Assembly: GCA_030693515.1 (NCBI GenBank) | Contig: JAUYAK010000117.1 | Coordinates: 1-64,000 of the forward strand | DNA length: 64,000 nucleotides | Direction of reading: 5' to 3' | Source: Opitutaceae bacterium | GTDB lineage: Bacteria > Verrucomicrobiota > Verrucomicrobiia > Opitutales > Opitutaceae | Shown here: positions 1-64,000 of the stretch, one piece after another | Layout of the letters: every line of letters begins with the position of its first letter | Numbering within the stretch: position 1 is the stretch's first letter | Notes under the pieces: model-generated | Database searches by the model: none | Told to the model about the DNA's origin: nothing | What the model saw: only the letters and a program-made list of their open reading frames with translations | Made by a program: the position numbers and the translations under genes

Positions 1-145
1 GCTCGCCGCTTTGACTCCAGCTTCTTTCCCACGAGGCCTCGCGGCCCCGCAGTTGCCTTCGTCTAATGCTTTCGTTTTCACTTTGGTATCTTGCATCAGG
101 GACTTTCACCCCGTCAGTTCACTCCCATGCCGGGCACACACAAGC

Positions 146-201
146 GCACTACAGACAACTCCGGGGCTGCGCCCCTCCGTGTCTGATTGCGGACGTTCGG
201 C
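146..201 (+). repeat. Repeat element A, upstream flank of accessory gene
   Basis: This stretch shares the order of motifs GCACTACAG, CAAC, CCGGGGCT, then TCTGATTGCGGA and CGGC with a second element at 729-813. The two lie on either side of the small gene at 216-711. The core CCGGGGCTGCGCCCC can fold as a hairpin. The preceding bases 1-145 contain no convincing gene: the reading frames there have the look of non-coding repeat sequence. The arrangement recalls a mobile gene cassette, but no integrase is seen. Confidence 0.4.
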
Positions 202-215
202 AAAAAACAATCGCC

Positions 216-711
216 ATGTTCACCCGCGAAGAAATGCACAAGATTCACGAAGACCTCTTTGAGCGGATGCTCGTCGCGGGTTGGCTGAAAAAAATTTACG
301 TTTACTGAGGGAAAAGGTTGGCATCTGGGGTGGACCGAGAAGGGCACTGAAGCCGCGCTCGATTTGAAGAAGATGCGGAATGACCTTGAGCTAGGCGCGG
401 CGGACGAGCGCCCCGTTATTGCGAGCATACTTGCGCACGGCTTCACTCCTGACCCGCGAAGTGTGGCCGAAACGGTAAATGCGGCGTTCCGACCGTTTTT
501 GAAGAAGAAGTTGGCTTGGCGTGCTGTTTTTATTCATGGGAAGAGTTCGGAGATCGATTGGACGAAAGAAGGAGAAGAATTTTGCGAGCGGCTTGTCGGT
601 CTGCTCGCGGAGTTGAAGATCGAGATGGATGATGGGGATCGATTGATTGCCTTGTTCAGTGCCGCAGATGGCTGGGCGCCGGATGTGGATACGAAGATCG
701 TTATCGAATGA
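216..711 (+). pseudogene. Frameshifted accessory gene of unknown function
   Basis: An ATG at 216 opens a frame that stops after 30 codons (TGA at 306-308), while the next frame is open from about 289 to a stop at 709-711. The frames meet at a run of seven A at 288-294. Removing one A would join them into a 164-residue soluble protein beginning MFTREEMHKIHEDLFERM and ending in a charged helical region. No family was recognised; a segment with HLGWTEKG is reminiscent of a winged-helix wing. The composition is visibly less GC-rich than the neighbours, which suggests acquired DNA. It may be a pseudogene, a sequencing error, or a gene expressed through slippage on the A run. Confidence 0.55.
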
Positions 712-728
712 AGAAGAGCCGAACCAGA

Positions 729-813
729 GCACTACAGCGCAACGCCGGGGCTTGGCCCATGAGGCGATGCCGGGCGCTGTCCTCCCGGCGTGGCTGACTG
801 CGGATCGATCGGC
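729..813 (+). repeat. Repeat element B, downstream flank of accessory gene
   Basis: Related to the element at 146-201: GCACTACAG, CAAC, CCGGGGCT and a terminal CTGACTGCGGA...CGGC appear in the same order, with an extra hairpin-forming insert (CCGGGCGC...CCTCCCGG) in the middle. The bases from here to 968 show no gene. Confidence 0.4.
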
Positions 814-968
814 GCAGCCCAACCCTTGCGACCCAAGAAAGAGGCGGTGAACAAAAGCGCGTCGGATGCCGAATCCCGGCTGGACGCCAGGGGCCGCGTT
901 TAAGCGGTTTTGCCCCGCGCACACTTTCGCTTGGCGCGCGCGGGCGTTTCGCCGACAACGGCGCGCCC

Positions 969-1637
969 TTGAATCCGCCGCCCCCGCCCTCCGCCGTCCC
1001 CGCCGCCGCGCATGAAATCGCCGGATGGCGGCGCGCGCTGCTCTGGCCGTTCGGGCTGCTGCTGCGGCTGTGGGGGCGCTCGCTGCGGTTCGACGCCACG
1101 CCGGAGGACCTGTGCGCCTACGGCAAGCGGGACGAGCCCGTGGCGATGGTGCTATGGCACAACCGCCTCTTTCTCGCCGCCGAAATCGTGCGGCGCTACC
1201 GCGGCGGGCGCCCGGCCTATGCGCTCGTGAGCGCGAGCCAGGACGGGGCGTGGCTGAGCGCGTTCTTCTCCCTCGCCGGCGTGGGCACCGTGCGCGGGTC
1301 GAGCAGCCGGCTTGGCCGCGAGGCGGCGACGACGCTCATCGAAACGCTGCGCGCCGGCCACGACATCGGCCTCACGCCCGACGGGCCGCGCGGCCCGTGC
1401 TACGAACTGAAGCCCGGCGGCCTCATCGTGGCCCGGCGCACGCGCGCCCCGCTGCTGCTCATCGGCGCGGAGTTTGAGTCCGCGTGGCGGCTGCGGAGCT
1501 GGGATCGGTTCTACCTGCCCAAGCCGTTTTCGCGCGTGCGCATGCGGGCAGAGATCGTGCCGGCCGGGGAACTCGCCGACCGCGACGCCGCAGCGGCGCA
1601 CGTGCAGGCCCGGCTCCGGGCGATGAACCGGGATTGA
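969..1637 (+). CDS. Lysophospholipid acyltransferase family protein (DUF374)
   Basis: Predicted 222-residue membrane-associated acyltransferase. A hydrophobic N-terminal segment (LLWPFGLLLRLWG) precedes the family landmarks WHNRL (about residue 59), SASQDGAWLS, GSSSRLGREA and TPDGPRGP (about residue 138), the last being the hallmark of DUF374, a relative of the PlsC/LpxL acyltransferases. It probably moves an acyl chain onto a lipid A-like or phospholipid acceptor at the inner membrane; the real acceptor is unknown. The start used is TTG; no in-frame ATG lies near it, so the N-terminus is uncertain. It stands alone, followed by a palindrome pair. Confidence 0.85.
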   Translation: MNPPPPPSAVPAAAHEIAGWRRALLWPFGLLLRLWGRSLRFDATPEDLCAYGKRDEPVAMVLWHNRLFLAAEIVRRYRGGRPAYALVSASQDGAWLSAFFSLAGVGTVRGSSSRLGREAATTLIETLRAGHDIGLTPDGPRGPCYELKPGGLIVARRTRAPLLLIGAEFESAWRLRSWDRFYLPKPFSRVRMRAEIVPAGELADRDAAAAHVQARLRAMNRD

Positions 1638-1640
1638 AGC

Positions 1641-1710
1641 AGGGCGGGTCTGTGCCCCGCCCTTTCACGCGTCGAGTCGGCGCACCGAGAGCGGGTCACA
1701 GACCCGCCCT
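1641..1710. repeat. Paired palindrome (REP-like), GCGGGTC type
   Basis: Two hairpins, AGGGCGGGTC/CCCCGCCCT at 1641-1663 and AGCGGGTC/GACCCGCCCT at 1690-1710, lie between convergent genes. The same unit recurs at 4247-4325, 8297-8465 and 35630-35704. It may also help terminate transcription on both strands. Confidence 0.85.
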
Positions 1711-1712
1711 GC

Positions 1713-2192
1713 TCAGAATTCCGGCGTCAGCGTCACCTCCGCGCCGCCCGGCACGGTGTAATCCGGGCCGGTGCTCCACGAGAGATCGTTGACGAGAAAC
1801 TTGAAGGTGTGGCCGTGCGCCGATTCCGGCAGCGTGATGCGCCAGAGGTCGGCCTCGATGCACTCCAGCATGAGGCCGCGGTCCCAGCTCAGGCCGGCGC
1901 CTTCGCCGCGGAGATAGAGGGCATTGCCGAAGCCCACATCGGCGCGCGCGCTGATGATCGTGAGGACGGGCTTGCGGGCGACCGGCTTGACGGCCACCGG
2001 GGCGGGCCGGGCGGCCGGGGCCACCGGCACGGCAGCCTTGGCGGGTTTGGCGGGCACGACAGCCTTGGCGGGAGCGGCGGCCTTGGCCGGCACGGCCGCT
2101 TTCGCTTTCGCGGCGGGCTTGGCCGGCGCGGGTTTGGTCGCAGGGGCGGGCGACTTGGCAGGTGTGGACTTGGTCTTTTTGGATGCGCTCAT
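1713..2192 (-). CDS. Ala/Pro/Lys-rich protein with C-terminal carbohydrate-binding-like domain
   Basis: The 159-residue product has two clear parts. Residues 1-75 are a low-complexity tail of repeated PAKAA/KPAA units, strongly basic and reminiscent of histone H1-like tails. Residues 76-159 form a compact beta-domain (LYLRGEGAGLSWDRG, FKFLVND, WSTGPDYTVPGG) resembling the starch-binding CBM20/CBM48 fold. No signal peptide is visible, so a cytoplasmic role is likely. Function is unknown: it might bind glycogen, and the tail could bind nucleic acid or be a linker. A TAGAAT hexamer just upstream could be a -10 box. Confidence 0.75.
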   Translation of the reverse strand: MSASKKTKSTPAKSPAPATKPAPAKPAAKAKAAVPAKAAAPAKAVVPAKPAKAAVPVAPAARPAPVAVKPVARKPVLTIISARADVGFGNALYLRGEGAGLSWDRGLMLECIEADLWRITLPESAHGHTFKFLVNDLSWSTGPDYTVPGGAEVTLTPEF

Positions 2193-2372
2193 GTGTGGTG
2201 AACGGAGTTATTCTAACCCCATAATCGAAGAGAGCCCTAGCAAATGCGAAGCCAGCGCGCCAGCCGGGACTCAGGAAGCCGCGGAAACGTCACCCAAACG
2301 CGCCCTCAGCGGCGGCTTACGGGCAAAACCGATCCAGCATAACAGGCGATTTTTCGCGCCCAGGGGGGAAAT

Positions 2373-2448
2373 TGGTGGACCGGATCGGGATCAAACCGAC
2401 GACCTCGTCGTTGCGAACGACGCGCTCTATCAACTGAGCTACCGGCCC
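2373..2448 (-). tRNA. tRNA-Ala (anticodon CGC)
   Basis: The reverse complement folds as a full cloverleaf: acceptor GGGCCGG/CCGGTCC, anticodon stem CGTCG/CGACG with loop TTCGCAA giving anticodon CGC, T-loop TTTGATC, and an encoded CCA. The acceptor contains the G3:U70 wobble pair, the main identity element for alanyl-tRNA synthetase, which supports the assignment. Confidence 0.95.
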
Positions 2449-2529
2449 GTGAGGGGGGTGAGGTATTGGGAAAACGCGGCGGGCAAGTAAACACCTATTT
2501 TTTGCCGCGAAACCGAGGCGGGAGCGCGC

Positions 2530-3543
2530 TCAATCCGCCCGCGTGGGGCCCGGCAGGCGCGCGAAGATCATCTTGCCCCCCGCCGTCGGCAGCACGCTCA
2601 CAATCTCGGCCTCGACCCGCTGGCCGAGATGGTGGCGGCCGCCGTGCACGACCACCATCGCGCCATCCTCCAGGAAGCCCACGGCCTGGCCGTCCTCCTT
2701 GCCGGGCTTGACCAGCTCGATCTCGATGCGCTCGCCGATCATCAGCTCGGGGCGCAGCGAACGCGCGAGGGAGTTGAGGTTCAGCCAGGGCACGCCGTGA
2801 AACTCGGCCAGCTTGGCCAGATTGTAGTCCGTGGTCAGCAGCTTGGCGCCCATCGACTGCGCGAGGAAGACGAGCTTGGCGTCGAAGTCCCCGGGCTTGG
2901 TCACATCGCTCTCGGTGATGCGGATGTCGGCGTGCTTGAGGCGGCGCAGCTCGTTCAACACCTCAAGGCCGCGGCGACCGCGCGCCTGCTTGTGCGGGTC
3001 CGGCGAATCGGCGATGGCGCTCAGCTCGTTGAGCACAAAGCGCGGAATGATGAGCGCTGAACTCAGGAAGCCCGCCTCACACACACGCGCGATGCGCCCG
3101 TCGATCAGCACGCTCGTGTCCACCACCGCCAGCGGCACATCCACCTCGTGCGGCACGAAGCGCACGTAGGGAATCACGAGGTTGAACTCATCCTTGCCCC
3201 GCAGCGCGATCACGATGGCGAGATACGGGCAGACGAGAAAGAGCCCCAGCCGCGCGAGGTAGACCACGCTCTTGTCGCCGTGCTCCAGCAGCGGTGAAGA
3301 GCCGATGAGGTGCGCCACGATCACGCCAACCGCGATGCCGAAGGTGACCGCCGAGAGGCCGCGGAGGGAGAAGCCCTTGAGCAACACGTCCACGAGCACG
3401 ACGAGCAGCCCGAGGCAGAGGCCCACCGCAACCGCGGCGACGCGATAGCGATCCCAGTCCGCGATGGCGTAGCACACGAGCCAGCCGGCCGCCGCGCACA
3501 GCGCCACAAACACGATCCGGATCGGCAGGAGGGTCTGGTTCAT
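2530..3543 (-). CDS. PIN/TRAM domain membrane protein (YacL-like)
   Basis: Predicted 337-residue protein. Four hydrophobic helices fill residues 1-115, followed by a PIN nuclease domain that starts at AVVDTSVLIDGRI (about residue 140) with the acidic residues expected for metal binding (D in VDTS, D in TTDYN), and a C-terminal TRAM beta-barrel (residues 275-337). This is the architecture of YacL/PilT-N family proteins, putative membrane-anchored RNases whose substrate is not established. The gene stands alone, and a palindrome pair follows its start. Confidence 0.9.
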   Translation of the reverse strand: MNQTLLPIRIVFVALCAAAGWLVCYAIADWDRYRVAAVAVGLCLGLLVVLVDVLLKGFSLRGLSAVTFGIAVGVIVAHLIGSSPLLEHGDKSVVYLARLGLFLVCPYLAIVIALRGKDEFNLVIPYVRFVPHEVDVPLAVVDTSVLIDGRIARVCEAGFLSSALIIPRFVLNELSAIADSPDPHKQARGRRGLEVLNELRRLKHADIRITESDVTKPGDFDAKLVFLAQSMGAKLLTTDYNLAKLAEFHGVPWLNLNSLARSLRPELMIGERIEIELVKPGKEDGQAVGFLEDGAMVVVHGGRHHLGQRVEAEIVSVLPTAGGKMIFARLPGPTRAD

Positions 3544-3545
3544 GA

Positions 3546-3627
3546 GGTGGGCGGGCGCGTCCCTGCGCCCGCATGGCGTGCCCTCGTTGCGGGAAAAAAT
3601 GCGGGCACGGGGACGTGCCCGCCCACC
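3546..3627. repeat. Paired palindrome (REP-like), GCGGGCACGTCC type
   Basis: Two facing hairpins, GGTGGGCGGGCGCGTCCC...GCAT at 3546-3573 and ATGCGGGCACGG...CCCACC at 3599-3627. A close relative lies at 37081-37152 between two ebo genes. Confidence 0.85.
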
Positions 3628-3661
3628 GTTTCGAAAACCAGATCGACGTGTTGGATTGTCA

Positions 3662-3781
3662 TCATCGCCACGAGCGCAGGAAGAAGATCACCGTCGGAAT
3701 CCCGATCATCAGCGCCATCATCCAGTAGAGGAGAAGCTGCACGCGGCGGGCTTTTAGCTTTTCAGCCTCGGACGGTTCCAT
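3662..3781 (-). CDS. Small membrane protein (39 aa)
   Basis: A short frame from an ATG at 3781 encodes 39 residues: a charged N-terminus (MEPSEAEKLKARR) followed by one transmembrane helix (LLYWMMALMIGIPTVIFFL). The layout of cytoplasmic basic segment and single helix is typical of real small membrane proteins. It is transcribed divergently from the EVE gene, 30 bases away. No function can be assigned. Confidence 0.55.
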   Translation of the reverse strand: MEPSEAEKLKARRVQLLLYWMMALMIGIPTVIFFLRSWR

Positions 3782-3811
3782 TTCGGTGCAGCGCACCAAA
3801 CCGCCCCCCGC

Positions 3812-4222
3812 ATGACAACGCAATACTGGCTCGTGAAGTCGGAACCCGAAACCTACGCGTGGGCCGACTTCGTCCGCGACGGCAAGACCGCCTGGACCGG
3901 CGTGCGCAACTACGCCGCCCGCATCCACCTCAACGCCATGCGACCCGGCGACCGCGTGCTCTACTACCACAGCGGCGGCGAGCGCGCGGTCGTCGGCACC
4001 GCCGAGGTCACCAAGGCCGCCTTTCCCGATACCACCGCCGACGAACCCGGCTGGGTAGCGGTCGAGCTGAAGGCCGGCGCGGCGTTCGCCCTGCCCGTCA
4101 CGCTCGCCGCCATCAAGACCGAGCCGGCGCTCGCGAAGATGACGCTGCTGCGCATCTCGCGCCTGTCCGTGCAGCCGGTCGCGCGCGCGGAGTTCGACCG
4201 CATCGTAAAGCTGGGGAAGTGA
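3812..4222 (+). CDS. EVE domain protein
   Basis: A 136-residue single-domain protein of the EVE (PUA-like) superfamily, related to thymocyte nuclear protein 1. Landmarks are YWLVKSEPETYAWADF at the N-terminus, TAWTGVRNYAAR, MRPGDRVLYYHSGG and VVGTAEVT. EVE domains are thought to bind modified bases in DNA or RNA, and the aromatic residues of the pocket are present. The length is usual for bacterial members. A palindrome pair lies downstream, and no restriction or toxin gene is adjacent. Confidence 0.93.
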   Translation: MTTQYWLVKSEPETYAWADFVRDGKTAWTGVRNYAARIHLNAMRPGDRVLYYHSGGERAVVGTAEVTKAAFPDTTADEPGWVAVELKAGAAFALPVTLAAIKTEPALAKMTLLRISRLSVQPVARAEFDRIVKLGK

Positions 4223-4246
4223 AGCCGGTCGAGGATCGCTCGGAAA

Positions 4247-4325
4247 GTAGGGCGGGGTCTGTGACCCGCCCTCGGTGCGGACGCTAAGTGCGCGAAAGGG
4301 CGGGTCACAGTGTGACCCGCCCTAC
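4247..4325. repeat. Paired palindrome (REP-like), GCGGGTC type
   Basis: GTAGGGCGGGGTCTGTGACC...CCCT at 4247-4272 and AGGGCGGGTCACAGTGTGAC...CCCTAC at 4297-4325. The pair as a whole is bounded by GTAGGG on the left and CCCTAC on the right. Confidence 0.88.
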
Positions 4326-4434
4326 TTCAAGGTGAACGCCGCGTCAGTGGGGCGCGCCCATCCGTGGCGGGTAAGACTCGACGCCTCTCCGTTTTTCCAC
4401 GGCTTCCCCGCTCGACACCGCACGGCGATTTTGC

Positions 4435-5307
4435 GTGCCTGCGCCCGTGCCTCCCCTCCCCCAACTCACGATCCTCGCCCCCGGCCTGCTCGGCGGCTCC
4501 GTCGCCCGCGCCGTCCGCACGCACGGCGTCGCGCAGCGCATCGTGATCTGGGCGCGCCGGCCCGAGACGCGCCTCGCGCTCCGCGAGCAGCCCTGGTGCG
4601 ACGCCGTCGCCGACACACCGGAGGCAGCCGTGCGCGAAGCGAGCCTCGTGGTCATCGCCGCCCCCGTCGATCGCATCGTGCCGCTCGCGCAACAGATCGC
4701 GAAAGCCCTCCCGGCGGGCGCGATCGTGACCGATGTCGGCAGCGTCAAAGGCGAGATCGCGCGGCTCGGCGCCGCCGCCGTCGCGCCGCGCGCGCACTTC
4801 ATCGGCGCGCACCCCATGGCCGGCTCCGAGAAAACCGGCTGGGAGCACGGCACGGCCGAGTTGTTCGCGCATCGCACCTGTTTCATCACCCCGCTGCCCG
4901 ACAGCGATCCGCGCGCGGTGGAAAGCGTCGCGGCCTTCTGGCGCGCCCTCGGCGCCGAAGTCGTGAGCGTGGGCGCCGACGAGCACGACGAGATCGTCGC
5001 GCACATCAGCCATCTGCCGCAGGTCATCGCGTCGAGCCTCTGCGCCTTTCTCGCGGCCCAGCACCCGGCCTGGCGCAATCACGCCGGCGGCGGCCTGCGC
5101 GACACGACGCGCATCGCCGGCAGCGACCCGCACCTCTGGCGCACGATCCTGGAGCAGAACCGCGACGAAGTGCTGCGCGCCCTGCGCGGCTTTGAGGAAG
5201 AGCTGCACGCCTTCCAAATCGCCCTCTCCAACCGCGACTACGTCGAAATCGCCGCCCGCATGGAACGCGGCAAGGCCTACCGCGATCAGTTCCGCCCGCG
5301 GCCGTGA
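4435..5307 (+). CDS. tyrA: Prephenate dehydrogenase
   Basis: A 290-residue enzyme of the TyrA family, converting prephenate to 4-hydroxyphenylpyruvate with NAD(P) in tyrosine synthesis. The dinucleotide-binding loop APGLLGGS is near residue 15, VGSVKGEI near 102, the substrate-site motif GAHPMAGSEKTGWEHG near residue 124 carries the conserved His, and the helical C-terminal domain has HISHLPQVIAS and GGGLRDTTRIAGSDP. The start is GTG. No ACT or chorismate mutase domain is fused. Its stop overlaps the start of the next gene. Confidence 0.92.
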   Translation: MPAPVPPLPQLTILAPGLLGGSVARAVRTHGVAQRIVIWARRPETRLALREQPWCDAVADTPEAAVREASLVVIAAPVDRIVPLAQQIAKALPAGAIVTDVGSVKGEIARLGAAAVAPRAHFIGAHPMAGSEKTGWEHGTAELFAHRTCFITPLPDSDPRAVESVAAFWRALGAEVVSVGADEHDEIVAHISHLPQVIASSLCAFLAAQHPAWRNHAGGGLRDTTRIAGSDPHLWRTILEQNRDEVLRALRGFEEELHAFQIALSNRDYVEIAARMERGKAYRDQFRPRP

Positions 5308-5675
5308 ATCCCGAGAAACGCGCGCACTACATTGAGCGTGCGGCCGTGCGCGCGGCGCAGAGTTACATTCGTCGCCACGACGGAAGCCCGTTGTCGCGGG
5401 ATCAATTGCTGGAGTTGAAGATCCAGTCCGTTGAGCCATGGAAAAGAATTCTGCTATGTGTGCTCGGCGGAGTTCCCTTGGTTGTAGGTGGTATTGCTCT
5501 GACCCGAACAGATGGAGGTGAGTTCGTCGTCTCCCTTGGATTCGCTCTTCTCGGACTGGTCGTTTTTGGCACCGGTCTTTTCGGACGGCATCGCACTGTC
5601 AATGAGTGCCTGAGCCAGCTCGCTGAACACCTCGCTGAAGGGGTGCTTCGATTGATCGTGGCCGCGCTCGACTGA
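5304..5675 (+). CDS. Hypothetical two-helix membrane protein
   Basis: A GTG start overlaps the tyrA stop by four bases, implying translational coupling. The 123-residue product has a basic, helical N-terminus (residues 1-45), two transmembrane helices (ILLCVLGGVPLVVGGIAL and VSLGFALLGLVVFGTGLF) and a C-terminal amphipathic helix. No family was recognised. Third codon positions are noticeably less GC-rich than in tyrA, which hints at a separate origin. A role in tyrosine synthesis is not implied by anything in the protein. Confidence 0.7.
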   Translation: MNPEKRAHYIERAAVRAAQSYIRRHDGSPLSRDQLLELKIQSVEPWKRILLCVLGGVPLVVGGIALTRTDGGEFVVSLGFALLGLVVFGTGLFGRHRTVNECLSQLAEHLAEGVLRLIVAALD

Positions 5676-5681
5676 GTCACG

Positions 5682-6818
5682 CTACCCGCACACCCGCCGA
5701 TACAGCGCCTCGTAGCGCGGCACGATCGCCTCGGCCGAGAATAACTCGCGCGCGCGGCGCTGCGCCGCCTGGCCCAAGGCCGCGCGTTTTTCCGGATCGC
5801 GGAGCAGCGATTCCACGCCTCGCACCAGCGCCTCGGCGTCACCCGTCGGCGCGAGCAGGCCGCTCACGCCGGACTCGATCACCTCGGGAATCCCGCCGAC
5901 CGAGGTCGAGACGCTGGGGCAGCCAAACCACATGCACTCCAGCAGGCTCAGGCAAAAACTCTCGGCCGACGACGCGAACAAACCCAGGTCCGCCGCCTGC
6001 AGGTAGTCCTCAATCTCCAGCACATTCTCGCGCACGATGACCCGGTCGCCGAGGCCCAGGGAGCGGACCTGCTCCGCAAACGGCGCGAAGTCGCCCCCGG
6101 CGAGAATCACGAGCTTGAACGCCGCGCGCGGCTGCACGCGCGCGACCGCGTCGAGCAGCAGGTCGATGCGTTTCACGGGGCGCAAATTCGAGAGGTGCAA
6201 GATCATCGCCTCGTCGTCGCGCAGGCCGAGTTCGCGGCGCACGTCCTCGCGCGAGCGGCGCGGAGTTTTCGGCGCGTAGAAATTGTGGATCACATCGATG
6301 GGCCGATCGACCGCGAGCAACCGGTGCGTTTCGTCGCGCAGCCAGGCCGAGACAGCCGTGACCGCATCCGACTGCATCAGCGCATGCCGGATCGCGGGGC
6401 CGTAGCCGGCGTCGCGGCCGAGCAGCGTGGTGTCGGTGCCGTGCAGGGTGGTGACCACGCGCGGACGTTTTCCTTCGGGGAGCATCGAGCGCGCAAGGAT
6501 CGCCGCGGTCGCGTGCGGCACGGCGTAATGCACGTGCAGCACATCCAGCGCGTGGTCGCGCGCGACCTCCGCCATCTTCACTGAAAGCGGCAGCGTATAG
6601 TCGGGATACTTGAAGAGCTCGTAGTCGTTGATCACGACCGGGTGGAAATGCAGCCGCGGCGCATCCACTGGCAGACGGAACGGGCGGCCGTAGCTGATGA
6701 AGTGGACCTCGTGCCCGCGCTGCGCCAGCTCCTCGCCGAGCGCGGTCGCCAAGATGCCGCTGCCGCCCACCGACGGATAGCAGGTGATGCCGATCTTGAG
6801 CGCGCGCACGGCCGCCAT
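5682..6818 (-). CDS. bshA: N-acetyl-alpha-D-glucosaminyl L-malate synthase
   Basis: A 378-residue GT4 glycosyltransferase. It joins UDP-GlcNAc and L-malate in the first step of bacillithiol synthesis. Family marks: CYPSVGGSGILATALGEEL at the N-terminus, LHVHYAVPHATAA, TLHGTDTTLLG, HLSNLRPVKR, and the GT4 E-x7-E motif in ESFCLSLLE. The length is normal. It is the last gene of a three-gene minus-strand operon; its ATG lies two bases beyond the stop of bshB1, so the pair is probably co-translated. Confidence 0.95.
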   Translation of the reverse strand: MAAVRALKIGITCYPSVGGSGILATALGEELAQRGHEVHFISYGRPFRLPVDAPRLHFHPVVINDYELFKYPDYTLPLSVKMAEVARDHALDVLHVHYAVPHATAAILARSMLPEGKRPRVVTTLHGTDTTLLGRDAGYGPAIRHALMQSDAVTAVSAWLRDETHRLLAVDRPIDVIHNFYAPKTPRRSREDVRRELGLRDDEAMILHLSNLRPVKRIDLLLDAVARVQPRAAFKLVILAGGDFAPFAEQVRSLGLGDRVIVRENVLEIEDYLQAADLGLFASSAESFCLSLLECMWFGCPSVSTSVGGIPEVIESGVSGLLAPTGDAEALVRGVESLLRDPEKRAALGQAAQRRARELFSAEAIVPRYEALYRRVCG

Positions 6819-6820
6819 GG

Positions 6821-7576
6821 TCAGAACCGCCGCGCCGCGCGCCCGAGCGTGGCGAGCGAATCGACCACGAGCGCATCAGCCGGAAACAGCGGGATGGCGT
6901 GCGCAAGGCCGGCGCGCAGGCCGTTGAGCCGCGCACGCGTGAGCACGAGTTCGGCGTAGTTGCGGGTCCGCATCTGCGAAGCGTGCGCTTCCATCGCCGC
7001 CGTCCAGGCCGCGACCACCGCTGGATCTGAAACATCCACGAGCACGCGGCCCAGGTCGACCGGCTCGGCATCCGGCGAAACGGCGTAGAAAAACATCTGC
7101 CCAATCGCGTGCGGCTTCAGCCGCAGCAGTTCCTTCAGTCCGCCGAACCGCGCGAGCCGTGCGGCGTCGCGCACCATGCGGCCGAGCTTAACGTGGTCGG
7201 GGTGCTGGTTTTCCACCGTGCTCGTCGCCAGCACCGTCCCGGGCCGGTGACGACGGATGAGGCCCGCGAGCCTGATGACGTGCCCCGCGCGTTCCTCGAA
7301 GTGCGCATCACCGCCGAGGTCGATGAACTCGATGCTCGCCCCCAGCAGCGCCGCGGCGCGCTTGGCCTCGCGCGTGCGGAGGACCGGCGTGCCGTTGGTC
7401 CCGGCCTCGCCGCGCGAACAGACGACGAGGTGAACCTTCCGCCCGGCTTTCGCTTCCGCCGCGATCACGCCGCCGCAGCCGAACTCGATGTCGTCCGGGT
7501 GCGCGCCGAAGGCGAGGAGCGGGCCAGCGTCAGTGGTAGGCTTCATCGGAGCGGTCGATTTCGTCACGGCGGACAA
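6821..7576 (-). CDS. bshB1: Bacillithiol deacetylase (PIG-L family)
   Basis: A 251-residue (241 from the inner ATG) PIG-L/LmbE deacetylase that removes the acetyl group from GlcNAc-malate. The zinc site AHPDDIEFGCGG lies near residue 24, and the distal ligand motif NQHPDHVKLG near residue 122. Two starts are possible: ATG at 7576, which overlaps the upstream gene by 47 bases, or ATG at 7546, which overlaps by 17 and begins MKPTTD. The second is more typical. The gene sits between bshA and a BshC-like gene. Confidence 0.94.
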   Translation of the reverse strand: MSAVTKSTAPMKPTTDAGPLLAFGAHPDDIEFGCGGVIAAEAKAGRKVHLVVCSRGEAGTNGTPVLRTREAKRAAALLGASIEFIDLGGDAHFEERAGHVIRLAGLIRRHRPGTVLATSTVENQHPDHVKLGRMVRDAARLARFGGLKELLRLKPHAIGQMFFYAVSPDAEPVDLGRVLVDVSDPAVVAAWTAAMEAHASQMRTRNYAELVLTRARLNGLRAGLAHAIPLFPADALVVDSLATLGRAARRF

Positions 7577-8291
7577 AGGTAATCTCAGGCGCGTCCTCCG
7601 GGCGCAAGTAGGCTTGTTCGCCCGCCCCGGCGATGTAGTGCGTGCAGCGCACGACGGTCTGCATCCAGCGGAGGCGCGTGTCGCGCGTGGGCGAGATCTG
7701 CGCCTTGGTCACGGCGCACGGCGGCAGGGTCACGTAGGTGTCGCCGCCCTCGTGCAGCTTGAGCGACCCGTCCATGCAGCGCGCCCGCACGATCTCGCCG
7801 GCGTGGGGCACATCGGCGAAATAGTCCGCCACGTCGCACGCCGCCGCGCGCACGGCGGGATCACCGGAGCGCACGACCCGGACGCCGTCGAGCAGGCCCA
7901 TGCGCCGATACAGATCGAGGCAGAAGTCGGCGACGTTCGTCGCCGTCACCTGCTTGAAAGCCTCGACGCGCTCCGGCGCGACGTAGGCGCCGAGCTGCCG
8001 CGCGGTGGTGGCCTGCCAACCCGGTGCGAGGCGCTTAAGGAAGAGCGGCGACCACTTGCGCTGCACTTTGTTTTCGATCGTGAAGTTCAGCGTGGCGGGC
8101 TCATCGGACTTGCGATGGCGCAGGATGGTCTGCGTCTCGCGCGCATCGTGGTCGCTGTCGTGGTAGAAAAACACGATCTCGCCGCCGATCTCGGCCTGGA
8201 GGCGGCGCGCGGTCTCAAACTTGGCGAAGAGAAACCGCCGGGGGAAAAACCCGCACGGCTGCTGGCCGAAACAGATGACGGGAGTGCTCAT
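7530..8291 (-). CDS. BshC-like protein, short form (candidate cysteine ligase)
   Basis: First gene of the bacillithiol operon, 253 residues. Canonical BshC, which adds cysteine in the last step, is about 540 residues. This protein keeps segments matching two BshC signatures as I remember the family: VICFGQQPCGFF (cf. VIGGQQAGLLTG) followed by a helix and VFFYHDSDHDARE (cf. VFWIAGEDHDVDE), and near the C-terminus YIAGAGEQAYL (cf. YVGGPGEIAYW). The central connecting regions and long coiled coil are missing. With bshA and bshB1 directly downstream and overlapping, it is the natural candidate for the missing ligase. The operon position is strong evidence; the homology is by eye and needs a profile search. 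Confidence 0.6.
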   Translation of the reverse strand: MSTPVICFGQQPCGFFPRRFLFAKFETARRLQAEIGGEIVFFYHDSDHDARETQTILRHRKSDEPATLNFTIENKVQRKWSPLFLKRLAPGWQATTARQLGAYVAPERVEAFKQVTATNVADFCLDLYRRMGLLDGVRVVRSGDPAVRAAACDVADYFADVPHAGEIVRARCMDGSLKLHEGGDTYVTLPPCAVTKAQISPTRDTRLRWMQTVVRCTHYIAGAGEQAYLRPEDAPEITFVRRDEIDRSDEAYH

Positions 8292-8296
8292 GCCAA

Positions 8297-8465
8297 GTAG
8301 GGCGGGTCTTCGACCCGCCCTCGGAAAAAGGACGAGACCTCACGACGGATTCCCTCGATAGCACGGATAAGATTTCCGCCGGTGAGTGCCTTCATCCGTT
8401 TTATCCGTGGAATCCGTGGTTAAAAATTATTTCCGCTCCGAGAGCGGGTCGGAGACCCGCCCTAC
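8297..8465. repeat. Two GCGGGTC-type palindromes flanking a CCGTGG-rich spacer
   Basis: Hairpins at 8297-8321 (GTAGGGCGGGTCTTCGACCC...) and 8441-8465 (AGAGCGGGTCGGAGACCC...CTAC) are about 120 bases apart. The spacer includes TTATCCGTGGAATCCGTGG, a phrase with echoes near 34600 and 56400. The right-hand hairpin lies inside the coding end of the symporter gene, not between genes. Confidence 0.8.
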
Positions 8466-10133
8466 TCCGATCGCCTGCAGCACGACGGCGAACCCGACGC
8501 ATGTCGCGCAGCCGATCGGGTTGAGCCAGAGGTAGGCGATGCTGCCGTAAAAGTAGATCGCGATCACCACGAGTTGCGCGGCGATGGCGGCCCAGAAGAC
8601 CGCGGTGCCCTGCACCCACTTCAGGAAGAACGCCACGACGAACACGCCGAGCAGCGCCGGGTAGAAGATCGAGGCCACGATGTTCAGCGCCTCGATCAGG
8701 TTTTCGGCGAAGCTCACGAAGAGCGCGAAGCCTATGGCGAAAAGACCCCACACGGCGGTGAAGAACTTCGCGTTTTTCACATTGCGCGGCTCGTCGCGCT
8801 CGGCGAGCGGACGCACGCTGCGCCACAGATCGATGGTGGTCGTGGTGCCGAGGGCGTTGAGTTCGCCGGCCTTCGACGAAAGCGCGGAGGCGAACATCAC
8901 CGCGAGCAGCAGCCCAATCACACCGTGCGGGAGCTGGGTCAAAATGAACGTGATGAAGACATAGTCGGAATCCTTCGTGCGCTTGGCCGAGGGATCGGCG
9001 GTCTGGAGGGCGGCGCGCGCCTCGTTGCGCACGGCGGTGGCTTCGTTTTGCGCGGCGCGCAGCGCGGCGCGCGCGGCGGTCTCGGCCGCGGCGTCGCCAG
9101 CCTTGTCCGCGGCGAGCCAAGCGCGGATTTTCGCCTGCTTGTCGGCGTGGAGGACGGCGTGTTTTTCCTCAAGGGCGAGAAACTTCGCCCCCTCGGCGCC
9201 GGCCACCTGACGCTGCCACTGCGTCTGATTGAAGATGACGGGCGTGCCGGGCTGGAACTGGTAGAAGACGAAGAGCAGCGCGCCGAGCATCACGATGCCG
9301 AACTGCATCGGGATCTTGAAGAGCGCATTGAACATCAGGCCGAGCCGGCCCTCGCGCAGGTGCGCGCCGCCGAGGTAGCGCTGCACCTGCGACTGGTCGG
9401 TGCCGAAATAGGAGAGCGAGAGAAAGAACCCGCCGAGGATGCCCGTCCAGATGGTGTAGCGCTGCTTGAGATCGGGCGTGTAGCTCACGGCCTCGAGCTT
9501 GCCCATCGCGCCGGCGATCTGGGCGGCGTCGGGCGGGAGCTTCACGAGCAAGACGACAAACGCCGTGATCATCCCGCCAAAGATGACGCCCATCTGGAGC
9601 CGCTGTGTGAGGTTCACCGCCGCACTGCCGCCCGTGACCGTATAAACGATCGCAAGCAGCCCGGTGAAGATGATCGTGAGGTCGAGCCGCCAGCCGAGCA
9701 CCGTCGCGAGAATGATCGCGGGAGCGTAGATGGTGATGCCGGCCTGCAAGCCGCGCTGGAGGAGAAACAACCCCGCGCCGAGCAGCCGGGTCTTTTGATC
9801 GAAGCGCTGGCCGAGGTATTCGTAGGCGGTGTAGACGCCGAGCTTCCGGTAGATCGGCAAAAAGACCGCGCAGACCACGATGAGCGCGAGCGGCAGGCCA
9901 AAATAATTTTGGATGAACGCGATGCCGTTCTCGTAGGCCACGCCCGGCAACGAGAGGTAGGTGATCGTGCTGGCCTGCGTGGCCATGACCGAGATGCCGA
10001 TGGTGCCCCACTTGGTGGTGGCGCCGCCCTTGAGGTAGGTGTCGAGCTTGTCGGTGTGGCGCGTGCGCCAGGTGCCGTAGGCGGCGATGCCGACGATCGC
10101 GCCGAGGAGCACGAGCCAGTCGAGGGCGTTCAT
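8427..10133 (-). CDS. Sodium/solute symporter (SSS family)
   Basis: A 568-residue transporter with about thirteen membrane helices. The first helices with TTKWGTIGISVMATQASTIT carry the conserved Na+-site region, and YEYLGQRFD and SYFGTDQSQVQRYL are typical of SSS members related to Na+/glucose or iodide carriers; the substrate cannot be read from sequence. An Ala-rich, charged, probably coiled-coil loop (roughly residues 305-395) interrupts the helices. The last twelve codons (VGRVSDPLSERK) are read from a palindromic repeat. Its ATG overlaps the stop of a 49-residue gene, as if translated together. Confidence 0.9.
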   Translation of the reverse strand: MNALDWLVLLGAIVGIAAYGTWRTRHTDKLDTYLKGGATTKWGTIGISVMATQASTITYLSLPGVAYENGIAFIQNYFGLPLALIVVCAVFLPIYRKLGVYTAYEYLGQRFDQKTRLLGAGLFLLQRGLQAGITIYAPAIILATVLGWRLDLTIIFTGLLAIVYTVTGGSAAVNLTQRLQMGVIFGGMITAFVVLLVKLPPDAAQIAGAMGKLEAVSYTPDLKQRYTIWTGILGGFFLSLSYFGTDQSQVQRYLGGAHLREGRLGLMFNALFKIPMQFGIVMLGALLFVFYQFQPGTPVIFNQTQWQRQVAGAEGAKFLALEEKHAVLHADKQAKIRAWLAADKAGDAAAETAARAALRAAQNEATAVRNEARAALQTADPSAKRTKDSDYVFITFILTQLPHGVIGLLLAVMFASALSSKAGELNALGTTTTIDLWRSVRPLAERDEPRNVKNAKFFTAVWGLFAIGFALFVSFAENLIEALNIVASIFYPALLGVFVVAFFLKWVQGTAVFWAAIAAQLVVIAIYFYGSIAYLWLNPIGCATCVGFAVVLQAIGVGRVSDPLSERK

Positions 10134-10279
10134 CCGTAGTGGCGGGCGAAGAAAGTGAGCGCGATCACCATGGCGACGAAGCAGGCGAAAACGAAAAGAT
10201 ACACGCCGCCCCAGGAGCGGAAGCCGGGCACGCCGGGGGACTCGGCGTCATCGGGATCGGGCGGGGGCGTCGCGGTCAT
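10130..10279 (-). CDS. Small single-helix protein coupled to symporter
   Basis: ATG at 10279 gives 49 residues: a Pro/Asp-rich start (MTATPPPDPDDAESPG), one hydrophobic helix (VYLFVFACFVAMVIALTFFA) and the tail RHYG. Its TGA overlaps the symporter ATG in an ATGA arrangement. The pairing parallels the 110-residue gene in front of the second SSS transporter at 58409, so a role as accessory subunit is plausible. No named family was recognised. Confidence 0.6.
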   Translation of the reverse strand: MTATPPPDPDDAESPGVPGFRSWGGVYLFVFACFVAMVIALTFFARHYG

Positions 10280-10536
10280 GGGGCTGAAGGTGCGGCCTCC
10301 TGCGACGATGCCGCCCGGCAAAGCGGCACCCGCAGGGCTGGGCCGCGGCGCGGCGTTGAGGTGGGAAGGCTCGTCATGAACGCGAAACCGTGAACGGGTT
10401 CGATTGAGAAATCCAATCCAGAACTTAATTCCGCCCACCGTCCCCACAGAAATCGAGGGTCACGTTTCGCCATTCGACACGTCCGGCGTCGTCGCTCATG
10501 AGATCGCGACTTCCGCGAGTCTCACCTCCCCCTCCC

Positions 10537-11661
10537 ATGCGCCGCATCCTCCTCCTCGCCCTGCCCTTCGCCGCCCCCACGTTTGCCGCCAATGCCCCCG
10601 GACCCGGCCCCGCGCCCGCTGGACCCGGCGGCCCGTCGATCTCGATCGAGGAATTCGATCCGAAGTCCACGCTCCGCGTCCCCGAGCACAAGCCCACGCG
10701 CGCCAAGTTCCCGTTCATCGACGTCCACACGCACCACCGCGACGTGACGCCCGCGCGCCTCGACCAGCTCATCAAGGACATGGACAGCCTCAACATGGGC
10801 CTGATGATCAACTCGCCCGTCGGCGGCGGGCAGGGCAAGTGGGTGGCCGACGCCGCCGCGGCCTCGAAGGCTCACTCTCCCGCGCGCTTCCGCGTGATGA
10901 CCAACATGGACCAGTCTAAACTCGAGGAACCCGACTACGGCGCGCGCGCCGCCGCCCAACTCGAGACCGACATCAAGGCCGGCGCCATCGGCCTCAAGGT
11001 CTGGAAGGGCTTTGGCATGACACTCCAGGACAGCCAGGGCCGCATCAAGGTGGACGACCCGCGCTTCGACCCCGTGTGGGCCATGGCCGGCAAGCACAAG
11101 ATCCCCGTGCTCATCCACACCGCCGATCCGTGGGGCCTGTTTCAGCCGATGGACAAAAACAACGAGCGCTGGCTCGAGCTGAAGATCCAGGCGCGCCGCA
11201 ACCAGTCCGCACAGACCAACTACACGTGGGAGCAACTGATCGACGAGCAGCACCGGCTCTTCGCGCGTCACCCGCAGACGACCTTCATCGCCGCGCACCT
11301 TGGCTGGCTCGGCCACGACCTCGGCAAGCTCGGCGCCCTGCTCGACCGCCTCCCCAACGTCCACGTCGAGATCGGCGCCATCACCAGCGAACTCGGCCGA
11401 GCGCCGCGCGCCGCGCACCGCTTCTTCGTCAAATACCAGGACCGGGTCCTCTTCGGGAAGGACGCCTACAACGTCGCCGAATATCACGTCTACTTCCGCC
11501 TCCTGGAGACCGACGATGAATACTTCGATCCGATCCGGAAGTATCACGGCATCTGGAAACTCTACGGCCTCGCGCTGCCGGACGACGTGTTGAAAAAACT
11601 CTACTACAAGAACGCGCTGAAGCTCTTCCCCGGGCTGCCGTCCGCCGGATTTCCGCAATGA
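10537..11661 (+). CDS. Secreted amidohydrolase-family metal-dependent hydrolase
   Basis: A 374-residue TIM-barrel protein of the amidohydrolase-2 type. The ATG at 10537 is preferred over one at 10498 because it begins directly with a signal peptide (MRRILLLALPFAAPTFAANA). Metal and catalytic landmarks are FIDVHTHHRD, GLKVWKGFG, VLIHTADPWG, FIAAHLGWLGHD and FGKDAYN. Members hydrolyse or decarboxylate cyclic and aromatic substrates; the substrate here is not deducible. Export to periplasm or outside is predicted from the signal peptide. Confidence 0.87.
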   Translation: MRRILLLALPFAAPTFAANAPGPGPAPAGPGGPSISIEEFDPKSTLRVPEHKPTRAKFPFIDVHTHHRDVTPARLDQLIKDMDSLNMGLMINSPVGGGQGKWVADAAAASKAHSPARFRVMTNMDQSKLEEPDYGARAAAQLETDIKAGAIGLKVWKGFGMTLQDSQGRIKVDDPRFDPVWAMAGKHKIPVLIHTADPWGLFQPMDKNNERWLELKIQARRNQSAQTNYTWEQLIDEQHRLFARHPQTTFIAAHLGWLGHDLGKLGALLDRLPNVHVEIGAITSELGRAPRAAHRFFVKYQDRVLFGKDAYNVAEYHVYFRLLETDDEYFDPIRKYHGIWKLYGLALPDDVLKKLYYKNALKLFPGLPSAGFPQ

Positions 11662-11698
11662 CCGCCGCCCGTGCCGCGCGTGGCACGGGTGAGGTTAA

Positions 11699-12577
11699 TC
11701 ATTTCAGGCTCGCGAGGAGCTCGGTGTTGAGGCGCACGTATTCGTCCTTGAGCGCGCCCTGCGCCTGCTTGGCGCCGGCGAGCGAGAGTTCGGCGGCGGC
11801 GCGGGCGCCGGCCTTGTCGCCGGCGGCGGCGAGGATGCGCGCCTTGCGGTAGGTGAAGGGGAACCGAAAATTCTCCGGCTGCTCCGCGATGCCGAGGTCC
11901 ATCCACTCCGCGGCCTTTTTCAGGTCGAGCTTGTGATCGAGGTAGAACATCGCAGCGGCGACGTAGGGTTTCTTCGCGGCGTTGGACGCCATCACGGCCT
12001 CGATTTGCGCGCGGACCTTGGGCACGACGTCGAACTGGAGCGGGACGGAGACGACGGTGTTTTCCCACACGAGGTTGAGCACTGCGGAGTCGTCGCGGAT
12101 CTGGTTGATGTCGATCAGGAAGGTCTCGACGAGCACATCGCCGAGCGAGTTCGCCTTCACGGTGACGCGCGCGACATCGTCCTTCGGGTCGTAGCGGTAG
12201 GAGCCCCACTGCTGGTTGGCGGAGCTGAGGATGACGGTCCACTCCTCGCGGCCGAGCTGCGCGAAGAGCGCGTATTTGCCGGCAGGCACGTCCTTGCCGC
12301 CAAACTTCACCGGCGTGCTGAACGAGATGGTCGTGGCGTTGTTGGCGCCCACGCGCCAGATGGAGCCGAAGGGTTCGAGGCCGCCGAAAATCTTGCGGCC
12401 TTTCACACCGGGGCGGGCATAGACGATCTCGATATCGGTGAGGCCGACGCGCTGCTTGAGCGTCGAGGCGGGGCTCGGCGCGGGAATATCGACGGCGGGC
12501 GCCTGGGCCAGCGCGGCAGAAGTGAGAAACGCGCCGAGCACCAAGGCGCGGCAACCGGAAGACAGGGGGAGCAACAT
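11699..12577 (-). CDS. DUF2911 domain protein, secreted
   Basis: The frame is open from 12664, but ATG at 12577 gives a proper signal peptide (MLLPLSSGCRALVLGAFLTSAALAQ) and a 292-residue product. The DUF2911 region covers roughly residues 35-190 (SPASTLKQRVGLTDIEIVYARPGVKGRKIFG marks its start, then WRVGANNATTISFS and PAGKYALFA). The C-terminal third is helical and looks like a TPR-type repeat (AAEWMDLGIAEQPENFRF). Function of DUF2911 is unknown; it is frequent in Bacteroidota and Verrucomicrobiota. Confidence 0.88.
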   Translation of the reverse strand: MLLPLSSGCRALVLGAFLTSAALAQAPAVDIPAPSPASTLKQRVGLTDIEIVYARPGVKGRKIFGGLEPFGSIWRVGANNATTISFSTPVKFGGKDVPAGKYALFAQLGREEWTVILSSANQQWGSYRYDPKDDVARVTVKANSLGDVLVETFLIDINQIRDDSAVLNLVWENTVVSVPLQFDVVPKVRAQIEAVMASNAAKKPYVAAAMFYLDHKLDLKKAAEWMDLGIAEQPENFRFPFTYRKARILAAAGDKAGARAAAELSLAGAKQAQGALKDEYVRLNTELLASLK

Positions 12578-12796
12578 GGAAGGAAGGGAAAGGGGAAACG
12601 TGAACGCGGAACGGGAGCACCGACAATCACGAAGCGACAGGATTTCGCAACCGGCAGGACGCAACGAAGGGGAGGAGGATGCGATGAGGGACGATGCCGA
12701 TCAAAGTCGCGTCAAATCGCGCTTGAGCCGCGAAGCATCGCGTTCAACTTAAACAACCCAGATAAACGTTTCTGCGCGCTCGCTCTAGACCAAAGT

Positions 12797-13432
12797 ATGG
12801 GCCTTGATTGGAATCCCGGACCAAAAGCCAAACCCGGCTACGAAGCCGAGTTTGAGGAACTTTGGCGCAAGCTCCAATCCCAGTGGTGCTGGCGTCGTGA
12901 CGCCAAGGTTCGTCGGTTTGGCGAGATTACTCTCGTGGCATTTGACACGCTCGGCGCGCCTACTGTTGGCATAGATGCAGCCGCCAACGAGTGGGCACGT
13001 CTCCAATTCGACAAGCGCGCGGATAAGGCACTCACCGAGGAAAAGTTTCTTAATGATATGAGCGGCTTTCGCGTGCTTGATTTAGTCGCGCCCTCTCATG
13101 GCCTGCCTCGCTACACTAACGGCAGCCCCGGCGGCTACGTGGAAGCTTACGCTTTCCGCGGGAAATTTCTGGAGGACTGCACCGCGATCATTGGCCCGGA
13201 ACTGCTCAACTCAGCTTGGAACCCCAAGCTTCCTTCCGATACCATTGCCTACGGTCGCGACCTCCTTCAACGCGCCTCCAATTTCGCGACGGCGCATAAG
13301 ATTGATTTGGCTACCACTCATCTCGCAGAAGACCCGGAAACGAACGAATTTCATCTCGACGTGGTTCAATCAGCGGGACGTTGGTGCGTGTTTTGGGGCG
13401 AGCGCGGACACTGGCTCGAAGCATATTTCTAA
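12797..13432 (+). CDS. Hypothetical protein beginning MGLDWNP
   Basis: ATG at 12797 opens a 211-residue soluble protein. The start MGLDWNPGPKAKPGYEAEF resembles a group of uncharacterised proteins that share an MGLDWNP opening, which is the reason for choosing it over an upstream continuation of the frame. Aromatic residues are abundant and there is no signal peptide. The C-terminus has SAGRWCVFWGERGHWLEAYF. Composition is less GC-rich than both neighbours, suggesting an acquired gene. About 145 bases follow in which nothing is recognisable. The function is unknown. Confidence 0.7.
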   Translation: MGLDWNPGPKAKPGYEAEFEELWRKLQSQWCWRRDAKVRRFGEITLVAFDTLGAPTVGIDAAANEWARLQFDKRADKALTEEKFLNDMSGFRVLDLVAPSHGLPRYTNGSPGGYVEAYAFRGKFLEDCTAIIGPELLNSAWNPKLPSDTIAYGRDLLQRASNFATAHKIDLATTHLAEDPETNEFHLDVVQSAGRWCVFWGERGHWLEAYF

Positions 13433-13577
13433 TGCAGAATTACCGAGCATCAAAAGTGAACTTGTTCAGCAAAACCTTCTAGGCCCACACTCTGAGGACA
13501 ACTTTCGTGCTGTCACGCTTCTCACGAAGCGGGCTACGAAGTGGAAACATTGAGGCGAGACACCCCAGCCACGGACT

Positions 13578-16500
13578 CTACAAATCAAATTTCACCGACG
13601 CGATGTAGAGCGCGGGGTCGATGATGCGGTAGGCGAGCGGGACGCCGTTGGGGAAGGCGCCGACCGGCTGGAGGCGGCCGTTTTCGCCGAGGTTGCGGGC
13701 GTTGAGCTGAAAGGTCGCGCCGACTTTGCCGCCGAAGAGTTTCGTGCGGTAGCTCACGAAGGCGTCCACGTAATAGTGGGACTTGTCGTAGATGGGGCGG
13801 TTGGGATCGAGGTCGGTGATCGAGGCGGGGAATTGTTGCACGCCGTAGTAGCCGATGCCGCCCTTGTCTTCCCAGCGCACGGCACCGCCGACGCCGACGT
13901 GGCGCAAGATACGGTGCTGCGTGAGGCCGGAGAGCTGGAGGCTCTGCGCCATCTTGAAACGGTATTTGCGGATCTGGGGGTTGGCCTTGCCCTGCTGCTG
14001 GAGGATGATCTTGAGCGGGATGTCGACGTTGTTGGTGAAGGCCTGGCGCGGGCTGTTGCCGCCGTAGGTCGCCTCCCACCAGAGGCGGTTGGGATTGGCC
14101 GCGGTGGGCGCGAGGCGGGGATCGACGATGGTTGTCCAGATGGGCAGGCGGCGCGCGATCCAGTCGGTCGTGGTGCGGGAGACGTTGGTGTTGGTCGTCT
14201 CGGTCTCGGAGAGCGAGGCCTGCAGCGTCCAGAATTTCGCGGGATTGAAATTCAGCTCGATCTCGGTGCCGCGGGACTCGACGTCCTGGGTGGCGGAGAT
14301 GCCGGGATCAGGGAGCACGAGGTCGTGCTGCTCCTCGACGGAGAGGCCGGTCTGGCGCGCGATCTCGGCCTCGACCTGCGCGGGCGTGAAGGCGGGGTTG
14401 AGCTGCGTGATCCACGCGCGGGCGTTGTTCACGAGCTGCCATGCGTCGCTCTGGAACACGTCGATCCGCAACGTGCGCTGCGCGATGGTGGCAGCGTCGC
14501 CGTTGCGGGTCTTGATGCGCTTGGTCTCGAAACGGTTTACGCGGAGGACGAATTTTCCGTCGTTCAAGTTGAGCCAGAAACCCCAGTCCTTGCCCTCGCC
14601 GCTGGAGTTGGGGAGCTGGTTGCGAAACACATCCTGCTGGGGGCCCTGCGGGATGAAGCTGTCGCTCTGATTATAGGTGAGCGTGAGGCCCGCGAGCAGG
14701 CGCGCGCCGAGGCCGGCGACGCCATCGCCCTGCGCGGCGCGCGAGACGAAGCCCAGATCGCGGAACGGCCGCAGCACGCCGCCGGCGGTCTTAGTGCGGC
14801 CGCCGTTGGTCGCGTAGTCGCCCGCGGCCCAGCGGTTGATGACGGCGTAATTGAAATCGCTGCCGTCGGGCAGGAGCGCGCGGGGCTCGAGGCCGCGCTT
14901 GTCGTAGGTCTTGTCGTCGCGCACGCCGAAGGTCGTGACGAGCCGGCCGCCGAGGAGCATGCTCTGGATCACGCCGCCGGTGGTCTTGGTGCGCGTGAGG
15001 GAATTGCTGCCGCCGCCGGCACTGTCGAGCGTGGGGCGCTGATCGAGGCGCGCGGGCTCGCGCTGGAAGACGCCGGTGGCGGCGTTGCCCCAGACGTAGG
15101 TCGCAGGGCCATAGTTGAACGTGCTCGGCGCGTAGTCGACGTTGGTGCCGGTGGCATCGCCGACGTAGTAACGAAAATAGCCGCGGAAGCGCGTATTCGC
15201 GGAGGTCTGCCCGCCGGCGATGTTGCCGTTGAGCGCGGGGAGCGTGCCGGGCGGCACCCACGCGTGATTGGAGGCGAGCACGTCGCGGTAGCTGTAGCGG
15301 CGCGTGATGGCGGAGGAAAACTCGTCGTAGCCGGTGAGCTGATGGAGGCCGAGCCAGCGGAGCGCGTTTTTCTCCTGCGTGAGGTCGAGGCGGTAGGCGA
15401 GCTGACCGCGGGTCGTCTCACTGCGGCCCGGGATCCACTGCGTGAGCGGTTGATCGAGGCCGAGGTAGGGGCGGCCGAAAAACGGATTCGGCGAGCCGTC
15501 GAGCAGGCGGGCATTCACATCGACGAGCAGGTAATTGGTCGCGGCGGTGCCGAAGATATTCCGCTGGTAGCGCAGTGAGTCCTCGCGCGCCCAGTCGCCC
15601 TGAGCGACGAGCGTGTGCCGCGGGGTGTTGAGCAGCACCTGCAAGAGCTGCACGCGCGACGTGAGCGTGCGATCCATCAGGCGATTCATCGCGCCGAGGT
15701 TCACCTCCGACCAGTCGTAGTAGGTGCGGTCGCTGAGCGAGGGCGTGGTGGTGAAGAGCGGCTGGCTCGCGAAGCGGCCCGAGGCGACGCCCGCCGCGGG
15801 GCTCGCGGCCATGTAACGATTGCTGGAGTTGTTGAGCAGCGGCGAGACAGAGGCGTTGTTGTTGCCGGTGGGGGCGGTCCAGTAGGCGACGGCGCCGCCG
15901 TCGATGAAGACGTAGCTCTTGTCCGCGCCGGAAAACGTGCGCTGGAAAACATCGGGGAGGTTGTTGTCGCTCGTGATCGCCGTGCGCGTGGCCTGCGGGC
16001 CAGGGCCGTTGAGACCGTAGGCGACGCCATTGAGCGTGTAAGTCTGCGTGACGGGGTCCCAGGCGGGCTTGCCCTGCTGGATCCAATACGAGACGCCGTC
16101 GCGTGGCATGATCGAGTTGGGACGGTTGCCGTTCATCCGGTAGTAGGCGTAGGAGGCGTTGAGCGTCGTCCACTTGAAGGGCTGGTATCTCACCATGCCG
16201 TTGTAGCGGAGCGAATCGGTGCCGGACGGCTTGCGCTGATAGCCGTCGTGCTGGAACGCTGCGCTCACGCGCACGCCGAGGCGGTTTTTTAAGAGCACGC
16301 GGTTGGCATCGAGATCGAAACGGTAGCCGCCGACACTGTCGCCGCGCACGCCCGTCTGCGTGCGGTCCTTGGTGAAATTCGCGGTCGCGGGAATCATGTT
16401 GAGCGTGCCGCCGGGCGAACCGAGACCGAAGACATTGGCATTGGGCCCGCGGCTGATTTCCACGCCGTCGATATTGAGCGGATCGACCGGCGAGAGGCCG

Positions 16501-16946
16501 GAGGTCGCGATGTTGCCGTAGGCGACGTTGGCCGAGCCGATGCCGCGCACGCGGTTCGCACCGCGGGGGTTGTTCATCACGTTGTCGGCGACGCTGCCGG
16601 CATTGTTCACCGCAAAATCAGTGTAGTCGCCGCTGCCCTCGGTGCCGACGGAGTAGAGGAAGATGTCGTTGATATCGAGGAGAGCGAAGTCAGCCATCTG
16701 CTCCTTGGTCATCACCGTGATGGCGGCGCCGAGGTCCTCGAGCTTCGAGTTGAGCCGCGTGCCGGACATGGTGTTGCCGGCAAAGTAGCCCTTGGTGTTC
16801 TCGACGACCTCGAAGGGGCTGAGCTGCACGGGGGGCTTGGCGTCCTCGGCGACTGCGGCCGCAGGCGAAGGCGGGGCGGGCGCGATCGTTTGCGCGGAGG
16901 AAAGCGCCGCGCAGAGGATGAAGAGCGAAACGAGGGGTAGTTTCAT
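13578..16946 (-). CDS. TonB-dependent receptor
   Basis: ATG at 16946 is chosen because it begins a signal peptide (MKLPLVSLFILCAALSSAQ); an upstream ATG at 16979 adds eleven unlikely residues. The 1122-residue product has the linker LSPFEVVENTKGYFAGNTMSG, typical of Opitutaceae receptors, then a plug domain (about residues 60-200; VDGVEISRGPNANVFGLGSP near its end) and a very long beta-barrel that ends in a hydrophobic-aromatic strand (IASVKFDL). Such receptors import siderophores, vitamins or glycans with energy from TonB. No SusD-like partner is adjacent; the neighbour is an oxidoreductase. Confidence 0.92.
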   Translation of the reverse strand: MKLPLVSLFILCAALSSAQTIAPAPPSPAAAVAEDAKPPVQLSPFEVVENTKGYFAGNTMSGTRLNSKLEDLGAAITVMTKEQMADFALLDINDIFLYSVGTEGSGDYTDFAVNNAGSVADNVMNNPRGANRVRGIGSANVAYGNIATSGLSPVDPLNIDGVEISRGPNANVFGLGSPGGTLNMIPATANFTKDRTQTGVRGDSVGGYRFDLDANRVLLKNRLGVRVSAAFQHDGYQRKPSGTDSLRYNGMVRYQPFKWTTLNASYAYYRMNGNRPNSIMPRDGVSYWIQQGKPAWDPVTQTYTLNGVAYGLNGPGPQATRTAITSDNNLPDVFQRTFSGADKSYVFIDGGAVAYWTAPTGNNNASVSPLLNNSSNRYMAASPAAGVASGRFASQPLFTTTPSLSDRTYYDWSEVNLGAMNRLMDRTLTSRVQLLQVLLNTPRHTLVAQGDWAREDSLRYQRNIFGTAATNYLLVDVNARLLDGSPNPFFGRPYLGLDQPLTQWIPGRSETTRGQLAYRLDLTQEKNALRWLGLHQLTGYDEFSSAITRRYSYRDVLASNHAWVPPGTLPALNGNIAGGQTSANTRFRGYFRYYVGDATGTNVDYAPSTFNYGPATYVWGNAATGVFQREPARLDQRPTLDSAGGGSNSLTRTKTTGGVIQSMLLGGRLVTTFGVRDDKTYDKRGLEPRALLPDGSDFNYAVINRWAAGDYATNGGRTKTAGGVLRPFRDLGFVSRAAQGDGVAGLGARLLAGLTLTYNQSDSFIPQGPQQDVFRNQLPNSSGEGKDWGFWLNLNDGKFVLRVNRFETKRIKTRNGDAATIAQRTLRIDVFQSDAWQLVNNARAWITQLNPAFTPAQVEAEIARQTGLSVEEQHDLVLPDPGISATQDVESRGTEIELNFNPAKFWTLQASLSETETTNTNVSRTTTDWIARRLPIWTTIVDPRLAPTAANPNRLWWEATYGGNSPRQAFTNNVDIPLKIILQQQGKANPQIRKYRFKMAQSLQLSGLTQHRILRHVGVGGAVRWEDKGGIGYYGVQQFPASITDLDPNRPIYDKSHYYVDAFVSYRTKLFGGKVGATFQLNARNLGENGRLQPVGAFPNGVPLAYRIIDPALYIASVKFDL

Positions 16947-16962
16947 CGGGGTAAAAATATGC

Positions 16963-17029
16963 AGGCGGGGTGCCCTCACCCCGCTTTTCGAGATCGACCA
17001 CCGCCGCGGGGTGAGGGCACCCCGCCTAC
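16963..17029. repeat. Paired palindrome (REP-like), GCGGGGTGCCC type
   Basis: AGGCGGGGTGCCCTCACC...CT at 16963-16985 faces GCGGGGTGAGGGCACCCC...CTAC at 17005-17029. The two halves are also complementary to each other, so one long stem could form between the receptor and oxidoreductase genes. Confidence 0.85.
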
Positions 17030-17041
17030 ATCAGACAGAGT

Positions 17042-18382
17042 TCACACCAGCTTCGGCACTTCGAAGCCGGCGCGATACTCGCGCGTGAGGTGCTGGTTCA
17101 TCTCGGCGTCCTTGAACCGCTCTGTCTTCGGATCAAAGGCGAGCGAGCGACCGGCGCGGAACGCGATGTTGCCGAGGTGGCAGTGGACGCACGAGTGGTG
17201 GGCGTCGAGCGGTGACACGGGGAGATCGGCGGGATTGCGCGAGCGGATGGCGGCGAACCAGCGCTGAAACTTGTCGGCCTTGGACGCAGGCGGCGTGTTC
17301 TCCGGAATCGGGATCTGCTCGCGCTCGCCGCCCTTGTTTTCCTTGTAGCTGAAAAAGCCCTTCGTGCGGACGTAGTAGCCCTTGGTGCCAAAGAAACTGT
17401 TGCCGCAATTGCCACCCATCGCCTCCTCGAACGAACCGAGGTTGCGCACCTCAAAGGTCATGATCGAGCCGTCGGCGTAGGCGAAGGTCGTCGCCTGCGT
17501 GTTGGGCGTCTGGCCGTCGTCGTCGAGGCCGAAGCGACCGCCGGCGCTGTGCACACTGGTGGGCAGGCCGCGGTTGTGGCCCCAAAACGCGATGTCCATC
17601 TCGTGCACGCCTTGGTTGCCGATCTCGCCGTTGCCGTAGGGCCAGAAGTAGTGCCAGTCGTAGTGGACGTGGAGGCCCGGCTTCTTGCGCGCGGTGTTGA
17701 CCATGAAGCCAGTCGCCTGCGCAGGGCCCTGCCAGAGATTCCAGTCGAGGGTGTCGGGCGCGTTGCCCGGTGCACCGCGGCCGATGGGACCGCGGTTGCC
17801 GTTCTTGTAAACGTAGCCGCGCGACTCGACGATCTTCCCGATGAAGCCGTCGTGGATGAGCTTCAGGTCGCGAATGAGTGTGGCGTTGGAGCGGCTCTGG
17901 GTGCCGTGCAGCACGATGCGTTGGTATTTCTCCGCCGCGGCCACGACCTGCCGGCCCTCGAAGATATTGTGCGAGATCGGCTTCTCGACATAGACGTCCT
18001 TCCCCGCCTGGCAGGCCCAGATCGCGGCGAGTGAGTGCCAGTGGTTGGGGGTCGCGATGGTGACGGCATCGACCGCCGGGTCGCGCAGCGCGTCGCGCAT
18101 ATCGGCATAGAGCTTGGGTGCCTTGCCCTGCGCATCGCTCACGAGCTTCGCGCCCTTGGCGCGGACATTGGCGTCCACATCGCAGAGGGCGACGTATTCC
18201 GCGTCACGCTTGTGCCCGAGGATGTCCTTGATGTGAGAACTGCCCTGGCCGTTGAAGCCGATGGTGCAGACGCGGATGCGGTTGTTGGCGCCGATGACGG
18301 TGCCTTGGGCCTTGAGGCCCGCGACAATGACCGCCGTAGCGGACGTGCCGAGGAAGACGCGGCGGGTGATGGGGGTATTCAT
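17042..18382 (-). CDS. Gfo/Idh/MocA family oxidoreductase, Tat-exported
   Basis: A 446-residue NAD(P)-dependent oxidoreductase. The N-terminus MNTPITRRVFLGTSATAVIVAG is a twin-arginine signal, so the folded enzyme is probably exported. The Rossmann fold follows (VCTIGFNGQG, ALCDVDAN), with ATPNHWH and the family motif VEKPISHNIFEG near residue 140; the C-terminal half has the Verrucomicrobia/Planctomycete-type DWHYFWPYGNGEIGNQGVHEMD and a terminal HHSCVHCHLGNIA. These enzymes act on sugars or sugar derivatives; the substrate is not evident. It is directly upstream of the TonB receptor on the same strand. Confidence 0.92.
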   Translation of the reverse strand: MNTPITRRVFLGTSATAVIVAGLKAQGTVIGANNRIRVCTIGFNGQGSSHIKDILGHKRDAEYVALCDVDANVRAKGAKLVSDAQGKAPKLYADMRDALRDPAVDAVTIATPNHWHSLAAIWACQAGKDVYVEKPISHNIFEGRQVVAAAEKYQRIVLHGTQSRSNATLIRDLKLIHDGFIGKIVESRGYVYKNGNRGPIGRGAPGNAPDTLDWNLWQGPAQATGFMVNTARKKPGLHVHYDWHYFWPYGNGEIGNQGVHEMDIAFWGHNRGLPTSVHSAGGRFGLDDDGQTPNTQATTFAYADGSIMTFEVRNLGSFEEAMGGNCGNSFFGTKGYYVRTKGFFSYKENKGGEREQIPIPENTPPASKADKFQRWFAAIRSRNPADLPVSPLDAHHSCVHCHLGNIAFRAGRSLAFDPKTERFKDAEMNQHLTREYRAGFEVPKLV

Positions 18383-18675
18383 GAGGTAGGAAAAAAAGGT
18401 AAAGATCCTCAGAATCGAACCGAACAGGGCAGATGAAAGATATTAGGGGAACACCTACCACAAGTAACAGTCGCTTGGACGCATGATTTTTGCTAGGCGA
18501 CGCCCACCTGCGGAAGTAAAAGCCCTCGGATCCCAGTCTCCGAGATGGGCGGCTTCGTGCTCGCCTATCGCCATCCGTTGTCGCCGATCGCGTGCCCCAA
18601 TTTCTACTAACTGACCGTCCGGGCTGTAAAAACATTTTCATCCGGGTGATAGATACAATATGAAGGTTTCCCCCT

Positions 18676-21519
18676 ATGCTGCGAACCATTTGGCCGAATT
18701 TCGGCCCGCTACTGCCATGCCTATTTTTCTTCATCGCCGCCACCGCGACCACCCCGCTAAAGGCCCAGCCGAGCCTAAGTCTCGGACTCTCGGCCGCAGC
18801 TAAGGGTAACGCGGCGGTCACCGCGCTAGGCCCGAACATTGCCGAAGTAGCACAGTCCTACGGGATCGATTCACAGCGCCTCGCGACCTTGTTGCGGACG
18901 CAGCCGTCCCTCGGCATCGACCTTCGGGGCGCGCTTTTCTACGCGTGCGCCGCTCCCACCGCCACTGCGCCGGCCAACACGCTGCTGCCAGGCTCCTCCA
19001 CCGTGCAATTGGCCAACGGCAACGCCGTGGATGCCTTCCAGCTCCACAGCCTGCCCGGTGCATCCAAGGTCATTTATCTCGATTTCAACGGCCACACGAC
19101 ATCCGGCACAATCTGGAACTCGAGCTTCACCGGCGGCAACGCGATCAACTCCGGCGCGTTCGATCTGGATGGAGATCCGCAGACCTTCAACGCGACCGAG
19201 CGCGCCGTAATCACGGCGATTTGGAAACGGGTGACCGAAGACTTCGCCCCGTTCGCCGTCGATGTCACCACCCAGGATCCGGGCATCGAGGCGTTGCGCA
19301 AGACGAGCAACGGCGACCAGTCCTTCGGCATCCGTGTCGTGATCAGCCCGAGCAACTGGTATAATGGCGGAGCCGGCGGAGTGGGCTACGTCGGCTCGTT
19401 CAGCTGGAATTCCGACACGCCGGTCTTCGTGTTCACGCAACAACTCGCAAACGCGGAGAAATACATCGCCGAAGCTATTTCACACGAGGTGGGCCATTCC
19501 ACCGGCCTCAACCACGACGGGCTGACGGGCCCCAACGCCACCGAATACTACGCCGGCCAAAGCAACTGGGCGCCCATCATGGGCCTGGGCTACTACGCCA
19601 GCGTCACCCAATTCAGCCGCGGCGAGTATCAAAACGCCAACAACACCGAGGATGACCTCGCGATTATCTCAACCTTCATTCCCTACGCCACCGACGATCA
19701 CGGCAACACCACCGCCACGGCCTCGACCTTGGCCGTCAACAGCCTAGGGGTAGTCGCCGACGGCGGCACGATCGAGCGCAGCACGGATGTGGATGTTTTT
19801 CGTTTCGGATCCAGCACCGGCCCCCTTGCCCTGACGATCCAGAGCCCTTCCCCCGAAGCCAATTTGAAACTGCGGGTCGAACTCCTCGACGCCGGCGGAA
19901 GCACCCTCCAAACTTCCAACGCCCCAGGCATGAGCGCGGCAATTTCGCGCGCGATGACATCGGGCACCTATTACCTGCGCGTGCGCGGTGAAGGTGCAGG
20001 AGATCCGTTCACGAATGGATACTCGGCCTATGGCAGCATCGGAAATTTCCTGATTACCGGCACAGTCACACTCAATGCGCCTCCCGTCGCCATCATTGGC
20101 GCATCGCAGACCTCCGGCACCGCCCCCCTGACGGTCAACTTCTCCAGCGCCGGTTCCAACGACCCGGACGGCACGATCGTTTCCTACGCCTGGACCTTCG
20201 GCAACGGCGCGACTGCATCCACCGCCAACCCGAGCTACACCTACAACACCGCCGGATCGTTTACCGCCACAGTCACAGTGACGGATAATGGCGGAGCCAC
20301 CCATTCCGCTAATGTCGGCATATCAGTCTCCGGATCGGTCGTCGCGCCGCAGATCACGACGCAGCCGCTCAGCCAGACCGTGACCTCCGGCGCCAATGTC
20401 ACCTTCACCGCCGCGGCCTTAGGCTCGCCCGCGCCCACCTTCCAGTGGCGCAAGAACGGCACCGGGATCGCCGGCGCTACCAACGCCACCCTCACCCTCC
20501 CCGCCGTCACCACCGCCGACGCCGCCAGCTACACCTTGGTCGCCACCAACGCCGCCGGCTCCGCCACCAGCAACACCGCCACCCTCACCGTCAACACCGC
20601 GCCCCAGATCACGACGCAGCCCGCGAGCCAGACCGTGAACGTCGGCGCCAGCGTCACCTTCACCGCGGCCGCCTCGGGCACGCCCGCGCCCACCCTCCAG
20701 TGGCGCAAGAACGGCACCGCGATCGCCGGCGCCACCACCGCCGCGCTCACCCTCCCCGCCGTCACCGCCGCCGACGCCGCCAGCTACACCCTGGTCGCCA
20801 CCAACGCCGCCGGCGCCGCCACCTCCAACCCCGCCACCCTCACCGTGACCACCAGCGGAGACCTCACCACCGCCCTGCTCAACCATTGGCGGATGGACGA
20901 GGGTGCGGGCACCCTCGCGGCGGATAGCGCCGGCTCCGCCCACGGCACGATCGTGAATGGCCCGACGTGGACGTCCGGCAAGATTGGCCCATTCGCCCTC
21001 GGGCTATCCGCGGCCACCGGCAGCCACGTCGTCGCCTCCCAGCCCTCCGATGCCCCCTACGTCGGAGCGCTCACCATCGCGGCTTGGATTAACGTCACAC
21101 CCGGAGCCGGCGACGCCGTCGTCGCCTCCAAGGTCAGCGCCAACGGCGCCCAGAACAATCCCTTTGACTTCATCGTGCTCGGCTCCGGCGCGCTGTATTT
21201 TGTCCGGGCCAACGGCTCCTATTGCGCCTGGGCCAGCACCGCGACGCTCGGCAGTGGCTGGCACCATGTCGCCGTCGTCGCCCCCGATGCCAACGTGAAC
21301 TCCGCCCCGACCTTCTATGTCAACGGCGTCGCGGTCGGCACCTCGAATCTGGCGCTCTTCAGCGGCGGTCCGGCCACGGGCGACGGCTCGCCCATCCGCG
21401 TCGGCCGCCGCGCCGACGGCGCCGGCCAGCTCACCGGCGCCATCGACGACGTCCGCATCTACGGCCGCGCCCTCCCCGCCTCCGACCTCGCCGCCCTCTG
21501 CGCCTTAGCGGCTCCGTAG
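18676..21519 (+). CDS. Secreted multidomain metalloprotease (zinc motif, PKD, two Ig-like, LamG)
   Basis: A 947-residue secreted protein. A signal peptide (residues 1-30) is followed by a catalytic domain with HEVGHSTGLNHDG at residue 270, the metzincin-type HExxHxxGxxHD zinc site, and MGLGYY as the likely Met-turn. Next come a pre-peptidase C-terminal-like beta domain (about 340-460), a PKD domain (about 465-550), two tandem Ig-like repeats (about 555-730) and a LamG/concanavalin-like domain (about 740-945). The modules suggest binding to polysaccharide or cell surfaces. A TACAAT at 18654 is a weak -10 candidate. Nothing else was seen in the 290 bases upstream. Confidence 0.9.
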   Translation: MLRTIWPNFGPLLPCLFFFIAATATTPLKAQPSLSLGLSAAAKGNAAVTALGPNIAEVAQSYGIDSQRLATLLRTQPSLGIDLRGALFYACAAPTATAPANTLLPGSSTVQLANGNAVDAFQLHSLPGASKVIYLDFNGHTTSGTIWNSSFTGGNAINSGAFDLDGDPQTFNATERAVITAIWKRVTEDFAPFAVDVTTQDPGIEALRKTSNGDQSFGIRVVISPSNWYNGGAGGVGYVGSFSWNSDTPVFVFTQQLANAEKYIAEAISHEVGHSTGLNHDGLTGPNATEYYAGQSNWAPIMGLGYYASVTQFSRGEYQNANNTEDDLAIISTFIPYATDDHGNTTATASTLAVNSLGVVADGGTIERSTDVDVFRFGSSTGPLALTIQSPSPEANLKLRVELLDAGGSTLQTSNAPGMSAAISRAMTSGTYYLRVRGEGAGDPFTNGYSAYGSIGNFLITGTVTLNAPPVAIIGASQTSGTAPLTVNFSSAGSNDPDGTIVSYAWTFGNGATASTANPSYTYNTAGSFTATVTVTDNGGATHSANVGISVSGSVVAPQITTQPLSQTVTSGANVTFTAAALGSPAPTFQWRKNGTGIAGATNATLTLPAVTTADAASYTLVATNAAGSATSNTATLTVNTAPQITTQPASQTVNVGASVTFTAAASGTPAPTLQWRKNGTAIAGATTAALTLPAVTAADAASYTLVATNAAGAATSNPATLTVTTSGDLTTALLNHWRMDEGAGTLAADSAGSAHGTIVNGPTWTSGKIGPFALGLSAATGSHVVASQPSDAPYVGALTIAAWINVTPGAGDAVVASKVSANGAQNNPFDFIVLGSGALYFVRANGSYCAWASTATLGSGWHHVAVVAPDANVNSAPTFYVNGVAVGTSNLALFSGGPATGDGSPIRVGRRADGAGQLTGAIDDVRIYGRALPASDLAALCALAAP
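20350..20860 (+). repeat. Two tandem 255-bp repeats encoding Ig-like domains
   Basis: CAGATCACGACGCAGCC starts at 20350 and again at 20605, a period of 255 bases (85 codons). The copies agree at most positions, including long stretches such as TTCCAGTGGCGCAAGAACGG versus CTCCAGTGGCGCAAGAACGG. This indicates recent internal duplication or ongoing gene conversion within the protease gene. Confidence 0.88.
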
Positions 21520-21550
21520 AAATGCCTGCGGCCCCGACCACACCGGCCGC

Positions 21551-22411
21551 TCAGTGCGTCATCACGTAGCAGATGATATTTATCGCGAGGGGATAGGCGA
21601 TTTTCTCGGCGTAGTTTTCGAAATACTCGTGGTTCTCGCCTTCCCGCTCCCAGCCGTCGCTGTCGTCGGAATTGTGCAGCACCATCACCACGATGCGGCC
21701 CTTGGCGTCGAAGATCACGCGGTGCTGAATCTGCGTGCCGGCGACTTTGATCCCGATGTGGATATTGGGCACCTGGGCTTTTTCCCGGATGTTCACGACG
21801 ATGCGGTAGAGCGGATGCGTGATGGGCAGCTCCTCGAAGTTCAGCCCGGGCAGCACCGTGCGGAAGAGCCGCTCGATGTTGGCCCAGTCCTCGTCGCCCC
21901 ATGAATCCGTCGTGAGCAGGAATCCGCCGTTCAGCAGATGATGCCGCAGCGCCAGGGTCTCCGCCTCCGTGAGGCCCATCGAGCCGGGAGCCGTGGCCAG
22001 GAGAAACGGATACTGGGAAAAATCCGGATCGGTCGGCCGCACCAGCCGGCCGTTGGGATCGACGCGCAGCGCGGTGAGCTGCTGCAGCCGATACGAGAGG
22101 TTGAGATCCGCATCCGGAAAATCCGTCGTCCAGCCACCGCGTCTCCGGCCCGGTGGACGCGGCGCCGCATCGTAGCGCAGCCGCGCGAGCGTGAACACAT
22201 CCGCGCCAAACCCCCGCGGATTCTCCCATTCCGGCGTGCCCGTGCTGCGCGAGCCGATCTCCCGCGCGGTGCGCACGCCAGGCGGGACATTGACCTGGCC
22301 GCCGCCGAGAAACCCACCCCCTCGCTGGGCGAAGAGCGCCGCACCGACGCCAAGGCCGCAAAGCACCCAGACCATCGGTCGCGCCCAATACCCTGAGGGG
22401 AAAGCCCGCAT
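21551..22411 (-). CDS. DUF4159 domain protein
   Basis: ATG at 22411 gives 286 residues with an N-terminal hydrophobic signal or anchor (MVWVLCGLGVGAALFAQ). The body matches DUF4159 as known from Planctomycetes and Verrucomicrobia: FTLARLRYD, PDADLNLSYRLQQLTAL, YPFLLATAPGSMGLTEAE, LRHHLLNGGFLLTTDSWGDEDW, ITHPLYRIV and NSDDSDGWEREGEN. It probably lies in the periplasm. Biochemical function is unknown; in relatives it sits near MoxR/VWA genes, which are not seen here. The frame continues to 22546, but the extra residues look non-coding. Confidence 0.85.
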   Translation of the reverse strand: MRAFPSGYWARPMVWVLCGLGVGAALFAQRGGGFLGGGQVNVPPGVRTAREIGSRSTGTPEWENPRGFGADVFTLARLRYDAAPRPPGRRRGGWTTDFPDADLNLSYRLQQLTALRVDPNGRLVRPTDPDFSQYPFLLATAPGSMGLTEAETLALRHHLLNGGFLLTTDSWGDEDWANIERLFRTVLPGLNFEELPITHPLYRIVVNIREKAQVPNIHIGIKVAGTQIQHRVIFDAKGRIVVMVLHNSDDSDGWEREGENHEYFENYAEKIAYPLAINIICYVMTH

Positions 22412-22547
22412 CGTGGACGTGAGTTGGCCGAACCAGCGCACCGGCGCAAACTGAATGCGGCATCGCCCCGCAGGGCCCGATGCCCTGCCAGGGAAGAACG
22501 CTGGACCCACGCGATCCCGCGCACCCGCTCGTTCCAAGTGGGACAAG

Positions 22548-22874
22548 TCAGCCGCTCCCCTCGTTGGGCGTCAGCCAGGCTCCGCGGAAACCCGCGACGA
22601 CGCGAAGACACAACGCACTCCCGCGCGCAAAGTCGCGGCACACCCGCGGCCGCCGCTCATAAATCGTGCAGAGTCCCGTGACCCGATCGAGGGCGACGCA
22701 CGCGCCGTCGCCCTGCTGGTCCATGCAGCGCACACCTTCGTGCTCGACGACGAGCGCCTCCGGCACGTCGTCCCACAAGGGCGAAAGCTCCACCACCAAG
22801 TGGCAGCACTGGCCGCAGCCGGCGCAAGGCGGGAGGTTTTCAACGGCGAACGGCATGCGAAGAAGCGGCAGCAT
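22548..22874 (-). CDS. YkgJ-type cysteine cluster protein
   Basis: ATG at 22874 gives 108 residues (a start at 22856 is also possible). The cysteine pattern CAGCGQCC near the N-terminus, C in VRCMDQQ, C in GACVAL, C in GLCTIYERRPRVCRDF matches the YkgJ/UPF0153 family of putative zinc- or iron-chelating proteins. IYERRPRVCRDF is the family's best conserved stretch. It may deliver or hold a metal; no function has been shown. It is on the same strand as the DUF4159 gene, 136 bases upstream of it. Confidence 0.85.
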   Translation of the reverse strand: MLPLLRMPFAVENLPPCAGCGQCCHLVVELSPLWDDVPEALVVEHEGVRCMDQQGDGACVALDRVTGLCTIYERRPRVCRDFARGSALCLRVVAGFRGAWLTPNEGSG

Positions 22875-23228
22875 GCATAGGCGACACCACTCAGCCATCA
22901 CGGAAACGCACGGTCGTTTCCCGCGGAATCTTTCGACCCGTTGCACGCCGCTCAACACAGGCTGGCCCGCTGAACCGCAGGAACCGAAACGAAGCTGTTG
23001 TCGGGCTGGGCAGTATCGCCCGCTACAGGTCTAGGATTGGCCGCGCCGGCCTGCCGCCAACCCAACGAGACACCCTCATCTGGGTTGGCGGCAGAGCCGG
23101 TCGCTGCGCGGCGCTTGCAATCGCCCCCAGCCCACGCATGGTCTGCGGCTCGTTCTTTGATTGGTTCGCACGTTCTAATCCTCGGATGTCGGAGCTGTCT
23201 TCCAGCCTCGGCCTCTGTCCTCTTTTTT
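22875..23228. other. Gene-free stretch with palindromes upstream of tmRNA
   Basis: About 350 bases without a convincing gene. It holds a GCCC-rich hairpin around 23000-23024 and the strong palindrome at 23051-23094, then roughly 130 bases leading into tmRNA. Promoter elements for tmRNA should lie just before 23229 but no clear boxes were found. Confidence 0.6.
23051..23094. repeat. Perfect 14-bp inverted repeat
   Basis: CTGCCGCCAACCCA at 23051-23064 is exactly complementary to TGGGTTGGCGGCAG at 23081-23094, with a 16-base loop. GC-rich bases extend the pairing outward imperfectly (CGCCGG on the left, AGCCGG on the right). It belongs with the compound palindromes of the window but has its own stem sequence. 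Confidence 0.85.
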
Positions 23229-23580
23229 GGGGGTGTTCTGGATTCTACCCTTGGTTGGAGTGCGCCGCTGCCTGTCGAGAGTTGTGGGTCTCTCGTTAAA
23301 TCCCCTGCAAAACAAACAAACGGCAAAACTGAAGAAATGCCCCTGGCTGCCTAAGTGCAGCCTCGTTGGTCCCGCGACACCTGCTAGCGGGAACTGACGT
23401 CGATAGCAGGCATAGCGCGTGGAGCCGTCCGCGGACTGCGCGCCGTAACTTCATCCGGGGACTGGCTGGGGTCTCAGCGCGTGCGATGGCGTGACCCCGG
23501 CGAGATTAAAGTCGCACTACTACAGGTAGACGCGGTGCACAAAGGCCTGGGGCACGTGGGTTCAACTCCCACCACCTCCA
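23229..23580 (+). ncRNA. ssrA: Transfer-messenger RNA (tmRNA)
   Basis: The 5' end GGGGGTG pairs with CACCTCC at 23573-23579, followed by A at 23580, forming the tRNA-like acceptor with a G3:U70 pair as in alanine tRNA. The T-arm is GTGGG TTCAACT CCCAC. The tag reading frame runs from GCA at 23307 to TAA at 23352 and encodes AKQTNGKTEEMPLAA, ending PLAA instead of the common ALAA. CCA is not encoded: a T run follows directly. The molecule rescues stalled ribosomes and tags the peptide for proteolysis. Length, about 352 nt, is typical. Confidence 0.95.
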
Positions 23581-23587
23581 TTTTTTC

Positions 23588-23625
23588 AAACCCCGCCACC
23601 TCACGCCGAGTTGGCGGGGTTTTTC
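23588..23625 (+). terminator. Rho-independent terminator of tmRNA
   Basis: AAACCCCGCCA and TGGCGGGGTTTTT form an 11-bp stem with a 13-base loop, starting eight bases after the tmRNA 3' end. The A and T flanks make it usable in both directions, so it may also stop transcripts of the convergent ferredoxin gene. Confidence 0.9.
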
Positions 23626-23667
23626 TTTGGCCTGTGGGCTCGGCCCTGTAGCCGTGTCGCGACCCCA

Positions 23668-23898
23668 TCAGCCGTCGCTGCCGATCGACTCCGACGGACA
23701 CCCGTCGCGCGCCTCCTCGGCCAAGGCAATTTCGGCCAGTGTCACGGGTTGGTGCTGCACGACGGAGAAACCGATTTCATCGTCACGACGGAAGAATTCG
23801 GGCGCTGTGGCACGGCACAGATCGCAGTCGATGCAGCTTGCATCGACGTAGAAGCGGCCGGGTATGTTTTGCGGGAGGCGTTCGGATAGGTTGGGCAT
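23668..23898 (-). CDS. Ferredoxin, single [4Fe-4S]
   Basis: ATG at 23898 (MPNLSERLPQNIPGRFYVD) gives 76 residues. CIDCDLCRATAP and the distant C in ARDGCPSESI supply four cysteines in the C-x2-C-x2-C...CP arrangement for one cubane cluster. This is the small ferredoxin type used with oxygenases or P450-like partners, none of which is nearby. A start at 23943 is possible but would place a palindromic operator inside the coding region. It is divergent from a LysR gene, which likely controls it. Confidence 0.85.
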   Translation of the reverse strand: MPNLSERLPQNIPGRFYVDASCIDCDLCRATAPEFFRRDDEIGFSVVQHQPVTLAEIALAEEARDGCPSESIGSDG

Positions 23899-23908
23899 GA
23901 CGGGGCCG

Positions 23909-23934
23909 ACGATAACAGCCGTAGGAATTATCGT
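23909..23934. promoter_or_regulatory. Candidate LysR-type operator
   Basis: ACGATAA at 23909-23915 and TTATCGT at 23928-23934 form a perfect 7-bp dyad with a 12-base spacer, centred in the gap between divergent ferredoxin and LysR starts. LysR regulators usually bind such imperfect or perfect dyads in the intergenic region they control. The link is inferred from position only. Confidence 0.55.
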
Positions 23935-23958
23935 GAAATTCATTAGTCTCATGCTTTG

Positions 23959-24879
23959 ATGCGCTCTGTGCATGATTTTCTGAAGACCGCACCGTTCGAC
24001 ATCTACGAACTGCATCTCTTCCACCTCGTCGCGGAGCATCGCAGCTTCACCAAAGCCGCCGAGATTGCCGGGCTCACGCAGAGCGCAGTCACGCGACAGG
24101 TGCAGGGGGTGGAGGCGAGTCTGGGCGTGGAGCTGTTCGAACGCACCACGCGGAGCGTGCGACTGACCCCGGCGGGGGCGATGCTGCTTGCCGAGTCGAC
24201 CCTGCTGCTCGGCAGCGTAGATCAGGCGTTAAGGCGCATCCGCGAAGAATTCACTGAGGCCCGCAAAATAGTGCGCGTCGGCGTGTCGCGTTCCGTCGGG
24301 CTCGCCTACCTGCCGGGATTTTTTCACGCAAATCTCCGCCGCGCGCCGGAGGTCGGGTGCGATGTGCGCTACACGTCGAGCAGCGAAATACTCTCCGCCT
24401 TGGAAGCCAACGACCTCGAGCTCGGCGTCCTCTGCCCTCCGCCGCGTCTACCGAAGACAGTGCGCATTACGCACCGTTTCGCAGATGCTTTCACGCTCAT
24501 CGCTCATCCCGAGGCGGCGGCGCGATTCAAGGCCACGTCGCGCCGCCAACGCTCAGCGTGGTCCGACCGTGAGCGCTGGCTCCTGCTCGACGACGCGACC
24601 AACACCGGTCGCCGGTTGCGAGCATGGATGAAACGGCAAGGCATCGCGGTCGATCCAACAATGAGCCTCGATAGCTTCGACCTGATCATCAACCTCGTGG
24701 CTCTCGGCATGGGCGTCAGCTTCGTGCCGATTCGCGCACTCGCGCTCTACCCGAGCAAACGCACGATCCGACGTCTTGCATGGCCAGATCGCTTCACGCG
24801 AGAACTCGTCGTCGCAATGCGGCGAAATCGGAAACCTGCGCCCCATATTACAGCGTTTGTCGAAGGCGTGCTTTTCTAA
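23959..24879 (+). CDS. LysR family transcriptional regulator
   Basis: A 306-residue regulator from ATG 23959 (an in-frame TTG lies just before). The winged helix-turn-helix is at residues 10-70: LHLFHLVAEHRSFTKAAEIAGLTQSAVTRQVQGVEASLGVELFERTTRSVRLTPAG covers it, here with the typical SxxAVTRQV recognition helix. The substrate-binding domain follows (VRVGVSRSVGLAYLPGF, DLELGVLCPP, VALGMGVSFVP). The inducer is unknown. The divergent neighbour is a ferredoxin gene, with a dyad between them. Confidence 0.92.
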   Translation: MRSVHDFLKTAPFDIYELHLFHLVAEHRSFTKAAEIAGLTQSAVTRQVQGVEASLGVELFERTTRSVRLTPAGAMLLAESTLLLGSVDQALRRIREEFTEARKIVRVGVSRSVGLAYLPGFFHANLRRAPEVGCDVRYTSSSEILSALEANDLELGVLCPPPRLPKTVRITHRFADAFTLIAHPEAAARFKATSRRQRSAWSDRERWLLLDDATNTGRRLRAWMKRQGIAVDPTMSLDSFDLIINLVALGMGVSFVPIRALALYPSKRTIRRLAWPDRFTRELVVAMRRNRKPAPHITAFVEGVLF

Positions 24880-24891
24880 TCCGGGATCGAA

Positions 24892-26433
24892 CTAGTTTAC
24901 GTCGTCAGCTTCGGCCTCCCCCTCCCTCCGCTCCGCCTTGTGCCGCGCCTTTTTCTCGCGGCGGGCGCGCTGCCAATACGGCTCGGGTTGCTCGCCCGCC
25001 ATGATGCAGCCTTGCGGTTGGATTTCTCCCACCACGGTCGCGAGGTTGAAGCGCGCGATCTGGGCCTTCACTTTTGTCGCATCCTTGTAGGCGATCGGGC
25101 TCTCGCTGAGGTCGGGGGCGCCGCCGAACCAGCGGATGTCGAGGCCGGCGGTCGTCTCGGCGATCATCTGTTGCACGCGGGCGGGGTCGAGCTCGCCGTC
25201 GGTGTCCTTGTAGGGCGCGAGCATGGCGGTGCGCGAAAGGTTGCGGCCGGCGCCGTGCGGGGCGAAGGCGAGGTAGTCAGCGTTGTCGGCGCCAAGCACG
25301 AGAAGGATCTCGCGCGCCATGTTGAGCGGGATGAGGCCGAGGAGCGGGCGGCCTTCGGCGTCGCACCACGCGGGCGTGGCGCCCTTGCCGTGGAGAAACG
25401 TGTCGCCGCGGCGCCAGACGAAGTTGTGCTCGTTGCCGACCTGCGCGAGGGCGCGCGCACCGAGGCGGCGCAGGAGCGCATCGTGAATCACGGCGTGGTT
25501 CTCACGCGTCCAGCGCGAGACGTATTGGAGCGCGGCCCAGTAGTCGCGGCCCTGCGGCGTGTCGGCGGGGAGCCAGACGGCGGCGTCGGGGATGTCCTTC
25601 GTGTTCTTGCGACACCATTGGGCGGCGGCGTGCTGGCCGCGCTTGTAGACATCCGCGCCGAGTCCGCGCGAGCCGTGGTGAGTGACGAGCACGCTGAACA
25701 CGCCGTCGTCCGTGCGCGCGATCGCTTCCGCGAGCGCAGTGTGGCCGGCGGCGGCGAGCGCGGCGCGCTGCGGCTCGGTGAACGCGATGCGGCCGAGGTA
25801 GGCGAAGTGGTTGCCGTCGCCCTGCGTGCCGAGGAAGTCCTGCGCGCGGCTGCGCAGGTGCGCGAGGAACGGGTTGTCCCACACGGGCTCGTCGAGCACG
25901 GCCGAGGCAAACTGCGCACCGCGGGCGCGGCCGCCGGCGCCGAAGTGCGTGGCCTTGTGCAGATGATCCATCACCTCGCCGACCGGGTGGTTGGGCGCGA
26001 AGAAAGTGGCGAACATCGAGCAGCAGATGTCGGCCGAGTGCGCGCCGGGGATGAGGGCGTTTTCGACGGCGATGGCGCCGCCGACCGGAATCGTGGCGCG
26101 CGCGTGGCCCGAGGGGCACACGTCGGGCATGATCGCGCCGCGTGACACGACGGGCAGGTGCAGCAGCTCGACCATGCGCGCGCGGGCGGAGGCGAGGTTG
26201 GCCGCTTCCTGCGCGGTCTCCGCCACGACCGCCTCCGCGAGCGGCGCGGGGCCGGGGCGCGGGAGGATCACGGGCTGCGCCGGTGGAAATTCCGCCGCGA
26301 GCTGCGCGAGCAGATCGGGGCGCGCGAGGCCGATGGCATCGAGCTCGCGCGCGCGACGGAGGACCGCGCCGAGCCGCTCGCCCTCCGGCCAGCCGGCGGC
26401 GAGGAGGTCACGGGCCTTGATTTCCATGGGCAT
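24892..26433 (-). CDS. RtcB family RNA ligase
   Basis: A 513-residue RtcB-like protein (ATG 26433 or 26427). RtcB joins 2',3'-cyclic phosphate or 3'-phosphate RNA ends to 5'-OH ends using GTP and manganese. Visible landmarks are HSADICCSM (metal Cys), GDGNHFAYLG (family usually GGGNHF), THHGSRGLGADVYKRG, NEHNFVWRR with HGKGATPA, and PHGAGRNLSR, whose His corresponds to the guanylylated residue. The C-terminus is a charged Lys/Arg/Glu tail. The sequence differs enough from the E. coli enzyme to suggest the RtcB2-like branch. No archease or RtcR gene adjoins. It follows a DCC protein gene by 20 bases. Confidence 0.9.
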   Translation of the reverse strand: MPMEIKARDLLAAGWPEGERLGAVLRRARELDAIGLARPDLLAQLAAEFPPAQPVILPRPGPAPLAEAVVAETAQEAANLASARARMVELLHLPVVSRGAIMPDVCPSGHARATIPVGGAIAVENALIPGAHSADICCSMFATFFAPNHPVGEVMDHLHKATHFGAGGRARGAQFASAVLDEPVWDNPFLAHLRSRAQDFLGTQGDGNHFAYLGRIAFTEPQRAALAAAGHTALAEAIARTDDGVFSVLVTHHGSRGLGADVYKRGQHAAAQWCRKNTKDIPDAAVWLPADTPQGRDYWAALQYVSRWTRENHAVIHDALLRRLGARALAQVGNEHNFVWRRGDTFLHGKGATPAWCDAEGRPLLGLIPLNMAREILLVLGADNADYLAFAPHGAGRNLSRTAMLAPYKDTDGELDPARVQQMIAETTAGLDIRWFGGAPDLSESPIAYKDATKVKAQIARFNLATVVGEIQPQGCIMAGEQPEPYWQRARREKKARHKAERREGEAEADDVN

Positions 26434-26453
26434 GGGCGAAAAACGAAAGCCGC

Positions 26454-27608
26454 TCAGCCGAGGAACCGCCGCGCCCATTCCGGTTCCGGCAGCGGCGTCG
26501 GCCGATACTCGCCGAACAACGCGTAGCGGAACCGCGCGATGATTTTGTAGAACGGATCGCGCAGCGCCGCCGGCAGCACGCGCAGCCACGAAATCACACG
26601 CCATACACCGCCGATTTCATCGGCCGCCGCCAGCGCCCCATCGGTGCGCAGCCGTGGCGCTCCGGCCGCCGGGCGCTCCCAGTCGGGCGCGAAGACGAGG
26701 CTGTCGAAATCCTCGGTCGGCAGCCCCGCGGCGCGGAGATAAGCCTGCGCCGGAGCGCCCTGGAGCGGCGCGAAGCGCATCCGCCCGCCCGCGTCCTCGC
26801 GCAGCAAAAATCGCACGACCGCGTTGCACAGACCGCATTCGCCATCGTAGAGCAGCACCGGTCTGCGCGCATCGCTCCGCGCCGGCAGCCAGTCGGGGTC
26901 GAAGGTGAAAAGGTGCAATAGCACCAAGCCGAAGGCCGGCCCCTCGAATCCCGTCAACCCCACTGCCACCAACTGCAGGACTAACATCAGGGTCCACACC
27001 ACCGGTCGCGTCCGCGCCCAGAAAACCAGCGGGAGGAAAACCAACAGACCAGCGGTTTCGATAATCGCGATGGGTCCGGCCAACCCAGGTGACCATGCGA
27101 CGAAGGCATCAATCAGATAAGACCGCCCCGCGTCATCGCCGATTCTATCCGCAAAAAAAGCCGCCACGCCTTTCATCACATAGCTGATCCCAAGCAGCCC
27201 CCACGCACCCCAAAAAATCGGCGCGGGGAAACACCAAGCTCCCGGCCGCCGGCTACGCGCACCCGTCATGCTCAACGGCTCGCCTTCCGGCACGAAAACG
27301 CAGGCCGCCAGCAAACCCGGCACCGCCAGATCCCAAGGCCACAACAGGCCCCACCGCCCCACGAGCAACCCCACGCTGCCCGCGAACAACCCGATCGCCA
27401 CGCCACGCCGCCAGAGCCCGGCTGCCAGCCCTGCGCTCAGCGCGATCATCGTGCCGGCCACCGCCCACCCGCCCTTGAAATACTCCGCCCCTGACGCACC
27501 GAGCCACACCCACCTCGCCGCCAGCACCGTGCCGAGCGTGATCCGAAAGAGCGCAAACTGCCCGGGACTAATCGCGCCTGCCTGCACGGAGGAGAAGGAA
27601 ATGCTCAT
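26454..27608 (-). CDS. Membrane protein with C-terminal DCC (thiol-disulfide oxidoreductase-like) domain
   Basis: ATG at 27608 gives 384 residues. Residues 1-240 contain about seven hydrophobic helices of HTTM-like character; residues 245-384 form a DUF393 domain with the eponymous VLLYDGECGLCNAVVRFLL motif and its CxxC. DCC proteins are suspected thiol-disulfide enzymes, and the C-x-x-C is present here. Upstream in the frame the sequence is antisense to an MscS gene and non-coding. It lies between mscS and rtcB on the same strand, possibly in one transcript. Confidence 0.87.
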   Translation of the reverse strand: MSISFSSVQAGAISPGQFALFRITLGTVLAARWVWLGASGAEYFKGGWAVAGTMIALSAGLAAGLWRRGVAIGLFAGSVGLLVGRWGLLWPWDLAVPGLLAACVFVPEGEPLSMTGARSRRPGAWCFPAPIFWGAWGLLGISYVMKGVAAFFADRIGDDAGRSYLIDAFVAWSPGLAGPIAIIETAGLLVFLPLVFWARTRPVVWTLMLVLQLVAVGLTGFEGPAFGLVLLHLFTFDPDWLPARSDARRPVLLYDGECGLCNAVVRFLLREDAGGRMRFAPLQGAPAQAYLRAAGLPTEDFDSLVFAPDWERPAAGAPRLRTDGALAAADEIGGVWRVISWLRVLPAALRDPFYKIIARFRYALFGEYRPTPLPEPEWARRFLG

Positions 27609-27700
27609 CGTTTTTTCGCCAGCGAAGGCCGCCTGGCGCTCATTCACCCTGGCCCAGCGCCCAGGACGCGCGAAGCGTTGAACACTAAGCCACAGTTTAC

Positions 27701-28948
27701 TCAGCCCTGCTTCTCCTTCGCCAGATGCACCGTCTGCGTCGGAAACGCAAACGACAACCCACGCGCCGCGACCGCCCGCATGATCGCCAGGTTCACCTGT
27801 TGCTTCACGGCCAGCGCCCGGGGCATATCCGAGGTGAGCACTTCGTAAACGAGCCAGAGGTCGAGCGACGAGGGGCCAAAATCCCGAAAAAACAGCAGCA
27901 CGCCCTTCGCATCCACCTCCGGCTGCGCGGTGACAATCCCGCGGATCTCGCCGAGGATGGCCTCCAGCTCCGCGGGCGGCGTGTCGTAGGTCAGCCCCAG
28001 CACCTGCTCGAACCGCCGCCGCGTGAAGCGCGAGAGATTCGTGATCGTCTCCGCCGCGACGGTCTTGTTCGGGATCGTCATCAGCGACTTGTCGAGCAGC
28101 CGGATGCGCGTGGAGCGCAGGCCGATGTCCTCGACTGCGCCCACGTTGGACCCGATGCGCACCGACTCCCCGACGCGAAACGGCTGGTCCACCGCCACCA
28201 CGATGGCGCCGAAGATGTTCGCCAGCGTGTCCTGCGCCGCCAGCGCAAACGCCAGCCCGCCGATGCCGAGGCCCGCCAGAATCGCCTTCACGTCGTAGCC
28301 CAACCCCTGGATGGTCAGCAGCACGCCCACCACCACGAACACCGTGAGCAACGCCTTCTTGATCCAAGGCATGAAGGCCGCCAGGCCCGAGCCTTTTTTC
28401 TGCGTCACCTCCGAGGCGTGATCCAGCAGCGTCGCCAAGGCGCGCCATAGCCCCCAAAAAACCACCAGTGAAAAGGCCACCTGGGAGCCGTGCCCGATGT
28501 AGGTGTCCGACTCAGGCGAGAGCTTCAGGACCCGCAGCGCCGTAAAAAGCCCAACCATCATCACGAACGCCGCCACTGGCCCTTCCAGCGCAGGGAAGAG
28601 CTTGTCGTCGAGGGTCGTCTCCGTCTTGGCCGCCAGCCGCTTCAGCAAGGGAAACAGCAGCGCGGTCACGATCCGACGGGCCAGCAGCGCCACCACCAGC
28701 AGCACCACACAAATCACGTAGTGCGTCGCCGTGTTGCCACTCGCCCGCACGTCGAACGCCAGCAGCACGCTGTCCACCAGGTGCTCCATGAAATCCGGCG
28801 TTTGCACCGGTGGGCGCACGGTCACGGCGGCGGCGGCGGCCGTCTTCAGGTCCGCCGCGGAAGTCGAGGCCGCGGCCTCGGCCTCCGCGGCCCGAAGGAC
28901 GGCTGAACCCAAGGAAAGCGCCACCAGCGCGCACAAAAGTCGTTTCAT
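27701..28948 (-). CDS. MscS family mechanosensitive ion channel
   Basis: ATG at 28948 gives 415 residues beginning with a signal peptide (MKRLLCALVALSLGSAVLRA). Four membrane helices follow, the last being the pore helix (DVKAILAGLGIGGLAFALAAQ), then the conserved beta-domain GAIVVAVDQPFRVGESVRIG...GAVEDIGLRSTRIRLLD...TIPN and a C-terminal alpha/beta domain. Such channels release solutes after hypo-osmotic shock. The protein is a medium-size MscS relative with a short periplasmic N-terminal extension. Confidence 0.92.
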   Translation of the reverse strand: MKRLLCALVALSLGSAVLRAAEAEAAASTSAADLKTAAAAAVTVRPPVQTPDFMEHLVDSVLLAFDVRASGNTATHYVICVVLLVVALLARRIVTALLFPLLKRLAAKTETTLDDKLFPALEGPVAAFVMMVGLFTALRVLKLSPESDTYIGHGSQVAFSLVVFWGLWRALATLLDHASEVTQKKGSGLAAFMPWIKKALLTVFVVVGVLLTIQGLGYDVKAILAGLGIGGLAFALAAQDTLANIFGAIVVAVDQPFRVGESVRIGSNVGAVEDIGLRSTRIRLLDKSLMTIPNKTVAAETITNLSRFTRRRFEQVLGLTYDTPPAELEAILGEIRGIVTAQPEVDAKGVLLFFRDFGPSSLDLWLVYEVLTSDMPRALAVKQQVNLAIMRAVAARGLSFAFPTQTVHLAKEKQG

Positions 28949-29072
28949 AGGGGTCGATTCAACGGCTGCGGGCCGGTCGCTGTCAAAAAATTTGCCCGCG
29001 GGTCGCTCCGGCCAATCGCTCCTGCAAATCCCCGCTTGCCTGCCGCCCGGGTCCCTGACGGCCTTTTCGACC

Positions 29073-30023
29073 ATGTCTCCCCCGCTAGCCGCGCTCGACG
29101 TCCTGCCCCCTTGGGCCTGGATCGGCTTCTTTGCGTTCATCGCCGCCATGCTGGCGATCGATCTCGGTGTTTTCCGACGCGATTCGCACGAGGTGAAGAT
29201 GAAGGAGGCCCTCATCTGGTGCGGCGTGTGGTTCACGCTCGCGATGGGTTTCAACGCCATTGTGTGGCACTGGCGCGGGCCCGAGCTCGGGCAGCAATTC
29301 CTCGCCTCCTACCTCATCGAGCTGTGCCTGAGCGTCGACAACGTGTTCGTCTTCATCCTCGTTTTCGCCTACTTCCGGGTGCCCGCGATCTGGCAGCACC
29401 GCGTCCTCTTCTGGGGCATCATCGGCGCGGTCGTCATGCGCACCGTGTTCATCTTGGTCGGCGTGAGCGTCGTCCAGCGTTTCCACTGGGTGCTCTATCT
29501 CTTCGGCGCGTTCCTCGTCTACACCGGCATCAAGATGGCCCTCCCCGGCAAGGCGGAGGAGGTCCACCCTGACCAAAACCCGGTCGTGCGGCTTTTTCGC
29601 CGCTTCTACCCCGTCGCACCCCACAACGATCAGGGCCGTTTCTTCACGCGCCACGAGGGTCGCCGCATGGCCACGCCGCTCTTCATCGTGCTGATTGTCA
29701 TCGAGACGACCGATGTAATCTTCGCCCTCGACTCCATCCCCGCGGTGCTCGCGATCACGAGCGACGGCTTTGTCGCGCTCACCTCGAACATCTTCGCCAT
29801 CCTCGGGCTGCGCTCACTCTATTTTGCCCTCAACGGCATCATGCAGCTCTTCCGCTTCCTGAAGGTCGGCCTCGCCTTCATCCTCGTCTTCATCGGCGTC
29901 AAGATGCTCGTCGTGGAATGGGTGAAGGTGGACACCACCACCTCCCTCGCCGTGATCGCCAGCGTGCTCACCGTCTCGGTCCTCATGTCGATTCTCATCA
30001 GGATGCCCGAGAGCAGGAAGTGA
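29073..30023 (+). CDS. TerC family integral membrane protein
   Basis: ATG at 29073 gives 316 residues with about nine helices. Conserved acidic motifs LCLSVDNVFVFILVFAYF and FALDSIPAVLAITSD, and the TerC ending GIMQLFRFLKVGLAFILVFIGVKML, place it with Alx/TerC proteins, which affect manganese export and metal or pH stress. It is divergent from the MscS gene. An imperfect hairpin follows at 30068. Confidence 0.93.
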   Translation: MSPPLAALDVLPPWAWIGFFAFIAAMLAIDLGVFRRDSHEVKMKEALIWCGVWFTLAMGFNAIVWHWRGPELGQQFLASYLIELCLSVDNVFVFILVFAYFRVPAIWQHRVLFWGIIGAVVMRTVFILVGVSVVQRFHWVLYLFGAFLVYTGIKMALPGKAEEVHPDQNPVVRLFRRFYPVAPHNDQGRFFTRHEGRRMATPLFIVLIVIETTDVIFALDSIPAVLAITSDGFVALTSNIFAILGLRSLYFALNGIMQLFRFLKVGLAFILVFIGVKMLVVEWVKVDTTTSLAVIASVLTVSVLMSILIRMPESRK

Positions 30024-30067
30024 CGCCGCCGCCCCGGCGTCTGGGCCGGCCAGCGAGAAAAGGAAAA

Positions 30068-30099
30068 CGCCGGGTCATCGCTCACGCGATCACCCGGCG
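30068..30099. other. Hairpin between convergent terC and hsp20 genes
   Basis: CGCCGGGT pairs with ACCCGGCG, and inside it ATCGC pairs with GCGAT, giving an 8+5-bp stem around a TCAC loop. No T run follows, so intrinsic termination is uncertain; it could act with Rho or simply be a member of the palindrome class. Confidence 0.5.
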
Positions 30100-30161
30100 G
30101 TTGCAGGCGGGCCGGCGCCAAGCGCTGGGACCCGCGGTGGTGGACAGGAAACTGTATCCGA

Positions 30162-30566
30162 TCAGTTCACCGCGATGCGGCGCGGCTTGATGGCCTCGGG
30201 CTTGGGCAGCGAGAGGCGCAGGACGCCATCGCGCAATTCGGCGGCGACCTTGTCGGTCTCCACCGCATGCTCGTGCTCGAAGATGATCTCGAAGGGCTCA
30301 GCGGCGGACTCACGGTGCAGCGCGGTCCAGCCCTCGGGCTGTTTCCACGCCCGGCGGCCGAGGATGCGGAGCTGGCCCGACTCGGCGGTGACTTCGAGAC
30401 CATCCTTGGCGACGCCGGGCAGATGCACGGTCACGCCGAAGGCCTCGGGCGTCTCCTTGATTTCATAGGCCGGCTTCACGGTATGCACGAGGTCGGCGGA
30501 ACGTTGCTCGTCGCGCAGGGACGAGGGGCGGGGGGACGAGGGAATGAGGGTGTTGAACAGGGACAT
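30162..30566 (-). CDS. Small heat shock protein, Hsp20 family (second of tandem pair)
   Basis: ATG at 30566 (MSLFNTLIPSS) gives 134 residues; an ATG five codons earlier is less likely. The alpha-crystallin domain runs from about residue 38 (KPAYEIKETPEAFGVTVHLPGV) to the GVLRLSLPKPEA motif. The region between strands (WTALHRESAAEPFEIIF) lacks the usual FxRxF/L arrangement in part, and its divergence from the neighbour suggests a specialised subunit. The C-terminal RIAVN replaces the usual I-x-I anchor. It works as an ATP-independent holdase. Confidence 0.88.
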   Translation of the reverse strand: MSLFNTLIPSSPRPSSLRDEQRSADLVHTVKPAYEIKETPEAFGVTVHLPGVAKDGLEVTAESGQLRILGRRAWKQPEGWTALHRESAAEPFEIIFEHEHAVETDKVAAELRDGVLRLSLPKPEAIKPRRIAVN

Positions 30567-30614
30567 GGCGGTTTTCTCCAATAAGGTTGAGGGTGGGTTG
30601 ATGACCGGCGTCGC

Positions 30615-31064
30615 CTACTTGACGGCGACGGCGATCTTCTTCGGCTGGGCCTGCTCGCGCTTGGGCAGGGTGACGGTGAGCACGCCATTTTCGTAGGCGG
30701 CGGCGACTTTGTCGGACTGCACATCCTCGCCGAGGCTGAGCACGCGGTTAATTGCGACGGACTGCTCGCCCTCACCGTGGCCAGCGGGCACTTTGCGGGT
30801 CGCGGCGATGGTGAGCGCACCATCGGTGACCTCGACATTGATGTCGTCGCGGTTCACCCCGGGGAGCTCGGCCCGCACGTAGGTGTTGGCCTTGTCCTCG
30901 TAGATATCCACTGGGAAACGGGTGGGTGGGACCGCGGCGCTGTAATCGCTGACCACGTTTTCAAACAGGCGGGAGATTTCACTCTCCAAGCCCGCCCACG
31001 GCGAACGGGGCAGCGCGGACGAGGCGAGGCGGTAGTGCGGATAGGAATAGCGAATAAGGTTCAT
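30615..31064 (-). CDS. Small heat shock protein, Hsp20 family (first of tandem pair)
   Basis: ATG at 31064 gives 149 residues. Residues 1-45 are the N-terminal arm with FENVVSDY. The alpha-crystallin domain covers 48-149: FPVDIYEDKANTYVRAELPGVNRDDINVEV is its classic opening, split here for length only, with AINRVLSLGEDV and YENGVLTVTLPK. The last residues KKIAVAVK carry an I-A-V anchor. It stands 48 bases upstream of the second Hsp20 gene and probably shares its transcript, so mixed oligomers are possible. The 200 bases upstream show no gene. Confidence 0.92.
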   Translation of the reverse strand: MNLIRYSYPHYRLASSALPRSPWAGLESEISRLFENVVSDYSAAVPPTRFPVDIYEDKANTYVRAELPGVNRDDINVEVTDGALTIAATRKVPAGHGEGEQSVAINRVLSLGEDVQSDKVAAAYENGVLTVTLPKREQAQPKKIAVAVK

Positions 31065-31263
31065 GGTGATGTTGGTGGGTTGAAGGTTTGCGCCCTCTCC
31101 TTTGCATCCCGCGCACCAATGCCGCGATGCCATCAACTTGCGGGCGCATCGGAATTTGCGCGCAGGGCTGCAAACTGCACCGCGCAGAACCGTCACAGGC
31201 TGTGCAGGCCGGCTGGGAAAAATCGTCGCGCTGCGCGGGCGATTCGGGTGGGCTCGGGTTTTC

Positions 31264-32418
31264 ATGAGCACTTTCGACTTTGACCACGGGCCTGAGCGCC
31301 GCGGCACCGACTCCCAAAAATGGCAGAAATACGCCGGCCGCGATGTGCTGCCCCTCTGGGTGGCCGACATGGATTTCACCTCGTCGCCCGCGATCATCGA
31401 GGCCTTGCGCCGCCGCGTGGGTCACGGCGTGTTTGGCTACGCGCGGCCCGTCCCGTCCACGACCGAAGCGATCGTCGAGGCCATGGCGAAGCGCTACGGC
31501 TGGACAATCGATCCCGCCTGGATCGTGTGGCTGCCGGGGCTCGTGGTGGGGCTCAACGTGGTCGCGCAGGCCTTTGCCCAGCCAGGCGAGGAAGTGCTCA
31601 CGCTCTCGCCCGTCTATGCACCGTTCATGTCGGCGCCGAAAAACAGCGCGCGCGCCAGCGTGAGCGTGCCGTGGGCGCACGACGGCCAGGGCTGGGCGAT
31701 TGACTGGGACGCGCTGGAGCGCGCCGTCACGCCGAAGACCAGGCTCTTCTACCTCTGCAATCCCCACAATCCCCTCGCCCGCGTCTGGCGCCGTGCCGAA
31801 CTCGTGCGCCTCGCGGAGTTCTGCGAGCGCCACAACCTCGTCCTCTGCTCCGACGAGATCCACTGCGACCTCATCCTTGATCCGGCGCTGCCGCACATCC
31901 CCACGAGCGTGCTCTCGCCGGAAATCGCCGCGCGCACCATCACGCTCATGGCGCCGAGCAAAACCTACAACGTCCCCGGTCTCGGCACCTCGTTTGCCAT
32001 CGTCCCCGATGCGATGCGCCGCGCGCGTTTCCTCCGCGCCACCGCCGGCATCGTCGCCGAGGTCACATGCCTCGGCTTCACCGCCTGCGAGGCCGCGTAT
32101 CGCGACGGCGAGCCGTGGCGGCAGGCCCTCCTCGCCTATTTGCGCGGCAACCGCGACTACCTGCTCGATGTGATCGCGCGCGAGCTGCCCGGCGTGCGCG
32201 TCGAGGCGCCGGTCGAGGCCACCTATCTGCTGTGGATGAACGTGTCCGCGCTCGGGCTGGATAATCCCACGGCGCATTTTGAAAAACACGGCGTGGGCCT
32301 CAGCGACGGCGCGATGTTCGGCGCCGCCAAAGGCTCGCACGTGCGCCTCAACTTCGGGTGCCCGCGCGCCACGCTCGTCGAGGCGATGCAGCGGATGAAG
32401 GCGGCGCTGCCGTCCTGA
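31264..32418 (+). CDS. PatB/MalY family C-S lyase (aminotransferase class I/II fold)
   Basis: A 384-residue PLP enzyme. PLWVADMDFTSSPAIIEAL at the N-terminus, FYLCNPHNPLARVWRR, CSDEIHCDL and the PLP-lysine motif APSKTYNVPGLGTSFAI (lysine near residue 233) identify the PatB/MalY cystathionine beta-lyase group. It cleaves C-S bonds of cystathionine or cysteine conjugates. A longer frame upstream lacks coding character. The last 19 codons have a diverged copy at 33123-33185, after the dead dusB and IS fragment. Confidence 0.93.
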   Translation: MSTFDFDHGPERRGTDSQKWQKYAGRDVLPLWVADMDFTSSPAIIEALRRRVGHGVFGYARPVPSTTEAIVEAMAKRYGWTIDPAWIVWLPGLVVGLNVVAQAFAQPGEEVLTLSPVYAPFMSAPKNSARASVSVPWAHDGQGWAIDWDALERAVTPKTRLFYLCNPHNPLARVWRRAELVRLAEFCERHNLVLCSDEIHCDLILDPALPHIPTSVLSPEIAARTITLMAPSKTYNVPGLGTSFAIVPDAMRRARFLRATAGIVAEVTCLGFTACEAAYRDGEPWRQALLAYLRGNRDYLLDVIARELPGVRVEAPVEATYLLWMNVSALGLDNPTAHFEKHGVGLSDGAMFGAAKGSHVRLNFGCPRATLVEAMQRMKAALPS

Positions 32419-32436
32419 CTGCCTCTCGCCTTACCC

Positions 32437-32927
32437 GTGCGCCTCGGTCCCTACGAGCTTTCGTCAAATCTCTTTCTCTCGCCGCTCGCGGGCTACACCA
32501 ACCTACCCATGCGGCTCACCGTCCGCGAAATCGGCGGGCTCGGCTGAGCCACCACCGGCCTCGTCAACGCCCGCTCGGTGCTCGAGCGCAACCCCACCGC
32601 GCTCAAGCTTGTCGCCTCGTCGCCCGAGGACCGACCGCTGGCGATTCAGCTTTTCGGCAGCGTGCCGGAGGAGATGCGCGACGCCGCCGTGATGTGCCAG
32701 GAACTCGGCGCCTAATCCGTCGATATCAACATGGGCTGCCCCGTCCGCAAGGTGACGAAGATCGGCGGTGGCTCCTCCATGATGACCGAGTTCGATATGA
32801 CCGCCGCGCTCGTCCGGGGCATGATTGCTGCGGGGAAAATACCCATCACGGCGAAGATGCGGCTCGGCTGGGACGACGACAACCTCACCGCGCCCGACCT
32901 CTCGCGCGTGCTGGAAGACGCAGGCGC
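32437..32927 (+). pseudogene. Broken tRNA-dihydrouridine synthase (5' part), two nonsense codons
   Basis: Starting at GTG 32437, the translation (RLGPYELSSNLFLSPLAGY...) follows the intact dusB product at 43973-45085 closely for about 160 codons. In-frame stops interrupt it at codon 37 (TGA where the intact gene has Trp) and codon 93 (TAA where it has Gln). Homology ends at VLEDAG, where transposase sequence begins. The reading frame is otherwise kept, so the decay is recent or the copy was restrained by conversion. It cannot make a functional enzyme. Confidence 0.92.
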
Positions 32928-32945
32928 CAACCCCAGCCCGCGCCC

Positions 32946-33122
32946 GGCCTGCTGCACCACTCCGACCGTGGCGTCCAATACGCCAGCGGCGAGTATCGCG
33001 CCTGCCCGCAAGCCAACCGCTGCGTGGCCTCGATGAGCCGCAAGACCAACTGCTATGACAACGCCGCGATGGAGGCCTTCTGGAGCACGCTCAAAAACGA
33101 GCTGGTCCACCGCCGCCGCTTC
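32946..33122 (+). mobile_element. IS3-family transposase (OrfB) remnant
   Basis: The frame reads LLHHSDRGVQYASGEYRA then SMSRKTNCYDNAAMEAFWST and LKNELVHRRRF, the C-terminal integrase core of IS3/IS150-type OrfB with the second Asp (HSDRG) and the Glu (AMEAFW) of the DDE triad. The upstream part of the transposase, OrfA and terminal repeats are absent. It is joined in frame to a copy of the lyase C-terminus. It is a relic, not an active element. Confidence 0.9.
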
Positions 33123-33185
33123 GCCCCGCGCGCCACGCTCGTCGAGGCCATCCGCCGCATGAAAGCCGCCCTCGCGGCGCGTTGA
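33123..33185 (+). repeat. Duplicate of the C-S lyase 3' end
   Basis: The codons for APRATLVEAIRRMKAALAAR and a stop closely match the lyase ending PRATLVEAMQRMKAALPS at 32362-32418, at both protein and DNA level. Its position after the IS3 relic means the intervening block of dead dusB plus transposase is bracketed by direct repeats of about 57 bases. Confidence 0.85.
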
Positions 33186-33244
33186 CCGCCCTCCGCGCCT
33201 CGACAACGCACCTCCGGCCCGCGAGCTTCGTCTTTCCTCCGCCC

Positions 33245-34018
33245 ATGAAATCCCTCCGCCCCACCCTCACCGCCCTCGTTCTCGCCGCGCTGCTGCCGGC
33301 TCTTTTCGCCCAGGCGCCCGCCGCCAAGGTCGACGCCTCCGCGCCCATCGCGAAGACCGGCCCCGACGGCCAGCCCAACGCCGCCTTCCTCAAGGCCCAC
33401 GAGTCCTTCCTCGCCCGTGGCAAGTCCGGCCCGATCGGCGTGCTCTTCCTCGGCGATTCCATCACCGCCGGCTGGACCAAGGCCCCGCACGTCTGGGAAA
33501 GCTACTACGGCAAGCTGCAGCCCGCCAACTTCGGCATCGGCGGCGACCAGACCCAGCACGTCATCTGGCGCATCGCCCACGGTGAGCTCGACGGCATCGC
33601 ACCCAAGGTCGCCGTCCTCATGCTCGGCACCAACAATTCCGGCGGCCACAGCGCCGACGAGATCGCCGCCGCCGACAAAAAGATCGTCGGCCTCATCCGC
33701 CAAAAACTCCCCAACACCAAGGTGCTCGTCCTCGCCGTCTTCCCCCGCGGCGCGCGCAAGAATCAGCAAGGCGTCATCACGCCCGAGGCCGTGGCCGACG
33801 CCGCGAAGCGCATGGCCGTGATCGACGGCGTCAACGCCCAGCTCGCCAAACTCGACGACGGAAAAAACGTCCGCTTCCTCGATATCAATCACGTCTTCCT
33901 CGGCCAGGACGGGAAAATCCCCTTTTCCATCATGCCCGACCAGCTGCACCCCAACGCCGCCGGCTACCAGCTCTGGGCCGACGCGATGAAGCCGCTGCTG
34001 ACCGAGATGATGAAGTAA
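33245..34018 (+). CDS. SGNH/GDSL hydrolase, secreted
   Basis: ATG at 33245 gives 257 residues with a signal peptide (MKSLRPTLTALVLAALLPALFA). The SGNH blocks are plain: LFLGDSITAGW (nucleophile Ser, about residue 63), GIGGDQTQHVIWRI (Gly), LMLGTNNSGG (Asn) and MPDQLHPNAAGY (Asp and His). It belongs to the platelet-activating factor acetylhydrolase-like group common in Verrucomicrobia and probably removes acyl groups from carbohydrates or lipids outside the cytoplasm. Confidence 0.92.
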   Translation: MKSLRPTLTALVLAALLPALFAQAPAAKVDASAPIAKTGPDGQPNAAFLKAHESFLARGKSGPIGVLFLGDSITAGWTKAPHVWESYYGKLQPANFGIGGDQTQHVIWRIAHGELDGIAPKVAVLMLGTNNSGGHSADEIAAADKKIVGLIRQKLPNTKVLVLAVFPRGARKNQQGVITPEAVADAAKRMAVIDGVNAQLAKLDDGKNVRFLDINHVFLGQDGKIPFSIMPDQLHPNAAGYQLWADAMKPLLTEMMK

Positions 34019-34026
34019 GCCCGACC

Positions 34027-34115
34027 GGTGGGGCCGGCTCTCCGAGCCGGCTTAGGTTGCGGGGTTATCCGCCATTGTGAGTGGAACCCAGGCCGCTTCG
34101 GAGAAGCGGCCTTAC
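34027..34115. repeat. Two palindromes, GCCGGCTC and GGCCGCTTC types
   Basis: GGTGGGGCCGGCTCTCCGAG...CTTA at 34027-34054 and AGGCCGCTTCGGAGAAGC...TTAC at 34090-34115 lie between convergent genes. Both are short hairpins with TCTCCGA- or TTCGGAGAA-type loops, and their stems differ from each other. Confidence 0.8.
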
Positions 34116-34117
34116 CC

Positions 34118-34591
34118 TCAGTCCTTCCCAAAACTGATCAGCTCCATCTCGAAGACCAGGGTCGCATTGCGCCCGATCTTCGGGGGCTGGCCGCGCGTGC
34201 CGTAGCCGAGTTCGGGCGGGATGATGACGAGCCACTTGTCGCCCTTGCGCATGTGCTGGAGAATCTGGTCCCAGCCCTCGATCACCATGTCGCGGCGCAC
34301 GCGGAAACTGAAGGGCTGCGCCGGGTCCTTGGCGGCATCGAACACCTTGCCGTCCAGCAGACGGCCCTCGTAGAGCACGTTGACCTTGTCGCCGGGCTTG
34401 GGCTTCTCGCCGCTGCCCTCCTGCAGCACCACGTAGCGGATGCCGGTCTGCGTCTTCTTCGCGGCCGGCCACGTCTTCTCCACCTGCTCGAGATCGGCGG
34501 GCGGGAGTTTCTCGCGCTGCGCCAGGGCCGCGGCTGGTGCCAGCGCGACGATGAGAAGAAGGAATCGGAACAGGGATTTAACGGGAGACAC
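34118..34591 (-). CDS. FKBP-type peptidyl-prolyl isomerase, exported
   Basis: A GTG at 34591 begins a 157-residue protein with a signal peptide (VKSLFRFLLLIVALAPAAALA). The FKBP domain covers residues 45-157: GIRYVVLQEGSG, PKPGDKVNVLYEGRLLDGKVFD, FRVRRDMVIEGWDQILQHM, VIIPPELGYGTRG and LVFEMELISF. All usual rotamase positions appear present. It probably assists folding in the periplasm. The upstream open frame is non-coding. Confidence 0.92.
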   Translation of the reverse strand: MSPVKSLFRFLLLIVALAPAAALAQREKLPPADLEQVEKTWPAAKKTQTGIRYVVLQEGSGEKPKPGDKVNVLYEGRLLDGKVFDAAKDPAQPFSFRVRRDMVIEGWDQILQHMRKGDKWLVIIPPELGYGTRGQPPKIGRNATLVFEMELISFGKD

Positions 34592-34646
34592 GGATAAGCC
34601 TTTCCCGCATCCGTGGCATCCCCCTAATCGACGGTCAAAACCTTTT

Positions 34647-35621
34647 ATGCCCGCCCGCCCCTCCGTCGTCATCATCTGCCCCAAGGAATTCAAGTTCACC
34701 GACCAGGAGGCGAGCGTGGAGCGCCCGCACCTCGCCGACGTCGCGGACCTCACCACGGTGATGCTCGACTTCGGCGCGCCCCTCCCCGCCGCCGCGCTCG
34801 ACGCCCACGCGCACATCCTCTGGCACGGCCCGCTCATGGACGCCGCCGTGATCGCGCAGTTGAAAAACTGCCGCGTGATCATCCGCAACGGCGTGGGCTT
34901 CGACACCGTGGACACCGCCGCCGCCGCGCGCGCCAGCATCCCGGTCTGCAACGTGCCCGACTACGGCACCGAGGAAGTCGCCGACCACGCCATCGCGCTC
35001 ATTCTCGCGCTCTACCGCCAGCTCTTCCCGCTCGACGCCGAGGCCAAGCGCCTCGGCTGGAAAATCGAAGTCGCACCCAAGATGCGCCGCCTGCGCACGC
35101 AGACGCTCGGCCTGGTGGGCCTCGGCCGCATCGGCATCGCGACGGCGCTGCGGGCGAAGGCCTTCGGCTTCCGCGTCGTCTTCTTCGATCCCTACGCGCC
35201 CGCCGGCACGCGCAAGGCCGTCGGCCTGGAACAGGTCGGATCACTCGATGAGCTGCTGAAGCTGTCCGACACGATTTCCATTCATTGCCCGCTGAGTGCC
35301 GAGACGCGCGGCATGTTCGGCGCCCGCGAGATCGGGCTGATGCGGCCCGGCGCCTTCCTGGTGAACACCGCGCGGGGCGACATCGTGCAGAAAGCGGCCG
35401 CCTTCGCCGCGCTGCACTCAGGCCACCTCGGCGGCGCCGGCCTCGACGTGGTCGAAAACGAGCCCCTGCGCACCCCCGAGGAAGCCGCCACGCCCAACCT
35501 AATCTGCACGTGCCACGGGGCCTTCTGCTCGCCCGAGGGGATGATCGAGATGCGCACGACCTCCGCCCGCATCGCACGCGCCGCCCTCACCGGCCAGCCC
35601 GTCTGGAACCGGGTGAATTGA
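34647..35621 (+). CDS. D-isomer specific 2-hydroxyacid dehydrogenase
   Basis: A 324-residue NAD-dependent dehydrogenase. The dinucleotide motif LGLVGLGRIGIATALRAKAFG lies near residue 153; catalytic positions are Arg in VNTARGDIVQ, Glu in VVENEPL and His in CTCHGAFCS. The N-terminal part (WHGPLMDAAVIAQLKNCRVI, NGVGFDTVD, VPDYGTEEVADHA) resembles the CtBP/phosphoglycerate dehydrogenase branch. There is no ACT domain, so a role in serine synthesis is not assured. It is convergent with the ebo cluster, separated by a palindrome pair. Confidence 0.9.
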   Translation: MPARPSVVIICPKEFKFTDQEASVERPHLADVADLTTVMLDFGAPLPAAALDAHAHILWHGPLMDAAVIAQLKNCRVIIRNGVGFDTVDTAAAARASIPVCNVPDYGTEEVADHAIALILALYRQLFPLDAEAKRLGWKIEVAPKMRRLRTQTLGLVGLGRIGIATALRAKAFGFRVVFFDPYAPAGTRKAVGLEQVGSLDELLKLSDTISIHCPLSAETRGMFGAREIGLMRPGAFLVNTARGDIVQKAAAFAALHSGHLGGAGLDVVENEPLRTPEEAATPNLICTCHGAFCSPEGMIEMRTTSARIARAALTGQPVWNRVN

Positions 35622-35629
35622 AGCTCGAA

Positions 35630-35704
35630 GTAGGGCGGGGTCTGTGACCCGCCCTCCGTGCGAACACCCCACGCCCGAAAAGGCGCGTCACAGACCCGCC
35701 CTAC
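35630..35704. repeat. Paired palindrome (REP-like), GCGGGTC type, overlapping eboF stop
   Basis: GTAGGGCGGGGTCTGTGACC...CCCT at 35630-35655 and AGGCGCGTCACAGACCCG...CTAC at 35681-35704. The final CTA at 35701-35703 is the stop codon (TAG) of the minus-strand phosphodiesterase gene, so the repeat edge supplies a stop. Confidence 0.85.
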
Positions 35705-37065
35705 CCCAGACACGCCTGTAGCAACCGATCTCGCACCGCCGTCGCCGCGATCGGCGTGGGGCTCGCACCGGTGCCGATGATCACGGGCCACTCGTCAGAA
35801 TTTTTCGGACACGTGCCGTGTGAACCCTTCACGAGCGAAGCATCAAGCGGGATCACGTCCATGAGGCCGCGGAACCCGAGTTTCTTTTTCAACAGCTTGC
35901 CCGCGAGCGTGAGCTTCGGCACCGCGATCGCCGGATCGAGAAACAGCTCCACGGGATCGTAGCCATACTTGCGGTGGATATCGACGCAGCGCGCGAAGTC
36001 CGGGGCCTTGGCGTCGTCATCCCAATAGTAGTAGTTGAACCAAGCATCCTCCGCCGAAAATGCCACGAGATCGCCCGAGCGCGCGTGGTCGAGACCGGCG
36101 GCGCGTTGCTCCTCTGCCCCGAGCACGCGCGCCACTCCGTCGATCGATTCCACCGCGGCGCGCACGGCACCGAGCAGCGCGGGGTCGTTCACGTAGATGT
36201 GCGCGATCTGGTGATCGGCGATGGCAAACACCCGGCTCGCACCGCAGTCGAGCAGCTCGCGCCCCAGCTCGTCCTTGATCGTGAGCCAACCCTTGGCGCG
36301 GAAGACACGGTTGAGCGCGATCGAGCGGCGCACCGCCGTGATGCCGTATTCCGAAAGCACCACCGTGCGCACGCCGCGCTGCGCGTAGAAATCCATCAGC
36401 CCGCCCGCCACGCGATCGATCGCGCGGCAATCCTCCGCGATGCGTGGATCATCAGGCCCGAGGCGCTGCAGGTTGTAATCGAGGTGTGGCAGGTAAACGA
36501 GCGACAGCTCCGGCCGGTGCTTCTCCTCAATCCACTCGGCCGACTTCGCGATCCACTCCGACGAGGCGATGCCGGCCATCGGTCCCCAAAACGCCGGAAA
36601 CGGAAACGGCCCGATATCGCGCTTGATCGCATCGCGGATGGAGAGCGGGTGCGTGGCGACATCGAAGACCTTGCGCCCATCGGCGGGATACATCGGCCGT
36701 GGCGTGATCGACCAGTCGGCAGTCGAATGCATGTTATACCACCAAAAAAGTTTTGCGCAGGTGAAGCCGGGCCGCGCGGCGCGGCACGTCTCCCAAAGTT
36801 TCTCGCCGCGCACGAGGCGGTTGGACTGTTTCCAGAAATGGTGCTCCGCCAGCTCGCGGTCGAACCAGCCGTTGGCCACCGCGCCGTGGCCGGACGGCGG
36901 CAGTCCGGTGAGATAGGTGCTCTGCGCCGTGCAGGTGACGGCGGGCAGCACCGGCTGCACCCGAATCATCCCGCCGTCCTGCGCCGCGCGCGCGAGCCGC
37001 GGCGTGTGCGGCCCGATGAGTCGCGGCGTGAGGCCGACGACATTGAGAATCGCGGTGCGTTTCAT
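35701..37065 (-). CDS. eboF: Alkaline phosphatase-superfamily phosphodiesterase, EboF-like
   Basis: ATG at 37065 gives 454 residues of the nucleotide pyrophosphatase/phosphodiesterase fold: AILNVVGLTPRLIG at the N-terminus, PAVTCTAQSTYLTG with the Thr nucleophile region, GHGAVANGW, LVYLPHLDYNLQRLGPDD and VVLSEYGIT, with metal-binding Asp and His at the expected places. In ebo clusters EboF is such a phosphodiesterase-like protein. It is the last gene of the minus-strand cluster. The substrate is unknown. The expected catalytic Thr is present, so activity is likely. Confidence 0.87.
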   Translation of the reverse strand: MKRTAILNVVGLTPRLIGPHTPRLARAAQDGGMIRVQPVLPAVTCTAQSTYLTGLPPSGHGAVANGWFDRELAEHHFWKQSNRLVRGEKLWETCRAARPGFTCAKLFWWYNMHSTADWSITPRPMYPADGRKVFDVATHPLSIRDAIKRDIGPFPFPAFWGPMAGIASSEWIAKSAEWIEEKHRPELSLVYLPHLDYNLQRLGPDDPRIAEDCRAIDRVAGGLMDFYAQRGVRTVVLSEYGITAVRRSIALNRVFRAKGWLTIKDELGRELLDCGASRVFAIADHQIAHIYVNDPALLGAVRAAVESIDGVARVLGAEEQRAAGLDHARSGDLVAFSAEDAWFNYYYWDDDAKAPDFARCVDIHRKYGYDPVELFLDPAIAVPKLTLAGKLLKKKLGFRGLMDVIPLDASLVKGSHGTCPKNSDEWPVIIGTGASPTPIAATAVRDRLLQACLG

Positions 37066-37080
37066 GCCAATGCCTCCGAG

Positions 37081-37152
37081 GTGGGCGGGCACGTCCCTGT
37101 GCCCGCATTGACGCGCGCACCGAAATGCAGGCACAGGGACGTGCCTGCCCAC
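37081..37152. repeat. Paired palindrome (REP-like), GCGGGCACGTCC type
   Basis: GTGGGCGGGCACGTCCCTGT...CATTG at 37081-37110 faces ATGCAGGCACAGGGACGTGC...CCAC at 37124-37152, in the gap between eboD and eboF. Same type as 3546-3627. Confidence 0.87.
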
Positions 37153-37176
37153 CCGCAGACCACGCGTGCCAAAGTC

Positions 37177-38349
37177 TCACCCATAGCGTTGCCTCAGCTC
37201 CTCGAACGAGGCCCGCACCACGGGCCCGTCCATCTCATGCACATCCAGCCGGTCGCCCGGCGCGCGGATCATCGGGATGGTCAGGCGGCCGCCTAGGTGT
37301 TCGCGAAACTCCTCCAGCCCGTCGAGCATGTCCTGCCGGCCGCTCGGCCCGCGGATCTGTTTGATGGGTTCAAACAACTCGAAACCCAGCCGCTGGATCA
37401 GCGCGAGGATGCGCTCGGCGATCGGCTCCGGCAGCAACCCGACGCGACGCGCATAAATAAGATCGATCGCCATGCCTACGGCCACGGCCTCGCCGTGACT
37501 GACGCGAAATTCCGAGAGCTGCTCCAGCTTGTGCGCCGCCCAGTGGCCGAAATCGAGCGGCCGCGCCGAGCCACGCTCAAACGGATCGCCGCCGGTGGCG
37601 ATGTGCTCCATGTGCTGCCGCGCGCTTTCGCGGATGACCGCCTCATAGGGCTCGGGCTCGAACTTCGCCAGCGCCTCGACGCGCACCGCGATGAACTCGA
37701 AGAAAGCCGAATCGCGGATCAGCGCGACCTTCACCGCCTCAATCAGGCCCGCCCGGCGGTCGCGCGGCGGCAGGCCGTGAAGGAAGTTCAAATCGTTCAC
37801 GACGGCGTGCGGCACGGCGAAGGAGCCGAGCCAGTTCTTCTTCGTAAAGAGATTCACGCCGTTCTTCACGCCGAGGCCGCCGTCGGCCTGGCTCAGGCTC
37901 GTCGTGGGCAGGCGGATGAGCGGGATACCGCGGTGCGCCGTCGCCGCGCCGAAGCCCACGAGGTCGAGCACTGCCCCGCCGCCGATCGCGATGACGAAGG
38001 AGTGACGGCAAATCTTCGCCGCATTGATCGCAGCCCACACGCGCTCAAGCTGGCCGAAATCGTTTTTCACCGGCTCGCCGCCGGGCAGCGCGACGGGCGC
38101 CGCCTCAAGGACGATCCGGTGGGCGCGGGCGGCGAACCATTGCGTCATCTTTTCCGCGATTCCGGGAAAAGCCGAGGCGAGTCCCGCGTCCCAAAACACG
38201 ACCGCGCGCGCCGTGCCGCCCGGCTCGCGCGGCGTGAGGAGGTCCGCGAGTATGTCGTTGCCCGGCGCGAAGACATCGCGCGTGAAGATCAGGCGGTGCT
38301 CATGCCGGAGCGTGATGGGAAATGAGACGAGATCAGTGGGGGCGGACAT
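37177..38349 (-). CDS. eboD: 3-dehydroquinate synthase-like protein, EboD-like
   Basis: ATG at 38349 gives 390 residues of the dehydroquinate synthase superfamily: IAIGGGAVLDLVGFGAAT (NAD site), RLPTTSLSQADGGLGVKNGVN, GLIEAVKVALIRD and DFGHWAAHKLEQLSEFRVSHGEAVAVGMAID with metal ligands Glu, His and His. It is clearly divergent from housekeeping AroB, and its place between UbiA and phosphodiesterase genes matches eboD. Such enzymes cyclise sugar phosphates or related chains. It ends upstream of a palindrome pair. Confidence 0.88.
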   Translation of the reverse strand: MSAPTDLVSFPITLRHEHRLIFTRDVFAPGNDILADLLTPREPGGTARAVVFWDAGLASAFPGIAEKMTQWFAARAHRIVLEAAPVALPGGEPVKNDFGQLERVWAAINAAKICRHSFVIAIGGGAVLDLVGFGAATAHRGIPLIRLPTTSLSQADGGLGVKNGVNLFTKKNWLGSFAVPHAVVNDLNFLHGLPPRDRRAGLIEAVKVALIRDSAFFEFIAVRVEALAKFEPEPYEAVIRESARQHMEHIATGGDPFERGSARPLDFGHWAAHKLEQLSEFRVSHGEAVAVGMAIDLIYARRVGLLPEPIAERILALIQRLGFELFEPIKQIRGPSGRQDMLDGLEEFREHLGGRLTIPMIRAPGDRLDVHEMDGPVVRASFEELRQRYG

Positions 38350-38356
38350 GCACAGT

Positions 38357-39112
38357 TCAGGTGGAGGCGGCGAGACGTTGCGCCCAGCGTCCGAGCGGAA
38401 CCGCCGCGGCGCAAGCCAGCGCTGGCACCCACGCGCCCACAAGTAGCAGCGCGACCGCATCAATGAGCGGAATGAAAGCGAGCAACCGGCCCACCGAGCG
38501 GCCGATCTTCGCGGCAGGCGCACCGGGCGCGTATTCCCAACGCGCGATGAGACTGAGCGTGACGATGTAAACGAAGAGCGCGCCGACCCACCCGAGCAGC
38601 GACGACGTGAAGCCGTGTCCCGGCAACGTTGCAATCGTGAGCGCGAGCAGCACGCGGCAGCCAGCCATGAGCACGACGGAGCCGATCCAGCGTTTGTGCA
38701 GCCAGTCGTAGGCGAGGATGCACGCCGCCAGCGCCGCCGCCCAAGCCACAGAGGCGCCCGTGAAAATAATCAGCACGGCCAGCCCGAGCGCCATCTCGAT
38801 GCTGCCGAGCCACGCGGCGCCCGCCCGCGAGATGAGACCGCGCGGGATGGCACGCTCGGGCCGGCGCGCACGGTCGAAAGCCGCGTCGAAAACGTCGTTG
38901 AGCGTCGCTCCGCCCGCATACACGAGACAGCCGGCGAGGATCGTAAGCGCGAGCAGGCCGGGCGCCGGGAAGGCGTTGGCCGGCCCAGCCGAGGCGGAGA
39001 GCACGAGCGCCGCGAGGACGTTGCTCGCGACGGACGGAAAATTTCCCGCGCGCGCGAGGTCGAGGGCGGCGCGGAACAGCGAACGTCGAGACAGCTCTCC
39101 GTGGTTTGTCAT
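38357..39112 (-). CDS. eboC: UbiA-type prenyltransferase, EboC-like
   Basis: A 251-residue membrane enzyme with about eight helices. The prenyl-diphosphate/Mg2+ motif is GGATLNDVFDAAFDRARRPERAIP, of the NDxxDxxxD type, near residue 70; the second aspartate motif is weak (YDWLHKR). It should attach a prenyl chain to an acceptor. The ATG at 39112 lies inside a 29-bp inverted repeat; an in-frame upstream ATG at 39172 would add residues encoded by that repeat (ending FFASLRM). The stop is seven bases from the eboD start. Confidence 0.9.
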   Translation of the reverse strand: MTNHGELSRRSLFRAALDLARAGNFPSVASNVLAALVLSASAGPANAFPAPGLLALTILAGCLVYAGGATLNDVFDAAFDRARRPERAIPRGLISRAGAAWLGSIEMALGLAVLIIFTGASVAWAAALAACILAYDWLHKRWIGSVVLMAGCRVLLALTIATLPGHGFTSSLLGWVGALFVYIVTLSLIARWEYAPGAPAAKIGRSVGRLLAFIPLIDAVALLLVGAWVPALACAAAVPLGRWAQRLAAST

Positions 39113-39203
39113 TCTGAGCGAAGCGAAGAATCCAGCAGAAGATACGAAGCCGGCACGCGGCGCGAAGATCAAAGTGGATTCTTCGCTTCGCTCAGAATGA
39201 CAA
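39106..39203. repeat. Inverted-repeat element with 29-bp perfect arms (SLRMT type)
   Basis: Arms at 39106-39134 and 39175-39203 are exact reverse complements, with core CTTCGCTTCGCTCAGAATGA, around a 40-base centre. This sequence, read as SLRMT when translated, is a dispersed motif known from many bacterial genomes. It looks like a MITE or a large hairpin. It lies in the eboE-eboC gap and includes the eboC start codon. Confidence 0.9.
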
Positions 39204-39232
39204 CCATTGAACCTCGACTCCTGGTCGTAACT

Positions 39233-40408
39233 TTACGCCAGCCCGCGCGCGGCGAGCGCCGCGAGGGTCCACTCGTATTCGCGCACGAGTTGCTCCTCGA
39301 TCGGCAGGCGCAGCGCGGGCGGGAGCACTTCCCACGTGTAGGTCTCCATCTCGAGGTGCGTGCAGGCGCCGCGGTGCGCGGCGAGCCAGTCGAGCGCCTC
39401 GGCGAGGTGGTCGCGGGTGTCGGAGAAGGGCGCGCCGGGCGACGCATGCAACGGCACGTGAAAATGCACGCGCCACTCGTCGTCGGGCCGCGAGGGCTCC
39501 GCGTCCGCGAGCGCATCAGGCAAATCCGTGAAACGCCGCCGCACTTCCGCCGTGCCTTCGCGGCCGACGACCACCTGATGCAGGTAGGTCGGCTCGACAA
39601 AGGCCGCGAGCGCCGCGCGGCCCGCGGCGTCGGGCTTCACGCGCAGGGCGGAGCTGAGGTGCAGCTTGCTGAGGCGCAGCCCGGCGCCCGCGATCCGATC
39701 GAGCGCGGCGGCGGCCGACTCGAACTCAATCGCGAGGTGGCAGCAGTCGTAGTTCACGCCGACATGGCGGAGCAGCCCCTCGCCCTCGACCGCGCGATCG
39801 CTGGCGCGCCACTCGGCGAAAAAATCCACCGTCTCCGCACTCGTCTCGATGAGACAGCACGGCTCGGGCTCCAGCCCGAGGTGCAGATCGCGACCGGACT
39901 TTTTGGCGAGGGCGGCGATGCGCCGGCCGCAGTCGGTGAGGTTCGCGAAGATCGCTTTTTTCCGCGCGGGCTCGGCGGCGACGAAGGCCTTGAACGACGC
40001 GGGCACGGTGCTGACGCTCGCCGAGGCGCCGGGCGGCGTCAGCTGCACGAGCAGTTCGAACAACTGCAGCGTGTAGGCCACGCGCTCCGGCGTGGACCAG
40101 TCGGGCGCATAGACCTGCTCCTTCACCCGCGTGCCGTGGAAGCTGCCGTAGGGAAATCCGTTGATCGTGAAAACCGTGCAGTCGTGCGTCGCGAGCCAGC
40201 GTTGGAACGTGAGCAGGTTGGCCGGCTGCGCAAGCTCAGCGGCGGCGCGCTGGCCGAGGCGCAAACCGATGGCGTAGCTGCGGCCGGGGGCGACGCGGCG
40301 GCGGACCGGCAGCGTGTGCTTTTCGAGCGCGGCGAACGTCTCGGCCCACGTCTCCCCGCGATGGACGTTGGTGCAGTAGGCGAGCTCGAGGCCGCTGCGA
40401 AGTTTCAT
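39233..40408 (-). CDS. eboE: TIM-barrel metabolite traffic protein, EboE-like
   Basis: A 391-residue protein of the xylose isomerase-like TIM-barrel group. KLRSGLELAYCTNVHRGETW at the N-terminus, VFTINGFPYGSFHGTRVKEQVY, LGLEPEPCCLIET, VNYDCCHLAIEF, HFHVPLHASP and HLEMETYTWEVLP provide the Glu, Asp and His metal ligands expected. The opening YCTNVHRGETW and the length are as I recall for EboE. It is thought to act on or carry the cluster product; no enzymatic reaction is established. Confidence 0.9.
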   Translation of the reverse strand: MKLRSGLELAYCTNVHRGETWAETFAALEKHTLPVRRRVAPGRSYAIGLRLGQRAAAELAQPANLLTFQRWLATHDCTVFTINGFPYGSFHGTRVKEQVYAPDWSTPERVAYTLQLFELLVQLTPPGASASVSTVPASFKAFVAAEPARKKAIFANLTDCGRRIAALAKKSGRDLHLGLEPEPCCLIETSAETVDFFAEWRASDRAVEGEGLLRHVGVNYDCCHLAIEFESAAAALDRIAGAGLRLSKLHLSSALRVKPDAAGRAALAAFVEPTYLHQVVVGREGTAEVRRRFTDLPDALADAEPSRPDDEWRVHFHVPLHASPGAPFSDTRDHLAEALDWLAAHRGACTHLEMETYTWEVLPPALRLPIEEQLVREYEWTLAALAARGLA

Positions 40409-40431
40409 GGCGTGCAGAGTTGAGTCACACA

Positions 40432-40537
40432 GGACACAGAGCGCGGCCCACCGAGGGCACGGAGCAAGGCAATTGTGTCAGCCCGCGCGGCCCGCTCTGT
40501 GACCTCCCTGCCCTTTCCCTCTGTGCTCTCTGTGTCC
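40432..40537. repeat. CACAGAG/CTCTGTG-type imperfect inverted repeat
   Basis: GGACACAGAG at 40432-40441 with CCGAGGGCACGGAG at 40451-40464 faces CCTCTGTGCTCTCTGTGTCC at 40518-40537. It is the third distinct repeat type found between ebo genes, here in the 147-base eboB-eboE gap. Confidence 0.65.
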
Positions 40538-40555
40538 AAAATTGAGGGGAACGAA

Positions 40556-41374
40556 TCAGGCGACGGAATCGCCGCCGATCTTGAACTTCGGGCACTGCGA
40601 CAGGAAGCGGTGCGGATTCCGAAAGAGCACCGAGTCGACGAAATCGGCGCTGTGCCCGCGGCGGCGCATCTCGAGCGCGGTCTTCGGCACGGCGAGGGGA
40701 TCGCTCACGCCCCAGTCGCAGGCGGAGTTCATCCAAATGCGTTCGCGGCCGCAGATCTCCAGCATGTCCACGGCGCGCGGCGGCGAGGATTTTGAATCGG
40801 GATAAAGCGTGATGCCGGCCCAAAACCCGCGGTCGAGCACGCGCTGGATCGTGTGCTCTTCGACGTGGTCGATGATCACGCGCCCGGGCTTCACGCCGCG
40901 GTGCGACGAGAGGAGATCGAGGATGAGATTCGTGCCCTTCAGCTTGTCCTCAAGGTGCGGCGTGTGGACGAGAATCAGCTGGTCGTGCTGCACGGCGAGT
41001 TCCACGTGGCGCTCAAGCACGGTCATTTCGTTGCGCGTATTCCGGTTCAGGCCGATTTCGCCGATGCCGAGGACGTTGGGCCGGTCGAGAAACTCGGGGA
41101 TCATCGCGAGCACATCGCGGGCAAGCGCGAGGTCCTCGGACTCCTTGGGGTTGAGGCAGAGCCAGGAAAAATGCGGGAGGAGAAACTTGGCCGCGCGCGC
41201 CGGCTCATACTCGGTGAGCTGCCGGTAATAGTCGCGAAACCCGGAAGCCGATCCGCGATCGAAGCCGGCCCAGAAGGCGGGCTCGCACACGGCGACGCAG
41301 CCGGCGGTGACCATCGCCTGATAGTCGTCGGTCGTGCGGCTGACCATGTGGCCGTGTGGCTCGATGTAGCGCAT
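40556..41374 (-). CDS. eboB: TatD-like metal-dependent hydrolase, EboB-like
   Basis: A 272-residue amidohydrolase-fold protein. Metal ligands: IEPHGHM at the start (for the usual H-x-H), [11 protein letters not shown] (Glu), ILVHTPH and IIDHVEEHT (His), and NSACDWG (Asp). This set is that of TatD-related hydrolases, which are phosphatases or nucleases. Its position beside eboE matches eboB. It likely starts from ATG 41374, six bases after the stop of the upstream small gene, so the two are probably coupled. Confidence 0.9.
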
Positions 41375-41380
41375 GGGAGA

Positions 41381-41713
41381 TTATTTTTTCAGCGCCACCG
41401 CGTCAGGCCGCCACGCACCGAGCGCGGCTTTCCCGGAGGAAACAACCTCAGGCTCCCTCGTGGGGTCGCTGAGTTTTTCGAGGATGCGCCGGGCGCGCTC
41501 GGGTCGGCCATCCACGAGCAGCTCCGCCGCCTCGCGCAGCGCCGCGCAGCGAAAATCACCGGCCGTGCCATGCCGTTCGACCCGATCAAGAAAGGCCGCG
41601 ACCTCGATCAGCTTGGCGCGCACCGGGATGAACCCGTGATCCACGACCGCGCGAGCCGCCGCGGTGGGGACGGGCACACGGGTCGGGGAAGATTTGGCGC
41701 GGAGCTTGGGCAC
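41381..41713 (-). CDS. Short protein in the EboA position
   Basis: First gene of the ebo-type operon. GTG at 41713 gives 110 residues; TTG at 41761 would give 126. The protein is soluble and helical, with Arg-rich segments and ALREAAELLVDGRPERARRILEKL resembling a helical repeat. EboA homologues are about 200 residues or more, and I see no certain similarity, so it may be a minimal EboA or a replacement. Position and six-base spacing to eboB are the main evidence. It is divergent from idi. Confidence 0.6.
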   Translation of the reverse strand: MPKLRAKSSPTRVPVPTAAARAVVDHGFIPVRAKLIEVAAFLDRVERHGTAGDFRCAALREAAELLVDGRPERARRILEKLSDPTREPEVVSSGKAALGAWRPDAVALKK

Positions 41714-41805
41714 GGGAATGGGTGAAAACTCAAATTGACGATGACCGGCCAAAGCAAACAAACATCGCTCCGCGTGAAAATCAACGAGCCAGAGCAGCCC
41801 ACGGC

Positions 41806-42369
41806 ATGAGCGAAGATTTGATCCTCGTGGACGAGCGGGACCGTGCGATCGGTCGCGGGGAGAAAATGGCGGTCCACGCCGAGGGGCGGCTGCATCGTGC
41901 GTTCTCGATTTTCCTCGTCGATCGTCGGGGCCGCCTCCTGCTCCAGCGACGCAGCCGCGCGAAATACCACTCCCCCGGCCTCTGGGCCAACTCGTGCTGC
42001 GGCCACCCGCGGCCCGGGGAGCGCACGCTCGCCGCGGCGCGCCGCCGGCTCGGGGAGGAACTCGGCGCGAGCGCGCCGCTGCGGTTCGGCTTCAAGGCCC
42101 GCTACCGCACCGCCCTGCCCAACGGCCTGGTCGAAAACGAACTCGTGCAGGTGTGTTTCGGCCCCGCGCCGAGCGACGTATCGCTCGCGCTCAATCCCGC
42201 CGAGGCTTCCGCCGTCGCCTACCTCACGCTACCGGCGCTGCGTCGCGACATCGCACGCCGACCACGCCGCTACGCCTACTGGCTGCGGCATTACTTGGAG
42301 AATCACTACGCGGCGCTGCGGAAGGCGATCGCGGGCACGCGGCGCAGGAACCGCAAAGGCGAGGGTTGA
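41806..42369 (+). CDS. idi: Isopentenyl-diphosphate delta-isomerase, type I
   Basis: A 187-residue NUDIX-fold enzyme interconverting isopentenyl and dimethylallyl diphosphate. RAFSIFLVDRRGRLLLQRRS, KYHSPGLWANSCCGHPRPGE (with the active-site Cys in NSCCGHP) and AARRRLGEELG are the type I signatures; the active-site Glu lies in ENELVQVC. ATG 41806 is chosen for its match to family N-termini. The gene is divergent from the ebo cluster, whose EboC enzyme uses a prenyl diphosphate, so a shared control region is possible. Confidence 0.93.
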   Translation: MSEDLILVDERDRAIGRGEKMAVHAEGRLHRAFSIFLVDRRGRLLLQRRSRAKYHSPGLWANSCCGHPRPGERTLAAARRRLGEELGASAPLRFGFKARYRTALPNGLVENELVQVCFGPAPSDVSLALNPAEASAVAYLTLPALRRDIARRPRRYAYWLRHYLENHYAALRKAIAGTRRRNRKGEG

Positions 42370-42400
42370 AACGCGCCACAGCTTCCGCACACTGCCGGCC

Positions 42401-42613
42401 ATGAGCGAAATCATCTTCGATGTCCGGGAAGACGAAGTGGACGGCGGCTACAACGCGTCCGCGCTCGGTGTCGGCATTCATACTCAAGGCGAGACGCTCG
42501 AAGAACTGCGCGCCAACGTGAAGGAAGCCGTCGATTGCTACTTCGACGAGACAATGGTGGCGCCGAAGGTGATCCGGCTGCACTTTGTGCGGGACGAGAT
42601 CCTCGCGCGATGA
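42401..42613 (+). CDS. hicB: HicB-like antitoxin
   Basis: A 70-residue protein, MSEIIFDVREDEVDGGYNAS at the start, with the partial RNase H-like HicB fold: GVGIHTQGETLEELRANVKEAVDCYF. There is no added DNA-binding domain, so repression of the operon may be weak or need the complex. Its stop overlaps the toxin start by four bases (ATGA). The order antitoxin-toxin is a known variant of hicAB loci. Confidence 0.9.
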   Translation: MSEIIFDVREDEVDGGYNASALGVGIHTQGETLEELRANVKEAVDCYFDETMVAPKVIRLHFVRDEILAR

Positions 42614-42852
42614 AGCTGCCCCGGGACGTGTCGGGGCCGGAGCTGGTGAAGGCTTTGCGTGCCCTAGGCTACGCCGTGGATCGGCAGAAGGGTTCGCACG
42701 TGCGCGTGACCACCCGGCGCAATGGCGAGCACCACGAGGCGATCCCGAACCACCATCCGATCAAAACCGGCACGCTCTCGGGCATCCTCAAGAGTGTCGC
42801 CACCCACCACGGAGTCTCGGTCGAGGAACTCATTCGTCTGCTTGAGTTGTAA
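42610..42852 (+). CDS. hicA: HicA-like toxin (mRNA interferase)
   Basis: An 80-residue HicA/YcfA protein of the double-stranded RNA-binding fold. VSGPELVKALRALGYAVDRQKGSHVRV carries the conserved GSH with the catalytic His, followed by EAIPNHHPIKTGTLSGILK. It should cleave mRNA when free of HicB. Both key features are intact, so the toxin is probably active. It directly follows hicB and precedes a decayed gene of lower GC content. Confidence 0.93.
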   Translation: MKLPRDVSGPELVKALRALGYAVDRQKGSHVRVTTRRNGEHHEAIPNHHPIKTGTLSGILKSVATHHGVSVEELIRLLEL

Positions 42853-42909
42853 CCGCAGCCTGATTCAAGTTCAGCCGTCGAGGCCATAGCATTGCCATCC
42901 ATCAATACC

Positions 42910-43945
42910 ATGAATCAAAAATCCATCGGCACGATGCCGACCAAGGCGGTCATACTGTTGCTACTGCTTGCATCATGCGTCTCGGGATTTGCTCAACTCA
43001 GCCCGTCTGGCACATATCTCGGTAGACTTGCACGAATGACATTGTCGTTGGAATCGCACGCCGCGACACGCTCGCCTTTTATCATTTTGATCGGACAAGT
43101 CGTCGCACGGAGGTGGGTTTAGGGACCATAAGCGCCGAAGGAAGGTCGCTCGTTACTGTCAATACAGGTCGGTTCGTTAATCTAACCTTGAGCGGCAACA
43201 CCGTCACAGGAACTCTTGCGGGAGCTTCCTTCACGGCTTCGCTTCAGTCCGCACTCGGACCTTTCGCGAGCAAGGCGGCTGGTTACAGTGGCACGATGAG
43301 CAATCCGGTTGCCGATTTGAACACACTTTCGTTCATTGTGCTACCGGACGGAAAGGCCGTGTTTGTCTCCAGCAATCCCGTCGAAGGCATTCACGGAGGC
43401 ATCGGCACCATCAACGCAGCGGGAGCGGTTGCAGTCACTATGACGAACGGTGACACATGGCGGATGACCTTTGCCCCGCTCGAAGGTGTTTCCACCGGCC
43501 TAATCAGTTCCAACACCTTCTCCAATCGGCAAAGTATACTGACCCAAATCCAGCGACCGCCGATCATCAACGTGGCAACGCGCGGAACCGTGGGAGGCGG
43601 CTCGGTCCTCACGGCTGGATTCGTTCCCACTACTTCCGGGAAGGTTCTCTGATCCGCGCGGTTGGACCAACTCTCGGCACGTTTGGCGTGGCGGGTGCCC
43701 AGACGGACCCCGTCCTCACGCTTTTTTCGGGCAGCACCGTAATCGCATCCAACGACAACTGGAGCACTGCGCCCAATGCCACCGATATTCCCGCCGCATC
43801 GCTCCAAGCAGGCGCTTTTGCGCTACCGACTGGAAGTCGCGATGCGGTGCTTCTCGTCACGCTCGAACCCGGAGCCTACACCGCACAAGTAACCGGAGCC
43901 GGACCAGCGGGAGATGCACTGGTCGAGGTTTACGAGATTCGTTGA
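42910..43945 (+). pseudogene. Frameshifted secreted beta-sandwich protein with IRAVGPTLG domain
   Basis: Three consecutive frames together make one protein. ATG 42910 gives a signal peptide (KAVILLLLLASCVSGFAQ) and GTYLGRLAR; the second frame continues from about 43030 (NDIVVGIARRDTLAFYHFD) to GKVL, stop at 43650; the third gives LIRAVGPTLGTFGVAGAQTD to the stop at 43943. The last domain is the C-terminal module with IRAVGP common in Verrucomicrobia surface proteins. A CT duplication in TTCTCTGATC near 43646 explains the second shift. Not functional unless the sequence is wrong. Composition is less GC-rich than around it. Confidence 0.8.
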
Positions 43946-43972
43946 GCCTCTGGCTCAGAGCCTGAGTTACCT

Positions 43973-45085
43973 TCACCACGTGTCCACCGGCCCCTTGGGC
44001 ACGGGAATCGAATCGCGCTCGAAAACGCCGGCCTCGCCCGGTTCGCGCATGAACGACGCGACCAGCGGTGCGGGGCGAAATTTTTCCTGCAATTCGCCGT
44101 GCTCGTCGCAGAACTGCGCGCGCCACGCGAGATACTCTGCGATCGCGGCCTCAAAGTCCGCCGCCGACGTGATCGTGATGATGCTGCGCTTGAAGGGCTT
44201 CGAGGGACCGAACCGTTTCGCATACCACGGCGCGACCTTGCGGAAGAGCCGCGCGCCGTGCGCCTCGCCGTAAAACTCCACGTAGCGCGCGAAGTGCCGG
44301 CGCAGCACGCGCAGCCGCTCCGTGAAATCCGGCTCCGGCAGCAGCTCGCCCGTGCGCAGCAAGTGATCCGTGCGGCGGAAAATCCACGGATCGTAGAACG
44401 CGCCGCGGCCGATGCTGACGCCCGCGCAGCCCGTCTCGGCGATCATGTGCTGCGCAGCGGCGGGCGTAGTCACGTCGCCATTGCCGATCACGGGGATGCG
44501 TTGCACCGCCTCCACGACGGCGCGGATGCCCGCGAGATTCACCCCGCCCGAGAAACCCTGTGCTCGCGTCCGCCCATGCACGAAGATCGCGGCGACGCCT
44601 GTGTCCTCCAGCACGCGCGCGAGGTCGGGCGCGGTGAGATTGTCGTCGTCCCAACCGAGGCGCATCTTGGCGGTGACCGGAATTTTCACCGCCGCGATCA
44701 TGCCGCGCACGAGAGCGGCGGTTTTGTCGAGCTCGGTCATCATCGCGGAGCCGCCGCCGATGTTGACGACCTTGCGGACGGGACAGCCCATGTTGATGTC
44801 CACGGCCTGTGCGCCGAGCTGCTCGCAGATCACGGCGGCATCGCGCATCTCCTCCGGCACGCTGCCAAAGAGCTGGATCGCCATGGGCCGGTCCTCCGGA
44901 GCCGTGGCAGCAAGCTTCAGGGCGACAGGGTTGCGCTCGATGAGGGAGCGGGCGTTGACAAGATCGGTCGTCACCCAGCCTAGCCCGCCCAGCTCCCGCA
45001 GCGTCAGGCGCATGGGCAGGTTAGTGTAGCCGGCGAGCGGCGAGAGGAAGAGATTCGACGAGAGCTCGTATGGTCCGAGACGCAT
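43973..45085 (-). CDS. dusB: tRNA-dihydrouridine synthase (DusB type)
   Basis: A 370-residue FMN enzyme reducing uridine in tRNA. LFLSPLAGYTNLPMRLTLRELG at the N-terminus, DINMGCPVRKVVNIGGGSAMM with the catalytic Cys, VTAKMRLGWDDDN, IFVHGRTRAQGFSG and GNGDVTTPAAA and GCAGVSIGRGAFYDPWIF are all in place. The C-terminal helical domain is present. It is the intact relative of the broken copy at 32437. tRNA-Pro lies just upstream on the same strand. Confidence 0.94.
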   Translation of the reverse strand: MRLGPYELSSNLFLSPLAGYTNLPMRLTLRELGGLGWVTTDLVNARSLIERNPVALKLAATAPEDRPMAIQLFGSVPEEMRDAAVICEQLGAQAVDINMGCPVRKVVNIGGGSAMMTELDKTAALVRGMIAAVKIPVTAKMRLGWDDDNLTAPDLARVLEDTGVAAIFVHGRTRAQGFSGGVNLAGIRAVVEAVQRIPVIGNGDVTTPAAAQHMIAETGCAGVSIGRGAFYDPWIFRRTDHLLRTGELLPEPDFTERLRVLRRHFARYVEFYGEAHGARLFRKVAPWYAKRFGPSKPFKRSIITITSAADFEAAIAEYLAWRAQFCDEHGELQEKFRPAPLVASFMREPGEAGVFERDSIPVPKGPVDTW

Positions 45086-45109
45086 AATTTCGCGCAGCCG
45101 GGCTCGAAA

Positions 45110-45186
45110 TGGTCGGGGCGACAGGATTCGAACCTGCGACCTCCTGGTCCCAAACCAGGCGCTCTACCAGGCTAAGCTACACCCCG
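45110..45186 (-). tRNA. tRNA-Pro (anticodon TGG)
   Basis: The reverse complement gives acceptor CGGGGTG/CGCCCCG with the C1:G72 pair and A73 discriminator typical of bacterial proline tRNA, anticodon stem CCTGG/CCAGG with loop TTTGGGA (anticodon TGG), T-loop TTCGAAT and an encoded CCA at 45110-45112. Confidence 0.95.
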
Positions 45187-45369
45187 GGCCAATCGAGGGG
45201 TGAACCGTTGGCCCTGGGCCCGTGGTGTCAATGGCGCTCTCCCGCCGATCTCGGGACGAACTTTTTTTGCTGGTGAAAATCGCCAAGGCACCGCTCCGGG
45301 CGTCAGGGGACAATCTCTTCTTGCATCGCTCCGCGATTCCCTCTGATGTCCGGCCTTCTCCCTCTCTTC

Positions 45370-45897
45370 ATGGATACCATTTCGCGCGAAAACAACAGCA
45401 TGCTCCCGGTGGCGGCCGTCATTCTGGGCGGCGTCGCCCTTCTGCTCGGCGGCTACGCCGTCATTTCCCTTTCCAAGGTCAATAAATCGCTCGAGGCGCA
45501 TGACACGAAGCTCGCACGCGTCGAGGCGGTCGAGTCTACCGCGAACTCCGCCGCCGCCGCCGCCGACAAGGCCGCGAGGGATGTGCAGGGCCTCACGCGA
45601 TCGACGCAGGATGCCGTGACGCAACTCGCCAACGAGCTCAGCAACCAGCGCACCTCGCTCACCAAGCTCGAAGACGCGGCGAAGAAGCCCGTCGCCGTCG
45701 CCGACAAGGGCGGCAAAAAGGGCGGCGAGCCGGCGGTCGCTGGCGCCAACGAATACCTCGTCAAAGCGGGCGACACCGGAACCAAGATCGCCAAGGCGAC
45801 CGGTGCCTCGGTCGCGGACATTGAGGCCGTAAACCCCGGCCTCGACTGGCGGAAGCTCAAGCCCGGCCAGAAGCTCAAGCTGCCGGCGAAGAAGTAA
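45370..45897 (+). CDS. LysM domain membrane-anchored protein
   Basis: ATG at 45370 (MDTISRENN) gives 175 residues; an ATG eight codons earlier is possible. One transmembrane helix (LPVAAVILGGVALLLGGYAVISL) is followed by an Ala-rich coiled coil (residues 35-105), a Lys/Gly linker and a C-terminal LysM (YLVKAGDTGTKIAKATGASV...IEAVNPGLDWRKLKPGQKL). LysM binds peptidoglycan GlcNAc, so the protein probably links inner membrane and wall. It ends before a terminator-like hairpin. Confidence 0.9.
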   Translation: MDTISRENNSMLPVAAVILGGVALLLGGYAVISLSKVNKSLEAHDTKLARVEAVESTANSAAAAADKAARDVQGLTRSTQDAVTQLANELSNQRTSLTKLEDAAKKPVAVADKGGKKGGEPAVAGANEYLVKAGDTGTKIAKATGASVADIEAVNPGLDWRKLKPGQKLKLPAKK

Positions 45898-45933
45898 GCC
45901 GCCCGGCTGAAATAATTTCAAAGTGCCTCTCGC

Positions 45934-45963
45934 GCCTCCGGCCGGGAGGCATTTTTATTTTTC
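45934..45963 (+). terminator. Hairpin and T-rich tract after the LysM gene
   Basis: GCCTCC and GGAGGC form a stem around GGCCG, followed by ATTTTTATTTTT. It is a good intrinsic terminator, yet the next ATG is at 45965, and the GGGAGG within the stem is the only ribosome-binding-like site for that gene. It could therefore act as an attenuator. Confidence 0.75.
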
Positions 45964-45964
45964 G

Positions 45965-46537
45965 ATGAATCCACGCGACCTTGGTCCCGCTCGCTGGGAG
46001 AAACTCGGTGAGGAGACGCGGCTGACGACACGCGTGTTTGACGTGCTCGGGGCGCGTTACCGGCACCCGGTGCGGGGCACGGAGCGCGACTTTGTCGTCA
46101 TGCAGGCGCCAGACTGGGTCAATGTCGTCGCCGTCACACCCGATGATCGCATCGTGCTCGTGCGGCAGTTCCGCTACGGCATCGACGGCTTCTCGCTGGA
46201 GATTCCCGGCGGCGTGATGGACCACGCCGGCGAGGACCCGGTGGCGGCGGGGTTGCGCGAATTGCGCGAGGAGACCGGCTACGCCGGCGCCGGCGCCAGG
46301 CTGATCGGCACCGTGCGGCCCAATCCCGCGATCCAGTCGAACCGGTGCCACTTCGTCCTGCTCGAAGGCGCGATCCAGGCGCACGGCTGCGAGTGGGATG
46401 CGGACGAGGAGATCGCGGTGACGGCGGAACCCGTCGAGGACGTGCTCGCGCTCGCACACTCCGGCGGGATTTTCCACAGCCTCGTGCTGAACGCGTTGAT
46501 GCTCTTCGAGCCGCACTGGCGCGCGCGACGGCGGTAA
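45965..46537 (+). CDS. NUDIX hydrolase (ADP-ribose pyrophosphatase-like)
   Basis: A 190-residue protein with a full NUDIX box, GGVMDHAGEDPVAAGLRELREETGY (split here: GGVMDHAGED then RELREETG), preceded by VNVVAVTPDDRIVLVRQFRYG and followed by NPAIQSNRCHFVLLEG, as in ADP-ribose or GDP-mannose pyrophosphatases. ATG 45965 follows the T tract of the preceding hairpin almost directly; a GTG at 45923 would include that hairpin in the coding region. The substrate is not certain. Confidence 0.9.
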   Translation: MNPRDLGPARWEKLGEETRLTTRVFDVLGARYRHPVRGTERDFVVMQAPDWVNVVAVTPDDRIVLVRQFRYGIDGFSLEIPGGVMDHAGEDPVAAGLRELREETGYAGAGARLIGTVRPNPAIQSNRCHFVLLEGAIQAHGCEWDADEEIAVTAEPVEDVLALAHSGGIFHSLVLNALMLFEPHWRARRR

Positions 46538-46592
46538 AAGGGGGCCGCGTTTGACTTCGCCGCCCCCTGCGCTTTCCTACCGCCTCCCACTG

Positions 46593-47852
46593 ATGTCCGC
46601 GCCCACGTTTGCCAATCCTCCCGCCTCGCTGGGCGCCACGACCAACGGGACCGTGCCACCCCTGCTGGAGCGCGAAGTGCGGAAAATCTACGCCCGCAGC
46701 CCGCTCTACGGACGGCGTTTCCCGCTGCACCCCGAGCCGCTGCAATGGTCGTGCTACCGCGAGATCCCGGCGCTCTCGAAGCAGGAAATTGTGGCGGAAG
46801 GCCACCAAGCGTTCTTCGCCGACTACGCCGTGATCGAACGCGGGCTGGCGGAGAAAAAATACGAATACGAGAGCACGGGCGGCACCACGCAGTCGCCCAT
46901 GACGGTGATCATGGAAGAAGGCTGGTGGAACGCCCAGACCGCGCGCGCCTATCGCGCGTCGCCGATTCTGCGCGAGTTTGCGGACCGGCCCTATCGCAAG
47001 TGCGTCCTCGCGCCCGTGGGCTGCTCGAGCAACCTCTGCCCCTACGAGGACCATCCTTTTCCGCACCGCTATTTTGACGGTGTGGTTTACCTGAATCTTT
47101 CGAGTGATCCGTTCGCTTTTCCCGAGGGCGAGTGGGACCGCATCGTGCGCGAGTTGCAGGCGACCCAGCCCGAGGTGATCGAGGGCGAACCCGTCTATCT
47201 CTCGCTGCTCGCGCGCGCGGCCCAGCGGCGCGGCGTCACCGTGCCGAGCGTGAAGGCGGTTATCCTCACCTACGGCAAGCCGAGCACGCAGCACGGTCGG
47301 CGCATCGCGGAGGTCTTTCCCGCCGCGCAGGTCGATCTCTACGGCTCGACAGAGGCGGGCTACCTCTTCGTCGGCGAGGCGTTCAAGGACAACTCCCAGG
47401 CCATCGACGCCAACGCGTTCATCGAACTCGTCCCCTGGCGGCCAGAGCTGCCGGACGTGTTTCAAATCTACGTGACCACGCGCGACCGCGAGGCGATGCC
47501 CCTGCTGCGCTATCACACGGGCGACATCGTGCAAAAATTCCCGAGCGGCTTCCGGCTGCTGGGCCGTGAGGGCAACCTGTATTTCCGCCCGGATGGCCCG
47601 CTCATGTCGCCCACGGACATCGACGCGGCGCTGCCCGAGTCATTCGCCTGCTGGCACTATTCGCTCGTGCAGACAGGGCCGACCCGTTGGGACTTCCACT
47701 ACGTGGCCGACGAGACGGCGGACCACGCCAACGTGGAGGCCGTGCTGTCGCAACTGATCGGCAGCGGCGCGCGGGTGGTGGCTTTCCGCCGCAAGTTCAT
47801 CGCGCCGGCGGCCAGCGGGAAGTTTGCGCTGCTGAAACCGCTGGCGAAGTGA
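46593..47852 (+). CDS. AMP-dependent ligase, phenylacetate-CoA ligase-like
   Basis: ATG at 46593 gives 419 residues of the PaaK-like adenylating fold. YESTGGTTQSPMTV is the phosphate-binding loop (about residue 92), LYGSTEAGYLF the AMP motif (about residue 249), and LLRYHTGDIVQ carries the ribose-binding Asp. WWNAQTARAYR and CSSNLCPYEDH are unusual for phenylacetate ligase, so another acid is likely. Nothing in the neighbourhood (NUDIX, sdh genes) reveals the pathway. Confidence 0.82.
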   Translation: MSAPTFANPPASLGATTNGTVPPLLEREVRKIYARSPLYGRRFPLHPEPLQWSCYREIPALSKQEIVAEGHQAFFADYAVIERGLAEKKYEYESTGGTTQSPMTVIMEEGWWNAQTARAYRASPILREFADRPYRKCVLAPVGCSSNLCPYEDHPFPHRYFDGVVYLNLSSDPFAFPEGEWDRIVRELQATQPEVIEGEPVYLSLLARAAQRRGVTVPSVKAVILTYGKPSTQHGRRIAEVFPAAQVDLYGSTEAGYLFVGEAFKDNSQAIDANAFIELVPWRPELPDVFQIYVTTRDREAMPLLRYHTGDIVQKFPSGFRLLGREGNLYFRPDGPLMSPTDIDAALPESFACWHYSLVQTGPTRWDFHYVADETADHANVEAVLSQLIGSGARVVAFRRKFIAPAASGKFALLKPLAK

Positions 47853-48005
47853 GGCGCGGCGCGGTGAAGCCACCGCACGCCACCTTCTGAAAAAGGTAAG
47901 GCTCGCTAATTGTGCGCGGTGCGCGACGCGCGCCCTTTACTTCGGCGGCCCGGTGGGCGAATTTTTCCGCGCCTTGCGCTCCCACCCCTCCAGCGATCTT
48001 TTGCG

Positions 48006-48770
48006 ATGAACCTCGTCGGCTCACTCTTTGGCTCCTCCATCGGCCGCAAAATCCTCATGGCCGTCACCGGCGTGATCCTGATCGGCTTTGTCGTCGGCCA
48101 CCTCGTCGGCAACCTCCAGGTCTTCCAGCATCCGGACAAGCTCAACGGCTACGCGCAGTTCCTCCACAACCTCGGGCCGCTCCTGTGGGTCGCGCGCATC
48201 GGCCTCATCGTCGCTGTGCTGGTCCACATTTGGGCCGCGACCGCGCTCACACTGGAAAACAACCGCGCGCGGGGCAGCGCCTACGGGGTCAAGCACACCA
48301 TCCGCGCCACGCTCGCCTCGCGGGCGATGCGCTGGACGGGCCTCGTCGTGCTGGTGTTTCTCCTCTATCATCTCGCGCACTTCACGTTTGGCGGCGTCCA
48401 AGCCGCGACGTTCAAGGCCAGTCTCGCGCCCCACACCATGACCGCCGACTACAGCGTGGCCGGATTCCCCGTCATCAAGGCCGGGGCCACCGTGCCCGAC
48501 GTCCACGCGATGGTCGTGCTCGGTTTCCAAAACACCGCGGTCGCGCTGTTCTACATCATCGCCGTCGGTCTCCTAAGCCTGCATCTGCTGCACGGCATCG
48601 AGAGCCTCTTCCAGAGCCTCGGCCTGCGCAGCGAGAAATGGTCCGTCCTGCTGCGCCGCGCCGCCGCGGTGTTCTGCCTGCTCTATTTCCTCGGCAACCT
48701 CGCCATCCCCGGCGCGGTGCTCGCCGGCAAACTCCCGCCGCCCGCCAAGGCCGCCTCCGCCCAACGCTAA
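48006..48770 (+). CDS. sdhC: Succinate dehydrogenase cytochrome b subunit
   Basis: A 254-residue membrane subunit with five helices, the one-polypeptide, probably di-heme cytochrome b of type B succinate:quinone oxidoreductases (as in Bacteroidota and epsilon-proteobacteria). Likely heme-ligand histidines are in GFVVGHLVGN, VLVHIWAA, LLYHLAHF and LHLLHGIESL. It anchors SdhAB and passes electrons to quinone. It is first in sdhCAB, 12 bases before sdhA, and no sdhD is found or expected. Confidence 0.93.
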   Translation: MNLVGSLFGSSIGRKILMAVTGVILIGFVVGHLVGNLQVFQHPDKLNGYAQFLHNLGPLLWVARIGLIVAVLVHIWAATALTLENNRARGSAYGVKHTIRATLASRAMRWTGLVVLVFLLYHLAHFTFGGVQAATFKASLAPHTMTADYSVAGFPVIKAGATVPDVHAMVVLGFQNTAVALFYIIAVGLLSLHLLHGIESLFQSLGLRSEKWSVLLRRAAAVFCLLYFLGNLAIPGAVLAGKLPPPAKAASAQR

Positions 48771-48782
48771 AACGCCCCCGCC

Positions 48783-50705
48783 ATGGCCACGCTCGATCCC
48801 AAGATTCCCTCCGGCCCGCTCGCCGACAAGTGGCGCAAGCACAAGACGGACATCAAGCTCGTCAACCCCGCCAACAAGCGGAAATACGAGATCATCGTCG
48901 TCGGCGCCGGCCTCGCCGGCTCCTCGGCCGCCTCTTCGCTCGCCGACATGGGCTACAAGGTGAAGTGCTTCGTGTTCCACGACAGCCCGCGCCGCGCCCA
49001 CTCCATCGCCGCGCAGGGCGGCATCAACGCCGCCAAGAACTACCAGAACGACGGCGACAGCGTCCACCGCCTCTTCTACGACACGCTCAAGGGCGGCGAC
49101 TACCGCGCCCGCGAAGCCAACGTCCACCGCCTCGCCGAGGTCTCCGTCAACATCATCGACCAGTGCGTCGCCCAAGGCGTGCCCTTCGCGCGCGAATACG
49201 GCGGGCTCCTCGCCAACCGCTCGTTCGGCGGCGCGCAGGTCTCGCGCACCTTCTACGCCCGCGGCCAGACCGGCCAGCAGCTCCTCCTCGGCGCCTACTC
49301 CGCGCTCTCCCGAACCGTCGGCGCCGGGCTCGTCGAACTGCACACCCATTCCGAGATGCTCGATCTCGTCATCGTGGGCGGCCACGCCAAGGGCGTCATC
49401 ATCCGCCATCTCGTCACCGGCGCGATCACGCGCCACAGCGCCGACGCCGTCATCCTCGCGACCGGCGGCTACGGCAACGTCTTCAATCTCTCCACTTACG
49501 CCCGCCAGTCCAACGCGACCGCCATCTGGCGCGCCTACAAGCGCGGCGCGTGCATGGCCAACCCCTGCTACACGCAGATTCATCCGACGTGCATCCCCGT
49601 GAGCGGCGACTACCAGTCGAAGCTCACCCTCATGTCCGAGTCGCTCCGCAACGACGGCCGCATCTGGGCGCCGAAGAAAAAGGAGGACGCGAAGAAAGCC
49701 CCCGCCGATATCCCCGAGGCCGACCGCGATTATTTCCTCGAGCGGATTTATCCGAGCTTCGGCAACCTCTGCCCGCGCGACGTCGCCTCCCGCGCCGCCA
49801 AGCGTATGTGCGACGAGGGCCGCGGCGTCGGTGAGACCGGCCTCGGCGTTTATCTCGATTTCTCCGATGCCATCAAACGCCTCGGCGAAGCCGGCGTGCG
49901 CGAGCGCTACGGCAACCTCTTCGACATCTACCACGAGATCACCGCGGAGAGCGCCTACCAGCAGCCGATGCGCATCTATCCCGCCGTGCATTACACCATG
50001 GGCGGCCTCTGGGTGGACTATAACCTGATGTCGAACGTCCCCGGCCTCTTCGTCCTGGGCGAGGCGAACTTCTCCGATCACGGCGCCAACCGCCTCGGTG
50101 CGAGCGCACTCATGCAGGGCCTCGCGGACGGCTACTTCGTCATCCCCTACACGATCGGCGACTATCTCGCGGGGCAGAAACCCGGAGCGCGTCCGAGCAT
50201 CGACAGCGCGGAGTTCAAAGCTGCCGCCGACGGCCTCGCGTCTGCCACCAAGCGTTTCCTCGACACCAAGGGCAAACAGCCCGTCAGCCATTTCCACAAG
50301 CGCCTCGGCAAGATCATGTGGGACCACTGCGGCATGGCCCGCACAAAGGAGGGCCTCGAGGCCGCGTTGCAAAAACTCCCCGCGCTCCGTGAGGAATTCC
50401 ACGCGACCGTCAACGTCCCCGGCTCCGCCGACACGCTCAACCAATCCCTCGAGCAGGCCGGCCGTGTGGCCGACTTCATCGAGTTGGGCGAACTCCTGTG
50501 CCGCGACGCGCTCACGCGCGAGGAGAGCTGCGGCGGCCATTTCCGCGAGGAATACCAATACCCCGACGGCGAGTGCAAACGCGACGACGAGAAGTTCGGC
50601 CACGTCGCCGCGTGGGAATTCCAAGGAGAAGGCAAGGCCCCGCTCCGCAACACCGAGCCGCTCAACTACGAGTTCACCAAGATGAGCGTCCGCAACTACA
50701 AGTAA
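48783..50705 (+). CDS. sdhA: Succinate dehydrogenase/fumarate reductase flavoprotein subunit
   Basis: A 640-residue catalytic subunit of complex [26 protein letters not shown] is the FAD-binding Rossmann motif; [18 protein letters not shown] contains the His that carries covalent FAD. Active-site regions include [15 protein letters not shown]-type arginine segments, [18 protein letters not shown] and [20 protein letters not shown]. Length and type match the Bacteroidota/Verrucomicrobiota form. It is between sdhC and sdhB. Confidence 0.96.
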
Positions 50706-50721
50706 GCCACCCCTACCCACC

Positions 50722-51534
50722 ATGGTCGCTTCCGCCAATTCTACTCAATCCATCTCAATTACGCTCCGCGTCTGGCGGCAGGCCGGGCCGAAGGCGCCGG
50801 GCAAGTTCGTCGACTACCAGTCGGCCAACCTCAATCCCAACATGTCCTTCCTCGAGATGCTCGACGTCGTGAACGACGAGCTGACGCTGAAGGGCGAGGA
50901 GCCCATCGCGTTTGCGCACGACTGCCGCGAGGGCATCTGCGGCACCTGCTCCTGCACGATCAACGGCAAGCCGCACGGCCCCGGCAAGGGCGTCGCGACG
51001 TGCCAGGTTTACATGCGGGCGTTCCGCGACGGCGACGTGATCACCGTCGAGCCCTTCCGCGCCGAGGCGTTTCCGATCATCAAGGACCTCGTCGTCGATC
51101 GCAGCGCGTTTGACCGCATCCAGCAGGCGGGCGGCTTCATCACCGCGCGCGCCGGCTCCGCCCCCGAGGCCAACGCCCTCCCCGTGCCGAAGCCCGACGC
51201 CGATCTCGCGATGGACGCCGCCACGTGCATCGGCTGCGGTGCCTGCGTCGCCGCGTGCAAGAACGCCAGCGCGATGCTCTTCGTCGCCGCCAAGGTCGGG
51301 CACCTCGGCCTCCTCCCGCAGGGCCAGGCGGAGCGCGACAAGCGCGTGCTCGCGATGGTCTCCACGATGGATGCCGAGGGCTTCGGCAACTGCACCAACC
51401 AATACGAATGCAGCGCCGCGTGCCCCAAGCTCATCTCGCACGATTTCATCGCGCGCATGAATCGCGACTACCTCGGCGCCACCGTCCGCGCCGCCTTCAA
51501 GCCGGAGTCGATGGCCTCCGGCGGCGGCGCCTGA
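50722..51534 (+). CDS. sdhB: Succinate dehydrogenase/fumarate reductase iron-sulfur subunit
   Basis: A 270-residue electron-transfer subunit. The N-terminal domain holds the [2Fe-2S] ligands in [17 protein letters not shown] and GVATC; the C-terminal domain has [13 protein letters not shown] for [4Fe-4S] and further cysteines in [15 protein letters not shown] for [3Fe-4S]. It passes electrons from FAD to cytochrome b. It lies 16 bases after sdhA and closes the operon, facing the convergent transporter gene. Confidence 0.96.
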
Positions 51535-51542
51535 ACGCCACG

Positions 51543-53084
51543 CTACTTCGCGAGGAACAGCGGCGCGCCCGGGCCCATGGGCCAGCCTGCCGCAATCCAC
51601 AGGATCAGCAGCGCCGTCCACGCGATCAGAAACGCGATCGAATAAGGCAGCATCGTCGCGACCAAAGTGCCGATGCCGGCCTTGGGATCGTAGCGGTTCA
51701 CAAACGTCAGAATCAGCGGAAAGTAGCTCAGCAGCGGGGTGATGATGTTGGTGCAGCTGTCGCCCACGCGGAACGCCCCCTGCACGAGCTCCGGCGAAAA
51801 CCCGATGAGCATGAACATCGGGACAAAGACCGGCGCGAGCAGCGCCCATTTGGCCGAGGCGCTCGAGATGAGGATGTTCACCAGTGCCGCGAAAATCACC
51901 AGCGCCACCATGAGCAGCGTCGGCTGGTTCTGGAGGTTCAGGTGTTGGATAAATTCAGCGCCCTTCACCGCTGTGATCACGCCGAGGTTGGTCCAGTTGA
52001 AATAGGAGATGAACTGCGCCGCGAAGAACGCCAGGACGATGAACGAGGCCATCGTCTTCATCGTCGCCGTCATGCCGTTCATCACATCGTGGTCGTTCTT
52101 GAACGTCCCGGCCGCGAAACCATAGGCCAGTCCCGGCAGCAGGCCGTAGAGAAAGATAAACGTCACCAAGCCTTGCATGAACGCCGTCTTCGCAAACGAA
52201 CCGTCCGCCGGATTGACGAGAAACCCTTTTTCCGGAAGCACCCCCCAAAGCACGGCGCCGGTGAGCGCGAGCGTCACGCACCCCGCCAGCCACAGGCCGC
52301 GGCGCTCGCGCGCGGCGAGCGGGGATAGCGGCTCGCGTTTGGCATCGCCCGTGTAGTCGCCGAGTCGCGGCGCCACGATTTTTTCCGTCACCCACGTGCC
52401 CACGATGGTGATCATGAACGTGGAGACCGCCATGAAGTAGTAGTTAGCCGTCGCCGCCACCGCATACTGCGGGTTGATCAGCTGCGCCGCCGCCTGCGTC
52501 AGGCCCGCGAGCAGCGCATCGACGGAACCGAGCAGGAGATTCGCGCTGTAGCCGCCCGAGACGCCGGCAAACGCCGCCGCGAGCCCCAGCACCGGATGCC
52601 GCCCAATCGCGTGGTAGAGGGCGGCGGCGAGCGGCGTGAGCATCACGTAGCCCACCTCGCTCCCGGCATTCGACATCACGCCCGCAAACACCACCATCGG
52701 CGTGATCCACCGGCGCGGCGCCGCGAGCACAAACAGCCGCAGGCACGCCCCGATCAGGCCCGACACCTCCGCGATGCCCAGGCCCAGCAGACACATCAGC
52801 GAGATGCCGAGCGGCGGGTAACCGAGGAAGTTCTTCACCGCGTCGGTGATCATCCGCTGCACGCCCTCGATCGAAAGGAGGTTGACGACGTTCACGACCT
52901 TGCCGGACGCCGGATTCGTCACACTCACCCCGGCCCCGTGCAGCACCCACGACAGCACCACCACGATCAGCCCGAGCCCGACAAAAAGCGTGGCGGGATG
53001 AGGCAGGGCGTTGCCCGCCCGTTCGACTTGGCCGAGGAAACGCTGGAACCAGGAGCGCGGTGCGGCGGGGGAAGCTGGAATCAT
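51543..53084 (-). CDS. AbgT family transporter
   Basis: ATG at 53084 gives 513 residues of the AbgT (p-aminobenzoyl-glutamate transporter/antibiotic efflux) family, with about eleven helices and two hairpin loops. Family segments: NALPHPATLFVGLGLIVVVLS, YPPLGISLMCLLGLGIAE, NAGSEVGYVMLTPLAAALY, FAGVSGGYSANLLLG, SASAKWALLAPVFVPMFML and ELVQGAFRVGDSCTNIITPL. Members move folate catabolites or export sulfonamides. It is tandem with, and clearly paralogous to, the next gene upstream. Confidence 0.93.
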   Translation of the reverse strand: MIPASPAAPRSWFQRFLGQVERAGNALPHPATLFVGLGLIVVVLSWVLHGAGVSVTNPASGKVVNVVNLLSIEGVQRMITDAVKNFLGYPPLGISLMCLLGLGIAEVSGLIGACLRLFVLAAPRRWITPMVVFAGVMSNAGSEVGYVMLTPLAAALYHAIGRHPVLGLAAAFAGVSGGYSANLLLGSVDALLAGLTQAAAQLINPQYAVAATANYYFMAVSTFMITIVGTWVTEKIVAPRLGDYTGDAKREPLSPLAARERRGLWLAGCVTLALTGAVLWGVLPEKGFLVNPADGSFAKTAFMQGLVTFIFLYGLLPGLAYGFAAGTFKNDHDVMNGMTATMKTMASFIVLAFFAAQFISYFNWTNLGVITAVKGAEFIQHLNLQNQPTLLMVALVIFAALVNILISSASAKWALLAPVFVPMFMLIGFSPELVQGAFRVGDSCTNIITPLLSYFPLILTFVNRYDPKAGIGTLVATMLPYSIAFLIAWTALLILWIAAGWPMGPGAPLFLAK

Positions 53085-53101
53085 GGGGAAAATCTCCGGA
53101 T

Positions 53102-54637
53102 TCACCGCGCGATGGTCAGGCCGGCGCCCGGGCCCATCGGCAGGCCGAGCGCAATCCACCCGATCAGCATCGCGGTCCAGGCGACAATGAACGCCAGCGA
53201 ATAGGGCAGCATCGTCGCGATCATTGTGCCGATGCCCGTGTGCTTCGCGTAGCGGCCGGCAAAGGTGAGAACGAGCGGGAAATACGGCATGAGCGGCGTG
53301 ATGATGTTCGTGCAGCTGTCGCCTACGCGGTAGGAGCCTTGCACGAGTTCCGGCGACTAACCGAGCAGCATGAACATCGGCACGAAGATTGGCGCCATCA
53401 ATGTCCACTTCGCCGAGGCGCTGCCGATCACGAGGTTGACGAACGCGGTCAGCAGCACGAGGGCGACCATGAGCAGCACCGGGCTGTCCTGGAGGCCGAG
53501 GGATTTGATGCCCTCGGCTCCTTTGATCGCGAGCACGGTGCCGAGGTTGGACCAGTTGAAATACGCGAGGAATTGCGCCGCGAAGAACGCCATCACGATG
53601 TAGGAGGCCATCGTGGCCATCGAGGCATCCATCCCGCGAATCACATCGTGGTCGTTCCGGATGGTGCGCGCGCCGAGGCCGTAGCCGAGGCCGGCCATCA
53701 GCCCCGCCAGGAAGATGAAGAAGATCATCCCCCGCATGAAATAAGAGCCGAGGAACGTGGGATTCTTGGGATCGAGCAGAAAGCCGTCCTTGGGCAAAAC
53801 GCCGGCGAGCACCACGGCGGCGACCGCCAGGACAGCGGTCAGCGACCACCACAGGCCCCGCTGTTCGAGCGCGGTGAGCGGCGCGAGTTCCTCCCGCGGC
53901 GCATCCCCCGTGTAGGCGCCGAGCCGCGGCTCGACGATTCGCTCCGTCACCCAGGTGCCCACCGCCACGAGCAGGAACGTCGCGACGACGAGAAAATAAT
54001 AGTTGGCCGTCGGATGGACCACGACGCCGGGCTTCACCACCGCGGCCGAGGCCTGCGTGATGCCCGCGAGCAACGGGTCGATGGTGCCGAGCAGGAGGTT
54101 GGCGCTGAAACCGCCGGACACCCCGGCAAAGGCCGCCGCGAGCCCCGCCATCGGGTGCCGCCCGACAGTGTGGAAAATCGCCGCGCCCAGCGGAATCATC
54201 AGGACGTAGCCCACGTCGCCACCCGAGTGCGACATGATGCCGCCGAAGATCACGATCGGCGCCAGCAGCCGCCGCGGCGCCGCCAGCACGATCAGGCGCA
54301 GGAGCGCCGCGATCAGGCCCGTGCGCTCGGCCACGGCGATGCCGATGAGCGTCGTGAGCACGGTGCCGAGCGGCGGAAAGCCCACGAAGTTGGGCACCAC
54401 GTTGACCAGCATCCGGTGCAGGCCGTCGATGGTGAACAGATTCACGATCGCGATGGCCTGGCCGTTGGCCGGATGCACGACCGCGACGCCGGCGGAGCCC
54501 AGCCAGGCCGAGAGCAGCACGATCACGAGCGCGAGGCCGGCGAAAAGCGTGGCGGGATTCGGCAGGATATTGCCGACGCGTTCGATCAGATTCAGGAAAC
54601 GCTGGAACAACGAAGTGCGGGGCGGGGCTTCGGCCAT
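53102..54637 (-). pseudogene. AbgT family transporter, interrupted by in-frame amber codon
   Basis: From ATG 54637 the frame is open for 426 codons, then TAG at 53357-53359 (codon 427), then open again to the natural stop, a total of 511 sense codons. The paralog 51543-53084 has Phe at the same place (MLIGFSPELVQG against MLLG-stop-SPELVQG). Everything else, including the GDSCTNIITPL pore segment after the stop, is intact. A truncated product would lack the last two helices. It may be a very young pseudogene, a sequence error, or a read-through gene. Confidence 0.88.
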
Positions 54638-54682
54638 GCCCCGACTACCACCGCAGCCACCCACCGGCGTCAATGCCGGGCG

Positions 54683-54835
54683 TCAAAACACGGAAAGCGC
54701 CCGGGCGCTCTCAACCGCCACCCAAGCTCCGCCTGCGAGCAGCGCTGCTCGCAAGAGATTCTTAACCGTCCGGCGGCCTTGGAGCACGGCGTCGCGGAGA
54801 TCGGTGTTGAACCGGCGGCGGTTGTGCCCGGCCAT
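54683..54835 (-). CDS. Small basic protein with one hydrophobic helix (50 aa)
   Basis: ATG at 54835 opens MAGHNRRRFNTDLRDAVLQG followed by a hydrophobic segment LLRAALLAGGAWVAVESARAL. An Arg-rich start and single helix suit a small inner-membrane protein, but codon evidence is thin. It lies upstream of the broken transporter on the same strand and is divergent from lysA. No function can be offered. The 200 bases from here to lysA contain no other gene. Confidence 0.35.
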   Translation of the reverse strand: MAGHNRRRFNTDLRDAVLQGRRTVKNLLRAALLAGGAWVAVESARALSVF

Positions 54836-55036
54836 GAAGCTGGATAGACGCGCGGCCTTGAGTGACTCGGAAGACACACGTCGGCGGCCCCTTGGCAGGG
54901 GCAGAAGACGGCAGAGGTTGGCGAGCACGCGCAGCACAATCCATAAACGACACTTTGAGGTGGTTTTCTCAATGAGAAAGCCGCTACCGTCGCACCTTTC
55001 ACGCCAGTTTATCGGCCGCATTATTTCCCGACCCTC

Positions 55037-56341
55037 ATGCATCACTTCCACTACTCCGGTTCCAGCCTGCACTGCGAATCCGTCGACCTCGCGGGCGTCG
55101 CCAAGCTCTACGGCACGCCCACCTACGTTTACAGCGCGGCGACGATGGCCGACAACTACTCGCGCCTCCAGCGCGGGCTCGCCGGGCTCGACGCGCAGCC
55201 CTGCTACGCGATGAAGGCCAACTCCAATATCGCGATCCTCCGCCACTTCGCGAACCTCGGCGCGGGCTTCGACCTCGTGAGCGGCGGCGAGATTCGCCGC
55301 GTGCTCGCCGCCGGTGCCCATGTGAAGACGAGCGTCTTTGCCGGCGTCGGCAAGACCGAGGCCGAGATCAAGCTGGCGCTGGAAAACGGCATCTTCTCCT
55401 TCCACGTCGAGAGCGAGCCCGAGCTGGCCCGCATCAACCACGTCGCCGGCAAGCTCGGCGTGAAAGCCCCCATCGCCATCCGCGTGAATCCTGACGTGGA
55501 CGCCCACACCCACGCCAAGATCACCACCGGCAAGAGCGACAACAAGTTCGGCATCCCGCTCAAGCACGCCGCCGCCGCCTACGAGGCCGCCGCGAAATAC
55601 CCCCACCTTCAGATCAAGGGCGTGCAGATGCACATCGGCTCGCAGCTCACCTCCGTCGCGCCGTTCGTCGAGGCGGTGGAGAAAGTCGGCCCATTTGCCG
55701 CCGAGCTGAAGGCGAAATACGGCATCACCTACTTCTCCATCGGCGGCGGCATGGGCATCATCTACAAGGACGCCCTCGCCAGCGGCCAGCAGGCTTGGTG
55801 GGACGCCCAGCCCGCCGACCAGCGCCCACTCACTCCCGAGACCTACGGCGCGGCCCTCGTGCCGCGGCTCAAGCCCCTCGGCCTGAAAATCCTCCTCGAG
55901 CACGGCCGCTTCATGGTCGGCAACTCCGGCGTGCTCGTCGCCCGCGTCGAGCACCTCAAGCGCGGCGCCGGGAAAAACTTCCTCGTCGTCGATGCCGCGA
56001 TGAACGACCTCGTGCGCCCCGCCATGTATGACAGCTACCACGAGATCGTGCCGCTGCACCGCGACTCCTCGCGCCGCGCGCTGGTGGCCGACATCGTCGG
56101 CCCCATCTGCGAGAGCGGCGACTGCTTCGCCAAGGACCGCCAGCTCCAGGAACTGGGCGAGGGCGAGCTTCTCGCCTTCATGAGCGCCGGCGCCTACGGC
56201 TACACGATGGCCAGCCGCTACAACACCCGCGGCATGGCCGCCGAGGTGCTGGTCAACGGCGGCAAGTTCGAACTCATCAACACCCGCGAAACCTTCGAGC
56301 AGATGATCGCCGGTGAGAAGGTGCCGGCGTTTCTGAAGTAG
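55037..56341 (+). CDS. lysA: Diaminopimelate decarboxylase
   Basis: A 434-residue PLP enzyme, last step of lysine synthesis. PLP lysine in PCYAMKANSNIAILR (about residue 60), GFDLVSGGEIRRVLAAG, KFGIPLKH, MHIGSQLTSVAPF, SIGGGMGI, EHGRFMVGNSGVL and IVGPICESGDCFAKDR with the active-site Cys from the partner subunit. All expected catalytic residues appear present. It is followed by 96 bases with a CCGTGTATTCCGTGTGTTCC phrase and then gpsA. Confidence 0.96.
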   Translation: MHHFHYSGSSLHCESVDLAGVAKLYGTPTYVYSAATMADNYSRLQRGLAGLDAQPCYAMKANSNIAILRHFANLGAGFDLVSGGEIRRVLAAGAHVKTSVFAGVGKTEAEIKLALENGIFSFHVESEPELARINHVAGKLGVKAPIAIRVNPDVDAHTHAKITTGKSDNKFGIPLKHAAAAYEAAAKYPHLQIKGVQMHIGSQLTSVAPFVEAVEKVGPFAAELKAKYGITYFSIGGGMGIIYKDALASGQQAWWDAQPADQRPLTPETYGAALVPRLKPLGLKILLEHGRFMVGNSGVLVARVEHLKRGAGKNFLVVDAAMNDLVRPAMYDSYHEIVPLHRDSSRRALVADIVGPICESGDCFAKDRQLQELGEGELLAFMSAGAYGYTMASRYNTRGMAAEVLVNGGKFELINTRETFEQMIAGEKVPAFLK

Positions 56342-56437
56342 GAGACTTTGTCCGCGAGACCCGCGGAATACAGGAAGCACGAGCGGTCAGCGTCTTTTTC
56401 CGTGTATTCCGTGTGTTCCGTGGGCAAATAGTTCTCC

Positions 56438-57427
56438 ATGAATTTCGCCGTCATCGGTGCGGGCGCGTGGGGCACGGCGTTTGCCCTGCACTTGGCGCGC
56501 CTCGGCCGGGGCGTCACCCTCGTGCCGCGCCGCGAGGCCCACGCCACCGAGCTGATCGCCCGGCGTGAAAATGCCGACTACCTCCCTGGGATCCCGCTGC
56601 CACCCGCGATCCGCATCACCGCCGATCTCGCGGCGGCAACCGCGGCGGCCGATGTCATCTTGCTCGCCTGCCCCGCGCAGGCCCTGCGCGAGACCTGCGC
56701 GCGCGTGGGCGCCGCCAAAATGGTCGTAAGCCTGGCCAAGGGTCTCGAAGTCGGCACGCACCTGCGTCCCTCCGAGGTGATTGCGGCCACGCTGCCGGAC
56801 GCCGCCGCGGGCGCACTCACGGGGCCGACCAACGCCCTCGGTGTCGCCCGCGGCGACCCTTCCGCCATGGTGCTCGCGACGGCCGGGACCGGCGCGGAGG
56901 CCCTGCAGGCCGCGCTCAGCGGGCCGGCCCTGCGCATCTACACCAGCGACGATCTCGCCGGCGTGGAATTCGGCGGCTGCCTGAAAAACATCTACGCGAT
57001 CGCGGCCGGCTGCAGCGACGGCCTCAAGCTCGGCGACAACACCAAGGCCGCCCTCCTCACCCGCGCGCTCGCCGAGATGGTGCGCGTGGGCGCGGCGCTC
57101 GGCGCGCGCGCGGAGACGTTCTACGGCCTCAGCGGCTTCGGCGATCTCGTTGCCACCTGCTACGGCGGCTGGAGTCGCAACCGGGAGTTCGGCCAGCACA
57201 TTGGCGAAGGCCGGAGCGTGGCCGAGCTGCTCGCCGGTCGTCGCACGGTCGTCGAAGGCTACAAGACCGCCGAATCCTTCGCCGAGCTGTGCGCGCAGCG
57301 CCAAATCGACGCCCCGATTCTGCGCGAGGTGCGCGCCATCCTCGTCGAAGGCAAGAAACCCGCCTCCGCCCTCGCCGCCCTGATGTCGCGCGAGCTGAAG
57401 CGCGAGCACGCCACCGCCCCGCGATGA
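56438..57427 (+). CDS. gpsA: Glycerol-3-phosphate dehydrogenase, NAD(P)-dependent
   Basis: A 329-residue enzyme making glycerol-3-phosphate for phospholipids. FAVIGAGAWGTAFALHLAR is the NAD(P) site, SLAKGLEVGTHLRPSEV and GPTNALGVARG follow, and the catalytic lysine is in GGCLKNIYAIAAGCSDGL. YGLSGFGDLVATCYGGWSRNREFG is the family C-terminal signature. Its stop overlaps the ribokinase start by four bases (ATGA). Confidence 0.95.
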   Translation: MNFAVIGAGAWGTAFALHLARLGRGVTLVPRREAHATELIARRENADYLPGIPLPPAIRITADLAAATAAADVILLACPAQALRETCARVGAAKMVVSLAKGLEVGTHLRPSEVIAATLPDAAAGALTGPTNALGVARGDPSAMVLATAGTGAEALQAALSGPALRIYTSDDLAGVEFGGCLKNIYAIAAGCSDGLKLGDNTKAALLTRALAEMVRVGAALGARAETFYGLSGFGDLVATCYGGWSRNREFGQHIGEGRSVAELLAGRRTVVEGYKTAESFAELCAQRQIDAPILREVRAILVEGKKPASALAALMSRELKREHATAPR

Positions 57428-58344
57428 GCCCGGCCGCGGGAGGCGTCGCCGTCTTCGGCAGCCTCAACCTTGATCTCTGCCTGGAGGTGCCGGCGCTGCC
57501 GCGCCCGGGACACACCGTGATCGCCACCCGCGCGCAACGGCAGTTTGGCGGCAAGGGCGCCAATCAAGCCGTGGCGGCCGCCCGCCAAGGCGCGCGTGTG
57601 ACGATGGTCGGCGCGATCGGCGACGACGCCGCGGGTCAGGCCTACCGGGCGCACCTCGCGCGCGAAGGTATCACCCTTGATGCCCTCGCGACCGTGGGCG
57701 GCGCGGCCACGGGCACCGCGCACATCTGCGTCGATCCCCAGGGCGAAAACCAAATCGCGGTCGATCCGGGAGCCAACGCCCGTCTCACGACCGCGGCCCT
57801 CGTCCACGCCCTGTCCGGCGCCGCGGTGCTGCTCACCCAGCTCGAGTGCCCGTTGGCGGAGACCGTGCGAGCGCTCCAGCTCGCAAGCGCCGCGGGCGTT
57901 CGCACCCTGCTCAACGCCGCCCCCGCCGCGGCCGATTTCCCGTGGGGCACCCTGGCGATCGACACCATGATCGTAAACGAGCACGAGTGCCGTGAGTGCT
58001 TTGCCCACCCGCCGGCCGCGATGTCGAGCTGGTCGGCCCCGCAACGCCGCGCATTTTTCACCACCCACCGAATCAGCCATCTGATCGTGACCCAGGGCGC
58101 GGAGCCAACGCTCTTCTTCCGTCCGGAGACCGTGACATCGGTGCCGACCCATCCCGTGCAACCACGCGACACCGTCGGCGCAGGCGACACCTTCTGCGGC
58201 GCGCTCGCGGCGGAACTCGCCGCGGGCCGCGACTGGCCGGCCGCATTGCGCTACGCCAACATCGCCGCCGCGCTCTCCACGCTCGCGGTCGGCGCGCAGA
58301 CCGCGATGCCGCTCCGCGCCGAGGTCGACGCCGTGCTGCGGTAG
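57424..58344 (+). CDS. rbsK: Ribokinase (PfkB family)
   Basis: A 306-residue sugar kinase. VFGSLNLDLCLEVPALPRPG opens it, RQFGGKGANQAVAAARQGA is the sugar-binding N-terminal PfkB signature, NEHECRECF the NE motif, and DTVGAGDTFCGALAAEL contains the catalytic Asp and anion hole. ATP-dependent phosphorylation of ribose is likely, though other pentoses or nucleosides are possible. It is translationally coupled to gpsA. Its TAG stop is formed by the edge of a GTAGGGCG palindrome. Confidence 0.88.
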   Translation: MSPAAGGVAVFGSLNLDLCLEVPALPRPGHTVIATRAQRQFGGKGANQAVAAARQGARVTMVGAIGDDAAGQAYRAHLAREGITLDALATVGGAATGTAHICVDPQGENQIAVDPGANARLTTAALVHALSGAAVLLTQLECPLAETVRALQLASAAGVRTLLNAAPAAADFPWGTLAIDTMIVNEHECRECFAHPPAAMSSWSAPQRRAFFTTHRISHLIVTQGAEPTLFFRPETVTSVPTHPVQPRDTVGAGDTFCGALAAELAAGRDWPAALRYANIAAALSTLAVGAQTAMPLRAEVDAVLR

Positions 58345-58408
58345 GGCGCGGACCGTTCCGCGCCCCTCGATTCCCCGATCCGGCGGCGAGCGGAGTCGCC
58401 GCCCTGCC
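58341..58408. repeat. Two palindromes, GGCGCGGACC and GGCGGCGAGC types
   Basis: GTAGGGCGCGGACCGTTCCG...CCTC at 58341-58368 and GGCGGCGAGCGGAGTCGC...TGCC at 58382-58408, filling the gap between convergent genes. The left edge provides the ribokinase stop codon at 58342-58344. Confidence 0.83.
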
Positions 58409-60247
58409 TCAGTGCCCGGCGCCCGCCTGGTGCTCTTGGATGTATTCCTGTTTCAATCCCAGCTTCTCGGGCGCGTGGAGCACGAGCATCTTCATGCGGA
58501 TATCGGCCGGCACCTGCGCAGCCGTCGCCTTGGAGACGACGATCATCAAGCCGATCGCAAGCGGCACGGTCCAGATGGCGGGCTGTTCGCAGAGGATACG
58601 GAGCAACGGATGCTCGGCCCAGAAGGCGTTGAGGGGCGCGAAGCCGGCGAACACTTTCCCCATCGGGCCCTTGTCGAGCGCCAGCGTGCCGAGGTTGGTC
58701 AGCGCGGCGGCGCCAAGGGCGCACAGGCCACCGGTCAGCATGCCGATCGCGGCGCCCTTCATCGTCATACCCCGCCACCAGACGCTCATGAAGAGCAGCG
58801 GGAAATAACTCGCCGCCGCAATCGCGAAGGCCTGCCCGACCATGAAGTTGATTTCCAGCGGTTCGACGAAGCACCCGAGCCCGATCGCGACGCCTCCGAT
58901 GATCACCGCCGCGATCTTGAAGGCCGCGAGCCGCTCCTGCGGCGACGATTTCGGTCGCAGCATCCGGCCATAGACATCGTGGGCGAGCGCGCCCGTCATG
59001 GAGACGAGCAGGCCGCTGAACGTGCTCATGAACGCCGCAAACGCCCCCGCGCAAGTGATGCCGCTGAGGATCGAGCCCAGCACGCCGGCATTGCCGGTGA
59101 GCAGGGTGGGCAGCTCCAACACGACCTTGTCGGTGCCCTTGGCGCCGACACCCGAGTAGAGCTCGGGCATGAGATTGCGCCCGATCGCGCCGAAGACCGG
59201 CGGGAAAACGTAGAACACACCGATCAAAATCATCACCCACATTGTGGTGCGCTTGGCGGCGACACCATCGGGATTGGTGTAGAACCGCACCAGGATGTGC
59301 GGCAGGCCGGCGGTCCCGCAGACGAGCGCGATGATCAGCGAGTAGGTATAGAGTAGCGAATAAGGCTTCTGGTGCTCGGCGAGGTAGGCGGCGCGCTGCT
59401 CGACGGGGAGCGCGGCGGCGGCGGCGTTGACGGCCTTGGTGGTGAGCGGCCCGAACGGCGCGACCCAGACCTCGTCCTTCGGGGCTTTTTCGACGAGCGG
59501 CTTGCGAACGGTGTTGTCGGCGAGCGTCGTGACGGGCGCGGCGGTTTCGCCGGGGGCCTTGTTGGCCCCGATGTGGCCGTTGTAGAAGCCGACCACCGAC
59601 ATCAGCACAAAAACCGGCACACTGATCGCGAACATCTTGATCCAATACTGGAACGCCTGCACGAGCGTGATGCCCTTCATGCCGCCGAGCGACACATTGA
59701 AGGTGATGACGGCTCCGACCACCACGACGCCGACCCAATAGGGCATGCCGGGGAAAATGTAGGACAGCGTCACACCCGCGCCCTTCATCTGCGGCATCGT
59801 GTAGAAAAACCCGATGAACAGCACGAAACACACGGCGATCTTGCGGAACAGCGGCGAGTCAAACCGGCCCTCGGCGAAATCCGGAATCGTGTAGGCCCCG
59901 AAGCGCCGCAGCGGCCCCGCGATAAATAGCAGCAGGAACAGGTAGCCGCAGGCGTAACAGACCGGATACCACAGCGCGTCGTAGCCGCTCGACATCACCA
60001 TGCCGGCGACGCCCATGAACGACGCCGCCGAAAGATATTCGCCGGAGATCGCGGAGGCGTTCCAGCCCACCGACACGGAGCGGCCTGCGACGAAGAAGTC
60101 GCTCGCCGTCTTCGAGGTCTTCGCGGAGCGGAAGCCCATCCAGATCGTGACGGCCACGGTGACGAGCGAGAAGGCCAGGATCCACGGATCGACCCGCTCG
60201 AGCGCAGCGAGCGGCATGGCGGCACTGGAAAAGAGAGCGGTCTTCAT
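58409..60247 (-). CDS. Sodium/solute symporter, ActP (acetate permease)-like
   Basis: A 612-residue SSS transporter with about thirteen helices. FFVAGRSVSVGWNASAISGEYLSAASFMG and GYDALWYPVCYACGYLFLLLF are strongly ActP-like; FNVSLGGMKGITLVQAFQYWIK and ISGITCAGAFAAFMSTFSGLLVS follow. A hydrophilic stretch of about 85 residues (roughly 220-305) between two helices is longer than in E. coli ActP. It likely imports acetate or another short organic acid with Na+. Its ATG overlaps the stop of a DUF485-like gene, as in yjcH-actP operons. Confidence 0.9.
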   Translation of the reverse strand: MKTALFSSAAMPLAALERVDPWILAFSLVTVAVTIWMGFRSAKTSKTASDFFVAGRSVSVGWNASAISGEYLSAASFMGVAGMVMSSGYDALWYPVCYACGYLFLLLFIAGPLRRFGAYTIPDFAEGRFDSPLFRKIAVCFVLFIGFFYTMPQMKGAGVTLSYIFPGMPYWVGVVVVGAVITFNVSLGGMKGITLVQAFQYWIKMFAISVPVFVLMSVVGFYNGHIGANKAPGETAAPVTTLADNTVRKPLVEKAPKDEVWVAPFGPLTTKAVNAAAAALPVEQRAAYLAEHQKPYSLLYTYSLIIALVCGTAGLPHILVRFYTNPDGVAAKRTTMWVMILIGVFYVFPPVFGAIGRNLMPELYSGVGAKGTDKVVLELPTLLTGNAGVLGSILSGITCAGAFAAFMSTFSGLLVSMTGALAHDVYGRMLRPKSSPQERLAAFKIAAVIIGGVAIGLGCFVEPLEINFMVGQAFAIAAASYFPLLFMSVWWRGMTMKGAAIGMLTGGLCALGAAALTNLGTLALDKGPMGKVFAGFAPLNAFWAEHPLLRILCEQPAIWTVPLAIGLMIVVSKATAAQVPADIRMKMLVLHAPEKLGLKQEYIQEHQAGAGH

Positions 60248-60576
60248 GGATCAGCCCGCTCCTTTCCGCGACGCGCCTGCTCGGCTTGGGCGACCTCATC
60301 CTCCTCGAGCGCGATCGAGCGCTTGATGAAGGCATAGGAGATGATCCAGACGAACGGAAAAAACAGCACGCCCAGGATGAGCCAGCTCAGTGTGAAACCC
60401 GCGACGCGGGTCGCCATCAGTGCGGGCGCAAAGTAGTTCAGGAGCGGCAGACCGATGAGCGCGACGAGGAAGGTCGCCGCGCAGGCGATCGAGAGGCCGA
60501 GTTGCCGGCGCATAAGCGAACGCAGAAACGACTCGCTGTGCACCACATCGTCGTGGGCGGGGGGCGTTGGGGGCAT
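60244..60576 (-). CDS. DUF485-like small membrane protein
   Basis: A 110-residue protein with two transmembrane helices (LSIACAATFLVALIGLPLLNYF and FTLSWLILGVLFFPFVWIISYAFI) and a charged C-terminal tail. Proteins of this kind (YjcH/DUF485 and DUF4212-like) stand in front of SSS symporters and are thought to be accessory subunits. The ATGA overlap with the symporter start indicates coupled translation. The SHR-type N-terminal segment SESFLRSLMRRQ is typical. Confidence 0.83.
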   Translation of the reverse strand: MPPTPPAHDDVVHSESFLRSLMRRQLGLSIACAATFLVALIGLPLLNYFAPALMATRVAGFTLSWLILGVLFFPFVWIISYAFIKRSIALEEDEVAQAEQARRGKERADP

Positions 60577-60707
60577 GAGAACGCCGAGATTGGGAACGAG
60601 GTCCGCCCGCGCAAGCCCGCCGACAGGGAAAGTGCGACGGCCGATCGGGTGCGAGCCGCGACTTGCACCTGCCGCGGAATGCGCGAATCATAGCCTTTCC
60701 TATTGCC

Positions 60708-61535
60708 ATGCCGTCCGCCGCCGCGCCGATCCTCTACGAGATGCACTCGCACACTCCGCTGTGCAAACACGCGCGCGGCGAACCCGAGGCCTACGCCGCC
60801 GTCGCCGAGGCCCGCGGATTGAAGGGCATCGTCATCACCTGCCATTGCCCTCTGCCCGACGGCATCTCCCACGCCGTGCGCATGAGCCCGGAGCAATACG
60901 GGGACTACGTCGATCTGGTCGCCCGGGCGCGGGACAAGTTTGCCGGACGGGTCGATGTGCGGCTCGGGCTCGAGAGCGACTTCTACCCCGGCGTCGAGCC
61001 GTGGCTGGAAAAACTCCACGCCCGCGTGCCACTGCATCATGTGCTCGGCTCCGTTCACACCCAAGTGCCGGATTACCGCGGACGCTACTTCAACGGGGAC
61101 TACTTCGCCTACCAGCAGACCTATTTCGATCACCTCGCGCAGTCGGCGGAGACGGGGCTCTTCGACACCCTCGCCCATCCCGATCTCGTGAAGAACGAGG
61201 CCCCTGAGGAGTGGCACTTTGCGCGCATCGAGCCCTTCATCCTGCGCGCGCTCGATCGCATCGCCAAGACCGGCGTCGCGATGGAACTCAACACCTCCGG
61301 CGTGAACAAGGCGCTCCCCGAGATGAACCCCGGCGACCGCATCCTCGCGCACATCCGCGAGCGCGGCATCCCGGTGGTGATCGGAGCCGATGCTCACCGG
61401 CCCGAGCGCGTCGGTGATGGCTACGCGGTCGCGTTGCGCCGGCTCGAAGCCGTCGGCTTTCGCGAGGTGAGCTTCTTCCTTGATCGCCAGCGGCAGACCG
61501 CGCCCATCGCGGCGGCGCTGGCCTCGCTGAGGTAG
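60708..61535 (+). CDS. PHP-domain histidinol-phosphatase-like protein
   Basis: A 275-residue PHP phosphoesterase. Metal ligands: EMHSHTPLCKHARGE (H-x-H and His), GIVITCHCPLP, GLESDFYPGVE (Glu), HHVLGSVH, TLAHPDLVK, ELNTSG and IGADAHRPERVG (D-x-H). This arrangement is that of HisJ/HisK histidinol-phosphatases. No his genes are near, so another phosphate ester is possible. ATG 60708 is preferred to an upstream TTG because the family starts close to the first His motif. Confidence 0.87.
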   Translation: MPSAAAPILYEMHSHTPLCKHARGEPEAYAAVAEARGLKGIVITCHCPLPDGISHAVRMSPEQYGDYVDLVARARDKFAGRVDVRLGLESDFYPGVEPWLEKLHARVPLHHVLGSVHTQVPDYRGRYFNGDYFAYQQTYFDHLAQSAETGLFDTLAHPDLVKNEAPEEWHFARIEPFILRALDRIAKTGVAMELNTSGVNKALPEMNPGDRILAHIRERGIPVVIGADAHRPERVGDGYAVALRRLEAVGFREVSFFLDRQRQTAPIAAALASLR

Positions 61536-61705
61536 GCCACGCGTTCTGCGGCTCGCAACTTAACCATCCCGTCACCTCCCCGCCACGGAGTCGTCACGAC
61601 CGTGGCAAGGATCGGGCGATGATCCAAAACGCCATCGACACGCGCTGCGCTCACCGGGTAGTTACTTCCCGCGCGATATCCCCCGCGCCCGAACCTCGCC
61701 TCACC

Positions 61706-64000
61706 ATGCGTCTTCCCGTCCGCCTGTTCGCCTCTGGCCTTGCGGTGCTCGCGCTGGGCCACCTCGCCCCCGCGGCGACCGTCACCGGTCGCGTCCGCGA
61801 CGCCGGCACCAGCTCCTACCTGCTCGGTGCCACCGTCAACCTGCGCGAACTCAGCCGCGACACGACCACCGGGCCGGACGGCAGCTTCGTTTTTAACGAC
61901 GTGCCCGCCGGCACCTACACGCTCACGGCGGGCTTCCTCGGCTACGCCGACAAATCGGAGGCCCTGAGCGTCACCGCGGGCGGCGCGCGGCCCGTCGAAT
62001 TCGCCCTCGCCTCCGAGATCACGAAGCTCGGCGCCTTTGTCGTCGAGGGCAACCGCGAGGGCCAGGCGCGTGCCCTCCAGCAGAAACGCACGGAGAACAT
62101 GATCATGGACGCCGTCGCCGCCGATGCCGTCGGCAAGTTTCCCGATGGCAACGCCGCCGAGGCGCTGCGCCGCGTGCCCGGCGTCTCCCTCGAGATCGAT
62201 CAAAGCGAGGGCCGCTTCGTCGTCATCCGCGGCATCGATGCTTCGCTGAACAACGTCACGCTCAACGGCCAGCAAGTGGGCTCGCCCGCCGAGCAGGGCC
62301 GCCGCGGCATGTCGATGGACTCGGTGCCCGCCGATCTCATCTCGCGCCTCGAGGTGATCAAGGCCGTCACTCCCGACCGCGACCACAACGCCATCGGCGG
62401 CACCGTGAACATCGTCACGCAGAGCGCGTTTGATCGGGCGGAGTCGTTCGCCTTCGGCTCGTTCAGCGCGGGCTACAATGACTTCAGCGGCGAGTGGGGC
62501 TGGCGCGCCGCCAGCGCCACCTTTGGTCGCGTGCTCGATGCGAAACGCACCTTGGGGATCGTCGCCGGCGTGAGCTACTCGCGCCGTGAATACGCTTCGC
62601 AGACCTCCGACGCCGTCGACTACTCGATCGTCAACGGCTTCTCCCGGCCAAAACGCAGGAATCGTTCGACTACGCGATCGAGCGCACGCGGCTCGGCGCC
62701 AACGTCGCGCTCGAATACCGCCCGCAGGAAGGGCAGCAGTTCTACGTCCGCGCCAATTTCAACGAATTCACCGACGAGGAAGGCCGGCAAAAGACCGGCT
62801 ACAACTTCGCCCTCGGCACCCTCACGGCGCAGACCGCGACGAGCGGCACCTACAGCCAGGGCCGGGCGACCAAGGAATTCCGCGACTACAAGCAGAAGCA
62901 CTTGATCGACGCGATCTCCATGGGCGGAAAGCACGACCTCCCCGGCGACTTCCAGCTTGAGTGGAAGGCCGGCGATTCGACTGGCGAGCGCGACACGCCG
63001 CGCCGCGTCGATTGGGAATTTCGCTCCGCGGCCGGCGCGTTTCCCAACAGCTACGTGCTCGGCGGCGACTACCCGATCATCACGCCCAATGCCGCGTTCT
63101 ACAACCCCGCCAACTATCCCTTCCGCCGCGTGCGCTTCCGCACCGATCTCGAACGTGAGGAGATCTTCTCCGGCCAGGTCGATCTGCGGCGCCCGGTGAG
63201 CTTCGGCAACGTGAACGGCTTTCTCAAGGCCGGTGGCAAGCAAGTGCGCAGCCAGAAGATCCAGGACCGCACCAATGTGAACTACAACCTCGCCGCCGGC
63301 GCCGCCAATGCGTTCACGCTTGCCGATGGCGGCATGGCGGGCCCGGAACCCGCTGACTACATGCGTGGGCGCTACCGCCTCGGCCCGACCCTCAACCTCG
63401 CCGCCGCGCAAGCCTACTACCGCGCCAATCCCGGTCGTTTCGCCTTCGACGCCGCGACCACGCTCAACAACTCCCTCTCCGCCGACTTCGACGCCGAGGA
63501 GGAAGTCACCTCGGCCTACGGCATGGCCAGCCTCAACCTCACGCCGCAGCTCAACTTCCTCGGCGGCCTGCGGATCGAACGCACCGAGGCCTATTATGCC
63601 GGCAACGAACTACTCTCGCGCGCCGGTGTATTCACCGGTTTTAACCGTGTCGTCATCCCGCGCAGCTACAACAAGGCATTGCCGGGCCTGCACCTGAACT
63701 GGCGCCCCAACAAGCAAGTCGCCCTCCGCGCCGCCTGGACCAACACCTACGGCCGCACCAACTACACCGACCTCGCGCCGCGAAACGTGCTCGACGACAT
63801 CGACCTCGGCGGCGGGATCTTCGAGGGCTCGCTCTCCTCGGGGAACCCGCAACTGAAGCCCTTCGAGTCGCGCAACCTCGATGTCGCCGCGGAGTATTAC
63901 CTGCCGTCCGCCGGCATCATCTCGGTCGGCCTCTTCCGCAAGGACATCGAAAACCCCGTTTACCGCCGCGCGTTCACGCTCAACAACACCGTTTATAACG
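61706..64000 (+). pseudogene. TonB-dependent receptor with frameshift; runs off window end
   Basis: ATG 61706 starts a signal peptide (MRLPVRLFASGLAVLALGHL), a carboxypeptidase-regulatory-like domain (residues 25-110) and a plug (about 120-240; GKFPDGNAAEALRRVPGVSL, RFVVIRGIDASLNNVTLNG). After SIVNGFS at about 62643 the frame changes: the barrel continues one frame over as AKTQESFDYAIERTRLGANV to the window end with no stop. One base seems missing in the CCCGGCC at 62643-62649; an added C would give FSPAKTQES. It is either a recent pseudogene or a homopolymer error. Glycan or siderophore uptake is the likely role of the intact form. Confidence 0.85.

Follow-up and report, generated by a model that had tools for sequence, protein, structure and literature searches.

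Six consecutive minus-strand genes at 35701-41713 of the window, by which we mean the whole 64,000-nucleotide stretch of Opitutaceae DNA analysed here, form a complete ebo cluster in the order G-B-E-C-D-F (Table 1). The cluster belongs to an already published system and takes the EboG form seen in Opitutaceae; we give roughly even chances to the reading that this self-contained EboG-type set makes a cyclitol-headed, prenylated polar lipid that moves or holds a small molecule at the membrane. The idea of a prenylated cyclitol or carrier is not new, having been published in Yurchenko 2016 (PMC5133447) and Klicki 2018 (PMC6282210); what is added to the known system is the linkage of an isopentenyl-diphosphate (IPP) isomerase gene (idi), a short EboC, an altered EboF metal site and the mutual exclusivity of EboD and inositol-3-phosphate synthase.

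Table 1. Features of the ebo locus, in window coordinates
Feature	Position	Strand	Description and evidence
eboG	41381..41713	-	Leading gene, 110 aa, GTG start; EboG profile test
eboB	40556..41374	-	TatD/amidohydrolase-superfamily metalloenzyme; PF01026, 8e-9
eboE	39233..40408	-	Xylose-isomerase-like TIM barrel; NF035939, 443.9 bits (cut-off 250)
eboC	38357..39112	-	Short UbiA-type prenyltransferase, 251 aa; PF01040, 6e-14
eboD	37177..38349	-	Sugar-phosphate-cyclase superfamily, not DHQ synthase; NF004852, 503.4 bits (cut-off 333)
eboF	35701..37065	-	Alkaline-phosphatase superfamily, altered metal site; PF01663, 5e-55
idi	41806..42369	+	Type-I isopentenyl-diphosphate isomerase, divergent from eboG; NF002995, 159.5 bits (cut-off 127); TIGR02150, 117.5 bits (cut-off 105.8)
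Dispersed palindromic repeat	39106..39203		eboE-eboC junction; perfect 29-nt inverted repeat, 40-nt loop; eboC start codon inside one arm

Identity of the cluster and its known relatives

That the locus is a complete ebo-type cluster, as an earlier note had proposed, is upheld by the family matches, by the clustering of the six genes and by a gene order that recurs among relatives' loci (many genomes compared). Profile searches of each protein placed EboE and EboD over their cut-offs and returned Pfam matches for EboB and EboF, and the putative Opitutaceae source is borne out by the 13 named loci nearest to the window EboE (at least 72% identity over the whole protein), nine of which carry the name Opitutaceae, Opitutae or Opitutus, the other four being named no more closely than Verrucomicrobia or Verrucomicrobiia. 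The claim that all six genes match the known set holds for B, C, D, E and F but not for the leading gene, which is EboG and not the EboA of the classical set. EboA was ruled out here: models NF035937 and NF035938 found no match in the window's leading gene, though a search with both does match L139 and L142, and hhalign gave the leading-gene family a probability of 0.1% against EboA. In a four-sequence test, an HMM of Verrucomicrobiota leading-gene copies scored the small gene beside eboB on a Deinococcus plasmid at 66.6 bits and three EboA proteins at about 0; we identify that Deinococcus gene with the published EboG from its position and from the description of eboG in Deinococcales (PMC5133447). 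Judged by sequence, then, the small variable slot of ebo clusters, held by EboA or EboG, is filled here by EboG. The window EboG has no Pfam or NCBIfam match, and its AlphaFold2 model, with a pTM of only 0.55, drew no PDB match from Foldseek at E up to 10. The arm of the repeat at the eboE-eboC junction has 19 copies in the genome at no more than one mismatch, against 0 for a reversed-pattern control.

The EboA-type operon (ABCDEF) of Bacteroidetes, Cyanobacteria and eustigmatophyte plastids (PMC5133447) shares clustered homologues of EboB, C, D, E and F with the window, which differs in having EboG for EboA, its own gene order, a short EboC and an adjacent idi. Closer in kind is the EboG-type operon of Deinococcales, Herpetosiphon, Thermithiobacillus and an Acidobacterium (PMC5133447), where EboG stands beside EboB as it does here; the Deinococcus plasmid order is D-G-B-E-C-F, whereas the window lineage has another order, a linked idi and an EboC some two helices shorter. 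Three Streptomyces ebo-like clusters (L142, L223 and L225) have EboB, EboE, EboF and a UbiA-type prenyltransferase in common with the window, but carry inositol-3-phosphate synthase in place of EboD, a prenyltransferase of the SCO3242 family, an extra sugar-phosphate isomerase and an EboA domain.

Conserved and altered sites in the enzymes

EboB retains its metal-ligand motifs in all 49 sequences compared, and in a coarse tree the window copy groups within a clade of EboG-bearing loci. EboE keeps eight residues invariant across 19 sequences (E180, D221, H224, H277, H315, H317, E353 and E355); its two matches to solved structures were weak and unconvincing (E 0.04 and 0.12). EboD belongs to the sugar-phosphate-cyclase superfamily and scores 193.4 bits with the AroB model, under the cut-off of 305. 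The DEKE of solved DHQ synthases reads D-P-F/Y-E in 53 of 53 EboD sequences, with the next Arg displaced by one residue, and the genome holds a separate AroB with DERE at the same position; EboD as 3-dehydroquinate synthase was thus rejected.

The best model for EboC is NF035940, the EboC family itself, which covers positions 3-185 of 292 at about 88.6-88.8 bits against a cut-off of 250. Eight other EboC proteins from ebo clusters, including one whose cluster is of the EboA type, score 70-135 bits and the SCO3242 protein 110; since all of these also lie under 250, the cut-off cannot decide membership. N72, D73, D76 and D80 of the first Asp-rich motif, NDxxDxxxD, are invariant in 23 EboC sequences. 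The AlphaFold2 model (pLDDT 91.7, pTM 0.89) has eight membrane-length helices, about two fewer than longer EboC proteins, and the short form occurs in 25 of the 32 Opitutaceae loci measured. Foldseek matched the model to UbiA folds (best E 2.7e-4, TM about 0.5-0.6) at 12-17% identity and rmsd of about 6-11, with just two rows passing E 0.001; archaeal enzymes of this fold (DGGGP synthase, 7bpu/6m31; Archaeoglobus fulgidus UbiA, 4tq3-4tq6) are among those sharing it, as is a membrane phosphoribosyltransferase (8j8j). Motif and predicted fold together place EboC in the UbiA superfamily.

EboF has an altered metal site. The reference ligands of the two-metal site, which we take to be D54, D210, H214, D257, H258 and H363 in XaNPP numbering, stand alongside a Thr nucleophile. 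In all 46 EboF sequences, window included, three ligand positions are unlike those of solved NPPs (D54 to V or A, H214 to Q, H258 to Y), and at a fourth D257 has become E in 34 and is kept in 12. The Thr, the Asn and D210 are retained throughout, as is the His of the G-S/T/A-H-G motif, presumably the equivalent of H363. A replacement ligand two residues before the lost Asp was ruled out, that position varying among N, D, Q, S, A and L. EboF thus departs from the two-metal catalytic site of a type-I phosphodiesterase/NPP, and a phosphodiesterase activity appears doubtful from its sequence. The phosphoesterase label of the earlier note is likewise doubtful for EboF; EboB retains its metal motifs.

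Linked idi and a possible alternative cyclase

EboE is patchy, occurring in 55 of 200 Opitutaceae-family genomes. Among these 55, idi is present in 31, as against 5 of the 145 genomes that lack ebo, and in 20 it lies less than 5 kb from eboE, a linkage that supports an isoprenoid demand of the ebo pathway. Against a prenylated cyclitol counts the absence of a strong type-I idi from the other 24. The remaining window neighbours (hydroxyacid dehydrogenase, FKBP, GDSL, DUS and HicA-like genes) found no match in the loci of 33 relatives. Opitutaceae loci do have other recurrent neighbours, all missing from the window: ORF families for PPi-type phosphofructokinase and purB lie beyond eboF in up to 10 of 34 loci, and CstA lies beyond the opposite end in up to 8 of 34. 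These flanks may mark the ancestral chromosome position. That recurrent flanking genes are mostly housekeeping weighs against a carrier lipid.

Among the 48 plasmid records that contain EboE, inositol-3-phosphate synthase is nearby in 29 and EboD in 15; none has both and four have neither. Such mutual exclusion lends independent support to a cyclitol head group, although 25 of the 29 synthase records are Streptomyces, many near-identical, and so represent few independent swap events. In all three Streptomyces clusters opened, the UbiA-type SCO3242 prenyltransferase adjoins the synthase. A tblastn search of 157 loci, Verrucomicrobiota included, found the synthase only in the positive control, L142.

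A proposed cyclitol lipid weighed against its rivals

In the pathway we propose, EboD would cyclise a sugar phosphate, probably heptulose 7-phosphate; EboE and EboB, each of which has conserved metal-type residues, would modify the ring or chain; EboC, lying in the membrane, would add a prenyl chain that the adjoining IPP isomerase helps to supply; and EboF and EboG would serve as accessory or binding components. By analogy with Nostoc, the lipid may then help to transport a small molecule or to retain it at the membrane. This reading draws on the family matches, conserved order, idi linkage, plasmid exclusivity, the Nostoc deletions, in which unmodified scytonemin monomer stays in the cytoplasm (eboD is not among these deletions; PMC6282210), and homologues of EboC from marine bacteria that are working farnesyltransferases in vitro (PMC9235831). 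The earlier suggestion of a prenylated cyclitol or carrier lipid is strengthened by the idi linkage and the exclusivity of the two cyclases; each reaction, the head group and the carrier role are what we infer. A narrower version is tentative, and we rate it somewhat below an even chance: that either of two unrelated cyclases, EboD and inositol-3-phosphate synthase, can lead to the head group, with the Opitutaceae version tied to an IPP isomerase of its own and using a UbiA enzyme reduced to eight helices, and EboF being not a phosphodiesterase but a conserved, non-canonical member of the alkaline-phosphatase fold.

The choice between carrier and defence metabolite is one we infer, and it is here that the strongest competitor lies. 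The prenylated compound may itself be the end product, a protective secondary metabolite secreted or held at the surface, for instance against grazers, as suggested by Pseudomonas fluorescens NZI7, which with ebo insertions becomes edible to nematodes (told in PMC6282210), by the protective isoprenoid-cyclitol compound proposed for ebo in Yurchenko 2016 (PMC5133447) and by the patchy distribution of EboE; the build-up in Nostoc ebo mutants of the same unmodified scytonemin monomer fits an ancillary role instead (PMC6282210), and we think this alternative somewhat unlikely. Less probable again is an aromatic acceptor, quinoline-like or phenolic, prenylated by EboC from a precursor of the aromatic pathway supplied by EboD to give a quinone- or quinoline-like lipid. 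The EboC homologues tested do farnesylate 8-hydroxyquinoline-2-carboxylic acid and quinaldic acid, and the portion of that report drawn on here gives no cyclitol acceptor for them, which counts against a cyclitol lipid (PMC9235831); yet EboD has lost the DEKE motif, and the synthase standing in its place in 29 of the 48 plasmid records points to a non-aromatic cyclitol. A chance grouping of housekeeping aroB, ubiA and tatD, which names at the Pfam level alone would allow, is scarcely credible and was rejected: besides the cluster's own copies the genome carries a further AroB, two more UbiA-superfamily genes and two strong TatD genes, EboE exceeds its own curated cut-off, EboD lacks the AroB motif, and the order is conserved across many genomes. 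Nor was the grouping with housekeeping AroB, UbiA and TatD that the earlier note had set against itself what we found, the TatD and UbiA paralogues falling outside the ebo clades in coarse, quick trees with very long outgroup branches and some outgroup rows bearing long unannotated N-terminal stretches; a single AroB row roots the EboD tree, so that separation rests on the cut-off and motif.

For the ebo system, which spans many phyla, the mutual exclusion of EboD and inositol-3-phosphate synthase yields a specific proposal for the head group that can be put to the test, the idi linkage supports a demand for isoprenoids, the altered EboF site changes the reaction to look for, and the short EboC offers a natural minimal version for biochemistry.

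Gene content, order and distribution of the cluster

The six minus-strand genes at 35701-41713, which the earlier note had taken for a complete ebo cluster, are indeed one, as their family matches and recurring order attest; in profile searches EboE and EboD exceeded their own cut-offs, while for EboC the EboC model was the best match at a score short of its cut-off.

Features of the ebo cluster and its surroundings in the window
Feature	Position	Strand	Match or remark
tRNA-dihydrouridine synthase gene, partial second copy	32358-33185		83% identical to the first copy over 32437-32925; ORF end presumably resembles an IS3-type transposase tail
eboF	35701-37065	minus	PF01663 match
eboD	37177-38349	minus	over NF004852 (PRK06203) cut-off, under AroB cut-off
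eboC	38357-39112	minus	best model EboC, score under cut-off
dispersed palindromic repeat	39106-39203		eboE-eboC gap; 29-nt arms, 40-nt loop; one arm holds the eboC ATG; 19 arms genome-wide
eboE	39233-40408	minus	curated NCBIfam cut-off passed by far
eboB	40556-41374	minus	PF01026 match, weaker than that of eboF to PF01663
eboG	41381-41713	minus	
idi	41806-42369	plus	type-I isopentenyl-diphosphate isomerase
small ORF	42535-42852		downstream of idi; we take it to be HicA-like
tRNA-dihydrouridine synthase gene, first copy	43973-45085		

Of 200 genomes from the window's family, which we take to be Opitutaceae, 55 carry EboE, as do 154 of 387 sampled from the phylum, the model responding in both surveys to one of 14 control genomes, Haloferax volcanii, below its cut-off. 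Among the best 80 of 587 relatives, all bear names of Verrucomicrobiota groups except two labelled 'bacterium' only. The order G-B-E-C-D-F recurs in Opitutaceae loci, and it is missing from the orders named in the consulted section 3.2 text of PMC5133447 (ABCDEF, ABDEFC, FABDEC and DECABF), a paper whose main text nowhere contains 'Verrucomicrobi'. Elsewhere in the phylum ebo genes are often scattered, 12 of 40 loci (L099-L138) yielding eboE alone with Opitutaceae profiles at more than 25 bits.

Ebo proteins, housekeeping relatives and a shortened EboC

That these genes might be housekeeping AroB, UbiA and TatD, the grouping by which the earlier note would have had its claim judged, is a reading we reject: the source genome carries a separate AroB and two more UbiA-superfamily proteins elsewhere, together with three additional TatD-family matches (two of them strong), and EboD falls under the AroB cut-off. 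In quick maximum-likelihood trees two TatD and two UbiA paralogues were placed outside the ebo proteins (SH-aLRT 100 and 90), although very long outgroup branches make this a coarse test. AroB entered the trees as a single row, usable as root only; for EboD the case is made by model cut-offs and a motif: the DEKE of the five solved 3-dehydroquinate (DHQ) synthases shown, which with the following Arg we take to be the substrate motif of that enzyme, is D-P-F/Y-E in all 53 EboD sequences, and the Arg after it is displaced by one residue. Metal motifs are retained in 49 of 49 EboB proteins. Aligned to solved type-I phosphodiesterases (NPPs), with ligand identities presumably following XaNPP numbering, EboF shares the Thr and Asn of the site, as well as one Asp. 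In alignments that cover five of the six ligands, the first zinc Asp has become V or A, one His Q and one His Y across all 46 sequences counted; another Asp has changed to E in 34 of them, and the 12 that keep it all come from other Verrucomicrobiota. Because these substitutions are conserved, being common to Verrucomicrobiota, two Alphaproteobacteria, one Deinococcus and one Streptomyces, they suggest that the metal site was repurposed, not decayed.

EboA models do not match the leading gene, though they match plasmid EboA proteins. In a four-sequence test, a profile built from Verrucomicrobiota EboG copies, Deinococcus left out, recovered the small gene beside eboB on a Deinococcus plasmid (66.6 bits, E 3.5e-22) and gave three EboA proteins about 0 bits; compared directly, the EboG and EboA profiles reached a probability of 0.1%. 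EboA is accordingly rejected and the leading gene is, judging from these profiles, EboG. Consulted sections of Yurchenko 2016 (PMC5133447) describe eboG in place of eboA in Deinococcales and an EboB tree separating the two types; here EboB from EboG-positive loci also group together (3 label changes against a shuffled mean of 11), imperfectly, with two relatives' loci in which EboG was not detected (L037, L136) sitting among the EboG-bearing ones.

EboC is short in much of the family: with start codons chosen by rule, 25 of 32 measurable Opitutaceae loci (window included) encode 237-262 residues and seven 287-296, against one short form in 24 loci outside it (L110:12114-12887, 258 aa; the rest 282-358). 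A named set sharing some of these contigs yielded EboC at 45 of 80 loci, 13 short (237-251), one a fragment and 31 of 283-338 residues. A local frameshift is disfavoured as the source, since the form is kept over many genomes. The missing stretch corresponds to about two helices and falls after the LAR-E motif, ahead of the last two helices; the AlphaFold2 model of the window protein (pLDDT 91.7, pTM 0.89; Foldseek TM about 0.5-0.6 to UbiA-fold enzymes) has eight membrane-length helices, counting a kinked one once, and a flavobacterial EboC is described with ten (PMC9235831, consulted sections). Long-EboC Opitutaceae carry sensor kinase/response regulator or TrkA-type ion channel genes within the ebo set (L034:6864-8969, L037:10010-12487, L042:13955-17116, L043:12182-13912).

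A linked idi gene, a cyclase swap and a putative lipid

A type-I idi adjoins eboG in divergent orientation. Counting strong matches (TIGR02150, at least 105 bits; 36 genomes, one of them just below the cut-off), idi and eboE stand no more than 5 kb apart in 20 of the 55 ebo-positive genomes, and idi is carried by 31 of 55 ebo-positive and 5 of 145 ebo-negative genomes (Fisher 2e-16), genomes that are related to one another and in many cases drafts; stratified over nine genera, the association gives a chi-square of 6.97 and an odds ratio of about 21. Adjacency itself accounts for 20 of the 31, and 11 carry idi elsewhere. The word 'isopentenyl' is missing from the main text of the published ebo papers compared. 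Other window neighbours do not recur among 33 relatives' loci, part of which (for example L055, L057, L054, L059 and L048) have a PPi-type phosphofructokinase and purB on the eboF side and CstA on the idi/eboG side, where the window flanks differ; we read these recurring flanks as reflecting position, not function.

Among 48 plasmid records with EboE, inositol-3-phosphate synthase lies within 8 kb in 29 and EboD is present in 15, both occurring in none and neither in four, as judged from the best 60 of 124 synthase and best 60 of 115 EboD records; one of the four, among the matches listed, is a fragment at a record end. The 29, again among the matches listed, comprise 25 Streptomyces, many near-identical, two Embleya, one Nonomuraea and one Gemmatirosa. 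Three inspected Streptomyces clusters of this kind encode, consecutively, inositol-3-phosphate synthase, an SCO3242-family prenyltransferase, a sugar-phosphate isomerase, an EboA-domain protein, EboB, EboE and EboF, Pfam confirming synthase and UbiA in one of them. Inositol synthase was not found among Verrucomicrobiota loci, so the swap is observed outside the window's own lineage. In S. coelicolor, SCO3242 and SCO3243 (myo-inositol phosphate synthase) fall inside the CDA antibiotic cluster gene range (PMC3610822, consulted sections). 'Inositol' is missing from the main text of the ebo papers compared, and literature searches pairing it with ebo found no paper joining the two. Separately, a Streptomyces plasmid bears a lone eboE (L226:7761-8939), the only ebo gene annotated over 16 kb, amid genes annotated as aromatic polyketide-type (ketosynthase chain-length factor, aromatase/cyclase).

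Unlike the genetic facts of the cluster, which are observed, its chemistry is something we infer: in our preferred reading EboD, EboE, EboB and EboC build a prenylated cyclitol-type lipid, for which idi would supply isoprenoid. Against this reading stands the preference of tested EboC homologues for quinoline acids (PMC9235831, consulted sections). By analogy with Nostoc, as described in part of PMC6282210, such a lipid would serve metabolite traffic at the membrane. The window cluster is a lineage variant of a known but unexplained ebo system, with a few features absent from the published ebo descriptions compared.
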